Notes: generated from the sequence alone by a model not told the origin. A DNA stretch of 55,262 nt from Planctomycetia bacterium (GCA_005808665.1 SYLG01000094.1:1-55262), one strand, 5' to 3'; numbered from the stretch's first letter, positions 1 through 55,262 are shown. Made by a program: numbers and translations.

Positions 1-128
1 AACTCAGGAAGGAAACCGAGGCATGGTACATCCACACAAATGCCAAAACCCGTAGGGTCGATTGGCAAATGTCCATTGGAGATGCCAGAATTAAACTAAA
101 GTCCGTTTATCCTGTATTTATTGAGTGA
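1..128 (+). CDS. C-terminal end of an unknown protein (partial)
   Basis: A frame open from the left edge runs 41 codons to a TGA at 126-128 and ends in the residues SVYPVFIE. The composition (mixed charged and hydrophobic residues, codon use like the neighbours) looks like real protein, and the frame stops 7 bases short of the convergent DUF1559 gene, as expected for a tail-to-tail pair. No domain is recognisable in so short a piece. An open frame of this length could also arise by chance, so this is only a moderate call. Confidence 0.45.
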   Translation, partial: LRKETEAWYIHTNAKTRRVDWQMSIGDARIKLKSVYPVFIE

Positions 129-135
129 CAAAGCA

Positions 136-932
136 CTAGTTTACACCATAGCCTGTCCCACTTGAGGAAAAATAACCAATTTTGGTTTTGTTCCTTAGGT
201 CGTTGGCTGCCTGGTCCCACCATGAAGGGCTGGCCACGGGAACCTCCGTTTTTGTTTCGACATGGCCGTCCAGAAACCCAATAACCGCAAGGTCGCTAGC
301 ATGGCGAAAATGGATGGAAGGGGATGGACTCCCCGGATAGGGAAGTTTTGGGCTGTTGAATCCGTAGGATTCCTCGACGGTTGGTGGGGAATTCCAGGCG
401 GCAATCAAAGCACTATCCCCAAAAACGGCCGTGTTGCTGGTGGAAGGAAAATCTGCCATTCTTCGGGTAAAAAAGATCGGCGTCGACCAGTCTCCTGATT
501 TCCAAAAGGTGGTTCCGCAGGCGGTATTGTAGCCGTAACCCCCGGTAACTCCCCCGAAAATGGAGGTCAAAAAGTTGGTTGGCAGCGAAGGGCATTTGAG
601 CATGGCCGTGTTGTTTTCGTAAAAGTTGGTGAGCCCCCCTTCGTTGGATCGACAGTCCCGTCGGAGGTTGCTGTGGCAAACCAATATTTGGTATCGTAGG
701 GCCAATTGGAAGGGTTTGGGACGGAGTAATTGAGCGGAAGGGTTTGGAAGCTGTTTTCGTAATTGAGAGTGGCCAAAACCAGCTGTTTGATATTGTTGGA
801 ACAACTCATCCGGTTGGCAGCCTCACGCACTTTTTGCACAGCGGGCAATAATAAACCAATGAGCACGGCAATGATGGCGATCACTACCAGTAGTTCAATA
901 AGGGTAAAACCTTTGCGTCGAAAAGGAACCAT
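136..932 (-). pseudogene. DUF1559 prepilin-like secreted protein, frameshifted in a G6 tract
   Basis: DUF1559 (SBP_bac_10-like) proteins are planctomycete-expanded, pseudopilin-like surface or secreted proteins. The N-terminus has the class III/type II prepilin signature: [19 protein letters not shown] followed by [15 protein letters not shown] and SCSNNIKQL. The C-terminus carries the family motif IGFLDGHVE. The two halves lie in different frames. They join at a run of six G (minus strand; positions 634-639), where one extra G would restore a single protein of about 265 residues reading DPTKGG into [18 protein letters not shown] start at ATG 932; a TTG nine bases upstream is also in frame. 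A cobalamin riboswitch lies about 150 nt upstream. The break may be a real mutation, a phase-variable tract or a homopolymer sequencing error; intact reading on both sides favours a recent event or an error. Confidence 0.85.
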
Positions 933-1080
933 GGAAACCAAGCCTTTGCCCCGGCAACGGGAGCATATATGGGCGCCTATTCCATAACAGGAAAAGCAAT
1001 CGACGACTAAGGGAGGATGTCCCTAAAGTTTTTGCGATGGCTGGTTCCTGCCCGGTTTCGGGGCATCCAACTTTTTTAAA

Positions 1081-1275
1081 ACACTCAGGCAGGTTTTCTG
1101 GCTTCCAGTTGAAAAAACCGGTCAGGTTTTTTCGTCCACCCCCCCTTCCCGGCATTTGCCAGTGGTTTTTGGAGTGGGTTTACCGGTTACAGCGGCGGCC
1201 CCGCGACGGATTTTAACCGTCTTCCCTCTTCGCCCCGCCTCCAACTTCCATTGGATTGGGGACCTTTGTGACAAT
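1081..1275 (-). promoter_or_regulatory. Cobalamin (B12) riboswitch
   Basis: Read on the minus strand, the region has the ordered conserved blocks of the cobalamin riboswitch. These are the GGGAA element, a P5-type hairpin of the form ACGGTTAAAATCCGT, the CGC..GCCGCTGTAA core, a CCACTGG element, CGGGAAGG, and finally the B12-box-like GCCAGAAAACCTGCCT near 1085-1104. A partial P1 helix can form between the two ends (CAC..AGGT with ACCT..GTG). Downstream, a short hairpin at 1049-1065 (stem TGCCC/GGGCA) could be part of the expression platform; it has no U tract, so control of translation or a Rho-type mechanism is more likely than intrinsic termination. The next gene in the same direction is the DUF1559 prepilin-like gene. 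The family call is secure; the exact ends are approximate. Confidence 0.9.
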
Positions 1276-1394
1276 ACTAGAAATATGTGTTTCCCCGGCG
1301 GGTGACCACCCAAGAATCAAAAACCAAGGCGGGGATCCGTTTGACGGCATCCCGGCAGGGGAGATTCCATGGGCAGGCCCGAGAAAAAGGGCCA

Positions 1395-2684
1395 TTAACC
1401 TAGCTTGCTTTTCACTTGTGCAAGGCGGCCATCCACAAACACCTGCTCCGCACGACCTTTTACCTTCCAACCCCCATACGGAGTGTTACGGCTTTTGGAG
1501 AGGAATTTGGTGGGATCGATAATCCATTCTACCGTGGGATCAATCACGGTTACATCGGCCCACCCACCTACTTTTAAAGTACCCCGATCAATGCTTAAAA
1601 CCTTGGCAGGTTCGATGGTCATCTTTTGGATCATTTGACTCCACGATAGGATTCCAGGTTCAATAAGTGCTTTGATGCAAATAGGAAGAAAAGTTTCCAA
1701 ACCGACAATCCCATTGGGTGCCAGGTCCAATTCACGGGCTTTTTTCTCAGGCGAGTGAGGTGCATGATCCGTTGCCAGGACATCGAGGGTTCCGTCCTTG
1801 ATTCCCGCGAGGATGGCTTCCACATCGGCTTGGGTTCTAAGGGGTGGGGACATTTTGTAATTACTATCAAAAGACCTTAGACAGGCATCGGTGAGGGTGA
1901 AATGGTGGGGGCAAGCTTCCCCAGTAACGCGAATTCCATCTGCCTTGGCGCGGCGGATGAGTTCTACGCCACCGGCACTTGAGACATGAAGAATATGGAC
2001 ACGGGCCCCGGTCAATTTGGCCAGGACGATTTCGCGATAAATGAAGATCTCCTCGGCAGCGGCCGGGTATCCACGGAGGCCAAGTCGCATGCTTTCCACC
2101 CCCTCATTCATCACGGCGCCTTTAGTCATCTCAAGATCTTCAGAGTGGCTTAATATGGCTTTGTCAAAACTCTTGCTGTATTCCATGGCCCGGCGCATGA
2201 TTTCGCTATTGACCACAGGTGTTCCATCGTCCGTAAAAGCCACTGCTCCCCCATCGACAAGCCCCCCCATTTCGGCCAGTTCCTGACCGGTTCTACCCTT
2301 GGTGATGGCCCCAATGGGGAACACATGGGCATTACCCGCCCGCCTTGCCTGGAGGATGATAAATTCGGCGGCAGCCTGACTGTCCAAGGCAGGTTCGGTG
2401 TTGGGCATGCAGGCAAGCGAGGTGACCCCGCCCGAAATAGCGGAGGCAGTCCCTGTGGCAATCGTTTCATCTTCTTCCCGACCGGGTTCACGGAGGTGAA
2501 CATGCATATCAATCAACCCAGGGCAAACAATTTTTCCCCCAACATCGAATTCCTGATCGGCTATTCGTTGAGGAAAATCCCCAATGGCAGCAATCTTCTC
2601 TCCTTCCATCCAAAGGTCTGAAATCTGGTCAATGGATTGCGAAGGGTCGATTACCCGCCCACCCCGAAGTACCGTGATCGCCAT
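1395..2684 (-). CDS. pyrC: Dihydroorotase, class I (PyrC)
   Basis: Cytoplasmic zinc amidohydrolase that interconverts carbamoyl-aspartate and dihydroorotate in de novo pyrimidine synthesis. The 429-residue length fits class I dihydroorotases. Visible motifs are the metal-binding HVHLREPG at residues 61-63, the SGGVTS and MPNTEP segments, FTDDG, the metal histidines in LSHSE and ILHVSSAGG, the substrate loop CPHHF, and the catalytic DHAPHSPEKK. The start is ATG 2684, preceded by AAAGGTGGA at good spacing; an upstream in-frame TTG at 2705 is less likely. It stands alone between the riboswitch region and a divergent oxidoreductase pair, but another pyrimidine gene, carB, lies at the far end of the window. 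Confidence 0.95.
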   Translation of the reverse strand: MAITVLRGGRVIDPSQSIDQISDLWMEGEKIAAIGDFPQRIADQEFDVGGKIVCPGLIDMHVHLREPGREEDETIATGTASAISGGVTSLACMPNTEPALDSQAAAEFIILQARRAGNAHVFPIGAITKGRTGQELAEMGGLVDGGAVAFTDDGTPVVNSEIMRRAMEYSKSFDKAILSHSEDLEMTKGAVMNEGVESMRLGLRGYPAAAEEIFIYREIVLAKLTGARVHILHVSSAGGVELIRRAKADGIRVTGEACPHHFTLTDACLRSFDSNYKMSPPLRTQADVEAILAGIKDGTLDVLATDHAPHSPEKKARELDLAPNGIVGLETFLPICIKALIEPGILSWSQMIQKMTIEPAKVLSIDRGTLKVGGWADVTVIDPTVEWIIDPTKFLSKSRNTPYGGWKVKGRAEQVFVDGRLAQVKSKLG

Positions 2685-2777
2685 GATCCAATCCACCTTT
2701 CGCAAAGGTCCATTCCTTTGGGGAATGCCCGGCTTGTCCCTTGTTTCATTCAGTCCATTATAAAGAAATGGATGGTG

Positions 2778-4364
2778 TCATCCCCGGCCCAGGATCACCC
2801 TTGCTGCGTTGTACCCGCAGGCGCCCGTGACCCCACCGCCGGGGTGGGTTGCTGAACCACACAGGAAAAGGCCTGGAAGTGGGGTTTTGTATCCCGAATG
2901 ACCGACCAGAGGTCTCAAGGCATGAAGCCGATTGAGCCCCATGGATCCCTGAAAAATGTTGCCCCCGGTGAGCCCAAACTCTTTCTCCATGTCCAATGGT
3001 GTGACTACTTGGCGGGAAAGGACCGAGGCTTTGAATCCAGGGGCATAGTTTTCGAGCAAATCAAAACAGCGATCTGCAAAAATGTCCCGTTCGGTCTCCC
3101 AAGTTGTTCCTTTGAGTTGATACGGGGCATATTGGATAAACATGGACATTAGGTGCTTTCCCGCCGGGGCTACACTTGGATCCACGATGGAAGGCAAGGT
3201 GCATTCCAAAATGGGGACTCGGGAGGTTTGCCCATATTTTGCGTCGTCAAATGCCCTTTCTATGGCTTCCATGTCCGGACAAATATGCACCGTTCCGCGT
3301 AGGTGTATGTTGTTGGTCAGTCCTTTGGAGGCGAGAAAAACCGGGGCACGATCAAGGGCGACATTGATTTTGAGTGAGGCACTATCATAGCGAATGGAAC
3401 GAATTCCTGTTTGAAAGGCATCGGGCAATATTCCGGGTTCGAGTAGTTTTTGAAAGGTCACATGGGCGTCGGCATTACTGATGATTCGTTTGGCAAAATA
3501 CTCGTTTCCATCGGCACAGGCTACCCCAATAGCCTTGCCCCCTTTCACCAAAATGCGTTCAACCCGGCAGCCGGTCCTGATTTGGGTTTTGTGGGCCATA
3601 GCAATGTCCGCCAGGATGCGGGTGATTTCACCCATTCCACCTTTAACATATCCCCAAACTCCTTTTTTGCCATTGGTTTCGCCCATCACATGGTGGAACA
3701 ATACATAGCCTGTGCCGGGAGCACTGGGTGCGGAAAAAGCCCCGATCACCGCATCGGTTGCCAAAGTTCCCTTAAGGGGTTCGGATTCGAACCAGGTTTC
3801 CAATATGTCTTTGGCAGGTCCTGCCAAAAGGTCGATAGCTTCGGCAAGGCCCGGTCCCATGGCCTTGAAACCAAGGGCCAATTTGGCCAATTTCCACAAA
3901 TCCTTAAGCGATGGGCGTAATAGGTTGGGTGGGATTTGAACGAGCAATGGTTCGACCACCGCACCAATTTTCTCGAGCATGGCCTCATATTTGGGATAAT
4001 TATCCGCATCTTTTTTACTGAACTTGGCAATCTCTGAATGGGTCATTGAAGAATCTGGCCCAAGTAATAGATGCCTACCATCGGGCAGGGGAGTATAGCT
4101 GGAAGGATTTCGTTCCAGCATCTCGAAACCATGGCGCTTCATCTGGAGATCCTCGATGATCTCCTTTCGAAACAGGCTGTTTACATAGGCGAGAGTGGAA
4201 ACACGGTACCCGGGAAAGGTGTTTGTTTCCGTGACACAGGCTCCGCCAACGATGTTTCGGTTTTCCAGCATTAGGACCCGCATTCCGGCCTTGGCCAGAT
4301 AGCATCCCGTTACCAAACCATTGTGGCCGGCCCCGATGATAATCGCATCGTAAATTTCTGCCAT
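2778..4364 (-). CDS. FAD-dependent oxidoreductase, phytoene-desaturase/PYROXD2-like
   Basis: A 528-residue flavoprotein of the phytoene dehydrogenase-related family (COG1233), closest in pattern to PYROXD2-like proteins. The N-terminal Rossmann dinucleotide fold is clear (DAIIIGAGHNGLVTGCYLAKAG, residues 6-27, then LENRNIVGGAC). The C-terminal FAD-contacting motif LPGLFLCGSATHPGGGVTGACGYNAA is also present. It is presumably a soluble or peripheral dehydrogenase/isomerase; the substrate cannot be told, and no carotenoid genes lie nearby. I chose ATG 4364, preceded by AAGGAAAAG; the frame stays open upstream without a better start. It is divergent from the DnaE-like gene, and the 93-bp space between them holds a 10-bp inverted repeat. 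The stop lies about 90 bp ahead of pyrC on the same strand, so the two may be cotranscribed. Confidence 0.85.
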   Translation of the reverse strand: MAEIYDAIIIGAGHNGLVTGCYLAKAGMRVLMLENRNIVGGACVTETNTFPGYRVSTLAYVNSLFRKEIIEDLQMKRHGFEMLERNPSSYTPLPDGRHLLLGPDSSMTHSEIAKFSKKDADNYPKYEAMLEKIGAVVEPLLVQIPPNLLRPSLKDLWKLAKLALGFKAMGPGLAEAIDLLAGPAKDILETWFESEPLKGTLATDAVIGAFSAPSAPGTGYVLFHHVMGETNGKKGVWGYVKGGMGEITRILADIAMAHKTQIRTGCRVERILVKGGKAIGVACADGNEYFAKRIISNADAHVTFQKLLEPGILPDAFQTGIRSIRYDSASLKINVALDRAPVFLASKGLTNNIHLRGTVHICPDMEAIERAFDDAKYGQTSRVPILECTLPSIVDPSVAPAGKHLMSMFIQYAPYQLKGTTWETERDIFADRCFDLLENYAPGFKASVLSRQVVTPLDMEKEFGLTGGNIFQGSMGLNRLHALRPLVGHSGYKTPLPGLFLCGSATHPGGGVTGACGYNAARVILGRG

Positions 4365-4389
4365 GTTGGACTTTTCCTTTGTGTGGTAT

Positions 4390-4431
4390 TGCAATGTCTT
4401 CATGCTATTGTAGTTTTGGGGAGACATTGCA
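4390..4431. promoter_or_regulatory. Perfect 10-bp inverted repeat between divergent genes
   Basis: TGCAATGTCT at 4390-4399 is repeated in inverse orientation as AGACATTGCA at 4422-4431, with a 22-nt spacer. The centre-to-centre distance is 32 bp, about three helical turns, which suits a dimeric or looping DNA-binding protein. It sits between the starts of the oxidoreductase (4364, minus) and the DnaE-like polymerase (4458, plus), so one bound regulator could control both. No known operator consensus is recognised. Confidence 0.5.
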
Positions 4432-4457
4432 GGCGGAATCCGGAAATCCTGGTCAAC

Positions 4458-7400
4458 ATGAATGTGCTACTGGATGTGAAGAGTTGGTATTCCCTTCTGG
4501 AGGGACTGGATTCGCCCGAACGGTTGGTTGAAAAAGCCGTCGAATGGGGCTACCAAGCCATCGCCCTTTGCGATGTGAACAGCCTGATGGGGTTGCCTGC
4601 CTTTGTGGAATCGGCATCACGATTGGGAATCCGGTGCATGACCGGAGCCACGCTTGCCCATCCAAGGCTGCCCCAATGTTCCCGAGTGATTGCCTTGGCG
4701 GGATCCATGGACGGTTATTCGGAGCTTTGTTCCCTAATCACCCAAATCAAACGGCTGGAGGAATTCACCACAATCAATGAAGGTGATTTTCTTTCCCTTT
4801 TACTTGAAAACAGCAAGGATTTGCGTTTTCTTGTCGAGGAGCCAAAATGGTTGGCGGCGTTTCAAAAAATCCACGGCTCTAGAACATTTGCCCTGGTGGT
4901 CCGGGATCAAACGGAAGGAGTATCCACAAGGGCAAAGTATTTGGAGTCGATTTTGCTCGAAGAAGCCCGTTCTTTAGGGCTGAAGGGAGTGGTGTCTTCC
5001 CGAGTCATTATGGCGGACTCCAAACGGGCGGTTGCAGGTCCTGTCCTTCAGGCCATCCGGACCCATGGAATTGTGGACCTATCCTCCACCGGGAAAAGCC
5101 CGGGGGGTGTCCTTTTGACGAAAAATGCCCTTTGTACGCCCGAGGAATTACACCACCGATTCCGGGATTTGCCCCAATTGTGTCAAAACACCATCGAATT
5201 GTTCCGGGACCTGGAAAGCAATGTCCTTCCAAGTACCATCCTTTTTCCAACCCCGAGGGAAAAATGGAAAGTAAATGGTTTGGTTCGGTTACGACACCTT
5301 TGCAACCGTGGGATGGGGAAACGGGGGTATTCCGCCGATCCCGAGGCCCACAATCGATTGGCGTTGGAATTGGGGCTAATTGAAAAACTGGGTTTTGTCG
5401 GGTATTTTTTGGTGGTTCGGTCTATTGCCAAAAAAGCTCGCCGAATGGGAATGAGCATGGCCCTTAGGGGATCGGCCGGGAATTCGCTAGTTTGCTTTCT
5501 GCTTGAGATTACCGAAGTGGATCCCCTTCGATTTGAACTCCCTTTGGAACGATTTCTTCACGAAGGAAGGACAGATCTGCCGGATATTGATCTTGATTTC
5601 GACTGGAAAACCCGTGACCGCATTATTGATTGGGCCATTAGGCACTTTGGGGAGGAACGAACCTGTCGCATTTCGTCCCATCTGTTTTTTCAACCCCGTT
5701 CTGCCTTAAGAGAATCATGCCGGGCATTTGGCCTTTCCAACGATCAGATTGGCCAATTATTCCGGTCGATTTCCCAACCCGCCGAAGAGTTGATTGGGGA
5801 TCCCATTGGAGCCAGGAAAAGGGGAGTTCCTTTTTCGTTTCCACTTGAGGGGGATCGATGGTGGGGCATTCTGGAAGGAGCTTCGGCCCTTTTGGGAATG
5901 CCCCATCACCTCTCGATCCATCCTGGTGGCATTGTGATGGTACCAGGGCGCATTGACCATCATGTACCAATACAAAGATCCTCAAAGGGGGTTGATGTAA
6001 CCCAATATGACAAATATTCCGTCGAGTCTACCGGATTGGTCAAGATTGACCTGCTTGGAAACCGGGCCCTCGCCACAGTGGATGAGGTTGCCCACAGAAT
6101 GGCGACTCTTGGTCGTAAACCCCCAAAAATGATGGATACGGACCCCGGTGTACTCAAACTATTGCAAGCCGGGGAATCGCTGGGAGTGGGTCAACTGGAA
6201 TCTCCGGGCATGAAACATTTGTTGGTTCAACTTGCTCCCAAGGGGATTGACGATGTAATCCTTGCTTTGGCACTTATTCGCCCTGGAGCTGCTGGCATTG
6301 GCATGAAGGCCAAATTCTGCGCCCGAAGGCGTGGATTGGAAGGACCTGCCGCACAGCATCCCCTGGTGGCCAAGCTGCTAAAAAGCACCGAAGGAATGAT
6401 GATTTTTGAAGATGATGGATTGAGGTTGCTTCAGGGACTTTGTGGATTTACCGCTCCCGAAGCCGACCACTTTCGCAAAAAAGTGGCAAAAAACCACGAC
6501 CCACTGGTTGGATCCCAACTACGAAAAGAATTTGTAACCCGTGGAAAAAAATCAGGTGTTTCTTCAAAGGAACTTGAGGAAATTTGGCCCCAGTTGGAAA
6601 AATTCAATCAATATTCATTTTGCAAAAGCCATGCCGTCAGCTATGGCCTGATTGCCTGGCGGTCCGCTTGGTGCAAGGCCCATGAACCAGTCCTTTTTTG
6701 GACCGCTGTCCTTAATAACAATGCGGGGATGTATCCAAGGCGGGTGTATATTGGGGAAATCGTCCGATCGGGGATTCCAATACTGGGGCCATGTGTGAAC
6801 AGGTCACTCGAAACATTCGAATCCGAAGGGCAGGGGATCCGGACAGGGTTGGGGGCGATAGCGGGACTTGCAATGGATAGGATTAAAGAGATCCTGATAG
6901 AGAGAAATGCCAATGGTCTTTTTGGCAGTCCCGATGCCTTCCAAAAGAGAACGGGTATGCCACCGGATACCATGGATCGCCTAAGGAAAGCAGGGGCATT
7001 GGATGGATTTGGGTCATCCCGATCCACGATTGCCCTTCAAGGGGAGTTGAAGCGTCTCGCCCATTGGCAAACCAGGGGGACGGAAATTTTTGAACATCTT
7101 CCCGATTTGGAATGGGTCATGGGACCCTTGGATTCTGTGGAAAAATCCCGTCAGGAATATCCCCTTTTGGGTATGACTATATCCCAACCATTGCACCGGT
7201 TAATGGAAACAGTCATTCAAAAAGGACTTCAAAAGGCAGGGATCGATCCAATTCAGCGTTGTTTAAGTAGTCAAATCCGACAACACCTTGGGGTTTATGT
7301 CACCGTTGCGGGAATGGTTGCTGCAGCAAGGGGTACCACGACCAAAACGGGGAAACCCATGCAGTTTCTTACCCTTGAAGATTGCCAAGGCATTGTGGAT

Positions 7401-7598
7401 ATTACCCTGTTTCCAGGCGATTGTGATTTGCTCCATCACATTACCGAAGGTCCTTATTTTGCAGTAGGAATAGTAGAAGAGGATATGGGGGTTTTCACGG
7501 TTCGCGCAAAAAGGGTTGTGGCCCTTCATGGCAAAGGCAATGTAATCACCATTCAGGAGGATTCCCGCATGACTGGGTTGGTTGAGGAAGACCTGTGA
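4458..7598 (+). CDS. DNA polymerase III alpha subunit family, DnaE2/ImuC-like
   Basis: A C-family DNA polymerase of 1046 residues, shorter than replicative DnaE (about 1160) and close to error-prone DnaE2. Order of domains: PHP (1-200), palm/fingers, helix-hairpin-helix region, then an OB fold near the C-terminus (VYVTVAGMVAA..GKPMQFLTLEDCQGIVDITLFP). The palm has the catalytic PDIDLDFD and the third acid in KIDLLG; FCKSHAVSYGLIAW is the usual fingers motif. The PHP domain is eroded: the family SHFSLL and TDHD metal-ligand motifs read SWYSLL and CDVNS, so proofreading activity there is unlikely. I start at ATG 4458; earlier in-frame codons give an atypical leader. The stop overlaps the next gene's GTG by 4 nt. 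No imuA, imuB or lexA gene is seen nearby, so an SOS translesion role is inference. A divergent planctomycete DnaE is the alternative. Confidence 0.85.
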   Translation: MNVLLDVKSWYSLLEGLDSPERLVEKAVEWGYQAIALCDVNSLMGLPAFVESASRLGIRCMTGATLAHPRLPQCSRVIALAGSMDGYSELCSLITQIKRLEEFTTINEGDFLSLLLENSKDLRFLVEEPKWLAAFQKIHGSRTFALVVRDQTEGVSTRAKYLESILLEEARSLGLKGVVSSRVIMADSKRAVAGPVLQAIRTHGIVDLSSTGKSPGGVLLTKNALCTPEELHHRFRDLPQLCQNTIELFRDLESNVLPSTILFPTPREKWKVNGLVRLRHLCNRGMGKRGYSADPEAHNRLALELGLIEKLGFVGYFLVVRSIAKKARRMGMSMALRGSAGNSLVCFLLEITEVDPLRFELPLERFLHEGRTDLPDIDLDFDWKTRDRIIDWAIRHFGEERTCRISSHLFFQPRSALRESCRAFGLSNDQIGQLFRSISQPAEELIGDPIGARKRGVPFSFPLEGDRWWGILEGASALLGMPHHLSIHPGGIVMVPGRIDHHVPIQRSSKGVDVTQYDKYSVESTGLVKIDLLGNRALATVDEVAHRMATLGRKPPKMMDTDPGVLKLLQAGESLGVGQLESPGMKHLLVQLAPKGIDDVILALALIRPGAAGIGMKAKFCARRRGLEGPAAQHPLVAKLLKSTEGMMIFEDDGLRLLQGLCGFTAPEADHFRKKVAKNHDPLVGSQLRKEFVTRGKKSGVSSKELEEIWPQLEKFNQYSFCKSHAVSYGLIAWRSAWCKAHEPVLFWTAVLNNNAGMYPRRVYIGEIVRSGIPILGPCVNRSLETFESEGQGIRTGLGAIAGLAMDRIKEILIERNANGLFGSPDAFQKRTGMPPDTMDRLRKAGALDGFGSSRSTIALQGELKRLAHWQTRGTEIFEHLPDLEWVMGPLDSVEKSRQEYPLLGMTISQPLHRLMETVIQKGLQKAGIDPIQRCLSSQIRQHLGVYVTVAGMVAAARGTTTKTGKPMQFLTLEDCQGIVDITLFPGDCDLLHHITEGPYFAVGIVEEDMGVFTVRAKRVVALHGKGNVITIQEDSRMTGLVEEDL

Positions 7599-8782
7599 AT
7601 CAGATTATTCGTTCCGGATTGCTTTGGACCGGAGAGGAATTTGTTCCAAAGGCTGCTTTGGTAATATCCAAGGGCAAAGTACTGGCAACAACCCTCTCCT
7701 TGTCCGAAGGGGAAACGGATTTGGGACAAGATAGTGTGATTTTGCCTGGTTTGGTCAATGCCCATGTTCATCTTGATCTCAGTTTTGCGCGCATTCCAGC
7801 GACAAACAATTTTATATTATGGATCGAAAAAATCCTTGAACATCGGTTGGAGTTGTCTCCCAAAGTGACCAGGGAAGCCATCCGATTCGGCATTAAGGAA
7901 AGCATACATTCCGGTGTCACCAGTTTGGGGGACATTTCCCCCAATGGGGCGAGTTGGGAGGTTTTGGAAGAATTTGGACTTAAAGGAACGGTCTATTGGG
8001 AATGTTTGGGGCTTACTCCGGAAAGGGTGGAAAGTACCCTTTGTCAATGGGAGGAATGGCTCATCCACCATGAACCAACCAAATCTGTCCAACCCGGAAT
8101 CAGCCCTCATGCTCCCTTCACAACCTCCCGAAAGATCTTCGAGTATGCCGCCCATAGTGGCCTGCCCGTCTCCACCCATTTGGGGGAAACCATGGAAGAA
8201 ATGCGGTTCCTGTCCCAGAGGGACGGCCCGATAGAAAAAATGTTACAAGGAAAGGGAATTGACCCGGCTCTCTGTCCATTTCAAAGCGTGGAAGAGGTGG
8301 TTCAAGTCTTGTCCAAGGTCCAGCGGTTAGGGCTCATTCATACCAATTATGGGGAAATTGACCCGCCCCAAGGATTAGGACAATTTCGGGTTCATTGTCC
8401 AGGGACCCATTCTTTTTTTTCCAGAGAACAACACCCTTTTGATCATCCCCAATTTGATCCTGAAGGTTGGGTCCTAGCAACAGATGGCAGGTCTTCCAAT
8501 GCGGACCTGAATCTTTGGTCTCAAGTAAAAAAGGTGGCAAAGGAAAGGCCCAATATTTCCCCTGACGCATTGCTACGCATGGTTACCATAAACCCGGCCA
8601 TGATGATGGGAATGGGGAATCGGATTGGAAAATTGGTGCCGGAAATGGCGGCGGATTTTGTGATTGGCAGGTTCCCCCAATCCCCAGGAAACGAACAAAT
8701 CATTGCAAAAAAGATTTTTGATGGGATAGATGAATTTGAGTCAGTATGGGTCGATGGGGAAGCGAAAAAATCCGCCTCATAA
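7595..8782 (+). CDS. Amidohydrolase, aminodeoxyfutalosine deaminase-like
   Basis: A metal-dependent deaminase of the cytosine deaminase/MqnX-like amidohydrolase group, 395 residues. Seen motifs: N-terminal NAHVHLDLS metal pair, HSGVTSLGDIS, SPHAPFTTS, the THLGE active-site segment, and the C-terminal VLATDGRSSNADLNLW carrying the catalytic aspartate. This set matches aminodeoxyfutalosine deaminases, which act in the futalosine route to menaquinone. Related deaminases of guanine or S-adenosylhomocysteine type share much of it, so the substrate is inferred. The GTG start overlaps the polymerase stop as GTGA, which implies translational coupling. Its end overlaps the convergent cytochrome gene by 6 bp. 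No other menaquinone genes are in the window. Confidence 0.75.
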   Translation: MNQIIRSGLLWTGEEFVPKAALVISKGKVLATTLSLSEGETDLGQDSVILPGLVNAHVHLDLSFARIPATNNFILWIEKILEHRLELSPKVTREAIRFGIKESIHSGVTSLGDISPNGASWEVLEEFGLKGTVYWECLGLTPERVESTLCQWEEWLIHHEPTKSVQPGISPHAPFTTSRKIFEYAAHSGLPVSTHLGETMEEMRFLSQRDGPIEKMLQGKGIDPALCPFQSVEEVVQVLSKVQRLGLIHTNYGEIDPPQGLGQFRVHCPGTHSFFSREQHPFDHPQFDPEGWVLATDGRSSNADLNLWSQVKKVAKERPNISPDALLRMVTINPAMMMGMGNRIGKLVPEMAADFVIGRFPQSPGNEQIIAKKIFDGIDEFESVWVDGEAKKSAS

Positions 8783-10156
8783 TGTTTTCAGATACTCCAA
8801 TAGGGCTTTTCGTTCTTCGTCGGTGAGTGAATCGCCATAATCATGTCCCTGGTTGCTTCTGCCCACTTCATTTGTGTCGTATATTTTCCTGGCCTCATGG
8901 GCATTGGTTGGAAACTCCTTGGGATCAACCCGGCGAATGATCCAACCGATTTTATCCTTGTCATAGTCGGATTCGGTCGTGAGATAACTACGGGTGAACC
9001 TCGCAGGCCTGGTTTTCGATTCGAGGAGGTGCCCCAGAGTGGGAACCGAACCGTTATGCAAATAGGGGGCGGTCGCCCAAATGCCATCAAGTGGGGGAGC
9101 TTGATAGCCCGCATTAACCCGCCCCTGATAGCCGTCGGCTAGCCAGCCTTCATGGCCCTTGGCGAACCAACTCCTTGAATATTTTTGGGCGAATTCCATG
9201 GGATAGGCGTTTAGTCTGCCGGGGTCGGTGGCAACATCTTCCAGCGGCACAATTTTGTTCGGGTAAGTCGGATTTTCCCCGTAAGTCCCATGGCACTTGG
9301 AACAGTGATTTTGAAAAATGCCCAACCCCCGAACAGCCAGGGAGTGGTTTACCATAAAAGGATATTTTGGAGCTTCAATGGAGTAAAGATATTGCAGGAT
9401 GTCTTTGAATGTGGATTCCTCCTTTTCGAAAAAAACCTTTTGATTTAATGGGTGTAAGGAAAATTGCATGAGTCCGCGTGAAGACCGGGCATCCCCTTCG
9501 CCGGTGGCGTACAAGGTAGCTTTTTTTTTCATCAACCACCAGGCAGGGACATCCCCGCAAAGTGTATCGACCAGTTTTGGGTAGGTTCTGGTTAATTGAA
9601 AATCCAGCTCGGGGGTACGCAGGCCAAAAAGGTAGACGGAGGTAGCCACAGCCTCATTGGTTCCCCTGGTTCGGCTAAAATGATAGGGCGTGGCAATCCT
9701 GCGCAATCCCGCTCCGGGTAATTCCTCAAAAAGTGCCTGAAGGTCCAGACTGGAATTTCCCAAACCCACCATGGACTTACCCAAAATCGAACCCCCGTGG
9801 CAAACCATGCAATCAAGGGCAAGTCCCTGGATATCAAGGGCCAAGGTGCCCTTGCGAAGCCCCATGGGTAGGCCACCATTGGGGTAGGGTGCCTCATGAA
9901 GCCCAAACCGTTCTCGGGCGGCACTCATGGGGTCCGCCGGGGCCTTTTTGGTCCAGATCTTCCAAACGGTTTTCAAGGAATCCTTGGTAAAACTTGCTGG
10001 GGTGAAAGTCCTTGTGGTAAGTGCCACCTGGCCCCGTTTGGCCGCCTCGGGGTTGCCAATTTGGAATTTTCCATAGGCCGGATCGGGTGCGTCTGCGAAA
10101 ATGAGGCCACCCACAAACCACAGAATTCCCATTAACCAATATCGGAAAGTTGCCAT
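8777..10156 (-). CDS. Secreted di-haem c-type cytochrome
   Basis: A 459-residue exported protein with an N-terminal signal peptide (hydrophobic YWLMGILWFVGGLIFADA) and two haem c attachment sites, CMVCH at 116-120 and CSKCH at 285-289. The segment PPLDGIWATAPYLHNGSVPTLGHLL is typical of the peroxidase/MauG-like and planctomycete c-cytochrome families, where it lies in the C-terminal haem domain. It probably acts as a periplasmic redox protein. The enzymatic reaction, if any, cannot be assigned: it may be a di-haem peroxidase relative or an electron carrier. ATG 10156 is used. It is convergent with the amidohydrolase and divergent from the FIST gene, whose start lies 84 bp away, so a bidirectional promoter region is expected there. 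Confidence 0.8.
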   Translation of the reverse strand: MATFRYWLMGILWFVGGLIFADAPDPAYGKFQIGNPEAAKRGQVALTTRTFTPASFTKDSLKTVWKIWTKKAPADPMSAARERFGLHEAPYPNGGLPMGLRKGTLALDIQGLALDCMVCHGGSILGKSMVGLGNSSLDLQALFEELPGAGLRRIATPYHFSRTRGTNEAVATSVYLFGLRTPELDFQLTRTYPKLVDTLCGDVPAWWLMKKKATLYATGEGDARSSRGLMQFSLHPLNQKVFFEKEESTFKDILQYLYSIEAPKYPFMVNHSLAVRGLGIFQNHCSKCHGTYGENPTYPNKIVPLEDVATDPGRLNAYPMEFAQKYSRSWFAKGHEGWLADGYQGRVNAGYQAPPLDGIWATAPYLHNGSVPTLGHLLESKTRPARFTRSYLTTESDYDKDKIGWIIRRVDPKEFPTNAHEARKIYDTNEVGRSNQGHDYGDSLTDEERKALLEYLKTL

Positions 10157-10239
10157 TGGCGAAAACCTTTGATTGCATGGCTATCATAGACGGTAACCGG
10201 TGCATCCGCCATCCAGGGCGGTGGACTTTGTGCTTACAA

Positions 10240-11427
10240 ATGGGACCCTTTATGCCTTTTTCCTCCGCAGTTTCCCAAAAAGAAGCCGCAGCCGATGCCC
10301 TTGCTGAAATCGTTACCCAACTCGATCCCGCTGTCTCCCAATCTCCTGACCTTGTGGTTTATTTTTTCACCCCAGACCATGCCCGTCATGCGGAAAGTCT
10401 GGTTCAGGGGATCAAGGAAGTGCTTGAACCTGCCCACATAATTGGGTGTGTGGCGGAAGGGGTTGTTGGGACCGGGCAGGAAATCGAGAAGGCACCCGCA
10501 ATTAGTGTTTTCGCAGGGAAATGGGCCCCGGATCGGAAAATTCATTTGGAAACATTTGAACTAAGCGTGGCGAATACAAGTGAGGGCAAAAGTCTACTTG
10601 GGTGGCCTGACGGTTTGGTGGATGGAACTACCCAAGGGGGTGGAATGATCCTTTTGGGCGATCCCCTCACTTGCCCGGTGGACTATTTCCTGAAGCAGGT
10701 CAATGAAGATTTTCCGGACCTTACCGTTGTGGGGGGCATGGCATCCGGAAACCGGAGTTCAGGGGCGTTTCGCCTGGTTTCTGATCGGGGAGGTGTTCGC
10801 TCGGGGGCAGTAGGGGTCCTTTTAAGTGGAGATGTTGGAATGCGAACTGTGGTTTCCCAGGGGTGTAGGCCCGTTGGCCAGCCCATGATTGTTACCAGGT
10901 CGGAAGCGAACATCATCTTTGAACTTGGCGGAAAAAAACCGATTCAACAGCTCCAGGAAATGTGGCGACAACTCCCAACCAGTGAACAACGCCTTTTTGA
11001 AAAGGGGTTGCATCTGGGCATTGTGGTTAACGAATATGCGGGGGAATTTCGCCAAGGTGATTTCCTGATTCGAAACTGCGGATTTGTCAAAGAGACCGGA
11101 GCATTGGTGGTAGGGGACCAGATACGAACCGGCCAGACGGTTCAGTTTCAGATCCGGGATGCGCAAAGTGCGGACATTGAACTTCGGGTCCTCCTTGAGG
11201 AGGACAAAAACAAACACAAGAAAATTCCCGGTGGAGCTTTAATGTTCACCTGCAACGGCAGGGGAAGCCGGTTTTTTTCGGAGCAGTCTCACGATGCCAA
11301 ATGTGTTGAATCCCTTATGGGAAGGGTTCCCATGGCCGGTTTTTTTGCCCAAGGAGAGTTTGGCCCGGTTGGTGGACACAACAATATCCATGGATTTACG
11401 GCCAGCATGGCCTTTTTTGATGCGTAA
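10240..11427 (+). CDS. FIST-domain sensory protein
   Basis: A protein of about 395 residues with the FIST N and FIST C arrangement, a ligand-sensing module thought to bind small molecules such as amino acids. Recognisable segments are the N-terminal VVYFFTPDHARHAESLVQGI, then IIGCVAEGVVGTGQEIE, VVGGMASGN, and the C-terminal half with GALMFTCNGRG and the terminal FFAQGEFGPVGGHNNIHGFTASMAFF, which is characteristic. There is no signal peptide or attached output domain, so it is a stand-alone cytoplasmic FIST protein. The start is uncertain: ATG 10240 follows GGCGGTGGA, and ATG 10252 is an alternative. A small gene follows 11 nt after the stop and is probably in the same operon. Confidence 0.85.
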   Translation: MGPFMPFSSAVSQKEAAADALAEIVTQLDPAVSQSPDLVVYFFTPDHARHAESLVQGIKEVLEPAHIIGCVAEGVVGTGQEIEKAPAISVFAGKWAPDRKIHLETFELSVANTSEGKSLLGWPDGLVDGTTQGGGMILLGDPLTCPVDYFLKQVNEDFPDLTVVGGMASGNRSSGAFRLVSDRGGVRSGAVGVLLSGDVGMRTVVSQGCRPVGQPMIVTRSEANIIFELGGKKPIQQLQEMWRQLPTSEQRLFEKGLHLGIVVNEYAGEFRQGDFLIRNCGFVKETGALVVGDQIRTGQTVQFQIRDAQSADIELRVLLEEDKNKHKKIPGGALMFTCNGRGSRFFSEQSHDAKCVESLMGRVPMAGFFAQGEFGPVGGHNNIHGFTASMAFFDA

Positions 11428-11438
11428 GGACAAAACAC

Positions 11439-11744
11439 ATGGGAATGGAAATGTCGATTTCGGTACCCAATCCGGATTGGCCTCATATTTGTGCAGCCCT
11501 TGCCCAATTTTCCCCAAAGGGTTCATTGAGAATGGCGGATGGCCAGTTGACCTTCCCCGGAGAAGAACCCTCACCGGATTGGCAGGAACTAAGGGTAGCC
11601 TTACCCTCAGGAATGGTGACCTTAAAGCGCACGAAAGATGGACTGGATTTGATCACATGGGGTAATATTTCGGAAGAGTTGTTAAGCGAAAGAAACCAAT
11701 TGGGGAGTCACCTTGGCAAGGGTTCCAAACCGGGGGCGGGGTAG
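11439..11744 (+). CDS. Small hypothetical protein
   Basis: A 101-residue frame begins at an ATG 11 nt after the FIST stop, in the same direction. It reads as a real protein: MSISVPNPDWPHICAALA near the start, then two-strand-like stretches (GSLRMADGQLTFP, ELRVALPSGMVTLKRTKDGLDLITWG). There is no signal peptide, membrane segment or recognised domain. The pattern of alternating hydrophobic strands suggests a small beta-rich cytoplasmic protein. Tight spacing implies cotranscription with FIST, and perhaps an accessory role. A competing frame (11294-11665) overlaps the FIST gene end and is less plausible. I do not recognise the family. Confidence 0.55.
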   Translation: MGMEMSISVPNPDWPHICAALAQFSPKGSLRMADGQLTFPGEEPSPDWQELRVALPSGMVTLKRTKDGLDLITWGNISEELLSERNQLGSHLGKGSKPGAG

Positions 11745-11879
11745 CAAAAAGGCAAAGTTCCAAAGTGATTCTGGGTGGCAATAAAACCCCTATTGATATA
11801 AAAACGGGCGAGAAAGTAATATAATAATCCGGAGAATACGAGAGTAAAACGGGGCTTTAAATTGCCCAGATTGCTTAAA

Positions 11880-12644
11880 ATGCCAAAAAATACTGGTCGG
11901 TACCTCTCCTTGTCCCCGTTTAGGCAAGTTGTTTTGGATTTGATGTATTTCACGGCAAAGGTGCCCGTTGCCACGGTAGAGCGAAAAATGCACTTGGGCG
12001 CCCTAAAAACCGCCAGGCAACTGCATCCCGCCAAACCCAGCTGGTCGAGCATATTTGCCAAAGCCTATGGAATTGTGGCCAGGGATAATCCTGTTTTGAG
12101 GCGAAGTCTGGTTTCCTTCCCTTGGGCCAGATTTTACGAACACCCTCATAGCGTTGCATCAATCAATGTGGAACGCGAGGTCGATGGCGAACAAATTGTC
12201 CTTTACAGTTATGTCCGGGCCCCAGAAAACCGGACTCTTGAGGCAATTGATGAAATCATTCGCCATCACAAGGAGGACCCTATTGAAAAGGTTCGCTCCT
12301 ATACCCGAATGCGAACCTTGAGCAGGCTCCCTTGGTTCATCCGAAGATTTATTTGGTGGTATGGACTAAATGTTGAGGGTAATCGCCGAGGTCATAATTT
12401 TGGCACCTTTGCCATTTCCTCGGTATCCTCTCTTGGTGCCGGGCTGGTGAATCTATTTCCTTTATTGTCCAGCCAAATCCACTATGGAATGCTAGACAAA
12501 GAGGGCAATTTGGATGTTCGGTTGACTTTTGATCACCGGGTTTTGGATGGGGCCAATGCAGCCAGGGCTTTGGCCGAGCTGGAAAACGCTTTGAATACTG
12601 CGGTGTTGGGTGAACTGAAACCCTTCAGAAGGTTGGCAATCTAA
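11880..12644 (+). CDS. Stand-alone 2-oxoacid dehydrogenase acyltransferase (E2 catalytic) domain
   Basis: A protein of about 254 residues with the chloramphenicol-acetyltransferase-like fold of E2 catalytic domains. The C-terminal signature is TFDHRVLDGANAARAL with the catalytic histidine near residue 219; the fold's SSVSSLGAGLVNLFPLLSSQIHYG strand precedes it. There is no N-terminal lipoyl domain or E3-binding segment, and the N-terminus starts at once with the catalytic domain (LSPFRQVVLDLMYFTAKVPVATVERK). It is therefore unlikely to serve a normal pyruvate or 2-oxoglutarate dehydrogenase. It may transfer acyl groups from a free carrier or CoA. I use ATG 11880; a TTG at 11862 is also in frame. 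Its neighbours give no pathway clue. Confidence 0.75.
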   Translation: MPKNTGRYLSLSPFRQVVLDLMYFTAKVPVATVERKMHLGALKTARQLHPAKPSWSSIFAKAYGIVARDNPVLRRSLVSFPWARFYEHPHSVASINVEREVDGEQIVLYSYVRAPENRTLEAIDEIIRHHKEDPIEKVRSYTRMRTLSRLPWFIRRFIWWYGLNVEGNRRGHNFGTFAISSVSSLGAGLVNLFPLLSSQIHYGMLDKEGNLDVRLTFDHRVLDGANAARALAELENALNTAVLGELKPFRRLAI

Positions 12645-12677
12645 GTCTCACACCATTTTTACCTTCCGGTAAGCTAC

Positions 12678-12713
12678 CCGGTTGTGGGGGTTACCCAACC
12701 TTGGTATAACCGG
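12678..12713 (+). terminator. Candidate hairpin after the acyltransferase gene
   Basis: CCGGTT at 12678-12683 pairs perfectly with AACCGG at 12708-12713, enclosing a 24-nt loop that can fold further. It lies 34 nt beyond the acyltransferase stop. A T8 run follows only about 20 nt later, so this is a weak candidate for transcript ending rather than a textbook intrinsic terminator. Confidence 0.25.
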
Positions 12714-12855
12714 ACCATTTGTTTCCATTTTTTTTGCTTTCCTTAAAGTTTCCCCAACTTCCTGCCGCATGGTGTTGCAAAGTGTATTTGAATGGCAAGC
12801 CGTAATTTGGATAGGGCCTGCAAATCCAACCTGAATAATTAGCAACAATAAAAAA

Positions 12856-13920
12856 ATGATAACACTGTGGTCGTTGGTTGTTTCGATTGGTGCCATTGGT
12901 GTTGGATTTGGTCAACACCCAACCCCTTTTTTTGGCAAACTCCAATTTGAACGGATCAGCCGCGGTTTGCATGGAACCGTTCAGGATTTCACCAAAAACC
13001 ATGGCAAGGACCGTCGTATTTTTTCCCCTGCCCTTGGTGAAAAACGGGATATGTATGTCTATCTTCCTCCGGGATATGACCCATCCAAATCGTATCCCCT
13101 GGCCATTTTTCTCCATGGAGCAGCTCAGGATGAAGAGTTTTTTTTTCAATCCCAGGTGGATCGATTTGATCAGGCCATTGCCGAGGGCAAATTGAATCCG
13201 GTGGTCATTGTAGCCCCCGATGGAAGCATGAATGGCCAGGCAAGAGTGTACCATCCAGCTACTTTTTGGGCAAATTCCAAAGCGGGCCGCTTCGAAGACT
13301 ATGTCATCAACGATGTGTATGATTTCGCTATGAAGAATTATTCCATCCGCCCCGAAAGGGAATATCACGCTTTCATGGGGCCATCCATGGGGGGGTCAGC
13401 ATCCTTTGCTCTTGGGATCAAGCATCGTGACCGTTTCAAGGTGGCGATCGCTTTTATGCCCCTTTTGAACCTCCGCTATGTCGATAGCCACGGTCGTTAC
13501 CAGGGAAAATTTGAGCCTGGAACCTGGTCCTATCGGTCAAATATCAAATACCTGGAACCATTGGGAAGGCTCAAGTTGGTTGTGCTTAGGTTTGGAACAC
13601 TTTATCGACCCCTTTTTGGCCCGGGAAACCAAGCCCTGGACGGGCTTAGCTCCATCAATCCCATTGAATTGATGGAGGCGACCAATCTCAAACCAGGTGA
13701 AATGGACCTTTATATTTCCTATGGGGGCAAAGATGAATTTCATATTCCTAACCAGGTCGAAAGCTTTCTCGAGGTTGCCCACAATCGCGGACTCAGGATT
13801 AGTGTGGATTACGACCCCCGCGGAAGGCACAGCCTGCAAAGTGGTATCCGGGCCATGCCCAAAGCCATTCAATGGGTCCAGGAGCGATTCGAAGCCCTGG
13901 AAAACGACAAGTCCAAATAA
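12856..13920 (+). CDS. Secreted alpha/beta-hydrolase, esterase D/enterochelin esterase type
   Basis: A 354-residue exported hydrolase. An N-terminal signal peptide (residues 1-20, WSLVVSIGAIGVGFGQ) is followed by a strand-rich region and the esterase fold: RDMYVYLPPGYDPSKSYPL, FLHG for the oxyanion region, and the nucleophile elbow GPSMGG with Ser177. The likely acid is Asp293 in GGKDEFH and the base His325 in GRHSL. Family members cleave carboxyl esters, including feruloyl or acyl-sugar esters; the substrate here is unknown. The ATG follows an A-rich stretch with no clear ribosome site. The 211-bp upstream space holds only the candidate hairpin described separately. The gene ends facing the minus-strand rsmH group. 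Confidence 0.8.
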   Translation: MITLWSLVVSIGAIGVGFGQHPTPFFGKLQFERISRGLHGTVQDFTKNHGKDRRIFSPALGEKRDMYVYLPPGYDPSKSYPLAIFLHGAAQDEEFFFQSQVDRFDQAIAEGKLNPVVIVAPDGSMNGQARVYHPATFWANSKAGRFEDYVINDVYDFAMKNYSIRPEREYHAFMGPSMGGSASFALGIKHRDRFKVAIAFMPLLNLRYVDSHGRYQGKFEPGTWSYRSNIKYLEPLGRLKLVVLRFGTLYRPLFGPGNQALDGLSSINPIELMEATNLKPGEMDLYISYGGKDEFHIPNQVESFLEVAHNRGLRISVDYDPRGRHSLQSGIRAMPKAIQWVQERFEALENDKSK

Positions 13921-14000
13921 AAGCAGGATGGCCAGGATTAAAAAATGCCTTGCCTATTTCCAGCCAAAAAACAGCTTGCCGTTTTGGATTACCGAAACAA

Positions 14001-14585
14001 TTATTCCGGGCCCTTCCAGGTAAATCCCAAAACGGCCGCCCCGGAACCGGACGCTGTTTCCACTTGTTGCTTCCAAAGGATACTCTGATGTTTTGCGGGA
14101 CTTTCACGGATTGTGGGTAGGGGAATCGTTGTTTTCTCTTTGGAAACAAAACCAAACCATGGAGATGGGTGTTTGCGATTGCCAATCAGGGCTCTTTTCA
14201 AAAGGTCCTCCAGTTTGTGGGGAGAAGTAGGGCTTTCCTTTTCCACCGGACAAAGAAGAAAAAACATCCGCCCAGGGGCGGTATCCCGGTGATCGTCAGA
14301 ATCGGGTTGATGGGCGATCCGAACCGCATAAACCCCTGGGGGTACCTCTAGATTGCGATAGTCAAAAACCGTTCGGTGAACATCAAAGAGACCTACCAAG
14401 GTCCCCATTTCAAAATCATCCGGGACAAAGCCATTTTGGAATTGTTCTTTCGTGGCAATGGAAGGAACGATTTTGGAAGGATGAAAATGAACCGGGGTAT
14501 CATTTCCCACCAAAATCTCGATGGCGGTCGATGATATTTTGCTCATCATCCAAACTGGCGTGACCTTGGGCAGGCTTCTTTCCAC
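14001..14585 (-). CDS. Hypothetical protein downstream of rsmH
   Basis: A 194-residue protein of unknown function. Its middle reads PPGVYAVRIAHQPDSDDHRDTAPGRMFFLLCPVEKE, a beta-strand pattern seen in planctomycete proteins of unknown role. GTG 14585 is preceded by AGGAGGT at 8-nt spacing, which is the best ribosome site here. Upstream, however, the same frame is open to 14654 and encodes a signal-peptide-like stretch (ISLFGYYLGILLICG). That stretch would need a rare CTG start overlapping the rsmH stop, with GGAGGG seven bases before it. So the protein may be exported, and the true start is uncertain. It is 65 nt downstream of rsmH on the same strand and convergent with the esterase gene. Confidence 0.6.
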   Translation of the reverse strand: MERSLPKVTPVWMMSKISSTAIEILVGNDTPVHFHPSKIVPSIATKEQFQNGFVPDDFEMGTLVGLFDVHRTVFDYRNLEVPPGVYAVRIAHQPDSDDHRDTAPGRMFFLLCPVEKESPTSPHKLEDLLKRALIGNRKHPSPWFGFVSKEKTTIPLPTIRESPAKHQSILWKQQVETASGSGAAVLGFTWKGPE

Positions 14586-14650
14586 AGCCCTGACCTCCTG
14601 TTTTTGACCACAAATCAGGAGGATTCCAAGGTAGTATCCAAAAAGGGAAA

Positions 14651-15664
14651 TCAGGATTTGGCCCTCCGGGCCCAGCGAAGCCTTGCGGACCTTGCCCTTG
14701 GATTTCTCAGTTTTTCCTGGAAAGTGGGTCGCCAGAGACGGTCACTTATCCCATCGAAAATGCCAGAAGCCAACCCTTCCCGAAAGGCCTTTTTCACCAG
14801 CCTATCTTCCCCGGAATGAAAACTAAGAATAACGGCTACCCCTTGGGGTTTCAAAATCCATGGAAGGATTCGTAATAAGTGTTCGAGGTTAGCCAGTTCC
14901 CGATTTACAAGAATCCGCAAAGTTTGAAACACCCGGATTGCAGGATGCGATTTCCATTTGTTTTTTTCTTTGCTTAGTTTCCAATCCCGATTGGACGATT
15001 CGAGCAAGGTGGCAAGCTGACCGGTGGTTACGATTGGCTCCTTTTCCCTTGCGGCAATGAGGACCCGGGCAACACCCCACGGATCCGGTTCATTGCCGAT
15101 CCGGGAGAGGGCTTCGACGAGATCCTTTTCAAGGACTGTGGACAAAAAATCCGCAGCCGATTTACCTTTGGTTGGGTCCATACGCATATCAAGAGGGCCA
15201 TCACGACGGTAGGAAAATCCACGGTCCGGATCGTCCACCTGAAAGCTTGACATGCCAAGGTCGGCCAAAAGGCCATCACAACCATCCACCCCAGATTCGG
15301 CAAAGGCGGATTCAAGGCCTGCAAAATTGCCTTGAAAAATGCGGAAAGGGTTACCTGTTGCCTTGAGTTTTTCCGTAGCCAGAAGGATTGCGTTGGCATC
15401 AAAATCCATGCCAATAAGGAGCCCTTCCGGTCCCGCTTTGGTTAAAAGGGCACTGGAATGGCCCCCAAGCCCTACCGTGGCATCGACATAAACCCCGCCT
15501 TCGGTCGGATCCATTATTTCCAAAACTTCACGCAACATTACCGGGACATGGCCACCAGCCGGGGTACTCCTTGGGCGTCTGCCTGGGGCATAACGGGGGC
15601 GCCTCACCCGCTTGGGTGAAGTTTCGGGGGGAGTTTCTGGCAAAGGATCTGGCTCAACTGTCAT
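14651..15664 (-). CDS. rsmH: 16S rRNA (cytosine-1402-N4) methyltransferase RsmH
   Basis: S-adenosylmethionine-dependent enzyme that methylates N4 of C1402 in the 16S rRNA decoding centre; long known as MraW. Residues about 38-337 show the family order: HVPVMLREVLEIM, the SAM loop DATVGLGGHSSALL, GMDFDANAI, LLADLGMSSFQVDDPDRGFSYRRDGPLDMRMD, then FQTLRILVNREL, LSFHSGEDRLVKKAF and the C-terminal NPRARSARLR. A Pro/Arg-rich N-terminal extension of about 37 residues precedes the domain, and its codons match the gene. The usual dcw neighbours (mraZ, ftsL, ftsI) are absent, so the gene is separated from a division cluster here. It is divergent from the multihaem gene across a 286-bp region that should hold both promoters. 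Confidence 0.95.
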   Translation of the reverse strand: MTVEPDPLPETPPETSPKRVRRPRYAPGRRPRSTPAGGHVPVMLREVLEIMDPTEGGVYVDATVGLGGHSSALLTKAGPEGLLIGMDFDANAILLATEKLKATGNPFRIFQGNFAGLESAFAESGVDGCDGLLADLGMSSFQVDDPDRGFSYRRDGPLDMRMDPTKGKSAADFLSTVLEKDLVEALSRIGNEPDPWGVARVLIAAREKEPIVTTGQLATLLESSNRDWKLSKEKNKWKSHPAIRVFQTLRILVNRELANLEHLLRILPWILKPQGVAVILSFHSGEDRLVKKAFREGLASGIFDGISDRLWRPTFQEKLRNPRARSARLRWARRAKS

Positions 15665-15950
15665 AACCTACATCTTAAAACAATTCTGGGTGATTCATGG
15701 GCAATTATCGTTTGCAAACCGATTTCCCTAAAGGACAGGTAACCTGATTCGATTGGTAAGGGATTCCTGAGTGCTTGTCGCCTGGCCAGGGTTGAGGGAA
15801 ATGGCGGGGACCGCCCCTGAAAGGGAAGGTGTTGTATCATAATAGGAAGCAAAGTTGGGTCCATTTCCAAACAACCCAGTTGGGAAGGGCCTGGAACAAA
15901 GTGTTTTACCCAAGGTGGGCGGATTTCCCAAACCAGTGACTTCAAGGCGT

Positions 15951-18113
15951 ATGTATATGGCGGAAAAGGCTCGTGCAGAAAGGCTTTGGGGCCAGTGGTT
16001 TTGGATAGTCCTTGTCTTTTTGGTGGTTATGGGTTCATCCGGTTTAGGGTGGTACCTTTACCATCGTGATCTTACCCAACCAATTGTAATACTTTCCGAA
16101 GAAGAATTACCGGATATTGAAAACCTCCCCACCAATCCAGGATATTTGGGGATAGAAGAATGTGCATCCTGCCATGAAAAGCGGGTGCGGGAATTTCGAC
16201 TGACGAACCACGCCAATGCCATTCGGATTCCCGATCCCAAGCTCATGCCGCCTGGGTTTTCCCCCGGTTCCAACCGCCTATCATGCCAGGCCGGTTTGGA
16301 TTTTGAAATGAAACGGGAGGGAAACGATTTCTTTTCGATGGCCTTACTTTCCGGACGGGCCGGCAAACCGCCGCAATTGGAAACAAATAAAATTGATTTT
16401 GTGTACGGATGGGGCCGCCTTGATGAGGTCAACTTTAGCTGGGACCAGGATCGGCTCCTTGAACTTCCTATGGCTTGGCTTTTTCCCCAGGAAACCTGGG
16501 GAATATCCTCTGCGTTTCGCGTTGGCGATTCGCAACGCTTTTCCCGGGAGGCGACCGCCAATTGTCTTGAATGCCACACAACCTGGTTTGCTTATTATCC
16601 GGGTTCAGGGAATCGGTACAAACCGGAGAGCTTTCTTTTGGGGGTGACCTGCGAAAGGTGCCACGGGCCAGGTAAGGACCATGTAGCCCACCACAAGGCC
16701 CATCGGGATACCCTTGAGGGTGCCAAAATTGTTGCACCGGCGGATTTGTCCCGAGACCGACAACTGGATATCTGTGCCCAATGCCACAGTAATGCCATAA
16801 GGCAAATGGGCCCACCCTTTACTTACCGACCTGGTCAACCCCTGGATCAGACCTTTCGGCCGATTCAGACCAAATTTACCGAGGACGACCATGTTGCCAA
16901 CCAGTTAAAAGGACTAAAACAAAGCAAATGTTTTCAAAAGGATGAATCCCTTACTTGTACCACCTGCCACAATCCGCACAAATCCCATGAGCCTGGACAA
17001 CCGGATAGTGGGGCCAAATCCTGTGCAAAATGCCACAAACCCGCTGATTGCCGTGAACAGCCCAAAATTCCCGAGGGGGTACGAGCCGATTGTGTAGGTT
17101 GCCACCTTCCCCCAAGGGTTTGGATGAATGTCAACTTTCACACCAATAACGATCGGTACTTGCCTCCCATCAGGCGGTTTGACCATCGCATTGCTGTTCA
17201 TCCCGAATCGACAAAGGCGGTCCTTTTTGAATATTTTCAATCGAAAAAGGATCCTAAATCCATTGAGACAGCAGCCGATTTAAAGACCAATCTTGTAGAT
17301 TATTGGACTCGTGAAACCCAGTCCCGTTGGAAAAACCACCGCATTTTGGCCGCCATTGGCTCCATTCGTGAGGTCCTTCGCATTTCCCCTGCCGATATCC
17401 AGGCAAAAAAGACATTAGCGTCACTCATTGCGAGCGAAGACTCGTTCAATGAAAAATTCTCGGAAGCGAATCAAAAATTGGGGCAGAACAATAGCCAACA
17501 GGCGGTGGCCCTTTTCGGGGAACTCCTCCGGGAAAGGCCGGAATTTGCCATGTTGGAAGGAAAGTTGGGTTTAGGGTTGGCGATGGCGGGAAAAAACCAG
17601 GAGGCCTTTAGCCACCTTGAAAAGGTTGGAGTCCTGGACCCCGATGAACCCTATGGGCATGCCATGATGGGATGGCTTGATTTCCTTGGGGGGCGTTTCG
17701 AGGAGTCTGTAAGGCACTTGAAGAAGGCGGATGAGATTTATCCCTACATGGCCAAAACGAATTTTCATCTGGGATTGGCCCTATTTTCAAATGGCCAATT
17801 TGCCCAATCCGTAAAGGCATTGGAGACCTCGCTTGAGGTGGACCCACTTCAGGCGGATGCCAGGCAGGCACTAAGCAAAGCTCTTGCAGCTTTGGGAAAG
17901 TACAAACCCTCCCTCCTTCAGGCTCGGCTTGCGGTGAAATTGGGCGGGCCAAACAAACCGGATTTCCTGTTAAACCTTGCCGATGCGTATGCCAAAGTGG
18001 GTGATCAAAATAGATTTCAGGAAACTTGCCGAAAGGGTCTGGAAATCGCCAGAAGCATGAACAACATTGAGCTTGCCGTGGAATTTCGCAAGCGTTTGGG
18101 GGAGATCCGTTAA
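15951..18113 (+). CDS. Membrane-anchored multihaem c cytochrome with C-terminal TPR repeats
   Basis: A 720-residue protein with one N-terminal membrane span (about residues 15-37, WFWIVLVFLVVMGSSGLGWYLY), so the bulk lies outside the cytoplasmic membrane. Seven CxxCH haem sites are visible: CASCH, CLECH, CERCH, CAQCH, CTTCH, CAKCH and CVGCH. The pattern resembles the cytochrome c554/multihaem (doxx or NrfA-like) group. The last third is a run of tetratricopeptide repeats (GLGLAMAGKNQEAFSHLEKVGVLDPDEPYGHAMMG, then NFHLGLALFSNGQFAQSVKALETSLEVDP). This suggests a redox module joined to a protein-docking module in an extracytoplasmic electron-transfer complex. ATG 15951 is used; ATG 15957 is the alternative. 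The electron donor and acceptor are unknown. Confidence 0.85.
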   Translation: MYMAEKARAERLWGQWFWIVLVFLVVMGSSGLGWYLYHRDLTQPIVILSEEELPDIENLPTNPGYLGIEECASCHEKRVREFRLTNHANAIRIPDPKLMPPGFSPGSNRLSCQAGLDFEMKREGNDFFSMALLSGRAGKPPQLETNKIDFVYGWGRLDEVNFSWDQDRLLELPMAWLFPQETWGISSAFRVGDSQRFSREATANCLECHTTWFAYYPGSGNRYKPESFLLGVTCERCHGPGKDHVAHHKAHRDTLEGAKIVAPADLSRDRQLDICAQCHSNAIRQMGPPFTYRPGQPLDQTFRPIQTKFTEDDHVANQLKGLKQSKCFQKDESLTCTTCHNPHKSHEPGQPDSGAKSCAKCHKPADCREQPKIPEGVRADCVGCHLPPRVWMNVNFHTNNDRYLPPIRRFDHRIAVHPESTKAVLFEYFQSKKDPKSIETAADLKTNLVDYWTRETQSRWKNHRILAAIGSIREVLRISPADIQAKKTLASLIASEDSFNEKFSEANQKLGQNNSQQAVALFGELLRERPEFAMLEGKLGLGLAMAGKNQEAFSHLEKVGVLDPDEPYGHAMMGWLDFLGGRFEESVRHLKKADEIYPYMAKTNFHLGLALFSNGQFAQSVKALETSLEVDPLQADARQALSKALAALGKYKPSLLQARLAVKLGGPNKPDFLLNLADAYAKVGDQNRFQETCRKGLEIARSMNNIELAVEFRKRLGEIR

Positions 18114-18185
18114 CCGACGCCAAAAAAGGTGCATTATTTGGCAATTGCCGTACTATCCAATCCATTAGTGGAAAAGTGAGGTCCG

Positions 18186-19553
18186 TTACTTTCCGATGCA
18201 AAATCGGGTAAACACCCGGTCAAGCAGATCGTCTGTGTAAAGCACGCCGGTCATTTCTCCAAGGGCATCCAGGGCGACCCGAAGCTCCAAAACCAAAACT
18301 TCAATAGGGTCGTCTTCAACGGCTTGGCGATGGGCTCGTCGAATTGCCCCCTCGGCCTGTTCCAATTGGGCCTGACATCTTGCAAGAGGGGGGATATTCG
18401 CCTCGGCGTTTACCTTCAACATTTCGCTAACCTTGGACTTCAGGAGGCCGATTCCTTCGCCTGTGTGGCTTGAAACCCTAGCTTCGCTGGTGAAGCCATC
18501 CTGGTTCAGGTCCGCCAAAGTTTGGACCACCAGGACGGGAATTTCACCCGGCATTGGTTTTAGTAATTTTGCCGAGGCAATCCCATTCCAGGGCAAACAG
18601 GCAACGATCAAATCGGCCTTGGGAAGGAGGCTCCAGGTCGCATTTTGGGAAACAATATCCAATTCTCCCATTGGGGAGTCGGATAATCCCGCCGTGTCCA
18701 TCCAGGTTACCTTGGTACCACAAGGCAGGCTGCCAATGCCCTCCAGCCAATCACGAGTCGTTCCAGGAATGTCTGAAACAATGGCCTGGGATGGGCTGCT
18801 AATTAACAGGTTAAACAGGGTGCTTTTCCCGGCATTGGGAGGTCCTGCCAAGGCCACTCTTGGAAGGGGGGCTTGGGTATCCTTTTCCCGCATACGGCGG
18901 CGCAGGTTGATTATCTGAGCCAGGAAAGAACCCAAACTTAGAATTAATCTTTTCGATTCGACAAACGAAATGTCTTCTTCGGCAAAATCCAAACCAGCTT
19001 CAAGGTCTGCCAATAAATCCAGAAGCTCCCTGCGCAATTCTTCGGCAGGATGGCGAATGCCTCCCGCAAGCTGCTCCATGGCAAGTGCCAATTCGGCGGG
19101 TTGCTTTGCTTTGGAGATTGCCACCACGGCTTCGGCCTGGGAAAGGTCGATGGAACCCGACAAAAACGCCCTAAGACTAAATTCCCCCGGTTGGGCGGGT
19201 CTGGCCCCTCCGGCAACAAGACTTTGGATGACCAAGTCCAAAAGGGGCAAGGATCCCACGCAATGTAATTCAGCCGCCTCCTGACGGGTATATCCGGTTC
19301 CGTGTGGCCAAAAATGGATCGAACAGGGCACCCATCCAAACAATCCGGGAACGGAAAGGGTTCCTTCCACCCAATGGCGTTTGGCGACATTGGGCCAGCC
19401 TTGTGGGGCAATTTGGGGACGAAAAAGGGTGGAAATCAGGCAATGACAGCCTGTTCCACCAAGGCGAATGACGGCCCTTTCCGAGGGTTCCGCCGGGGTC
19501 GCCAAGGCAACAATGATATCTTCCAGGGCATGGCTTGTCCGGGAGGAAAGCAT
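18186..19553 (-). CDS. mnmE: tRNA modification GTPase MnmE
   Basis: GTPase that, with MnmG, installs the 5-(carboxymethyl)aminomethyl group on wobble U34 of tRNAs. The 455-residue protein shows the N-terminal tetrahydrofolate-binding domain (DIIVALATP, then GYTRQEAAELHCVGSLPLLD and RPAQPGEFSLRAFLSGSIDLSQAEAV). The inserted G domain has GPPNAGKST (G1), DIPGTTRD (G2) and DTAG (G3). The C-terminus ends in the essential FCIGK. The G4 motif is altered: where NKxD is expected the sequence reads TLAD within VVQTLADLNQ. That may weaken guanine specificity or mark a planctomycete variant. The gene follows yidC by 35 nt, the classical yidC-mnmE order. A mnmG gene is not in the window. Confidence 0.95.
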   Translation of the reverse strand: MLSSRTSHALEDIIVALATPAEPSERAVIRLGGTGCHCLISTLFRPQIAPQGWPNVAKRHWVEGTLSVPGLFGWVPCSIHFWPHGTGYTRQEAAELHCVGSLPLLDLVIQSLVAGGARPAQPGEFSLRAFLSGSIDLSQAEAVVAISKAKQPAELALAMEQLAGGIRHPAEELRRELLDLLADLEAGLDFAEEDISFVESKRLILSLGSFLAQIINLRRRMREKDTQAPLPRVALAGPPNAGKSTLFNLLISSPSQAIVSDIPGTTRDWLEGIGSLPCGTKVTWMDTAGLSDSPMGELDIVSQNATWSLLPKADLIVACLPWNGIASAKLLKPMPGEIPVLVVQTLADLNQDGFTSEARVSSHTGEGIGLLKSKVSEMLKVNAEANIPPLARCQAQLEQAEGAIRRAHRQAVEDDPIEVLVLELRVALDALGEMTGVLYTDDLLDRVFTRFCIGK

Positions 19554-19588
19554 TTGAATGCCTCAAGGGCGAAGGATCAAAAGGAAAG

Positions 19589-21997
19589 CTATTTTGAAGC
19601 GCGTTTTTTGATGTCTTCAAACCAATTCCTGAAAGCATGAACCTTGGCGGCAAAGCCTGTTGGTGCCGCCTGGTCCTTTACAACGCGGGTTTTGCGCCGG
19701 GAGAAATCCTCCTTGGTGGCAGTTTTTGGTAAAACCACCTCCACATTTCCCGCTGTTTGTACCGACAAGGGTAATTGCTTGGGCAGCAATTTGCGTTCGG
19801 CAAGGGACCAGAGACTTGAAGCAATGAAATAAAGGCACATTCCCGAGGCAACCCGGTAAAACATCAAACCCATTACCAGCGTCATGATCATGGTCATCCG
19901 TTGCTGCATCTGTTGTTCTTCGTTGGTGGGAGGAGGCATAAACCATTTTTGCTGAAGGACCATGAAACCCATGGCAAAAAGAGGTAATAGGTTAAAGGAA
20001 GGCCCAAAATACAATAATGATCCATAGTCTGCCGGACGGCTAATCATGGGGATATTATCGCCCCAGGAAAACATTGCATCGGGGGCGGCAAGGTTGTCTA
20101 CCCATGTTGGCCAAAAGGGTTCAAGCCTGAAGCGGATACTTTCCTGCAAGGCAAAGTACAATCCCATGAAAATGGGCATTTGAAGCAGGATTACCCAGCA
20201 ACTTCCCACCGGGTTAATGTTGTATTTTCGGTAGAGTTCCATTTGGGCCTTTGCCATACCCGGTTTGTCTTCCTTATGTTTTTCCTGAAGGACTTTGAGT
20301 TCGGGAGCCAACATTTGCATTTTAAGGCTCATTAGGGCCTGTTTGCGGCTCATGGGAAACATGATTCCCCGAACCATGACGGTAAGGAGGATAATGCAAA
20401 GGCCATGACTCGGGACGATGAAACTCATCAAGGCGAGCACTTTGTGGAGGAAATTGGTCAGGAAAATGACCACCCAGGAGAATCCGAAAAACCAGCGCCC
20501 AAATGCCGAAGGGTAGTCGACAATGGTTGCCAGTTTAAGGGTTTCCGAATAGCGGTTGATCAGGGCCGGATCGACCTTTTGTTCTCCACGGGCGTATTGA
20601 ATCTGGGAAGGCTTGGCGGGACCGTGGTAGAGGATATAGCGGTGATTTGCCGTTTGGCCGGGTTTGAGTTCCATCGGGGCACTGCTTACCCGGATGGTAA
20701 CATCATCCAAAAACAGGGATTGTGCCTTTAAAGGATCCAAAAAGTCTACAGCCACAAACCGGAAACTGCCCGCCTCAGGATTGCTTTCCCAAATGTAACG
20801 GAATGCCACCTGGGACATGGGAACAAGTTCGGCCGCCGCCTTTCTTGCGCCATCGGTGGGGGCTATCCAATAGGTTTGCTTTCTGCCTTCGGGACTCTGA
20901 ATAATCAATTGACCGTTACGCCGCTCAAGCAAAAGCCCTTTGCAAAGAGCCACTTCCACCGTTGGTCTGGCCCTCCGAATGACAAAGGGATCGTCTTTTT
21001 GACGATCATCAATGGCAATTGCCGAGGTGAAATATTGCAACGCCACCGCTGCATAACGGATGAACCTGTCCGCAGAATCAACCTCATATCCACCCAGGGA
21101 GGTGCTAAGGGCCCGGCCATCCTGGTAATCCCGGTCAAAAGTTCCTTTGCGGTCTTCGTGGCCGATCATGCTATTTTTGAAGATTGTGGTATACCAACCG
21201 CCTTCGATGGGAAGTCCCCTCCCACCTGTGAGTTGATAACGGAAGGGAATCGATTTGCCTTCCCCCGGCAGATTTTCCCTGGAAACCCGGATTTCCAAAC
21301 CTATATGATATTCCCCTTCGTAGAGTGAAAATATCTTGTCAATTCGGATGTCTCTAAGCGTGGTCCGAAATGTCACCCAACTCCCCCGGGCACCATCTTC
21401 CCTGGTAACCTCCTGGATTGGCTTGCCTTCCGGGCCAAACACAACATCCCAGGATACCTTGCCGAGCGTGTCCAACGGGTATTCGCCCTGGCCATCCCCG
21501 GGATAGTGATAAAGCAAAAACGATCCGGCCTTGGTGGTTTCATCCAGCGGGATAAGGTCAAGAGTCGCAGGTTCCCCATCGGCTTCTTTTACCAGTGATC
21601 CGTTAATGTCTGCTTTTCGAAATTTGTTCAGGACCAAGGAACGAACACAAGCCCCTTGCGGGTCCAGGAGGGCCTGGATATGAAATGCCGAATCTTTTTT
21701 GCCGGAACCAATGGTCACCCAGGTTTCGCGCTTCCACGGAGTGAAAGATTTTTGAAGGGAAACTCCGGAAGGTTGGGGGGTGGGTTTTTCGGCGGAACCC
21801 TTTGCGACATTTGGTCTGGAAGGGTCATTTTCCAGGTCTGTTTTTTTTCCATCGCCATCAAGCCCGGCTTCCATCGCCACCGGATTATCTCCGCCTTTCT
21901 CCGGTTTTTTGGGGGGGAAAAAGAAATTGCCAAGTTCCATCCACAAAAGGAACATGCCAAAGATCAGAAAAATCGTCCACCAATTATTTTGACGCAT
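19589..21997 (-). CDS. yidC: Membrane protein insertase YidC
   Basis: Inner-membrane insertase and chaperone (Oxa1/Alb3 family) that works with or without SecYEG. At 802 residues it is long. An N-terminal span (WWTIFLIFGMFLLWMELGNFFF) is followed by a large periplasmic beta domain of about 450 residues. The conserved C-terminal membrane core follows: WVVIFLTNFLHKVL, then LLTVMVRGIMFPMSRKQALMSLKMQ with the functional groove arginine, NPVGSCWVILLQMPIFMGLYFAL, LYFGPSFNLLPLFAMG and RVASGMCLYFIASSLWSLAERK. A charged region between the first span and the periplasmic domain is of low complexity. ATG 21997 is chosen; a TTG at 22012 is also possible. It sits between a metallophosphatase gene and mnmE on the same strand, likely one transcript. 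rnpA is not adjacent. Confidence 0.95.
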   Translation of the reverse strand: MRQNNWWTIFLIFGMFLLWMELGNFFFPPKKPEKGGDNPVAMEAGLDGDGKKTDLENDPSRPNVAKGSAEKPTPQPSGVSLQKSFTPWKRETWVTIGSGKKDSAFHIQALLDPQGACVRSLVLNKFRKADINGSLVKEADGEPATLDLIPLDETTKAGSFLLYHYPGDGQGEYPLDTLGKVSWDVVFGPEGKPIQEVTREDGARGSWVTFRTTLRDIRIDKIFSLYEGEYHIGLEIRVSRENLPGEGKSIPFRYQLTGGRGLPIEGGWYTTIFKNSMIGHEDRKGTFDRDYQDGRALSTSLGGYEVDSADRFIRYAAVALQYFTSAIAIDDRQKDDPFVIRRARPTVEVALCKGLLLERRNGQLIIQSPEGRKQTYWIAPTDGARKAAAELVPMSQVAFRYIWESNPEAGSFRFVAVDFLDPLKAQSLFLDDVTIRVSSAPMELKPGQTANHRYILYHGPAKPSQIQYARGEQKVDPALINRYSETLKLATIVDYPSAFGRWFFGFSWVVIFLTNFLHKVLALMSFIVPSHGLCIILLTVMVRGIMFPMSRKQALMSLKMQMLAPELKVLQEKHKEDKPGMAKAQMELYRKYNINPVGSCWVILLQMPIFMGLYFALQESIRFRLEPFWPTWVDNLAAPDAMFSWGDNIPMISRPADYGSLLYFGPSFNLLPLFAMGFMVLQQKWFMPPPTNEEQQMQQRMTMIMTLVMGLMFYRVASGMCLYFIASSLWSLAERKLLPKQLPLSVQTAGNVEVVLPKTATKEDFSRRKTRVVKDQAAPTGFAAKVHAFRNWFEDIKKRASK

Positions 21998-22066
21998 GGG
22001 ATCCGAATTCAAGGGTTTCGAGGAAAGGAGTATTTTGCCTTTTGGAACAAGGAAAAACGGAATGGA

Positions 22067-22831
22067 TCATCTGCCCTGCCGCAAACGATCCCCAAGGAAG
22101 TTGTTGAGTTCCGGGATTGCGTGAATCTTTTTCACGGTCTTGTCAAGATCATATTCCACCCGGTGGAAATGGATACGGCCGGAATCGTCCAAAATCACAT
22201 AGCAGGCTCGGGGGTCCAAATCACGGGGTTGGCCCACGGAACCAACATTACACATGATTTTTTGGTCCCCGGGAAAAAAGATGTTGTCAAACTGGTCAGG
22301 AGAGCGGAACTGGTACTGATTGGATTCCAACTGGGTGAAAATACCCGGGACATGGGTGTGTCCCTGAAAACAGGCTTTGGGGACCTTCTGAAAGATGATC
22401 TCCATTTTTCTCTGGTTGTAAATATCGTCCGGAAAGACATACTCATTGGTTGGATTGCGAGCCGAACCATGAACAAAGAGGTAAGGATCCTCCCTGTGCA
22501 ATTTGGGACGGATCGAAAGGAAATCCAATCGATCCTGGCGACGAGTGGTGGATTCGTGCGAATGCTCAAGCTGATCGCGAGTCCAAAAGATGGCCTGTTC
22601 CGCAGCTGGATTAAACCCTTCGGGGTCGAAAATCGCAGCGTTATCGTGATTTCCCATGAGGACCATGTCAAAATCGGTTACAAGGTCCACACATTCCCTG
22701 GGATTGGGCCCATAGCCGACGACATCCCCTAAACAATATCGCTGGGTCACACCTGACTTGGTTTTTATATCCGCAAGAACCGCAATGAGGGCCTCGAGAT
22801 TACCATGGATATCGCTAATTATTGCCTTCAC
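22067..22831 (-). CDS. Calcineurin-like metallophosphatase
   Basis: A cytoplasmic metal-dependent phosphoesterase of 254 residues with all blocks of the family: DIHGN at residues 7-11, GDVVGYGPNPREC, GNHD, and the C-terminal GHTHVPG. The protein resembles YfcE/ApaH-like and serine/threonine phosphatase-type enzymes. The GDVVGYGPNPREC version is common in bacterial phosphodiesterases acting on nucleotides or phosphoproteins, but the substrate is not predictable. No signal peptide is present. ATG 22831 starts directly at the first strand (MKAIISDIHG). The gene is 69 nt upstream of yidC in the same direction and 109 nt after a large secreted protein gene, so it may belong to a longer minus-strand transcript. 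Confidence 0.85.
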   Translation of the reverse strand: MKAIISDIHGNLEALIAVLADIKTKSGVTQRYCLGDVVGYGPNPRECVDLVTDFDMVLMGNHDNAAIFDPEGFNPAAEQAIFWTRDQLEHSHESTTRRQDRLDFLSIRPKLHREDPYLFVHGSARNPTNEYVFPDDIYNQRKMEIIFQKVPKACFQGHTHVPGIFTQLESNQYQFRSPDQFDNIFFPGDQKIMCNVGSVGQPRDLDPRACYVILDDSGRIHFHRVEYDLDKTVKKIHAIPELNNFLGDRLRQGR

Positions 22832-22940
22832 AAACCGTTTCCCGATACAATCCAGGATTTTTACAAGAACAAACCCAGCAATTGGTATTTATTCAGGATA
22901 CCGTCCTCGGGGCCTTTTTTCAAAAACAGTTCCACATTTC

Positions 22941-25565
22941 TTAACGGTTTTGGGAACTTGTCCCTGATTGAAAGTGGGGCCCTTGGCCTTGCCAAAATCG
23001 GACATCCTGATCCGGGTGATGTCTGGACCAAATCCATTGGGCGACTTCCACCATTGTATCCACGGAACTTGTTAGTTCTTTCCTTGGGACCCCTAGGAAT
23101 TCCGGTTTGGTGTTTGTCCAGGTTCCTTGAGCGGATTCCACAACAAACGCTCGGTTTTGCCCGACCGTCAAAACACTTTGGGCATCTCCCGGGACCCCTA
23201 CCATGGGGCGTTCACCCGGTTGCGAAAACAGGACTACCCCACCTGGGCTGAAAGTCTTCAACCAAACCCCAGGATGGATTTCAGGTTTTTGACGGTTAAC
23301 GGGTAATTGGGGTGCTCCCGCAGGGTTTATGGAGTCCGGGACCCGCCCCTCAAGCCGTAACTCGAATCGTCCAGCTGTGGGTGCCTCAAAAAAGATATGC
23401 GACTCAAAAACAGCACTGTTTAATGTGTGATCAATCAAAAGGGGAGGGCCAGAGGCTTGCCCCACAATGGCCCGATCGGCCAAGCGCAGGTTTCCTTTAG
23501 TGGGCTCTACCCGAACCAATTTGGGTTTGAGATCCGCAATGGGTAGGCGGCTTGATTTGCGATCCGTTTTGGTAAAATAGGGATCTCGTGGTTCACGCCA
23601 TTGGACGGTTACCCGAACAAGGGTGCCAACCGGGAGTTCTGGCTGGACTTGGCCAACACCCTGGGGTTGGAAATAAAGAGACATGTTCTCAGCAGGAAAG
23701 GGATCTTTACCATCGTTCAGCGGGGACCACTCCATCACCCCGTTGCCATCGTGGTCGCGTAATGTCCCGTTCCAGGATTGGCCAGGGCGATCTCCGGCAG
23801 ACTGTAGCCAAAGTGCCCCTCGAAAAGGCCGATCATCCATCCACCGACTAAGGGAACTAGCTCCGCTTCGGGGTAACCCTTCATTCCAAACCAGCGGGCA
23901 GAGGACCAATCGAACCTTGGCAAGTTCGGTAAGAATTGCCTGATGGGCCAAAAGGCGCTCCAACCGCAAGTGATGTGCCTTTTCCAGACTTTCGGTCTCT
24001 TTTAATCTTTTTTGATAGTCCATCCTTAATTGAACGGATTTCAAATCTTCGGCAAAATCATCCCCATTTTCGTCTTTCCAGCGTTTTTCCACGCCAGCCC
24101 GGAGGTCCTGGAGGTCTTGGCGATCATTGCGAATTTCGGCCATCCTTTGAGCCAATACCTCATCCACCAAGGCATCGTCACCACTTATTGCCCGAGCGAT
24201 CCGATGGACCATTGCAGGTACCGAGGAGTCTACCCTAACCAAAATCAGTTTCGAATCGGGATGGCTGTTCATCAGGTTTTGGGCAAGGATAGTCCCGTGA
24301 CCTTTTTCATTGGCCGGCCCCAAAAAAGGATCCGGGAGGATTTGCCCGTTGCGCTCTGCGGTCAGGTCAATATACCGAATCCCATTTGTGACTCCTGAGG
24401 CTCCCTTGGTCAATCCTGGCCAACCCCGGAAATCATCATCGAGGATGGCAATGGTTTCCCTGGATGACTTTCCTTTTCCTATATCCACGGATTCCGAGCG
24501 AACGAGCTCCTTGCGAACGGGTTGGTAGCCTTTTATCAAACTTACACTTCCCGAAGTTGCATAGGGCCCTGGACGAATAGCATTTACCTCGGCAAGGTTG
24601 GCCATTTTTCGAACCTCTGTGACTGGCCCCATTATTGTTACAGCGGGCCCTAACAATGCTTCAAAGGCAACCTTGGGCGCGATTTCTGCCAGGTGCTTTA
24701 TGGCGGAAGCTTGATCAGGAAAGGGTTCATCGAAAAGGACCTCCACCCGAATCACCTTGTTAGCTTCTGTGATAACTGTCCGGAGTTCAGGCGCAACCTT
24801 CTCCATCCCGGCGGGCAACATTTCAGGGCCTGGAATGGCGGCAACACCCTGAGCTTGGGGATCTGCCCAAAGGACCAAAACCGGTTGGTAGAGGGGTCGT
24901 GTATTTTCCTTCGAAAGAGGTTTGCCTAAAGTCAATCCAATTTTCATCAGGCTTGCGGTGGGGATCATCCCCAACAGTCGGGTACCAAGGTAAGTGTCAT
25001 AAACCCCTGCTTCCTTGAAACCCAATTTTTCCAGATCTGCGTGGGTCGCTCCAGAAGTTTCCAAAAGAATGCGTTGGCTTCCCCGTCCCAACATCATTTC
25101 CACCCGGACAAGGGCATCGGGTGTTTTGCCAAGGTCAAATCCTTCGGGAGTTGCCAAAACCGATCGTATCGCGGTAAGGCTAGCTACCCGGTGGACCGAC
25201 TTGGAGGGAAGGATTCCAGTTAACAGGATGTGATGGGCGTTTTCTGGCTCGCTGGGATCAGGATCTTCTTCGTAGTCCCTTTCGAATCCGGCGGATTTGA
25301 GCTGGGCCATCATCTCCCGATAGGCAAATATCCGGGTGAATCGTTCGGCATCAATACTATAGTGAAGCACCACCCGGACCTTGGTGGGCATCAAGGAAAC
25401 CAACGGCCATTGAGGCAAAAGGGAGGAGGAAAAGTTGGTACCCGGCCGACTTGGCGATTGTGCCCAAAGCCAGGGACCCGAAAGGGTGACCACTCCCACC
25501 AAGGGGAGAATCCAAGCCAAGGCAAGCGGGAGCCAATTCATCTTTGGGCCGTGTTTCCGATCCAT
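22941..25565 (-). CDS. Large secreted subtilisin-like protein, active site apparently degenerate
   Basis: An 874-residue exported protein with a signal peptide (about residues 9-35). The N-terminal 350 residues have no family I recognise. Residues about 370-620 resemble a subtilisin (S8) core: TIAILDDDF (Asp region, 376-378), KGHGTILAQ (His423), and LWLQSAGD at about 586-592, where subtilases have the oxyanion Asn in SAGN. A charged, probably coiled-coil insert (about 465-545) splits the fold. Near the C-terminus, VPGDAQSVLTVG matches the strand before the usual GTS-Ser motif, but no GTS follows; the region reads RKELTSSVDTMVEVAQW. So it may be a pseudoprotease, or use a displaced serine. GAGGG precedes ATG 25565. 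A planctomycete-specific surface protein is a good alternative description. Confidence 0.6.
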   Translation of the reverse strand: MDRKHGPKMNWLPLALAWILPLVGVVTLSGPWLWAQSPSRPGTNFSSSLLPQWPLVSLMPTKVRVVLHYSIDAERFTRIFAYREMMAQLKSAGFERDYEEDPDPSEPENAHHILLTGILPSKSVHRVASLTAIRSVLATPEGFDLGKTPDALVRVEMMLGRGSQRILLETSGATHADLEKLGFKEAGVYDTYLGTRLLGMIPTASLMKIGLTLGKPLSKENTRPLYQPVLVLWADPQAQGVAAIPGPEMLPAGMEKVAPELRTVITEANKVIRVEVLFDEPFPDQASAIKHLAEIAPKVAFEALLGPAVTIMGPVTEVRKMANLAEVNAIRPGPYATSGSVSLIKGYQPVRKELVRSESVDIGKGKSSRETIAILDDDFRGWPGLTKGASGVTNGIRYIDLTAERNGQILPDPFLGPANEKGHGTILAQNLMNSHPDSKLILVRVDSSVPAMVHRIARAISGDDALVDEVLAQRMAEIRNDRQDLQDLRAGVEKRWKDENGDDFAEDLKSVQLRMDYQKRLKETESLEKAHHLRLERLLAHQAILTELAKVRLVLCPLVWNEGLPRSGASSLSRWMDDRPFRGALWLQSAGDRPGQSWNGTLRDHDGNGVMEWSPLNDGKDPFPAENMSLYFQPQGVGQVQPELPVGTLVRVTVQWREPRDPYFTKTDRKSSRLPIADLKPKLVRVEPTKGNLRLADRAIVGQASGPPLLIDHTLNSAVFESHIFFEAPTAGRFELRLEGRVPDSINPAGAPQLPVNRQKPEIHPGVWLKTFSPGGVVLFSQPGERPMVGVPGDAQSVLTVGQNRAFVVESAQGTWTNTKPEFLGVPRKELTSSVDTMVEVAQWIWSRHHPDQDVRFWQGQGPHFQSGTSSQNR

Positions 25566-26393
25566 GGGACCCTCATAGTTACTGGCAATAGGCCAAGGTT
25601 TCGACGAAATTCTCCCCGGAATTCATCATGACAACTATGGCACACATGCCGAAGATTGCACGCCAAAGGTGAAATCCTGTGGAGTTCCCTGATTTAAGCA
25701 ATCCATACTACTGGAAAAGCCTTCCCACCTTGGAGGGGAAAACCCCGGGTAAAGTAAAGGAAAATCATATTGCGGACACAAATGTCCTTTTGTTGGCCCA
25801 AAACGATAATAATGCTAACTGACGATAAAAAAGTAGTCCTAAAGCCAAAGAAATAGCAGATTGGCCATACTTTGGTTGGAATTGGAAAGGGGCTCCCGAT
25901 GGCCCGTTTTGCCAAGCCGGGAGGTTGGGACCCAACTCCCGATTTACGATTTTGCCGACAAGGACCCTAAAGATCAACACGATGGGACGCTTCGGCATTT
26001 GATTTTTGCCAAAGGAATTGGATACACCCGATGTGTTTCATGGTGATGGCACAGGCCATAGGGGACCTACCAGTGGAGGTCAAGGAGAAGCTGATTTCAA
26101 AGAGTACAGAGATTCAAAAAAAGGAGGAGATGACCATAAATATTTCCACCTAACCCCCAATCTCCGGGCCGACTTTTGCGAAATACTCTCTCAAACCAGC
26201 CTTTTATGGAAAGCAAGGATCGCAAAATAGTAATGAACATTTCTATTCGAATGACAGGGATACGGGGCAAGGATACCTTTTTTTTGGCACCCGACTATTC
26301 TGGTTTCTTGGGCCCTATCCATAAAATCACCAATCGATAAAAAAATCATTGGGCAGGATGCTCCCTTGAGCCAAACATTTTTCGGAGAAACCC
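25566..26393. other. 828-bp stretch without a convincing gene
   Basis: Both strands carry only short open frames. On the plus strand two overlapping frames (about 25861-26046 and 26006-26230) and a 37-codon frame at 26040-26153 have partly protein-like composition but no start with a ribosome site and no known motif, so a decayed gene is possible. A quasi-palindrome at 25918-25941 (CGGGAG(G)TTGGG, A, CCCAACTCCCG) could be an operator or hairpin. The stretch separates the minus-strand subtilase-like gene from the plus-strand HAD gene, so divergent promoters should lie here. Confidence 0.4.
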
Positions 26394-27083
26394 ATGGATG
26401 GCCCATCGGATAGTCCCATTTATCCGGCCTTGATCCTTTTTGATTTTGATGGAACACTGGCCGATAGTTATCCCGCCATCACCTCATCGGTAAATCATAC
26501 CCGCCTAGCCTTTGGCATGGCGCCTTTGGAAACAGATGTAGTCAAGCGCTTTGTTGGCCGGGGTCCCGAGTACCTGCTGGGGAATACGGTTCCCGGCGTG
26601 AATTACGAAGCAGCTTTTGCCCTTTACAAAGCCCATCACCCTACGGTTCTTGCTTCGGGGACAGTCCTTTTACCAGGCGTCCGGGAAGTGCTTGCCCAGC
26701 TGAAAAACAAGGGGGTTTTGCTTGGTATTTGCAGCAACAAACCTCGCCTTTTTACCCAATTGTTGGTTGGATACCTTCAACTCACCGACTTTTTTTCCTG
26801 GATCCTTGGGCCGGAAGATGTGGTCCATCGAAAACCCGCCCCTGATATGTTGATTGAAGGGTTAAAAAGGTCAGGCCTTGCCCCCGGACAGGTGCTTTAT
26901 GTGGGAGATATGTCCGTGGATGTCCAAACCGCCCGATCTGCGGGAATCCCCATTTGGGCGGTGGTAACGGGTTCCGAGACGGAAGCAGAAATCAAGGCGG
27001 CCGGTCCTGACCGGCTCTTTGATTCGATGGCAAACCTTTATCAAACGCTTTGCTCCGAAGGTTTTGGGTCTACCATTTCCTGA
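26394..27083 (+). CDS. HAD-superfamily phosphatase, phosphoglycolate phosphatase-like
   Basis: A 229-residue cytoplasmic haloacid-dehalogenase hydrolase. Motif I is LFDFDGTLADSYP (nucleophile Asp, general acid Asp), motif II GICSNKP, motif III lysine in VHRKPAPDML, and motif IV YVGDMSVDV. A helical cap between motifs I and II places it in the Gph/PGP subfamily, so phosphoglycolate or another small phosphomonoester is the likely substrate; specificity is not proved. GGAG precedes ATG 26394 at suitable spacing. The next gene, a sensor kinase, starts 18 nt after its stop, so the two are probably cotranscribed, though a functional link is not obvious. Confidence 0.85.
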   Translation: MDGPSDSPIYPALILFDFDGTLADSYPAITSSVNHTRLAFGMAPLETDVVKRFVGRGPEYLLGNTVPGVNYEAAFALYKAHHPTVLASGTVLLPGVREVLAQLKNKGVLLGICSNKPRLFTQLLVGYLQLTDFFSWILGPEDVVHRKPAPDMLIEGLKRSGLAPGQVLYVGDMSVDVQTARSAGIPIWAVVTGSETEAEIKAAGPDRLFDSMANLYQTLCSEGFGSTIS

Positions 27084-27101
27084 AGGGATGAGAACTCCAT
27101 T

Positions 27102-28904
27102 ATGGCCCGATTGATTGTTGTTCGTGGTATCGACGAAGGGAGTACCCATGAACTTGTTGGGGATTCGATGGTTTTGGGGAGGGATGGTTCCACTCCACTG
27201 CGTCTTCATGACACCGAAATTTCCCGTAAGCATGCGGTTTTTGAGTGCCAGGGAAATCATTGGAGGTTGCGTGATTTGGGTAGTGTCAACGGCACTCAAG
27301 TAAATGGACGCACCATCCAGGAGGTTCAGCTTCGCCCAGGTGATCAGATTCAAATGGGAAAAAGTGTCCTTGTTTACAGCGAACCCGGCCAAACCGTAGT
27401 CCAAAGTGACTTGGCGGAACGCATTCGGTTGGTAAGCCAAAAGGGGAAATCGGAGGAAATCGGAACCATTATCGGACGCTTGGAAGATTCGTTATATCCC
27501 TTGAATCCCGGCCAATGGACAGTTGGCGATTCAAAAAACCCCTCAGAAGGTGGGGAGGCACCCTGGCTTCGAACTGCCCTAACTCACCTTTCTGTCCTTT
27601 ATGAAACAAGCCGTGCGATTGGACAATTTTCAGACCTTGAGGATCTCCTGGACCGGATACTCAATTTGGTATTTACCACTTTGGGTGCCGACCGGGCTTG
27701 TATCCTGTTGGATCCCCAAACGGACCAATTGAGACCGGGGGAGCCACCCGATCCTACCAGACTTGTCCCTCGAGCGGTGAAAAATTTTGCCAATCAAGCT
27801 TCCTCGGAGGGCAAAAATGAGGCTCTTTTGGTGAGTCGGACCCTGCTTGACCATGTATTAACCAGACGGGAGGGGTTACTGGTTAACGATACCACCATGG
27901 ATAGTCGATTCCAGCAGGCTCAAAGCATAGTAGCAAACCGTGTTCGCGAGATTTTGTGTGTTCCCATGTTGGGCCGCCATGAACTGGTTGGCGTCCTTTA
28001 TGCGGATCGCCTGGCACCTGAAGGGGCAGGCCTTCCCAATCCCGTTCCCGGCTTCAACATGGACCATCTTCGGGTGGCCGGGGCCATCGCTCATCAAGCG
28101 GCTTTGGCCGTTGAGGAATCCAAGCATTATGAGGCCATGATTCAATCCGAAAGGTTAGCGGCTGTGGGCCAAACCATGGCCGGTGTTTCCCATCATATCA
28201 AAAACATCCTCCAAGGGCTTAAAAGTGGTGGTGAAATCCTTTCCATGGGCATTGGTTCCAGGGATTGGGAATTGGTTACCCAAGGTTGGAAAATTGTCGA
28301 ACGCAACCAAACCAGGATTTACGATCTGGTTATGGATATGCTTGGGTATTCCAAAGAGCGCGAACCCGTTCGTCTCCCTTGTGATCTGGAAAAAATTGCC
28401 AGGGAGATTGTGGAATTGGAATCGTCTTTGGCAAAAGAGCGCGGAATCCAACTGACTTTGCTTTCCTGCTTGGGGATGCCGATGGTCGAGGCCGATGCCG
28501 AGGAAATCCACCGTGCACTCCTTAACCTGGTAACCAACGCCTTGGACGCTTCCCAGGAAGCGGAACACCCCCAAGTGGAGGTTGAATTGGGGGTTGAGTC
28601 TGGGGGAATGGCGATCCTTTTTGTCAGGGATAACGGAATGGGGATTTCTCCAGGGGATACCGAAGCCATTTTTCGCCCCTTTTTCAGCACAAAGGGATCG
28701 CGAGGCACTGGTTTGGGCCTTCCCCTCAGCCGAAAAATCCTGCGGGAACACGGGGGTGATTTGACTGTGATTAGCGAGCTGGGCCGCCAAACCGAATTTC
28801 GCATCCGGTTACCGATTCGTTCGGCTTCCATGGAAACCGGGACACCCATGAACCCAACCATGGCCCCTTCCACAAAAGTCATGTCCACCCCGTTCAAACC
28901 CTAA
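27102..28904 (+). CDS. FHA-GAF sensor histidine kinase
   Basis: A soluble 600-residue histidine kinase. Residues 1-95 form an FHA phosphothreonine-binding domain (LGRDGSTPLRL, ISRKHAVFE, GSVNGTQVNG, GDQIQMG). Residues about 165-330 are a GAF domain (LSVLYETSRAIGQFSDLEDLLDRIL to HQAALAVEESKHYEAM). The kinase core has an H-box VSHHIKNILQGLKSG, then N-box NLVTNALDA, DNGMGI and GTGLGLPLSRKILREHGG. No membrane segment or receiver domain is present. The FHA domain implies that serine/threonine phosphorylation signals feed into the two-component kinase, a design common in planctomycetes and myxobacteria. No response regulator gene is adjacent. The start is ATG 27102, 18 nt after the HAD gene. The C-terminal Met/Thr/Pro-rich tail is of low complexity. 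Confidence 0.92.
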   Translation: MARLIVVRGIDEGSTHELVGDSMVLGRDGSTPLRLHDTEISRKHAVFECQGNHWRLRDLGSVNGTQVNGRTIQEVQLRPGDQIQMGKSVLVYSEPGQTVVQSDLAERIRLVSQKGKSEEIGTIIGRLEDSLYPLNPGQWTVGDSKNPSEGGEAPWLRTALTHLSVLYETSRAIGQFSDLEDLLDRILNLVFTTLGADRACILLDPQTDQLRPGEPPDPTRLVPRAVKNFANQASSEGKNEALLVSRTLLDHVLTRREGLLVNDTTMDSRFQQAQSIVANRVREILCVPMLGRHELVGVLYADRLAPEGAGLPNPVPGFNMDHLRVAGAIAHQAALAVEESKHYEAMIQSERLAAVGQTMAGVSHHIKNILQGLKSGGEILSMGIGSRDWELVTQGWKIVERNQTRIYDLVMDMLGYSKEREPVRLPCDLEKIAREIVELESSLAKERGIQLTLLSCLGMPMVEADAEEIHRALLNLVTNALDASQEAEHPQVEVELGVESGGMAILFVRDNGMGISPGDTEAIFRPFFSTKGSRGTGLGLPLSRKILREHGGDLTVISELGRQTEFRIRLPIRSASMETGTPMNPTMAPSTKVMSTPFKP

Positions 28905-29227
28905 TTCCGGGCGGGCCTGTATGTCGTGAACCCCCGTTTTTACCACCATAATCCAAATTTATCCTCCGAACATTCCATTTTGGACTGTTTTCAACCGCGG
29001 TCACTAACCTGAAACATCCGTTTTTTGAACCAATACTTTCCGGGTGGCCTTTAATTGTTAAAGCCAACCTGACCGGAACAATTTGCTTTTTCAGAAATTC
29101 TTTCCACCGTTTTGCCCGAAAGACCCGGCGGATGCGGTTTTTTTATTGGATCTTTGGAATTCCTTGGGAGAATGGAAACCACACTCCCAAAAGGGGAGGC
29201 TGAGTTTTTCACCCAAGAGTCGTCATC
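28905..29227. other. 323-bp intergenic region
   Basis: No gene is seen on either strand. A short imperfect hairpin, GGC(C)TTTAA-ttg-TTAAAGCC type, lies at about 29046-29065. A T7 run at about 29139-29145 follows a weak GC-rich stem. This could include the kinase gene's end signal and the promoter of the BON-domain gene, but no promoter boxes stand out. Confidence 0.35.
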
Positions 29228-30109
29228 GTGGCGGGCTACTTTCAAAAAGCGAATGCCATTTGCCTGGTGTTAATGACCGGGATGGGTGGCACCCTAACCG
29301 CCTTTGAGGATGCCGGCTCCAAGGAGCCTATTCGCCTACCTGTTTTGCCTGGGTTGATCATGCTATCCTGTGACCAAAACATGGAACGGACCCTGTTGAT
29401 CCGCCGTGCGTTTCAAGAGGACAAGGAGCTTGGCCCCCACAACCTTTGCATCCGGTATAAGGACGGTTTGGTTACTTTGTGGGGCCCAGTCGAACGGCGG
29501 GCCCTGATTGATATTGCTCGAAAAAAGGCTTCCCTTCAAAAAGGTGTCGTGGAGGTTCGCTCAGAATTGTACCTTGGGCGAAGCGGGAATAGATCCGTTG
29601 GCCCACCCTCCTCCGGTTTGCCTTTTGAGCAACCTGTCCGGGTCCAGGCGGCCTCACCTAATCCTGAAACAGGGGCTCTTCCCTCCCAGTCCTTACGGGA
29701 AGACCATACCAAAAAAGTTGGATTGGAATCGGGAAGGGGAGCTCCTTTTTTACCACCTCTCCTAATCGCCTCCGGTGGGCCCCCGGCGGGAGTCCAGATT
29801 CTGGAAAAAGATGAGGTTCCACCCAAAGCCCCTGTATTTGTACCGCTAAGTTTTGGGGGAATTGGGCCAATGGAAAATCCTCGCAAGCCTATTTCCGGAC
29901 CCAAGATTCCTGCCCTTGACATATCGGAAGAGCTGGCCCGCCTTCGTGGCAGTCAGGCCAGATTCGGAAGTATCCAATGGATTCGACGGGGGAATCATTT
30001 GTTCATTGTTGTCCCTGGGGCAGATTTGGCAGCAGGATCGGAGTTTAGCAATTTGGCTCGGCAAATCCCTGGAGTCGATTCGGTTTCCGTTCTCATGAAC
30101 ACCAGATAA
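29228..30109 (+). CDS. Exported BON-domain protein
   Basis: A 293-residue protein starting at GTG 29228. The first 25 residues look like a signal peptide (AICLVLMTGMGGTLTA), so it is probably exported. A BON domain, thought to bind phospholipid or membrane surfaces, is visible at about residues 52-115 (ERTLLIRRAFQEDKELGPHNLCIRYKDGLVTLWGPVERRALIDIARKKASLQKGVVEVRSEL). A Pro/Gly/Ser-rich linker follows. The C-terminal 60 residues (RFGSIQWIRRGNHLFIVVPGADLAAGSEFSNLARQIPGVDSVSVLM) have the pattern of a second, divergent BON-like unit. The function is probably in the cell envelope. It is monocistronic or first before a nucleotidyltransferase 108 nt away. Confidence 0.75.
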   Translation: MAGYFQKANAICLVLMTGMGGTLTAFEDAGSKEPIRLPVLPGLIMLSCDQNMERTLLIRRAFQEDKELGPHNLCIRYKDGLVTLWGPVERRALIDIARKKASLQKGVVEVRSELYLGRSGNRSVGPPSSGLPFEQPVRVQAASPNPETGALPSQSLREDHTKKVGLESGRGAPFLPPLLIASGGPPAGVQILEKDEVPPKAPVFVPLSFGGIGPMENPRKPISGPKIPALDISEELARLRGSQARFGSIQWIRRGNHLFIVVPGADLAAGSEFSNLARQIPGVDSVSVLMNTR

Positions 30110-30217
30110 TCCCCAAGGCAATGAAAGTGGCCCATTTTCCCCAAATGGTTGGCCAGTGCCGGTTTTGATAGAATTTCCCTGAAGCTTGAGGTTGCTTTGA
30201 ATTAGGGGATTATTGGG

Positions 30218-30952
30218 ATGACTCCACTTCGTGGTATCGTGCTGGCCGGTGGGAAGGGAACGAGGCTTGGAGAACTGACCAGGGTCACTAATAAACATTT
30301 ACTTCCCGTTGGCCCCTATCCCATGGTCTATTTTCCCCTGAAAAAATTGGCGGGGGTTGGCCTTGGTGACATTCTCCTTGTTTCGGGTACAGAACATATG
30401 GGGGATTTCGTTGAACTCCTGGGTTCTGGCAAGGACCACGGCTGTCAAATCACCTACAAAGTTCAGGACGAAGCAGGAGGCATTGCCCAGGCCCTTGGTT
30501 TGGCAAGACTTTTTTCCCATGGAGCCAGATCGCTGGTGATCCTCGGGGATAACATTTTCGAGGATTCCCTTCACGACCTTGTTGCGGAAGCTGAAAAACA
30601 GCCAAACGATGCCTTCGTCCTCCTCAAGGAGGTTCCCGATCCACAGCGTTATGGGGTAGCTGAAATCCAGGAGGGCCGCATTGTCGGTATTGAGGAAAAA
30701 CCAAAAGTCCCCAAAAGCAAAATGGCTGTGGCGGGGATTTACCTTTATCCTGCGGATGTCTATGAGGTGATACGAACCTTGAAACCGTCCCATCGGGGCG
30801 AGTTGGAAATCACCGATGTCAACAAATTTTACCTTAGCCAGGGGCGGCTTCGTAGTCGTCCTTTAAAAGGCTATTGGACGGATGCGGGAACCCCTGAGTC
30901 ATTGGGCCATGCCAACGATTTGGTCAGGAATTCCATGCCCCGCTTTGTTTAG
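30218..30952 (+). CDS. Sugar-1-phosphate nucleotidyltransferase, RmlA-like
   Basis: A 244-residue nucleotidyltransferase that joins NTP and sugar-1-phosphate to make NDP-sugar plus pyrophosphate. The N-terminal signature LAGGKGTRLGELTRVTNKHLLPV and the metal-binding LGDNIFED are those of glucose-1-phosphate thymidylyltransferases. YGVAEIQEGRIVGIEEKPK, AGIYLYPADVYEVI, RGELEITDVN and YWTDAGTPESL complete the fold. It is shorter than classical RmlA (about 290 residues), so it lacks the C-terminal extension that forms the allosteric site. dTTP use is likely but not certain. No rmlB, rmlC or rmlD is nearby. The gene probably supplies activated sugar for envelope glycans; a GtrB-like glycosyltransferase lies 7 kb on. 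The ATG follows a GGGG-rich stretch. Confidence 0.85.
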   Translation: MTPLRGIVLAGGKGTRLGELTRVTNKHLLPVGPYPMVYFPLKKLAGVGLGDILLVSGTEHMGDFVELLGSGKDHGCQITYKVQDEAGGIAQALGLARLFSHGARSLVILGDNIFEDSLHDLVAEAEKQPNDAFVLLKEVPDPQRYGVAEIQEGRIVGIEEKPKVPKSKMAVAGIYLYPADVYEVIRTLKPSHRGELEITDVNKFYLSQGRLRSRPLKGYWTDAGTPESLGHANDLVRNSMPRFV

Positions 30953-30980
30953 GGCAAATGGACCGGGACTAGGTGGTTTC

Positions 30981-32138
30981 ATGGGATGGGATGCTTGGAT
31001 TTTTGCATTTTTGGTCCTTCTCGGTCATAGTCAGTTGGTGGTTTTCCTTCACAACAGAATGTATAGTCTTGCAGTTGACCACAAAACAACCGACCGAATT
31101 CAACTGGTTCATTTTTTGTGGCTTTGCATTGGGCCCATAACCCTATATTTCCTTTGGTCAGGTCAGGTCCCAAGTCCACAAACCACCGATCCCGAATGGT
31201 TTCGGTCGCTTCTTTGGGGATTGGCGGCGGTTGGCTTGATCGGCCCTCCCATGGACATTTACCTTCGTTCCATCCGAAGGAAAATGGCACCGGCTTCCAC
31301 TCGAAGCCCATTGCAAGCCACAATAGTAGGACATCCAGGAAATTATGTCAGCTCCGGGATTTGGGGACAAATCGCCCAAATACCAGGAAACCGGTCCCTC
31401 TATCCCATTCTTGAGTGTTCCGAGGTTCCAATTGCAGGATTGCCTTTGGCACTGGATGGGTTAACGGTTCTTCATTTGAGCGACCTACATATCAAAAAAA
31501 CTCCCAACCGTCTCTTTTTTGAGACCGTGGCGGAAGAACTGGCCAAATTGGAACCTGATCTGATTTGTTTGACTGGAGACCTGGTGGAAAAGGGTGGAAG
31601 CGCTCATGCCGATGTGTTTCGGTCTTTTCTCAAACGCTTAAGGTATCTTGAGGCGGGTTTGGCCATTTTGGGCAACCATGATTTTTGGCACTCAACCAAA
31701 CCAACGCTAAACATTCTTGAGGATTTGGGGTACCTGCACCTTGGCAACAAAAAGAGTACAATTCGAATTCGTAATACCAATGTATCCCTTTGGGGTTTGG
31801 AATATCCATGGAATTCGGAATTACCCGAGGGTTGGAAACAACCCTTTGAAGAATGGACCCTTTGTCTTTCCCACACACCGGACCATTTTTCGCGGTTTGC
31901 CCGCCTGGGCAAAGGACTGATGTTGGCCGGCCATGTTCATGGTGGTCAGATCCGGGTACCTTTTTTCGGCCCCGTGATCATGCCTAGTGCTTATGGACGG
32001 ACCTTTGACCAAGGTTGGTTTCGGCGAAAAAATGCTTATCTTCATGTCAGCCAAGGCCTGGGCGGAGGTCACCCCATTCGTTTTGGTTGTTCCCCCGGGG
32101 CTAGTCTCATTACCCTGAAGGCATCCAGCGAAACCTAA
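30981..32138 (+). CDS. Membrane-associated metallophosphatase
   Basis: A 385-residue protein with three or so hydrophobic N-terminal segments (WIFAFLVLLGHSQLVVFL, FLWLCIGPITLYFLW, LLWGLAAVGLIG) followed by a calcineurin-like phosphoesterase domain. The catalytic motifs are HLSDLHIKK, LTGDLVEKGG, LGNHDFWH, CLSHTPD and AGHVHGGQIRVP. This arrangement matches the YkuE-type phosphodiesterases that attack lipid-linked or cell-envelope phosphoesters (for example UDP-diacylglucosamine hydrolase relatives). The substrate is inferred only. ATG 30981 follows AGGTGG; the frame is open further upstream but overlaps the preceding gene. It is 28 nt after the nucleotidyltransferase, so both may belong to an envelope-biosynthesis transcript. 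Confidence 0.85.
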   Translation: MGWDAWIFAFLVLLGHSQLVVFLHNRMYSLAVDHKTTDRIQLVHFLWLCIGPITLYFLWSGQVPSPQTTDPEWFRSLLWGLAAVGLIGPPMDIYLRSIRRKMAPASTRSPLQATIVGHPGNYVSSGIWGQIAQIPGNRSLYPILECSEVPIAGLPLALDGLTVLHLSDLHIKKTPNRLFFETVAEELAKLEPDLICLTGDLVEKGGSAHADVFRSFLKRLRYLEAGLAILGNHDFWHSTKPTLNILEDLGYLHLGNKKSTIRIRNTNVSLWGLEYPWNSELPEGWKQPFEEWTLCLSHTPDHFSRFARLGKGLMLAGHVHGGQIRVPFFGPVIMPSAYGRTFDQGWFRRKNAYLHVSQGLGGGHPIRFGCSPGASLITLKASSET

Positions 32139-32295
32139 ACCATCATTCTCCCTCCTGCGAAAAGTCAATTGCCCGTGGCTATTGAATTGCCATTGAACCT
32201 GCTCTTTTCTGGCAAGGATCCGGATTCATTCTAAGCTAGTCGGAAGAGCTTTTGTATCGGACCATTTGCATTGTTCGAAGGGCGTGTTGTTGGGC

Positions 32296-32616
32296 ATGAC
32301 TGAACCACAAGAAATCCATCCCTCTGGTGCCACGGAAGTCCTGGACCAGCCTAAAGTCGTGAGCTATAAACCCTGGAATGTGATTCTTCTCAATGATGAC
32401 CACCACTCGATGCCCTTTGTTGTAACAGTGGTTCAAAAGGTCATCCGGTGCGATTTAAACCATGCCACCAGAATCATGGCCGAGGCACACCTCCATGGAA
32501 GGGCCATCCTGTTCACAGGTTGTTTGGAACAGGCGGAACTCAAACAGGAACAGGTATTTTCAATTCCTGAGGGCTCCATTGGGCCTTTAGGTTGCGTATT
32601 GGAGCAGGCGGTTTAG
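32296..32616 (+). CDS. clpS: ATP-dependent Clp protease adaptor ClpS
   Basis: A 106-residue adaptor that delivers proteins with destabilising N-terminal residues to ClpAP/ClpCP. The core reads PWNVILLNDDHHSMPFVVTVVQKVIRCDLNHATRIMAEAHLHGRAILFTGCLEQAELKQEQVF. The N-degron pocket residues are retained: the Asn-Asp-Asp cluster, the gatekeeper-like Met after it, and the pocket His in EAHLHG. The end (PLGCVLEQA) parallels the conserved ClpS C-terminus. The N-terminal 25 residues form the flexible tail that enters the unfoldase. ATG 32296 is chosen as it gives the usual tail length. No clpA or clpP gene is adjacent. It starts 157 nt after the metallophosphatase and is followed closely by a sugar isomerase gene. 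Confidence 0.85.
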   Translation: MTEPQEIHPSGATEVLDQPKVVSYKPWNVILLNDDHHSMPFVVTVVQKVIRCDLNHATRIMAEAHLHGRAILFTGCLEQAELKQEQVFSIPEGSIGPLGCVLEQAV

Positions 32617-32651
32617 GGATGTTTTGGACAAATAGTGGAAAGGCGGGTTTT

Positions 32652-33497
32652 ATGGCGATTTCTCCCCTCGAAATAGGCGTTTGTTCTTGGTCCCTTCAGG
32701 TAACCAGCATTCCCGAGCTTAAAGGATTTATGGATTTACTTGGAATGAAAGCGGTGCAAATTGCCTGTGGTGATCCCCATCATGCATCCTGGGAAGAGGG
32801 AGACGAAATGCCCAAGGTCGCTTTGGCAGCCGGTTTGGTCATGACCGGAACCATGCTTGGATTTCCCGGGGAGGATTACACCACCCCGGCGACCATTCAA
32901 AAAACCGGAGGCTTTGGCGATCCCGCTACCCGGCCAGAACGCCTTGCCAGGCTCGAATGGGCCTTGGCCCGTACCCGAGCCCTTGGCCTCAAGGATATGA
33001 TGCTCCACGCTGGTTTCCTGCCTGACCCAAAGGATCCCTCCCGCAGGGCATTCCTTGACACCCTGGGCGAGGCGGCATCACTGGCCAAGGCCAAGGGGAT
33101 TACCCTTGCCTTCGAAACTGGTCAGGAAACCGCAGATTTATTGCTTGAAACCATGAAAGATTTGGCCTGCGACAATTTGCGTATCAACTTTGACCCGGCC
33201 AATATGCTTCTCTACGATAAAGGCGATCCCATTAGGGCTGTAGAAATTTTGGGGCCCTACATCCAGTCCGTTCATGTCAAGGATGCCTTTCGTCCCCAGG
33301 CAGTGGGTGAATGGGGCACCGAGGTTCCCCTGGGCCAAGGAGAAGTCGGAATGGAAAAGTTTCTTCGTGGATTAAAAATGGCGGGTTACACCGGAGCCCT
33401 TTGTATCGAACGCGAGGTTGGTAATCAGGCGGCGAGATTCGCCGATATTTCAAACGGTGCCAAACATCTGCAAAATGTGTTAGCGGGGTTGGCGTAA
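32652..33497 (+). CDS. TIM-barrel sugar phosphate isomerase/epimerase family protein
   Basis: A 281-residue xylose-isomerase-like TIM barrel (AP endonuclease 2 family). Signs are the N-terminal LEIGVCSWSLQV, the metal-ligand segments LAFETGQETADLLLETM and NLRINFDPANMLLY, then VHVKDAFRP and the C-terminal YTGALCIEREVGNQAARF. Such enzymes isomerise or epimerise sugars, inositols or hydroxypyruvate. The substrate cannot be read from sequence. ATG 32652 has AAAGGCGGG upstream; an in-frame ATG at 32619 would add 11 residues. It lies 35 nt after clpS and 2 nt before the TTG of the ABC ATPase, so these genes form a tight plus-strand cluster. Confidence 0.85.
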   Translation: MAISPLEIGVCSWSLQVTSIPELKGFMDLLGMKAVQIACGDPHHASWEEGDEMPKVALAAGLVMTGTMLGFPGEDYTTPATIQKTGGFGDPATRPERLARLEWALARTRALGLKDMMLHAGFLPDPKDPSRRAFLDTLGEAASLAKAKGITLAFETGQETADLLLETMKDLACDNLRINFDPANMLLYDKGDPIRAVEILGPYIQSVHVKDAFRPQAVGEWGTEVPLGQGEVGMEKFLRGLKMAGYTGALCIEREVGNQAARFADISNGAKHLQNVLAGLA

Positions 33498-33499
33498 CC

Positions 33500-34519
33500 T
33501 TGGCAGATAATCCACCCAAACCGATCATCGAAATTAGCCAGCTCCATCGTACCTACCTTGTTCAGGACAAGTCGCCTGGTTTTTGGGCGGGGATTAAGTC
33601 CCTTTGGAATAGAAAATACAAAACGGTGGAAGCGGTAAAAGGCGTTTCCTTTTCCATTCAAGCGGGTGAAATGGTTGGGTTTTTGGGCCCCAATGGGGCC
33701 GGTAAAACCACCACACTCAAGATGCTCTCGGGACTGATTTATCCCACCTCAGGGTCGGCGACGGTGATGGGCTATGTTCCCTGGCAACGGGACGATGCTT
33801 TTCGCCGGTCATTTTCCCTGGTTATGGGCCAAAAAAACCAGCTTTGGTGGGACCTTCCTGCGGCGGACAGTTTTGAACTTCACCGCGAAGTGTATTCTTT
33901 GGAAAAGGATCGTTTTGAAAAAACTTTGGGTCAGTTGATCGAACTATTCGGCGTGGAAAAGCTGGCCCGACAGCCTGTTCGGGAACTTTCCCTTGGCGAA
34001 CGAATGAAAATGGAGTTGATTGCCTCCCTTTTGCATGAACCCCGTGTCCTTCTTCTGGATGAACCAACGATTGGGCTTGATGTCGTTGCCCAAATTGCCA
34101 TTCAAAGGTGCCTAAGGGAGTATAACCAGAGCCGGGGGGCAACCATCATGCTTACCAGCCATTACATGAAGGATGTGGAAGCCCTTTGTGAAAGGGTTTT
34201 GGTGATTGCCCGAGGTTCATTGATTCATGATGGGAAACTTTCCGGATTGGTGGAGCGATTTGGTCAGGAAAAACTCCTCAGATTGCATTTCGAGGGAACG
34301 GCTCCCCCGGATTGGGTGACCCAACTTGGCCCGGCGGATATTCAGGGGCCCATAGTTCAAATGCGACTAGGTCGTTCCGAGGTTGCTTCCGTGGTGGGCC
34401 GGATTCTATCGCATGGGGGCCTTATCGACTTGGGCGTCCAGGATCCCCCGTTGGAAGAGGTGATTGCCAAACTGTATGCGGAAGATTCCGAGGATGCCAA
34501 GGCGGGTCTCAATGAATAG
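33500..34519 (+). CDS. ABC exporter ATP-binding protein, COG4586 type
   Basis: A 339-residue ABC ATPase. Walker A is GPNGAGKTT (about residue 64), the signature is ELSLGERMKMEL, Walker B LLLDEPTIGLD, and the switch histidine is in LTSH. The long leader before Walker A (YLVQDKSPGFWAGIKSLWNRKYKTVEAVKGVSF) and the C-terminal domain are typical of COG4586, which pairs with two DUF990-like permeases. It starts with TTG two bases past the previous stop. The next gene begins inside its last codons (8-nt overlap), so subunit synthesis is coupled. The exported substrate is unknown; drugs or lipids are the usual guess for such NatA/DrrA-like systems. Confidence 0.92.
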   Translation: MADNPPKPIIEISQLHRTYLVQDKSPGFWAGIKSLWNRKYKTVEAVKGVSFSIQAGEMVGFLGPNGAGKTTTLKMLSGLIYPTSGSATVMGYVPWQRDDAFRRSFSLVMGQKNQLWWDLPAADSFELHREVYSLEKDRFEKTLGQLIELFGVEKLARQPVRELSLGERMKMELIASLLHEPRVLLLDEPTIGLDVVAQIAIQRCLREYNQSRGATIMLTSHYMKDVEALCERVLVIARGSLIHDGKLSGLVERFGQEKLLRLHFEGTAPPDWVTQLGPADIQGPIVQMRLGRSEVASVVGRILSHGGLIDLGVQDPPLEEVIAKLYAEDSEDAKAGLNE

Positions 34520-35384
34520 CCTTGGTAAATTATCATTGGTACCCGGCCACCCCAAGGCTCCCGGTTTTTTAGGTTCCATCGGAAAATACATGAACATCCT
34601 GAGGGTATCCCTGGTCGAAAGGCTGGCCTATCGCGGGGATTTTCTCCTTGGGACAGTTCTGCGATTCCTTCCGATGATTAGTGCCATTTTTCTTTGGAAA
34701 GCCGTCTATCAGGGCGCGGAAACAGAGGTTCTTTCGAACTATACCTACTCCCAGGTGATTGCTTACCTTCTGCTGGTTCATATCAGCCGGATGTTTTCAA
34801 GTATGCCCGGCCTTGCCGCCGGGGTGGCAAGAGATATTCGAGACGGGAACCTCAAACGCTATCTCATCCAGCCTTTGGATTTTATGGCGTACCTCCTTGC
34901 CTACCGAGGGGCTCACAAGATTGCCTATATCGCCACCTCTGCACTCCCCTATTTGGGTTTGTTCACCCTTTGCAGTGGATATTTTGAAACGACTCCATCG
35001 CTGGCAACCTTGGGCCTTTGGTTGATCACGCTTTTTTTGAGCTTCCTTTTGGGTTATTTTTTCGAATTGACGCTGGGAATGCTTGGGTTCTGGATGCTCG
35101 AAGTGTCCTCCTTTTTATATCTGGTAAATACGCTAAACTTTTTTGTCTCCGGGCATTTCTTTCCCATTGACCTTATGGAGCCAGAGGGTTTGGCAACCAT
35201 TCTTAAAATGCTACCCTTTCAGTTTTTGGCTTATTTTCCCGCTGCGGTTTTCCTTGATAAAATTCCAATCCAACAAATCATTCCCCTGGTGGGCGTCCAG
35301 ATTCTATGGGTTGTTTTCTTTGCCCTGGCCGCACGGATCCTTTGGCGATTGGGCCTGAAGCGTTATAGTGCTTTTGGAGGCTGA
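34512..35384 (+). CDS. ABC exporter permease, ABC-2/DUF990 family (first)
   Basis: A 290-residue integral membrane subunit. About six hydrophobic segments are visible: LLGTVLRFLPMISAIFLW, YSQVIAYLLLVHISRMF, IATSALPYLGLFTLCSGYF, LGLWLITLFLSFLLGYFF, FWMLEVSSFLYLVNTLNFFVSGHFFP and IIPLVGVQILWVVFFALAARIL. The motif RDGNLKRYLIQPLDF between the second and third is characteristic of this permease family and probably contacts the ATPase. ATG 34512 overlaps the ATPase stop by 8 nt. The second permease starts 4 nt after its stop. Together the three genes encode a heterodimeric-permease exporter (COG4586-COG4587-COG3694 set). Confidence 0.88.
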   Translation: MNSLGKLSLVPGHPKAPGFLGSIGKYMNILRVSLVERLAYRGDFLLGTVLRFLPMISAIFLWKAVYQGAETEVLSNYTYSQVIAYLLLVHISRMFSSMPGLAAGVARDIRDGNLKRYLIQPLDFMAYLLAYRGAHKIAYIATSALPYLGLFTLCSGYFETTPSLATLGLWLITLFLSFLLGYFFELTLGMLGFWMLEVSSFLYLVNTLNFFVSGHFFPIDLMEPEGLATILKMLPFQFLAYFPAAVFLDKIPIQQIIPLVGVQILWVVFFALAARILWRLGLKRYSAFGG

Positions 35385-35388
35385 GCCT

Positions 35389-36198
35389 GTGAAATCCTTT
35401 GGCCGTTACTTTCGGTTACTGGCATGTTTTGGCAGGTTCAGCATGGCCAGTGAGTTGGCCTTTCGTTGGAATTTCCTGATGAAGATTGCCTTGGAACTTT
35501 TATGGTTGGTGATCCTGCTCACTTTCTACAAAACCCTTTTTGCCAAAACCAGCATTATTTCGGGTTGGACCGAAGGCGAATATCTCTTTTTTGTGGGATG
35601 CTACTATACCCTGGAAGGTGTGATTGAAAGTTTGTTCCTGGAAAATGCCACGGAATTTGCCGAACTCATTCGGAAAGGGGATTTGGATTTCTATTTATTA
35701 AAACCGGTGGATGAACAATTTTTGGTGAGTTTCCGAAAGTTTGATTGGTCCACAGCCCCCAAAATTTTGATTGGGGGGGGACTCATGGGCATTGCCCTTT
35801 TTCAATTGGATTGGGTTTTCGACCCACTGAAGGTGGTTGGTTTTGTCTTCCTGTTTAGCGGTGGGGTTGCTCTTTCCTACGGTTTTTTACTCGCCCTGGC
35901 TTCCACCTCGGTTTGGTTGGTTCGCAATCAGTCCCTTTTGGAATTGTGGTGGCTATTCACTACCTTGATGCGGTATCCCAGGGAAATCTATCAAAGCGGT
36001 TGGGCTTGGAGCCTTTGGGTTTTTTTCTCCCTGGTGGTCCCGGCAATGTTGGTTGTTAGCATTCCCTCTGAAATCATGGTAAGGTCCCTGGACCCTTTTT
36101 GGTCGTTTTGGGTGATTGCTTCTTCGCTCCTTGTCCTCTGGGCAAGTCGCAGGTTTTTTCAACTGGCCATCAGGAGCTATCGAAGCGCCAGTAGCTAA
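35389..36198 (+). CDS. ABC exporter permease, ABC-2/DUF990 family (second)
   Basis: A 269-residue partner permease with about six membrane segments (LLWLVILLTFYKTLF, YLFFVGCYYTLEGVI, ILIGGGLMGIALF, VVGFVFLFSGGVALSYGFLLALAS, LWVFFSLVVPAMLVVSI, WVIASSLLVLWASRRFF). It carries the same type of cytoplasmic coupling motif as its neighbour, RKGDLDFYLLKPVDEQF. The start is GTG 35389, chosen because GGAGG (35376-35380) lies 8 nt before it; an upstream in-frame GTG at 35368 lies inside the preceding gene. It completes the ABC exporter operon. A hairpin-rich space follows before the PqaA-type gene. Confidence 0.88.
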   Translation: MKSFGRYFRLLACFGRFSMASELAFRWNFLMKIALELLWLVILLTFYKTLFAKTSIISGWTEGEYLFFVGCYYTLEGVIESLFLENATEFAELIRKGDLDFYLLKPVDEQFLVSFRKFDWSTAPKILIGGGLMGIALFQLDWVFDPLKVVGFVFLFSGGVALSYGFLLALASTSVWLVRNQSLLELWWLFTTLMRYPREIYQSGWAWSLWVFFSLVVPAMLVVSIPSEIMVRSLDPFWSFWVIASSLLVLWASRRFFQLAIRSYRSASS

Positions 36199-36238
36199 TG
36201 CTCGGGTTCCATTTCCTGAGCCAGGTGCCCTAATTTCC

Positions 36239-36291
36239 AAACCATGGGGATTTTCAGGTCGTAGGATACCAAAAGTCCATGGTTTTTATCC
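36239..36291 (+). promoter_or_regulatory. Overlapping alternative hairpins in a leader region
   Basis: AAACCATGG (36239-36247) is a perfect inverse of CCATGGTTT (36277-36285). The second copy is also inside a competing hairpin, AGGATACCA with TGG..TATCCT, ending near 36291. Only one of the two can form at a time. The position, between the exporter stop and the PqaA-type start, suits either a terminator or a leader control element. No ligand or known class is recognised. Confidence 0.35.
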
Positions 36292-36319
36292 TAATGGCAT
36301 TTTCCCAAGGAAGTTATCC

Positions 36320-37750
36320 ATGAAAAATCCGTTGTTTTTCCGTTCCTTATTTCCTATTGGGGTATTGATTGTCGGTTTTTGGCTATTTCCAGCCGAAAAG
36401 CTCGCTGCCGGGGAAACCGCCCTTGATCGGTATGTCAAAAAGCCCGATGCCACCTATTCCTGGAAATTGGTGCGAGAGGTCAAAGGTGATGGCTTTACCC
36501 AATATGTCCTTGACCTGAAATCCCAAACATGGCGGACCAAAGCCGAGGTGAACAAACCTGTTTGGCAACATTGGGTGATTATCACAAAACCGGATGGAGT
36601 AAAATCCGATAGGGCCTTTCTGTTCATTGGGGGGGGCGGTAACGGTGGGAATCCTCCAGCCAAGGGAGACCAAAACACGATTGCCGTCGCCAAGGTTGCC
36701 AAAACGGTGGCCGTCGAATTGAAAATGATTCCCAACCAAACCCTTATTTTTCATGGTGATGGCAAGGAACGCAAGGAAGATGACCTGATTGGCTATACTT
36801 GGGACCAATATTTGAAAACGGGCGATGAAACCTGGCCCGCCCGCCTACCCATGGTGAAAAGTGCTGTTCGAGCCATGGACTGCGTGCAGGAATTTTTGGG
36901 TGGCGAGCAGGGGGGAAAGGTCCTGATCAACAAATTTGTTGTATCGGGAGGGTCAAAAAGGGGTTGGACCACATGGTGTACTGCTGCAGTGGATGGTCGT
37001 GTGGAAGCAATCATTCCTGCGGTAATTGATGTTCTCAATGTAAATGAGTCCATGCGGCACCACTTGGGTTGTTATGGTTTCTTTACCCATTCGGTTGGGG
37101 ATTATGTTCGGCATAACATCATGCAGCGGATAAACGATCCCAAGCTGACCAAACTCAATGATATTGAAGATCCCTATTCTTACCGGGATCGATTAACCAT
37201 GCCCAAGTTTATCCTCAATGCGGGTGGGGATCAGTTCTTTTGCCCTGATTCTTCACAATTCTATTTTGATGCCCTGAAAGGGGAAAAATACCTTCGTTAT
37301 GTTCCCAACACCGACCACTCCCTGAGGGAATCGGATGCTTTTGAAAGCCTTATTTCCTATTACGATTGCATTGTGAACGGAAAAAAAAGACCGGAATATC
37401 AATGGACCTTTGAGAAAGATGGATCGATCCGACTGAAATGTGACACTCCGGTAAAAGAGGTAAAACTATGGCAGGCAAATAATCCCAAGGCCCGTGATTT
37501 CCGATTGGAGTCCATTGGTAAAGCCTACAAAAGTAAGGTCTTAACGGACCAAGGGGATGGGGTTTATGTGGGCAAGATTGAGTCACCCAAGGAGGGTTGG
37601 ACAGCCTTTTTTGTGGAAATGACCCACGAAACAGGAGGGGTTTTGCATTTGAAAACCACCTCTGGTGTTCGGGTATTGCCCGATATCCTCCCTTTCAAAG
37701 ACGCTGATCCCCAAAAGGGAATCCTCGAAGAAAGGTCAGCCCGGAAATAA
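36320..37750 (+). CDS. Secreted PhoPQ-activated pathogenicity-related (PqaA-type) protein
   Basis: A 476-residue exported protein of the PqaA/AprA family (COG4287), an alpha/beta-hydrolase-like group named from Salmonella but common in planctomycetes and other environmental bacteria. The signal peptide is residues 1-30 (FPIGVLIVGFWLFPAEKLAAG). Family landmarks: ALDRYVKKPDATYSWKLV near the mature start, the WQHWVIITKPD strand, FIGGGGNGG, the nucleophile-elbow-like VVSGGSKRGWTTW, and FILNAGGDQFFCPDSS with NTDHSL, which supply candidate acid and histidine. A hydrolase acting outside the cytoplasm is likely; the substrate is unknown. AAGGAAG precedes ATG 36320. It lies downstream of the exporter genes with 121 nt between. 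Confidence 0.88.
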   Translation: MKNPLFFRSLFPIGVLIVGFWLFPAEKLAAGETALDRYVKKPDATYSWKLVREVKGDGFTQYVLDLKSQTWRTKAEVNKPVWQHWVIITKPDGVKSDRAFLFIGGGGNGGNPPAKGDQNTIAVAKVAKTVAVELKMIPNQTLIFHGDGKERKEDDLIGYTWDQYLKTGDETWPARLPMVKSAVRAMDCVQEFLGGEQGGKVLINKFVVSGGSKRGWTTWCTAAVDGRVEAIIPAVIDVLNVNESMRHHLGCYGFFTHSVGDYVRHNIMQRINDPKLTKLNDIEDPYSYRDRLTMPKFILNAGGDQFFCPDSSQFYFDALKGEKYLRYVPNTDHSLRESDAFESLISYYDCIVNGKKRPEYQWTFEKDGSIRLKCDTPVKEVKLWQANNPKARDFRLESIGKAYKSKVLTDQGDGVYVGKIESPKEGWTAFFVEMTHETGGVLHLKTTSGVRVLPDILPFKDADPQKGILEERSARK

Positions 37751-37752
37751 GG

Positions 37753-37772
37753 TTCCAAAAAGGCCTTTGGAA
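37753..37772 (+). terminator. Candidate hairpin just after the PqaA-type gene
   Basis: TTCCAAA (37753-37759) and TTTGGAA (37766-37772) form a perfect 7-bp stem around AAGGCC, two bases after the stop codon. An A-rich run rather than a T run follows, so it is not a classical intrinsic terminator. It may stabilise the 3' end or mark Rho-dependent ending. Confidence 0.35.
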
Positions 37773-37862
37773 AAATTGCCAAAATGGGTTGCTTTACCGG
37801 GTCCTTTGCGGGGAAGATGGCCATAATACAAAATTGGTCATTCCCTCAAAGGGACCCAGGTT

Positions 37863-38867
37863 ATGCTCCTTTCCGTGGTGATTCCACTTTATAACGAAGA
37901 AGACACTTTCCCTTTCCTGCTTAAACGCCTCCAGGATGCACTTTTGCAACTGGAAGATGGCTTGGCCACAGAAATAATATTTATCAACGACGGTAGCTCT
38001 GACGCCACGGCCCGCATTCTGGACGCTGCAGGATCCAAGGATGCCAGAATCAAGGCCATTCATTTCAGTCGAAACTTTGGCCACCAGGCGGCGGTGACCG
38101 CAGGGCTGGACATAGCCTCAGGTGATGCGGTTGTTGTGATGGATGCGGACCTTCAGGATCCTCCTGAATTGCTTGCCCAAATGGTTGATAAATTTCGGGA
38201 GGGTTATGATATCGTTTCTCCCCAACGAGCCAGCCGTGAGGGGGAAACATGGTTCAAAAGAACGACCGCACAGGCGTTTTATTCACTCATGCGGGTCGGG
38301 GTGGACAAGCGGTTAACCTCGCAGGTTGGTGATTTCCGGTTATATAGTAGAGCGGCCGTTTTGGGTATGCGGGGGCTAAGGGAACGACATCGTTTTCTTC
38401 GTGGAATGGTGGCGTGGCTCGGGTTGAAGGAGGCGGTCATTCCGTTCAAACGGTCGGCCCGCATAGCCGGGGAAACGAAGTACCCCTTGTGGAAAATGCT
38501 CCGGTTTGCCTGGACTGCCATCACTTCTTCCTCGGCCCTTCCCCTTCGAATCACCTCCTTTGCAGGTCTTTTGTCCATGTTGGGTGGATTTGTTTATCTT
38601 TTTTATATTTTTTATGTCACTTTTGTAACTCAATCTACCGTCCCGGGATGGAGTTCTTTGGCATCGCTCCAGGTCCTGTTTAATGGAGCCATCCTGCTGG
38701 CCATTGGGCTGGTTGGTGACTACCTGGCTCGGGTTTACGAGGAGGCTAAGGACAGACCTTTGTATGTAGTTGACAAAACTATGAATTTGGGTGGGTTACC
38801 CAAAGTAGAGGGTGCCCTTTGGCTTCCGGAACGGGTCAACCACAATGAAATGAACCGGGCGGCCTAA
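37863..38867 (+). CDS. Family 2 glycosyltransferase, GtrB/DPM1-like with C-terminal membrane spans
   Basis: A 334-residue polyprenyl-phosphate sugar transferase type. The N-terminal GT-A domain reads LLSVVIPLYNEEDT, INDGSSDAT, NFGHQAAVTAGLDIASGDAVVVMDADLQDPPE (DxD-like) and GDFRLYSRAAV. RHRFLRGMVAWLG is the GtrB/YfdH hallmark, and ETKYPLWKMLRFAWTAITSSSALPLR leads into two C-terminal membrane segments (ITSFAGLLSMLGGFVYLFYIFYVTF, LQVLFNGAILLAIGLVGDYLARV). It probably makes a lipid-phosphate-linked sugar for envelope glycans at the cytoplasmic membrane. The ATG follows AAAGGGA at long spacing. The gene is 112 nt after the PqaA-type gene and 236 nt before the aldolase-bicupin gene. Confidence 0.9.
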   Translation: MLLSVVIPLYNEEDTFPFLLKRLQDALLQLEDGLATEIIFINDGSSDATARILDAAGSKDARIKAIHFSRNFGHQAAVTAGLDIASGDAVVVMDADLQDPPELLAQMVDKFREGYDIVSPQRASREGETWFKRTTAQAFYSLMRVGVDKRLTSQVGDFRLYSRAAVLGMRGLRERHRFLRGMVAWLGLKEAVIPFKRSARIAGETKYPLWKMLRFAWTAITSSSALPLRITSFAGLLSMLGGFVYLFYIFYVTFVTQSTVPGWSSLASLQVLFNGAILLAIGLVGDYLARVYEEAKDRPLYVVDKTMNLGGLPKVEGALWLPERVNHNEMNRAA

Positions 38868-38981
38868 TGCTTTATTCAATGGTATCTTGGCATGGGAGAA
38901 CTTTTTTCAATGCTCCCAAACCGAAATTATCCGCCGTCTAATCCATATCAAGCTTCCTGGACATTGGTCTTTTTCTGGCAC

Positions 38982-39010
38982 TTGACAGCTTTGGCAATGG
39001 TAGCTAGATC
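38982..39010 (+). promoter_or_regulatory. Sigma-70-like promoter upstream of the aldolase-bicupin gene
   Basis: TTGACA at 38982-38987, a perfect -35 box, is followed after exactly 17 nt by TAGATC at 39005-39010, which matches four of six -10 positions. Transcription from it would give a leader of about 87 nt before ATG 39104. A separate TGGGAG/CTCCCA hairpin (38893-38918) lies upstream and could end the glycosyltransferase transcript. Confidence 0.5.
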
Positions 39011-39103
39011 AAAAGTTCATGGCCTTTGAAAACGATTGATTCTTTATTTTGGCGTCATTATTTGGTCACTTTACCTCCCTTTATTTGAAAGTTGGTTCCC
39101 TGA

Positions 39104-40753
39104 ATGAATACCCACGCCATTAGGGTCTTGCGGGAAAAACTGCAAAAGGATGAACCAGTTTACGGATTGTGGGTAACCTTGGAATCGCCAAGCATTACGG
39201 AAATGGCCGTGGCCCTGGGAGTGGATTGGGTCGTTATAGATGCGGAACATGGTCACCTGGATTGGAAGGATATTGTTGCCCATGTCCGGACAACCGTTCG
39301 TAGCTCCACGGTGGTCCTTGTCAGGATAGCTGAACTAAATGGCGGACTCATCAAACGGGCACTGGATATTGGGTCTGATGGTGTTGTCGTGCCCTGGATC
39401 GAAACGGCAGACCAGCTCGAGGAGGCCATTTCCTATGCCCGCTATCCGCTGGAAGGTGTTCGCGGGATTGGAGCGGAAAGGGCCACCTGCTGGGGACAAA
39501 GCCTTGTGGAACATACCGCTCTTGCAAATGAAAATGTCCTCGTTGTACCCATTCTTGAAACCATTCAAACGATGTCCCAAGTATCCAGAATGTGTCAAGT
39601 CGAAGGAGCGGAATTGTTCTTTTTTGGCCCAGCCGATTTTTCATCGACTGCCGGGGCTCGTGGTCACTGGGAAGGACCAGGTGTTGCTGAAAAAATATTG
39701 GAAATGAAGGACATTTTAAGGCAAGCGGGTAAAAAATGTGGCGTGATTGCAACCAATCCGGAAAACCTGGTGGAGCGGCGCCGGCAAGGATTTCAGATGA
39801 TTGGGCTTGGGACAGATACCGGGCTTTTATTGAGGTCCTTAAAATCGACACTTGATGCAGTAGGCCGGGATCGTCCCATCCAGGCATCGCTTATTCCGCT
39901 GGAAATGGAAAAAACAATGCCTTTAACCATCCTTCCCGGGTCGATGCGGCCGGACCGTCCCGAAAGTATGTCGCCGGTGGGAAACGGGCCCAAAATGGAG
40001 GTGGCACCTGGGGTGAGTTTTGAAGGTTTGGTTGGTGGCCACAATAAGGCAAGACGACTTACAACGGGATTGGTCACATTTGCTCCGGGTGCGGTTTTAC
40101 CTTCCCACATACATACCTTCGCAGAGTCCATTACATTGTTGCATGGTTCTGCCACTGTGGAGGTTGAAGGCCGACTTTATCGCCTAAACAAGATGGATAA
40201 TATCGTCATACCAACCGGGCGAGTTCATATGGCCCGTAATTTATCCACTACCGAAAACGCTGTTTTTCACATCGCTTTGGCCTCAGATTCCCCTTCGAGG
40301 ACCCTCGTCGATATGAATTTCCCCCAAACCCAAATGCAAGCTGATGCAGTAGGTCATCCTGGTGCGGAGCGTTTTAACAGGTTTGCCACAGCCAAACGCT
40401 TTGCTGCTGGGCCAAACACCGAGTTTATTGACCTTTTCAATTCTGATTTGGTGCCTGGTATCGAAATGAGCGGAGGTTACGGGTTATTTCACCCAACAGG
40501 ACGATTGCCCGCCCATGTTCATGATTTCGATGAATCCATTACCATTATTTCCGGGCAGGCAACCTGCATGGTTGAGGGCCGCCAGTATTTGATGAAAGAA
40601 GCAACGGCCTTTGTTCCCAGGGGAAGGGTCCATTATTTCATCAACGATTCCCTGGAAACAATGGAAATGCTCTGGGTTTATGCCGGCCCCATGCCTGTCC
40701 GCATTGTAGTCGATGAATTGTGTGCAACAGTGGAAGGAAACCCTTGGCAATGA
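39104..40753 (+). CDS. HpcH/HpaI-family aldolase fused to a bicupin
   Basis: A 549-residue two-part protein. Residues 1-265 are an HpcH/HpaI aldolase, a metal-dependent class II enzyme that splits 2-keto-3-deoxy sugar acids or 4-hydroxy-2-oxo acids to pyruvate plus an aldehyde. Motifs are LWVTLESPSITEMAVALGVDWVVIDAEHGHLDW, VRIAELNGGLIKRALDIGSDGVVVPWI, the metal ligand in PILETIQTM and FFGPADFSSTAG. Residues about 270-549 form two cupin domains, each with metal-site patterns: HIHTFAE and GRVHM in the first, HVHDFDE and GRVHY in the second. I know of no named enzyme with this fusion. The cupins may isomerise, oxygenate or sense the substrate. The gene overlaps the next by 4 nt (ATGA). No ribosome site is clear at ATG 39104, but a good promoter lies upstream. 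Confidence 0.88.
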   Translation: MNTHAIRVLREKLQKDEPVYGLWVTLESPSITEMAVALGVDWVVIDAEHGHLDWKDIVAHVRTTVRSSTVVLVRIAELNGGLIKRALDIGSDGVVVPWIETADQLEEAISYARYPLEGVRGIGAERATCWGQSLVEHTALANENVLVVPILETIQTMSQVSRMCQVEGAELFFFGPADFSSTAGARGHWEGPGVAEKILEMKDILRQAGKKCGVIATNPENLVERRRQGFQMIGLGTDTGLLLRSLKSTLDAVGRDRPIQASLIPLEMEKTMPLTILPGSMRPDRPESMSPVGNGPKMEVAPGVSFEGLVGGHNKARRLTTGLVTFAPGAVLPSHIHTFAESITLLHGSATVEVEGRLYRLNKMDNIVIPTGRVHMARNLSTTENAVFHIALASDSPSRTLVDMNFPQTQMQADAVGHPGAERFNRFATAKRFAAGPNTEFIDLFNSDLVPGIEMSGGYGLFHPTGRLPAHVHDFDESITIISGQATCMVEGRQYLMKEATAFVPRGRVHYFINDSLETMEMLWVYAGPMPVRIVVDELCATVEGNPWQ

Positions 40754-41805
40754 GCGAATCGACTCCCTTCCGGGTGGCCCTAACCGCGGATTTCTACCAT
40801 TCCGATGGTGCGTTAAAGTACCGGGATATTGGCTTGGATTCCCTGGAATCCGCCGGGGGGTTTAGTGTAAGCCGATTTGCCACCCATCTACCCGAGATTG
40901 GGGCGGAACAACTTTCAGGTGTCAACGGGGTCATTGTTCTCACCCCTACCGTAACGGCCGAGAGCCTTGCAAAGGCTTCGGAATTGTTGGGTATTGGTCG
41001 CTTTGGAGTGGGTTACGATGGTGTCAATGTAGGTGCCTGCACGGCGGCGGATGTGGTCCTTTTTATCGCCGCTGGGGCGGTGGATCATTCCGTAGCAGAA
41101 GCTACTGTGGGTTGGATGTTGGCCCTGAACCACCATATCCGGAAAAAGGATCATTTGGTTCGCCTTGGACATTGGGATGCCCGAAGCCAATACATGGGAA
41201 GCGAACTTCGTGGGAGAACACTAGGCGTTATCGGGTTCGGCGGCATTGGCCAAAGTGTGGTAAGACTTTTGTCGACCTTTGGCATGAATACTCCCCTGGT
41301 TTACGACCCTTTTGTATCACCCGAAGCCGTTACAAGGGCGGGTGTGAAAACGGTGTCGCTTGAACAACTTCTAACCCAATCGGATTTCGTTTCCATCCAC
41401 TGTCCACTCAACTCTTCCACACGCAATTTGTTATCCCAAAGGGAATTGTCCCTGTTGAAGCCGACCGCTTATTTATTGAATACCGCCAGGGGAGGAATTA
41501 TTGAAGAAGATGCCCTTTATGATTTGTTAAGAGCGGGAAAAATTGCGGGGGCTGCCCTGGATTGTTTCGTGGACGAACCGATTATTGTCCCTCCCCGTTG
41601 GGCCCAGCTTGATAATGTTTTGCTGGCTCCCCATTCGATCGCCTGGACGGATGAGCTGTTTCGGGACATTGGCCGGGCGGCGTGCCAGGGAATGATTGAC
41701 CTGGCAAAGGGCCATCGTCCCAAGGGGGTGATCAATCCCGAGGTGTTTGATCGGGCAAGTTTCCTGGCAAAGTGGAAGCGGTTGATTCAAGGTGGAACAA
41801 AATAA
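40750..41805 (+). CDS. D-2-hydroxyacid dehydrogenase family protein
   Basis: A 351-residue NAD-dependent dehydrogenase of the D-3-phosphoglycerate/glyoxylate reductase family, which interconverts 2-hydroxy and 2-oxo acids. The nucleotide-binding fold is TLGVIGFGGIGQSVVRLL. Catalytic residues are visible as Arg in LLNTARGGII, Glu in DCFVDEPI and His in LAPHSIAW. HSVAEATVGWMLAL precedes the Rossmann domain, as usual. ATG 40750 overlaps the stop of the aldolase-bicupin gene as ATGA, so the two are translationally coupled. This suggests the dehydrogenase forms the oxo acid that the aldolase cleaves, or reduces its product. It is convergent with the zinc alcohol dehydrogenase gene, with 59 bp between stops. 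Confidence 0.9.
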   Translation: MSESTPFRVALTADFYHSDGALKYRDIGLDSLESAGGFSVSRFATHLPEIGAEQLSGVNGVIVLTPTVTAESLAKASELLGIGRFGVGYDGVNVGACTAADVVLFIAAGAVDHSVAEATVGWMLALNHHIRKKDHLVRLGHWDARSQYMGSELRGRTLGVIGFGGIGQSVVRLLSTFGMNTPLVYDPFVSPEAVTRAGVKTVSLEQLLTQSDFVSIHCPLNSSTRNLLSQRELSLLKPTAYLLNTARGGIIEEDALYDLLRAGKIAGAALDCFVDEPIIVPPRWAQLDNVLLAPHSIAWTDELFRDIGRAACQGMIDLAKGHRPKGVINPEVFDRASFLAKWKRLIQGGTK

Positions 41806-41864
41806 GCCATAGCCAGAACGCCCAAGGTCATGGTTGGGCCATTCCCTTTTTCTACCAGAGACTA

Positions 41865-42953
41865 TTATTTCATCATCACCTGGGCCGGGTTAATTGCCTT
41901 GTGCAAACCCTTGTTTGCCGTAATCTGGAAAGCCATAGGCACCGACTCGATCCCCTTTAATACATGGGTAATGGTCGGTTTCAAACGGACTCGACCGGAG
42001 GCAACCAGGCGAACAGTGTGTTCCAGATGAGCCTTGGTGCTGATATCCGGAAAGAGGTATCGCAGGCTCCGCTCCCGCAAGCGGTCGACATCCAGTTCCA
42101 ACGGCCCGCCAAACCAGGAAACGCCAACCACTTTACCCCCGGATCGAACCGAGTCGATGGCTTGTCCAAGGGTTTTGGTTCCTGCCAAACCCTGTTTTGG
42201 ACTGCCCCCAGCACATTCAAACACCACATCGGCACCATTGCCTCCGGTTAGTTCCCGGATCGCCTCAACCACATCGGTGTTCCCTGCATTGATCGCATGG
42301 TCTGCCCCGAGTTCTTTCGACATCAGGCAGGACTCTTCCCGGACATCCACAGTAATCACCCGACCGGCACCGCTGATCCGGGCGATTTGTAGGCATTCAA
42401 GTCCCATGCTTCCCTGCCCAAAAATGACAACTGTATCCCCCATCTGAATCGAGGCGGTTTCCACCGCGGCAATGCTGTCACTAAGGGATTGTAAACAGGC
42501 AGCTTCGCTGTTTGAAATACGATCATCGACCTTGACCAAAGCAATTTCAGGCAAGATAGCCAATTCGCTAAAACAGCCAGGCAAGTCAAATCCGATGACT
42601 GGCCCCTTGCGGCACAGGTAACTTCGCTCGGACAAACACAAGGGGCATTTTTCGCAAGGTAGTTTGGCACGGGCCGCCACCCGGTCGCCTGGTTGAAAAC
42701 CAAAAACGCCTTCGCCCACTTCGACAATGCGGGCACAAAACTCATGACCAAAAAGCTGTACAGGGGCCTCCGTGGCAAAACGCTTTTTGATCCGGTCAAA
42801 GGCCAGGGTCGGAATTCCAAAGGCAAGTTGGGCCTCGGTAACGCTTGGTTGGACGCAAAGCGGTTCCACGATCACATGGCGTGGTATAAGGGTCGGTGGT
42901 GGGACTTCGTCGAGTCGCATATCGTTGAAGCCATAAAAACGCCAAGCTTTCAT
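41865..42953 (-). CDS. Zinc-dependent alcohol dehydrogenase (medium-chain)
   Basis: A 362-residue medium-chain dehydrogenase/reductase. The catalytic zinc region shows GHEFCARIVEVGEGV with a preceding Cys in PLCVQPSVTEAQ. The structural zinc is held by four cysteines in CEKCPLCLSERSYLC. The cofactor domain is DTVVIFGQGSMGLECLQIARISGAGRVITVDV, of NAD(P) type. Relatives oxidise sorbitol, threonine or other polyols and alcohols; the exact substrate is unknown. The ATG at 42953 has AAAAGG 8 nt upstream. The gene is last in a minus-strand series after the NHL and SMP-30 genes, so it probably oxidises a sugar-derived alcohol in the same pathway. Confidence 0.9.
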   Translation of the reverse strand: MKAWRFYGFNDMRLDEVPPPTLIPRHVIVEPLCVQPSVTEAQLAFGIPTLAFDRIKKRFATEAPVQLFGHEFCARIVEVGEGVFGFQPGDRVAARAKLPCEKCPLCLSERSYLCRKGPVIGFDLPGCFSELAILPEIALVKVDDRISNSEAACLQSLSDSIAAVETASIQMGDTVVIFGQGSMGLECLQIARISGAGRVITVDVREESCLMSKELGADHAINAGNTDVVEAIRELTGGNGADVVFECAGGSPKQGLAGTKTLGQAIDSVRSGGKVVGVSWFGGPLELDVDRLRERSLRYLFPDISTKAHLEHTVRLVASGRVRLKPTITHVLKGIESVPMAFQITANKGLHKAINPAQVMMK

Positions 42954-43025
42954 GATTTATACCTTTTAAGATCGCCTAAATAAATGATAAATGGTGCCTT
43001 GGGACTCAATTGAAAAACGGTTGAT

Positions 43026-44024
43026 TCAGGGAATTTCAACCGGACGGACAAACTTTTGCAAAGAATGGCAATCGGGGGAAACAAGTCCCCGATTTCCACC
43101 TGCTGACATGACAACCTCTGCAACATAAACATCTCCCCTCGAATCTACGCAAATATCATGGGGAGCAAAGAAATCCCCTGGGTCGGTAGGTCGGGAGCCT
43201 CCTCCCCATTGATGGATTAGTTTCCCGCAAGGATTCAATACCCTTACCCTTCCGCCGGTGGCATTGGCACAGGGTGGAACTGTCCCAGGCCACATTCCGG
43301 CATGATAACCGAGTTCTGCAACAAACAGGTTGCCCACCCGGTCAAAAGCCACCTGGCACGGTCTTGCTATTTCCCTCCGCTCGTCAAGGAATTGTCCCGT
43401 TGGGGAGAATATCTGGATTCGGTGGTTTTCACGATCGGCAACAAACACCTTACCCTGTTGATTCACCGCAATTCCGTGGGGTACATGAAAGGACCCTGGT
43501 CCGTTCCCGGGTTCCCCCCAGGAAAACAATAACCGACCATTTGGAGAGAATTTGTGGATGCAGGCGTTGCCGTAACCATCCGAGACATAAATGTCTCCTT
43601 CGGGAGAAAGTGCGACATTGGTCGGAAAATGAAAAGGAAGACCTGAGGTTTTGATGGTGCGATAATCTATGCTGGTTGCCCCTGTTTTCGATGGTTTCCC
43701 GCTGGTTCCGAGGGTCATCAATAAGTGACCATCAGGGGTGAATTGGCGTACCGTATGGTCAAGGTCATCCGTGCAATAAACCAAATCATCCGGTCCAATG
43801 GTGATACCATGAGCCCGTGCAAATATGCCCTCGCCCCAGGAGGTCACGAACTTTCCATCACGGTCGAACACCATGACCGGATGGTCACCCCGATTGAAAA
43901 CAAAGACACGGTCTTTCGAATCGGTTGCAATGGCAGCCACTTCGTACCAACCCCAATGGTCCGGCAATTGGGCCCAATGGTCATTTGCCTCGAAAGGGCC
44001 GGGCAATGTATTATCATTGTTCAT
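43026..44024 (-). CDS. NHL-repeat beta-propeller protein
   Basis: A 332-residue protein built of NHL repeats, each with the pattern of a propeller blade: IATDSKDRVFVFNRGDHPVMVFDRDGKFV, ARAHGITIGPDDLVYCTDDLDHTVRQFTPDGHLL, FPTNVALSPEGDIYVSDGYGNACIHKFSPNGRLL, VPHGIAVNQQGKVFVADRENHRIQIFSPTGQFL and two weaker ones. The family includes the peptidyl-alpha-hydroxyglycine amidating lyase fold, but a lyase role is not shown. No signal peptide is visible, unlike many homologues. It starts 6 nt after the SMP-30 gene stop and is likely part of that operon. It may bind or transform the sugar ligand handled by its neighbours. Confidence 0.85.
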   Translation of the reverse strand: MNNDNTLPGPFEANDHWAQLPDHWGWYEVAAIATDSKDRVFVFNRGDHPVMVFDRDGKFVTSWGEGIFARAHGITIGPDDLVYCTDDLDHTVRQFTPDGHLLMTLGTSGKPSKTGATSIDYRTIKTSGLPFHFPTNVALSPEGDIYVSDGYGNACIHKFSPNGRLLFSWGEPGNGPGSFHVPHGIAVNQQGKVFVADRENHRIQIFSPTGQFLDERREIARPCQVAFDRVGNLFVAELGYHAGMWPGTVPPCANATGGRVRVLNPCGKLIHQWGGGSRPTDPGDFFAPHDICVDSRGDVYVAEVVMSAGGNRGLVSPDCHSLQKFVRPVEIP

Positions 44025-44030
44025 CAGGAA

Positions 44031-45101
44031 TTAATTCCCCGCCTTTTGTGGGTGAAATCCCTGCGTTTTGAGGCGAATGCGAAATAGGCTTTTGTCGATT
44101 GTTACATAAAGCAGATTGCTGTCAACGCCTCCGCCAAATTCCACATTGCTGGGAATTCCTTTCCAATCTTCGAAGAGTCCGGATTGATTTCTGGGGCCGG
44201 TTGGGATGAATGCCAATTCCTTGCCTTTTGGATTAACCACCAAAATTCCAGGCCGGGAAAGGCTTCGGGATGCAATATAAAGGTTTCCCGTGACATCAAC
44301 CCGCATCCCATCACTTCCATTTTCCTTTCCAAAATCGATAATGGTTTTCCTGGAACCGTTTACCCGTCCCTGTTTATCCAATGGAAACGAATAAATTTTC
44401 ATTGCCCCTCGTTTTGGCTCTGGATCCGAGGGGCTAAGCCGGTTGCCACCATTGTTGTGGTCGGCGACAAACATGGTACGCTGGTCAGGGCTTAGAGCAA
44501 TGCCATTTGGTTTTTCCACCTCGCGAGTGACCTCTGTTACGGTGCCATCTTTTTCAATTCGGTAGACCGCCTCGGGGGTTAGTTCACGGGGTTCAGTGCC
44601 GCCGTAACGGGGATCGGTAAAGTAAATGTGTCCTTTCAGGCTTACACACAAATCGTTTGGGGAATTGAATCGTTTGCCTTGGAATCGATCTGCAACCACT
44701 TCGCTTTGGCCTGTTTTCAAGTTCCACCGCCTTACACTGCGGCTGCCCCCATCCGCACCGTCACAGGAAAGCAGGTTGCCAGAAAGATCGAAAGCCAACT
44801 CATTTGATTTTCCCGAAAGGCTGGTAAAAGGCGTTGTCTTCCCGGTGCTGGGATCGAAACGCAGAATCATGCCATTTTCCTTGCCAAAGGGAAGGTCGGT
44901 AAAATAAATGCTTCCGTCTGGGGCGAGGGCCGGGCCTTCCGTAAGGCCGCTATTGAGAGAAACCTGTCTGAGGTGGATCCTTTCCAAAACGGCCCCTTTT
45001 GGAACAATGGGGTTTTCCACCAATTCGTCCCCTTTTACACCAGTTCCTTCAAAAAGGCAAAGAGCGATAAACAGGGCTGGAATTCGATGTCGGCAAATCA
45101 T
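44031..45101 (-). CDS. SMP-30/gluconolactonase family protein, exported
   Basis: A 356-residue six-bladed propeller of the SMP-30/gluconolactonase/LRE group, which hydrolyses sugar lactones to aldonic acids. A signal peptide occupies residues 1-24 (ALFIALCLFEGTGVKG), so it works outside the cytoplasm. Family segments are LTEGPALAPDGSIYFTDLPFG, NSPNDLCVSLKGHIYFTDPRYGG (the metal-ligand Asn and Asp), KPNGIALSPDQRTMFVAD and GSDGMRVDVTGNLYIAS. The start ATG 45101 overlaps the DUF1501 stop by 4 nt (ATGA). Product aldonic acid would suit the dehydratase, dehydrogenase and aldolase steps expected of the neighbours. The lactone substrate is not identified. Confidence 0.88.
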   Translation of the reverse strand: MICRHRIPALFIALCLFEGTGVKGDELVENPIVPKGAVLERIHLRQVSLNSGLTEGPALAPDGSIYFTDLPFGKENGMILRFDPSTGKTTPFTSLSGKSNELAFDLSGNLLSCDGADGGSRSVRRWNLKTGQSEVVADRFQGKRFNSPNDLCVSLKGHIYFTDPRYGGTEPRELTPEAVYRIEKDGTVTEVTREVEKPNGIALSPDQRTMFVADHNNGGNRLSPSDPEPKRGAMKIYSFPLDKQGRVNGSRKTIIDFGKENGSDGMRVDVTGNLYIASRSLSRPGILVVNPKGKELAFIPTGPRNQSGLFEDWKGIPSNVEFGGGVDSNLLYVTIDKSLFRIRLKTQGFHPQKAGN

Positions 45102-46570
45102 GCTAAAATCCCTTTCACAAGAGAGGCTTCAAGGACACCCGTAAGGCGCTCCCTAAGTCCATTATCCATTACAAACAATTGGTCATGATGGAGCCCAAGC
45201 AGGTGGAGAATGGTGGCGTGCCAGTCGGCGACGCTGACACGGTTTTCCACGGCGGCAAGACCGATTTCATCTGTTCTGCCAAAGGAGGTTCCTGGTTTGA
45301 TCCCGGCCCCAGCCATCCAGGTGGTGAAGGCGTTTTTGTTATGGTCCCGGCCTGCTTTTCGTTCGTCCTTGTCAGGGGACATTTGGGCGATGGGGAGCCT
45401 ACCAAATTCTCCTCCCCAGACCACCAAAGTACTTTCGAAAAGGCCCCGTTGTTTTAGATCCCCCAACAAAGCGGCAATGGGTTGGTCGGTTCTTTCACAG
45501 GCTTTTTTCATGTCTGAAGCCAACCCCGTATGGTTGTCCCAAATCTGTGCATTGATATACAGTTGGACAAATCGCACTCCGCGTTCCACCAGTCGTCGGG
45601 CTATCAGGCAGCGGCGGCCATAGCTGTCGGTCGGCTCACGGCCAATACCGTACTGGTCCTTGGTATCCTTGCTTTCCCCGGTAATATCAAGAGCATCGCT
45701 TGCCGCCAACTGCATTCTTGCCGCCAGTTCATAGGTTTCCATGCGGGCGTCAAGCGCAGGTTGGTTTGGTCTCATTTTGCGATGCAATTTGTCCAGTTCG
45801 GTTCGTAATTTGACCTCCGTTTGGATTACCTCCAATGGCCGTTCCACCTCGGGTCGCAGATTTAACACGGGCGACCCGGTTGGACGAAAACGCGTTCCCT
45901 GAAAAGTTGGCGGCAAGAATCCGGCCTGCCAATTTTCCACACCATTGATGGGTAACCCCAAAGGGTCATCAAGCACCACATACGCCGGTAGGTTTTCCGA
46001 TTCGCTCCCTAATCCGTACACCACCCAGGAACCGAGAGTAGGCCGCCCGGGACCCATCTTTCCCGATTGGATCAGGTAAAGGGCGGGTTCGTGCGTCAAA
46101 TTTGTGGTGTGCATGGACCGGATAAAAGCAATGTCATCGACCTTTTTGGCCAAATGGGGCATGGCATCCGATACCCACATTCCGCTTTGGCCATATTGGC
46201 CAAAACGAAACGGGCTTTTCATCAATGCCCCTGCACTCTGCGGATTTTCCACCTCTCCGGCGATCTTGTCAAAGTAGGTCTTGCCATGGTTTTTATCGAG
46301 GAAAGGTTTCGGATCAAACAAATCCATTTGGCTCGGGCCACCATTCATGAATAGGTGAATTACCGAGTTGGCCTTCGCGGGAAAATGGGGTTGCCTTGGC
46401 TTGAGATTGGCGGGTTCGGTAGGAATACGCTCGGATGCACAAAGCTTAGGAAACGATGAATGGTGGTTGAACAAATAGCCCAAGGCCGCACCACAAAGGC
46501 CACCTTGCATGCTATTGAACAAATCCCGGCGGGTAATGGCAGGGGATGAAAATGGAAAATAATCAGGCAT
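45098..46570 (-). CDS. DUF1501 protein with Tat signal
   Basis: A 490-residue planctomycete-type DUF1501 protein, related to the sulfatase/alkaline phosphatase fold. The N-terminus has a twin-arginine motif (TRRDLFNSMQGGLCGAALGYLF), so it is probably exported folded by Tat. Family segments are VIHLFMNGGPSQMDLFDPKP, HLAKKVDDIAFIRSMHTTNLTHEPAL, GSWVVYGLGSE, GVRFVQLYI, and VVWGGEFGRLPIAQ. The function of DUF1501 is not established. These proteins almost always pair with PSCyt/DUF1549/DUF1553 proteins, as here, where the PSD1 gene ends 14 nt upstream. ATG 46570 gives the usual length. Translation is coupled to the SMP-30 gene downstream. Confidence 0.93.
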   Translation of the reverse strand: MPDYFPFSSPAITRRDLFNSMQGGLCGAALGYLFNHHSSFPKLCASERIPTEPANLKPRQPHFPAKANSVIHLFMNGGPSQMDLFDPKPFLDKNHGKTYFDKIAGEVENPQSAGALMKSPFRFGQYGQSGMWVSDAMPHLAKKVDDIAFIRSMHTTNLTHEPALYLIQSGKMGPGRPTLGSWVVYGLGSESENLPAYVVLDDPLGLPINGVENWQAGFLPPTFQGTRFRPTGSPVLNLRPEVERPLEVIQTEVKLRTELDKLHRKMRPNQPALDARMETYELAARMQLAASDALDITGESKDTKDQYGIGREPTDSYGRRCLIARRLVERGVRFVQLYINAQIWDNHTGLASDMKKACERTDQPIAALLGDLKQRGLFESTLVVWGGEFGRLPIAQMSPDKDERKAGRDHNKNAFTTWMAGAGIKPGTSFGRTDEIGLAAVENRVSVADWHATILHLLGLHHDQLFVMDNGLRERLTGVLEASLVKGILA

Positions 46571-46584
46571 CAGGTTACCGTGGG

Positions 46585-49374
46585 TTAATCCACATAAAGG
46601 AAATCCGCAGAGTTGATGATTGCGTGGCAATAAGCGGTTAGTGCCTTTTGTTGAAGGCTATCCGGATGGGGCAGGCCCCCGTGGGAGGGTTGTTTGGTCC
46701 ATTTTTCAAATAAGGAACGCAAGGCTTTAATTCCCATGGATAGTTCATTGGGTTTGGGTGGCCTCCCAAGGGCAATCAAATAAATGCGCTCCACCTGTTG
46801 TTTTGTATCGGTCCCAACCTCACCTTTCACCCGGATGGCGAATTGTTCAGCTAGGTGAAAAACCATGCCATTATTCATCAGGTGAAGGGCTTGCGGAGCA
46901 ACCACCGAATCACGCCTCTCAATGCAGTTGGGATTCATTTGGGGGAAATCAAAAGTTTCCATATGCGATGCAATGAGCTTTCGCATTTGGCTAACATAAA
47001 TAAGCCTACGCCATCCTTTCGGGGTTCCCGCCGTTGTAACCAACCCATCGGCCCTGGCGTTGACCGTGTCTCCCGGTCCGTAACGGGTTTCGTCCAATCG
47101 GCCGGCAAGAAGTAACAAGCTGTCATAGAGTGCTTCTGCATCCAGTCTGGTCAACGGCATTCGGGAAACGAAACGGTTGTCCGGATCGGCCTTTTCCTTT
47201 TCAGGGCTAATTCCGGAGCTTTGCCGATAAGTCGTGCTGGTCATCATGAGGCGGTGCATGGCTTTCATGCTCCACCCATTTTGGACGAATTCAAGGGCAA
47301 GCCAGTCCAGCAATTCCGGGTGGGAGGGAGGGTCACCAGCTTTGCCAAAATTCCCCAAGGATTTAACGATGCCCCTGCCAAAGTGGTGTTTCCAAATGCG
47401 ATTGACCGCCACCCGGCCGGTAAGGGGATGGTTCGGCATGGTCAACCATTGGGCAAAGGCAAGCCGCCGACCTGTTTGCTTCGCCCCGGTCCATGGAGCT
47501 TTATTCTCAAAGGGAGTTTTGCCATCGGTCAACATCGAAGGGACGCCCGGCCCAACCAATCGACCTGGAGTAAGAGGATCCCCGCGATGATAAATGTAGG
47601 TGGGGGTAGGCATTCCCCTGTCCCACAAAGCTTGGATCCTGGGTTCAGGACGCCGGTTGGCTTCGAGTTTTTTGACCATTTCCTCGGGTTTTGGTTTGGT
47701 CTTTGCTGTTTTGATTTCCTGGGAAATCAAGGCTTCGCTTTCTTCCCAAGCCTTTCGCTCCTTGGAAGTGACAAAGGGCAGGTGCCTTCCCGGGATGACA
47801 TCTTGACTAACAGGACCAATCCCGGGGCGGACATCAGGTTTAAGCCAATCGTTTTCGTCCAAAGCCCCTTTGAAAATATCCACCAACCGGTAATAGTCCC
47901 GATGGGGAATGGGATCGAATTTGTGGCTGTGACAGCGGGCACATTTCAATGTGAGTCCCATTACCGCCGAGCCCAAAACATCCATTTCGTCGGCAATCAC
48001 CTCGAGGCGATCAGGGACATATCCAGTAATGTTTGCCCAGGTTGCATCCGGGGCCATCCGCAAAAAACCGGTGGCAACCAGGTTGTCATAAATCTCCTGG
48101 GTGATTTCCGGGGCGTGTTCATAATCTGCCAGTTCGTCGCCCGCAAGCTGTTCCAGCAGGAACCGGTTGTAACCTTTATCGGAGTTAAGAGATCTGATGA
48201 CATAGTCGCGATAACGCCAGGCATGGGGGCGGGGCAGGTCTTGCTCCCGTTTTCCTTCTGAGTCCGCATAGCCAGCAAGGTCCAGCCAATAACGGCCCCA
48301 CCTTTCCCCGTAACGGGGAGTTGCCAATAATCGGTCGATCATTTTTTCATAGGCACCTGGGTCCGGGTTGTTACAGAAGGCCGCCAATTCAACAGGCTCA
48401 GGGGGAAGGCCGGTAAGGTCGAAATAAGCCCGGCGCATAAGAGTGGCCCGGGATGCTTCCGGGGCGAAACCAATACCTTTTTTTTGGAGTTTATCAAGGA
48501 TGAATGCATCGATGGGATTTCGGATGTTTTCCCCAGGAGACACTTTGGGAATGGCAACCCTTTCTGGAGATCGAAAAGACCAAAAATCCCGATCCTTATC
48601 ACTCACCAGAGGATCAGGTTTTGTGGTGGCAATATCAGCCAAAAGGGAACCTTCGGGGGCCCCAAGGGTGATCCACCTGGCCAGTTTTTCGATCTCTTCC
48701 GGTTCAATCGGTTTGACACATGCTTCCACAAGTCGATCATTGGGAGGCATCTTTCCTTGCCTGGTTTTTTGAATGATCCGGCTCTCCTCTGGTTTTCCCA
48801 AATCGATAGCCGGGCCGGTTTTTCCACCCTTAAGCATGGATGCCTTGGTCCTAAGGTCCAAACCCGCCTCCTTGCGGTGAAGCCCATGGCAGGCGGTGCA
48901 TCGACGCATAAGAATGGGGAGGACATCATGGAAACCTGAATCGGGCGTTACCGGGATAATATCAGCCATCCCAGTGGAGGTTTTGGCCCCTTGGGAAATC
49001 CACAATTGAATCGAATGGACTTCTGCTTCGGTCAACCGGTCTTTTTTCCCGGGAGGCATCTCTCCACTTTGGATTTTGGAGAAAAGCAAGCTTTTGTCTG
49101 GCTTGCCTGGGACGATTACCGGCCCGGATTCGCCACCTTTTTGCAATCCTTTGGGTGTTGCTAGATCAAGGTCCCCTTTTACCGCCTCACCGCCGTGACA
49201 ACGATGACATTTGGCCCGAAAAAGCGGTTGAATGGTGGTTTCAAACGACACCATGGGAAGGGACGCTTTTGCTTTGGGTGGCAAGTTGCCGTCGGCCAAG
49301 GCCATCGGAGACAACCCCAATGCCAATAAAAAACTGGCAAAAAGGACCCAATTCGGTGAAGGACAAGGAGGCAT
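46585..49374 (-). CDS. Planctomycete cytochrome C/DUF1549/DUF1553 (PSD1) protein
   Basis: A 929-residue secreted protein of the planctomycete-specific PSD1 type. The order is signal peptide (1-28), a PSCyt1 haem-like domain (CHRCH near residue 56, with GEMPPGKKDRLTEAE), a second such unit (CTACH), DUF1549/PSCyt2 (NPIDAFILDKLQKKG..ATPRYGERWGRYWLDLAGYADSEG, CARCHSHKFDPIPHRDYY), and DUF1553 (NHPLTGRVAVNRIWKHHFGRGIV, GWRRLIYVSQMRK). Three CxxCH sites suggest redox or haem binding, although the biochemical role is not settled. The gene opens a minus-strand run: PSD1, DUF1501, SMP-30, NHL and zinc alcohol dehydrogenase. This kind of pair is often linked to polysaccharide or sugar use in planctomycetes, which fits the downstream enzymes. 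Confidence 0.93.
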   Translation of the reverse strand: MPPCPSPNWVLFASFLLALGLSPMALADGNLPPKAKASLPMVSFETTIQPLFRAKCHRCHGGEAVKGDLDLATPKGLQKGGESGPVIVPGKPDKSLLFSKIQSGEMPPGKKDRLTEAEVHSIQLWISQGAKTSTGMADIIPVTPDSGFHDVLPILMRRCTACHGLHRKEAGLDLRTKASMLKGGKTGPAIDLGKPEESRIIQKTRQGKMPPNDRLVEACVKPIEPEEIEKLARWITLGAPEGSLLADIATTKPDPLVSDKDRDFWSFRSPERVAIPKVSPGENIRNPIDAFILDKLQKKGIGFAPEASRATLMRRAYFDLTGLPPEPVELAAFCNNPDPGAYEKMIDRLLATPRYGERWGRYWLDLAGYADSEGKREQDLPRPHAWRYRDYVIRSLNSDKGYNRFLLEQLAGDELADYEHAPEITQEIYDNLVATGFLRMAPDATWANITGYVPDRLEVIADEMDVLGSAVMGLTLKCARCHSHKFDPIPHRDYYRLVDIFKGALDENDWLKPDVRPGIGPVSQDVIPGRHLPFVTSKERKAWEESEALISQEIKTAKTKPKPEEMVKKLEANRRPEPRIQALWDRGMPTPTYIYHRGDPLTPGRLVGPGVPSMLTDGKTPFENKAPWTGAKQTGRRLAFAQWLTMPNHPLTGRVAVNRIWKHHFGRGIVKSLGNFGKAGDPPSHPELLDWLALEFVQNGWSMKAMHRLMMTSTTYRQSSGISPEKEKADPDNRFVSRMPLTRLDAEALYDSLLLLAGRLDETRYGPGDTVNARADGLVTTAGTPKGWRRLIYVSQMRKLIASHMETFDFPQMNPNCIERRDSVVAPQALHLMNNGMVFHLAEQFAIRVKGEVGTDTKQQVERIYLIALGRPPKPNELSMGIKALRSLFEKWTKQPSHGGLPHPDSLQQKALTAYCHAIINSADFLYVD

Positions 49375-50006
49375 TACAATTCCAGCAAGTATTCCCTACC
49401 TATCCATTATTACAGCAATTTCCTCCATGGTACAGACACCTTTGGCCAATGTTTTCAAGCATTTGATTGGGTTGATTGGATAACAAAAAGAAACAATTGA
49501 ATCACCCCTTCAAATCGATTCAAGTCCATTGAATTTGAGGTCGAAATGGGCCTTTTGTGGTGGTAATAATGAAAAGGTTTCACGATGAGACTGGCCAAAA
49601 CAGGACGAAACGAAGGAACAAATCCCTCAAAAGGAAAGGTTGGGGGGCTCGCCTTTTCGGATGTTCGGGTGATCCATTGGGATTCCCTTGGCTCGGTGCC
49701 AAACCCAAGTTTAGCAGTTGGAGTGATTTTTTTGCGTTTTTTGGGCTTGGTTTGGAACCCGGATTGCGGTTTTTCCCAGGAAATTGGAGTAGGTCAGGTT
49801 CAAAACGGCATGTATTCCCGACCCAAGTAACCTGATATTGCCCGCTACTTGCTAGATTTTAACAAGGGAGTTTGAAATTGTTCCCTGGTACTCCGGTCTT
49901 TTTCAAACTATTTGCCTCGGTTTGAAGGGTTGAAAGCCTTTGGGAATCAGGAACAAACGACTTGAATCAGAAACGGAAAAGGGGATTTGTAGTTCTGGCT
50001 TTTTAA
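49375..50006. other. Gene-poor region upstream of the transposase fossil
   Basis: No supported gene on either strand. Two overlapping plus-strand frames (about 49557-49835) have odd Phe/Trp/Gly-rich translations and no ribosome site or motif. The PSD1 promoter should lie near 49375-49500, where AT-rich sequence is visible but no clear boxes. The rest may be degenerate transposon sequence upstream of the recognisable transposase end, since the frame of the fossil is interrupted by stops here. Confidence 0.4.
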
Positions 50007-50321
50007 GGCAGGTTTAACTTTTTCCCGGGAAAACCGGGTTTTCATGGGCCCAACCGTATAACTTGGTTTAAAAGGAGTTGTGCGACCGAACCAACCATTG
50101 GCCATCTCAAAAGTGATCACCGGTTAGAAAGGAATTTATTGAGGGGTAAAACAGGAGACAAGGTGAATGGTCTGGTGAGTGCCCTTGGGTACAACCTCAA
50201 CAAATTGTTGAGGGCTTTGGCCCGCCTTCTGGTTTTCATCCTCAGAGGGGGCCAATTGCCAATGGAGCGAAAAATTGGGATTTTCAGGGCGCTCCACCAA
50301 GATCAAATCAGGATGGCATGA
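50007..50321 (+). mobile_element. IS5-family transposase remnant (C-terminal part only)
   Basis: The plus frame open from a TAA at 50004-50006 to a TGA at 50319-50321 includes CATEPTIGHLKSDHRLERNLLRGKTGDKVNGLVSALGYNLNKLLRALARLL (from about 50079). This is the characteristic C-terminus of IS5-like DDE transposases: EPVIGHLK-x-(D/E)HR-(M/L)-x-RN, GD-x-(I/V)N, then GYN-(F/L)-x-(K/R)LLR. The upstream catalytic part is missing or scrambled, and stops interrupt the frame before 50007. No terminal inverted repeats were identified. The element is therefore an old fossil, not mobile by itself. It lies about 200 bp before the compositionally foreign DUF1264 gene. A perfect 9-bp palindrome at 50195-50213 lies within the coding part and is probably incidental. 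Confidence 0.8.
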
Positions 50322-50531
50322 CCCCTTTTCAACCAAAATTCGGTTGCTTGGGTTTTTCAGGGATGATTGGCTTGGTTTACCCCAATTTATGTCCAGCTTT
50401 TGGGGTCCACCCTAGGGTTGGCCCGAGGTGCCAAACGGTTTTCGCAGGGTGAACCGATCTCTTGCCCTGCACATTCCCGGCCTGGAACCAACCGGGGATG
50501 AGTTCAACCGGTTCCCAAGGAATGCGGCGCT

Positions 50532-51254
50532 ATGAACAGACGAGAACTTCTCGGTGTGGTTGGGGCGTTGGGGGCAGGTTCAGGGCTTGGCACTTCGCAC
50601 GGCCTCGCCGACGATCACGCAAAACCTACGGACAACAAGCTTATGGCCCCGGTGGGCAACCAACACCTGCACTTTTGTGGAATCCATGTGGCTAAGAAGG
50701 ACCCGAGGATTCAGGTCATCACCCAGCACTATTGCGGGATGCGGGGGGAGCCAGGGTCCGAAATGCATCAGTGTCTGCTATACGACTCTGTCGGCAAGGG
50801 GGCCAAGCTTCTCGGCGTCGAGTACATCATCTCGAACGAGCTATTCCAGAAGCTGCCGGAGGAGGAGAAGAAGTATTGGCATGTCCACACCTACGAGGTG
50901 CTGAGTGGCGGGCTGATCGCCCCGGGCATGGCTCCGCCAGACGAGATCGCATTCATGAATGGGCTGCTCACCACTTGGGGCAAGTCGTGGCACACCTGGC
51001 CCGATCAAACAACTCCGGTGCCCATGGGCGAGCCCATGCTCATGTGGTCGTTGACGGGGGACGGCCAGGGCGACCCGAAGGTGATCGGCGCCCGCGACAG
51101 GGAGTTTGGCGTCACGACTGCGGACATTCGCAAGAAAAGGATCGATGCCATCGGCTACGAGGTTCCGGCGGTTCCCCAGCCAAAGTCGATGGACGAGGTC
51201 GGTCGGCAATGGACCGCCACCGGAGAGGACAAGCCGACGCCGAAGAAAAAGTGA
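50532..51254 (+). CDS. DUF1264 (oil-body-associated-like) protein with Tat signal, likely acquired
   Basis: A 240-residue protein of DUF1264, the family that includes plant oil-body-associated proteins and many bacterial homologues of unknown function. Segments: HLHFCGIHVAKKDPRIQVITQHYC, MHQCLLYDSVGKGAKLLGVEYIIS, LPEEEKKYWHVHTYEVLSGGLIAPGMAPPDE. The N-terminus is a Tat-type leader (MNRRELLGVVGALGAGSGLG), so the protein is probably exported. AAGGAATG lies upstream of the ATG. Codon use is unlike the neighbours: third positions are mostly G or C. A hand count of four 60-base lines in the gene gives 151 of 240 G+C (63%), against about half in nearby genes. With the transposase fossil beside it, recent acquisition is likely. 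Confidence 0.85.
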   Translation: MNRRELLGVVGALGAGSGLGTSHGLADDHAKPTDNKLMAPVGNQHLHFCGIHVAKKDPRIQVITQHYCGMRGEPGSEMHQCLLYDSVGKGAKLLGVEYIISNELFQKLPEEEKKYWHVHTYEVLSGGLIAPGMAPPDEIAFMNGLLTTWGKSWHTWPDQTTPVPMGEPMLMWSLTGDGQGDPKVIGARDREFGVTTADIRKKRIDAIGYEVPAVPQPKSMDEVGRQWTATGEDKPTPKKK

Positions 51255-51553
51255 TCGACCATTGGCAATTGGGCTTGGAATGGGGGATTATTTTCAATTT
51301 TTCCTGAATGGGTGCCAGGCAGCACTTCCCATTTCGGCCAGGCAGTTTGGCATCGGGGTCTGTGTTGAATCCTATGACGCAGGGACTGACTTGGCATCTG
51401 CCTCCGGGGCTGAAGTAGGTACGCCATCTGGTCCTTTGGGGGTAATGCGGCAATATGAAGTGGTTCAAGGGTATGATACCGACTCCAGGAGCCCAATAGG
51501 CCAATGGAGGTGGACGAAATAAAACACTAGGGTGTCCGTAGAATGCAGCCGTT
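51255..51553. other. Intergenic stretch with only ambiguous short frames
   Basis: An 80-codon plus frame starting at ATG 51280 (MGDYFQFFLNG.. to 51522) and longer minus frames overlap each other here. None has a ribosome site, a recognised motif or a convincing composition. Base composition returns to the local average after the DUF1264 stop, so the right boundary of the acquired segment may lie close to 51255. No terminator hairpin stands out. Confidence 0.35.
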
Positions 51554-51955
51554 TCAAACGATTGCGGGAATATTATGCGAGGAATGGCCACGGGTTTTGG
51601 GAATGCTTTTGGCCGGGGACCCTTGGGATTCCTTCAAGGGTTTTACCGGATGTTTTTTGGAGGGAGATTGATCGCCATCGGCGGTAATGGAGACTTGGAA
51701 AGCGAGATCACCAAGGGACAAAATATCTCCGTTTTTCAGGACCCCTTGGGTAACCGGTTTGCCATTAATATGAGTGCCATTGGTGGTGGCCAGGTCTCTG
51801 ACCAATAAATGGTCCCCGTTTTTTACCAAAATAACATGCTTTCGGGATACCTGCCGATGGGTCACGATCAGGTCCGCCTCTTCGTCCCTGCCGACGAGAG
51901 TAATGAAATGATGGATAGGGAGGTAATTGCCCTCGTTTTTAAGTATTACAGGCAT
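51554..51955 (-). CDS. Small FHA-domain protein
   Basis: A 133-residue cytoplasmic protein that is almost entirely one FHA domain, which binds phosphothreonine peptides. The landmarks are TLVGRDEEADLIV, the ligand-contacting VSRKHVIL, and TTNGTHINGKPV, then NGDILSLGDLAFQV. The last 40 residues are a Ser/Pro/Lys-rich tail. ATG 51955 places the start just before the first strand; an in-frame ATG at 52000 would add 15 residues of unclear value. It is 135 nt downstream of carB on the same strand and could be read through from it. It probably takes part in Ser/Thr kinase signalling, which is rich in planctomycetes; the partner kinase is not in the window. Confidence 0.85.
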   Translation of the reverse strand: MPVILKNEGNYLPIHHFITLVGRDEEADLIVTHRQVSRKHVILVKNGDHLLVRDLATTNGTHINGKPVTQGVLKNGDILSLGDLAFQVSITADGDQSPSKKHPVKPLKESQGSPAKSIPKTRGHSSHNIPAIV

Positions 51956-52090
51956 GGGAAGGTTTGAATACCCCCAAGGTAAAGGTTGAACTCCCACCAT
52001 GATACTTGGGCGACGGTAGGGTCAATCAATGCCAAAATGCCTAATGTACCAAAATTTCCTAAAGGTAGGCCGGCAATGGCAGAAATTGCA

Positions 52091-55000
52091 TCAAATCTTG
52101 TAGCGATCCTGAAGGGGGGTAACGGTCCAATTGGGATTGGCTTTTCTTTCCTTGCAACCTTCGACGGCGGCCAAGGCGGCGGAAATGGTAGTGATGCAAG
52201 TTACGCGGCAGGCAACCGCCTCGGCCCGGATCCTTGTTTCATCCGTTCGGGAACCCCGCCCACTTGGGGTGTTTATCACCATGGTAACCCGGCCGTTTTT
52301 AAGATGATCGATAAGGTTGGGGCGACCTTCCTGGAGTTTTGGCACCATTTCAACCGGTACCCCTGCTAGTGTCAGGCATTCTGCAGTACCCCGCGTGGAA
52401 AGGAGCTGGTAACCCAAATCTACCAAAGCCTTGCCAATGTCAATGACCTCCGGCTTGTCACGATCCGCCACGGAGAGGAAGACGCATCCATCCATGGGAA
52501 GGGGGCTGCTGGCCGCCAGCTGGCTTTTTGCAAAGGCCATCCCAAAGGTCTCATCCGTCCCCATAACCTCTCCGGTGGACCTCATTTCCGGTCCAAGGAG
52601 GATGTCTACACCTGGAAACCGATTGAAAGGAAATACGCTTTCCTTTATGGAGTAGTGGGAAGGGGTTACTTCAGAGGTGGCCCCTAATTCATTCAAAGTT
52701 TTGCCTGCCATAACCAAAGAGGCAAGGCGAGCCAAATTCACACCGGTTGCTTTGCTAACAAAGGGAACCGTCCGGCTGGCCCTGGGGTTGACCTCAAGCA
52801 CATAAACCTTCCAGCTGCCGGTGGAGGACCCTTCCAAAGTTTTCCTAAGGGGATGGTTCCTTAGCCCTGCCACGGCAAATTGGACATTCATCAGGCCTTT
52901 GACCTGAAGCTCCCGGGCCATTTCCCGAGTTTGGCGTTTAATCTCATCAACAACCCCTTTGGGAAGGCTATGGGGTGGCAAAACACAGGCGGAGTCCCCG
53001 GAATGAATCCCGGCTTCTTCGATGTGTTGCATAACCCCGCCAATAAGGGTGTCCATTCCATCAGAAAGGCAATCGACATCCACTTCGATGGCCGCTTCGA
53101 GGAATTGATCGATGAGGACGGGTTTACCTTGGGTGAGTTCCACCGCACGAAGCATATAGCGGGAGAGGGATTCCTCGTCATAGACGATTTCCATGCCGCG
53201 CCCGCCAAGGACATAGCTTGGCCTGACCAAAACCGGGAACCCAATTGACCTTGCAATACGCAGGGCTTGTTGAACATCAAGGGCGGTTCCCGAGGGGGGT
53301 TGGCTTAAACCCAAGCGGTCAACAAGAGCACCAAATCGCTTGCGGTCTTCGGCGGTGTCGATGCTTTCGACGGATGTGCCAATGATCGGAGCCCCTGCGG
53401 TTTCGAGTGCATGAGCGAGGTTTAAAGGGGTTTGGCCTCCAAATTGGACAATCAATCCCATGGGATCGACTCGGTCGCAAATGTTTAAAACATCCTCAGA
53501 GGTGAGAGGTTCGAAGAAAAGCATATCCGAGGTGTCATAATCAGTGGAAACGGTTTCAGGGTTGGAGTTGACCATGATGGTGGTGAAACCTGCCTTGCGG
53601 AGTGCAAAAGAGGCTTGGCAGCAACAATAATCAAATTCGATTCCCTGGCCAATGCGATTAGGGCCGCCCCCAAGAATCATAATGCGGGGATTTCCACCCT
53701 TGGGAAGTATCTCATCCTCTTCCATTTCGTCGGCGGTTGAGCCAATGCGGCGGATGGGTTGTTCGTAGGTGGAATAATAGTAGGGTGTATAAGCTTCAAA
53801 TTCTGCCGCACAAGTGTCAACCCTTTTATATACGGGGGTGACACCGAGTAGCTTGCGGTGGCGGCGGACTTCGGTTTCCGTTGTGTGCCAAAGGAAGGCT
53901 AATTGTTGGTCGGAAAAGCCGGACATTTTGGCGGTTCGCAGGATGGATTCATTGGCGGCCTGCAGGTTGGGGATTTTGGCCAATTCGTCTTCTTCCAGGC
54001 ACAAATCCCGGATATGGGCAAGAAACCAGGGGTCAACCTTTGTGCGATCATGGATCATTTCAAGAGTCATGCCATCTTTGAAGGCAAGCCGAAGCCACCA
54101 AATGCGCTCGCAATTGGGGACAGAAATTTTGGCGATGATTTCGTCCCGGGTTGGTCGTTTTTCGGAGTACCAGGGATCTTGGCGATCACAGCCCAAACCA
54201 AACCGGCCCGTTTCCAGCCCTCGAAGAGCCTTTTGCAGCGATTCCTTAAAGTTGCGACCAATAGCCATGGTCTCGCCAACACTTTTCATTTGCGTTGTCA
54301 GGACCGGGTTGGCATCAGGGAATTTTTCAAAAGCCCAACGGGGAATCTTGGTAACCACATAATCAATAGAGGGTTCAAAGCAGGCAGGGGTTTCGCGGGT
54401 GATGTCGTTTTTCAGTTCGTCAAGCCGGTAACCAACGGCCAACTTGGCGGCGATTTTGGCAATGGGAAACCCTGTCGCTTTGGATGCCAAGGCAGAGCTA
54501 CGGGAAACCCGTGGGTTCATTTCGATGGCAATCATGGCACCATTTGCCGGGTTCACGGCAAATTGGATGTTGGATCCCCCTGTATCCACCCCGATTTCGC
54601 GAATAATGGCAAGCGAAGCATCACGCATGACCTGATATTCTTTGTCTGTGAGCGTTTGGGCGGGAGCTACGGTGATGCTATCTCCCGTATGAACTCCCAT
54701 TGGATCAAGGTTCTCAATGGAACAGACAATCACCACATTGTCAGCAGAGTCGCGCATTACCTCGAGTTCGTATTCTTTCCAACCTAAAATCGATTCTTCG
54801 ATCAGGATTTCATGTACCGGGGAAAGGTCAAGGCCCCTGGCCACAAGGTCGGAGTATTCTTCCCGGTTGTAGGCTATCCCTCCTCCGGACCCTCCCAAGG
54901 TGAAGCTGGGACGGAGCACACAAGGCAGGCCAATACTGTCCCTAATCGCCAATGCCTCTTCCATGGACCTGACAACACCTGAATTAGGTACGGCTATGCC

Positions 55001-55262
55001 GATCTTCTTCATGGCTTGTTTGAACAGTTCCCGATCTTCCCCCTTGTTGATGGCAACCGGGTTGGCTCCAATCATCTCGACGCCCCATTTTTCGAGGATT
55101 CCCCGCTTATGAAGCTCCATCGATGTGTTTAAAGCCGTTTGTCCACCCACTGTAGGTAATAGTGCGTCTGGTCGTTCTTTTTCAATGATCCGTTCCACCA
55201 CATCCCAAGTGATTGGTTCAATATAGGTTCGGTCCGCCATTTCCGGATCGGTCATGATCGTG
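52091..55262 (-). CDS. carB: Carbamoyl-phosphate synthase large subunit (partial, N-terminus outside)
   Basis: The synthetase subunit that makes carbamoyl phosphate from bicarbonate, ammonia (from CarA) and two ATP, for pyrimidines and arginine. About 1057 codons are present, and the right edge cuts off roughly the first 50 residues; the frame continues past the first ATG as [24 protein letters not shown]. Both ATP-grasp halves are seen: [37 protein letters not shown] in the first, then [62 protein letters not shown] and [19 protein letters not shown] in the second. The MGS-like allosteric domain closes the protein ([43 protein letters not shown]). The carA gene is expected beyond the window or elsewhere. 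Confidence 0.97.

Follow-up and report, generated by a model that had tools for sequence, protein, structure and literature searches.

An aldolase–bicupin fusion linked to a D-2-hydroxyacid dehydrogenase recurs in planctomycetes and verrucomicrobia and may mark a sugar-acid pathway

What kind of pathway would call for a 2-oxo-acid aldolase and two cupin barrels in a single polypeptide, with a hydroxyacid dehydrogenase encoded directly behind them? The question is raised by two genes in the window, by which we mean the whole 55,262-nucleotide stretch of planctomycete DNA that was analyzed.

The fusion gene and its dehydrogenase partner

Positions 39104–40753 of the + strand form a single uninterrupted frame with an ATG start that encodes an aldolase–bicupin fusion of 549 residues. 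A sequence-only reading of this DNA had described an HpcH/HpaI aldolase covalently joined to two metal-type cupins and translationally coupled to a D-2-hydroxyacid dehydrogenase (DH). Both descriptions hold: the domains lie in one frame, are recognized by Pfam and recur together in relatives, and the DH start codon can be read directly within the ATGA overlap that ends the fusion (40750–40753). The fusion is not an assembly accident, because 80 related loci retained from whole-genome contigs are 52–75% identical to it and nearly all are full length. The fusion falls below the cut-off of every curated NCBIfam equivalog. The earlier statement that no enzyme of this architecture is known to have been described agrees with its absence from NCBIfam, PDB sequences and the open-access papers searched. 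Those papers gave two loose matches and no description of an HpcH–cupin fusion, and a subscription journal may yet contain one. The clear promoter described upstream of the fusion is not supported. A simple scan of the + strand upstream of 39104 found no sigma-70-type promoter, and the sole promoter-like match in that region is on the − strand, compared with 3.4 matches expected by chance. A promoter may still be present, as planctomycete promoters may follow rules other than those of a sigma-70 scan. Upstream of the fusion, the window also encodes a PhoPQ-activated pathogenicity-related family protein at 36116–37750 (PF10142, E = 1.2e-125).

The N-terminal part of the fusion (39104–39889, residues 1–262) is by homology a class II, metal-dependent HpcH/HpaI aldolase domain. 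It matches PF03328 at residues 20–243 (E = 1.7e-29, 103.2 bits vs a gathering score of 25) and, in profile comparisons, the HpaI structure 7et8 (E = 6.8e-52) and YfaU 2vws (E = 1e-44). His49, Arg74, Glu152 and Asp178, positions matched to HpaI 7et8, are invariant in all 65 aligned fusions; from what is known of HpaI, we take His49 to be the base, Arg74 to be an active-site residue and Glu152 and Asp178 to be metal ligands. Scores against the equivalog models stay well below their cut-offs for 4-hydroxy-2-oxoheptanedioate aldolase (HpaI, TIGR02311; E = 6.9e-45, 153.4 vs 368.8 bits), 2-dehydro-3-deoxyglucarate aldolase (GarL, TIGR03239; E = 1.4e-36, 126.3 vs 406.75 bits) and 2-keto-3-deoxy-L-rhamnonate aldolase (YfaU/RhmA, NF007521; E = 3.5e-33, 115.3 vs 441 bits). 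With a length of ∼250–340 residues, the models and PDB chains that match cover the aldolase part alone. The invariant sites and the gene content support the assignment of this half as a probable 2-oxo-acid aldolase with the DH as its partner.

A linker (39890–39967, residues 263–288), modeled partly at low confidence (pLDDT < 50 at residues 265–271), leads into the bicupin. Because the model of the whole fusion has a pTM of only 0.56 (pLDDT 87.5), the relative placement of the domains is unsure; the bicupin modeled alone reaches a pLDDT of 95.2 and a pTM of 0.92. Cupin domain 1 (39968–40303, approximately residues 289–400) and cupin domain 2 (40361–40708, approximately residues 420–535) correspond to the two stretches of the fusion matched by the Cupin_2 Pfam model (E = 1.5e-22), and each barrel has the predicted His-His-Glu-His metal site expected of the cupin superfamily. 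The ligands of the first site (His335, His337, Glu341 and His375) are each present in 65/65 aligned fusions, and those of the second are nearly as constant (His471 in 65, His473 in 64, Glu477 in 63 and His510 in 65 of 65).

The DH gene (40750–41805, + strand) encodes a 351-residue, NAD-type D-2-hydroxyacid dehydrogenase that matches 2-Hacid_dh_C (PF02826, E = 4.9e-54) and 2-Hacid_dh (PF00389, E = 3.1e-16). As expected for this family, the Arg247/Glu276/His295 triad is invariant in 38/38 sequences, as is Asp186, which presumably favors NAD. The GxGxxG motif is present, with its third glycine kept in 31 of 38 sequences, and the best PDB profile matches are phosphoglycerate dehydrogenase and glyoxylate reductase.

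Distribution and rewiring of the parts

A search of other genomes refutes the idea that the fused architecture is unique to this assembly: there are 94 non-redundant, full aldolase–bicupin fusions, with 52–75% identity to the window protein among the 65 that were aligned. The carriers are labeled Planctomycetota or Verrucomicrobiota; many of the genomes are metagenome-assembled, and several carrier titles (e.g. Kuenenia, Akkermansia) look like loose labels. In a set of genomes sampled by class, an E ≤ 1e-60 match to the aldolase, the bicupin or the fusion was present in 69 of 298. Two genomes of the window's own genus lack the fusion, and in a tree of the aldolase domain the window protein groups with those of loci L004–L009 and L161 (98% SH-aLRT) rather than with the aldolase–DH fusions of its own family. 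These two observations make it possible that the window fusion was acquired by horizontal transfer. Gene calls around the loci come from our own codon-model script, and neighbors were labeled by BLAST matches to reference proteins, most families being checked by Pfam or NCBIfam.

After duplicate removal, the 119 core loci comprise the 94 aldolase–bicupin fusions, 4 loci where aldolase and bicupin are neighboring genes, 9 where the aldolase is fused directly to the DH with no bicupin, 9 with the aldolase alone and 3 with the bicupin alone, some of the "alone" loci perhaps having been cut by contig ends. The aldolase–DH fusions, seven of which have an SMP-30 gene nearby, were verified by Pfam in L144:4956–6854, L145:3953–5833 and L157:4806–6743 and were also seen in L196–L200. 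On a quickly built aldolase-domain tree, which has long outgroup branches and whose support is limited to SH-aLRT values, these DH fusions have at least two origins nested among the cupin fusions, and the architecture changes at least 11 times overall. In genus g309 (L181, L185–L187), the aldolase, bicupin, DH, an SDR and a xylose-isomerase-like TIM protein are separate genes in series. Operons of the L135/L136 type combine a stand-alone bicupin, 36–40% identical, with genes for an Ldh_2 dehydrogenase, SMP-30 and NHL, and in L133 a stand-alone aldolase adjoins an Ldh_2 gene with a rhaM-type protein near it. The existence of bicupin-only and aldolase-only operons shows that the bicupin is not always needed, and with the Ldh_2 genes counted, 2-hydroxyacid dehydrogenases of one family or another are recurrent partners.

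The DH itself lies within six genes of the fusion in 64 of the 94 fusion loci, and several genomes with no adjacent DH have an orthologous or 44% identical DH elsewhere. This conserved linkage, together with the aldolase–DH gene fusions, supports the earlier proposal of a dedicated aldolase–bicupin–DH module and suggests that the aldolase and DH steps are consecutive or coupled. An apparent triple fusion of aldolase, DH and SMP-30 (L143:5384–8305, 973 residues) was rejected as a frameshift, whether of sequencing or real, because the DH C-terminus is out of frame and the SMP-30 part has its own leader-like N-terminus. Beside one fusion operon, in the opposite orientation, L037:11978–13617 encodes a second HpcH/HpaI aldolase (29%) and a second D-2-hydroxyacid dehydrogenase (35%).

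Neighboring sugar and microcompartment genes

In the window, the fusion and DH genes are followed on the − strand by a convergent zinc-type alcohol dehydrogenase (ADH) gene (41865–42953; Pfam ADH_zinc_N and ADH_N), an NHL-repeat beta-propeller gene (43026–44024; Pfam NHL) and a gene for an SMP-30/gluconolactonase-type lactonase (44031–45101; PF08450, E = 6.5e-29) whose N-terminus resembles a signal peptide by eye. The same set occurs in L164, L175 and L176, and the NHL gene also in L135 and L136. The ADH linkage is kept in the first three at 81–82% identity, and in L164 the ADH is on one strand with the fusion, DH, SMP-30 and NHL genes. The two genes adjoining SMP-30 in the window (45098–49374) are presumably the planctomycete DUF1501/DUF1553 pair; relatives occur near other fusion loci.

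The shared neighbors of the fusion are sugar and sugar-acid genes and appear in three settings. In the first, SMP-30 is adjacent (15 of 94 fusion loci), often with NHL and zinc ADH as in the window, L164, L175 and L176, or, in a variant, with MR_MLE and an MFS transporter (L008, L161). The second, with an SDR and a xylose-isomerase-like TIM protein, is found in 27 fusion loci and is variously accompanied by alpha-L-rhamnosidase, RhaT, GH140-like or BMC-T genes; a named strain with the fusion–DH–SDR–TIM set is Aquisphaera insulae JC669 (L038). The third, with an ApnL-like gene, is found in 5, three of which also have an SBF transporter. Rhamnose genes recur among these neighbors. An alpha-L-rhamnosidase gene directly follows that for TIM in five fusion loci (L061, L070, L072, L078, L191) and three split ones (L181, L185, L186), RhaT exceeds its NCBIfam cut-off in L045 and L151 and RhaT-type genes are also present in L147 and L149, and L133 encodes a protein of the rhamnose mutarotase (rhaM) type. 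The window has no rhamnose-specific neighbor, and its own genome has no RhaA. Across genomes, RhaA shows no association with the presence of the aldolase or fusion (20/69 vs 48/229, p = 0.19), so that it neither supports nor excludes rhamnose. The uronate-like substrate suggested by the sequence-only reading is not supported: no uronate gene was identified among the annotated neighbors, and those that recur are ApnL-like and GH140-like genes and the genes for rhamnosidase, RhaT, rhamnose mutarotase and SMP-30. An aromatic (HpaI/homoprotocatechuate) pathway was rejected on similar grounds, no such gene being among the annotated neighbors.

Bacterial microcompartment (BMC) shell genes form a further link. 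Twelve verrucomicrobial fusion loci (Opitutae) have a BMC-T gene, which in Opitutae loci is seen directly behind the fusion–DH–SDR–TIM row. In six of the 12, the fusion operon runs into BMC-T, BMC-H and BMC-P-like genes; in the other six (L048, L051, L055, L060, L068, L081), BMC-T is a satellite shell gene with no BMC-H in the neighborhood counted. The L055 BMC-T contains PF00936 twice. A class II aldolase ends the gene row in L046, L050, L057, L059 and L079 (PF00596 in L057). Shell genes and a class II aldolase at one locus, the pattern of a PVM-type BMC, are seen in relatives and are not adjacent to the fusion in the window. The window's own genome has a PVM-like locus on another contig (G000:C155:57797–58350; L160:12780–18783) with two BMC-H genes and acetate-kinase-like, BMC-P-like, aldehyde dehydrogenase and class II aldolase genes. 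Two enolase-superfamily genes lie ∼15–20 kb upstream of that locus on the same contig. BMC genes are present in 47 of 51 fusion genomes, but we rejected this co-occurrence as evidence; it says little because, in the phylum sample, almost every genome of the same class carries BMC genes. The gene-level association is confined to one verrucomicrobial clade.

A candidate pathway and its known counterparts

Our leading, though tentative, reading is that the fusion and DH belong to a catabolic module for a 2-hydroxy or 2-oxo acid of sugar origin, acting by an oxidative, non-phosphorylating route; the sugar is most likely L-rhamnose or another 6-deoxyhexose like it. We infer its reactions, substrate and bicupin role from gene content and domain families; L-rhamnose or a similar methylpentose leads because the rhamnosidase, RhaT, rhaM and PVM-BMC links recur in different lineages. 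The sugar would be oxidized to a lactone by the ADH or SDR and the lactone opened to an aldonate by the SMP-30 or ApnL-like lactonase. The NAD-type DH could then oxidize the (2R)-hydroxyl to give a 2-oxo acid, which the HpcH/HpaI domain would cleave to pyruvate or hydroxypyruvate and an aldehyde. From a 6-deoxyhexose, this aldehyde would be L-lactaldehyde, which could enter the PVM-type microcompartment of these genomes. The bicupin may be an accessory metal-dependent isomerase that acts on the open-chain 2-oxo acid and supplies the aldolase with its reactive form. Either order of steps would fit: the DH might precede the aldolase, with the aldonate as its substrate, or follow it and use pyruvate or hydroxypyruvate.

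An enolase-superfamily dehydratase might instead convert the aldonate to a 2-keto-3-deoxy acid. MR_MLE members, and likewise IlvD/Edd-type genes, are present in 33 of the 33 genomes searched, which makes this intermediate possible, and an MR_MLE gene is linked to the fusion in only 7 of 94 loci. Given their presence in every genome searched, a lack of dehydratases was rejected as support for a dehydratase-free route. We consider it improbable that PVC bacteria use such a non-phosphorylating methylpentose route in full, with the DH oxidizing C2 of the aldonate, the bicupin isomerizing the product and the aldolase releasing hydroxypyruvate and L-lactaldehyde for processing in the microcompartment.

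The clues to the substrate conflict, as the ApnL-like and GH140-like genes point to apiose and MR_MLE with a D-galactonate-transporter-like MFS protein points to another aldonate. The 6-deoxyhexose reading has a serious, if rather less probable, rival in a substrate that differs between lineages: the core would handle several 2-oxo acids, and neighboring lactonases, glycosidases and transporters would set the sugar in each lineage. The constant core is accompanied by varied upstream sets (SMP-30, NHL and ADH; SDR and TIM; ApnL-like and SBF; MR_MLE and MFS), which fits such a module, but TIM and SDR are well conserved (mean column identity 68% and 67%), which suggests one substrate for the SDR–TIM subtype. 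A module specific for D-apiose or D-apionate is doubtful. In PVC bacteria it would correspond to the D-apionate pathways already described: the lactonase would yield D-apionate, the DH would oxidize its (2R)-hydroxyl, and the bicupin would isomerize the resulting branched 2-oxo acid for cleavage by the aldolase. The ApnL-like genes that adjoin the fusion in five loci and the GH140 apiosidase-like genes of L041, L047 and L150 (SDR–TIM setting) fit this idea, but the ApnL-like protein scores 266.6 bits against NF049900 (E = 4.6e-79), whose equivalog cut-off is 750, apiose contexts are fewer than SDR–TIM contexts with rhamnosidase, RhaT or BMC genes, and the retro-aldol cleavage of branched apionate would be chemically awkward.

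Two further proposals concern the bicupin alone. Its best structural matches are the quercetin dioxygenase YxaG (Z = 25.6, with a weak sequence match at E = 2.6e-10) and oxalate decarboxylase (Z = 24.8), and alpha-L-rhamnosidases occur nearby, so that it could be an oxygenase or decarboxylase acting on an aglycone or dicarboxylate freed by neighboring glycosidases. This seems very unlikely. Seed globulins and ureidoglycine aminohydrolase also match at Z ∼22, and identity across the matches is only 10–18%. Because bicupins this unrelated all score Z ∼22–26, the matches indicate the fold only, and we rejected a function read from it, since generic bicupins were matched and no reaction was identified. 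The covalent tie to a 2-oxo-acid aldolase and the absence of aromatic-degradation genes among the annotated neighbors also argue against this proposal. Least probable of all is a bicupin that regulates the aldolase as a non-catalytic sensor or gate, gating having been suggested in the earlier reading, for although cupins often bind sugars in regulators and the fusion matches AraC_binding (E = 1.9e-06), all but a few of the 65 fusions retain both metal sites, the bicupin is a separate protein beside the aldolase in L181 and L185–L187, and each occurs without the other in related operons.

If the 6-deoxyhexose reading is correct, the bicupin would gain a metabolic function, its known structural relatives carrying out quite different chemistry. 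More broadly, the fused gene appears to mark a widespread, apparently undescribed sugar-acid pathway in planctomycetes and verrucomicrobia, which are consumers of plant and algal polysaccharides, and suggests an uncharacterized route for the breakdown of plant or algal sugars. The natural rewiring of the domains (aldolase with bicupin, aldolase with DH, or all separate) makes step order and channeling directly testable.

A known parallel in gene content is the non-phosphorylating L-rhamnose pathway (LRA1–4), which uses an SDR dehydrogenase, a lactonase and a 2-keto-3-deoxy-rhamnonate aldolase. The fusion loci have an SDR, a lactonase and a 2-keto-acid aldolase in common with it but differ in having the D-2-hydroxyacid dehydrogenase, the bicupin and the xylose-isomerase-like TIM protein, and in the scarcity of a linked MR_MLE gene. 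The products of the LRA aldolase are given as pyruvate and L-lactaldehyde (PMC9699597). With D-apionate catabolism (ApnL and its partners), the shared element is the ApnL-like lactonase, whereas the tested protein scores far under the threshold for ApnL and none of the pathway's partner enzymes was identified adjoining the fusion. The class II pyruvate aldolases HpaI, YfaU (RhmA) and GarL share the family, fold and active-site residues of the aldolase half, but their models are of stand-alone size, whereas here two cupins, or in relatives a dehydrogenase, are fused to it.

Lactaldehyde produced from fucose and rhamnose is a known substrate of PVM BMCs (PMC8217296, PMC8857213), and ACI-type BMC loci contain a hydroxyacid dehydrogenase (PMC8217296). 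The six Opitutae loci share with PVM loci the BMC-T, BMC-H and BMC-P-like genes and, where the locus is long enough, the class II aldolase. The aldolase of described PVM loci is of this class II (AraD-like) type, in contrast to the HpcH/HpaI aldolase of the fusion, and the open-access literature searched contains no paper linking an HpcH/HpaI aldolase to a BMC. The Opitutae link, if true, would provide a second, non-phosphorylating supply route for the lactaldehyde-handling microcompartment. Finally, RhaEW is a fusion of rhamnulose-1-phosphate aldolase and lactaldehyde dehydrogenase (PMC3870299), which unites an aldolase and a dehydrogenase that catalyze consecutive reactions of methylpentose catabolism and is paralleled by the aldolase–DH fusions in relatives of the window protein. 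RhaEW cleaves a sugar phosphate, whereas the proteins described here combine an HpcH/HpaI 2-oxo-acid aldolase with a D-2-hydroxyacid dehydrogenase.
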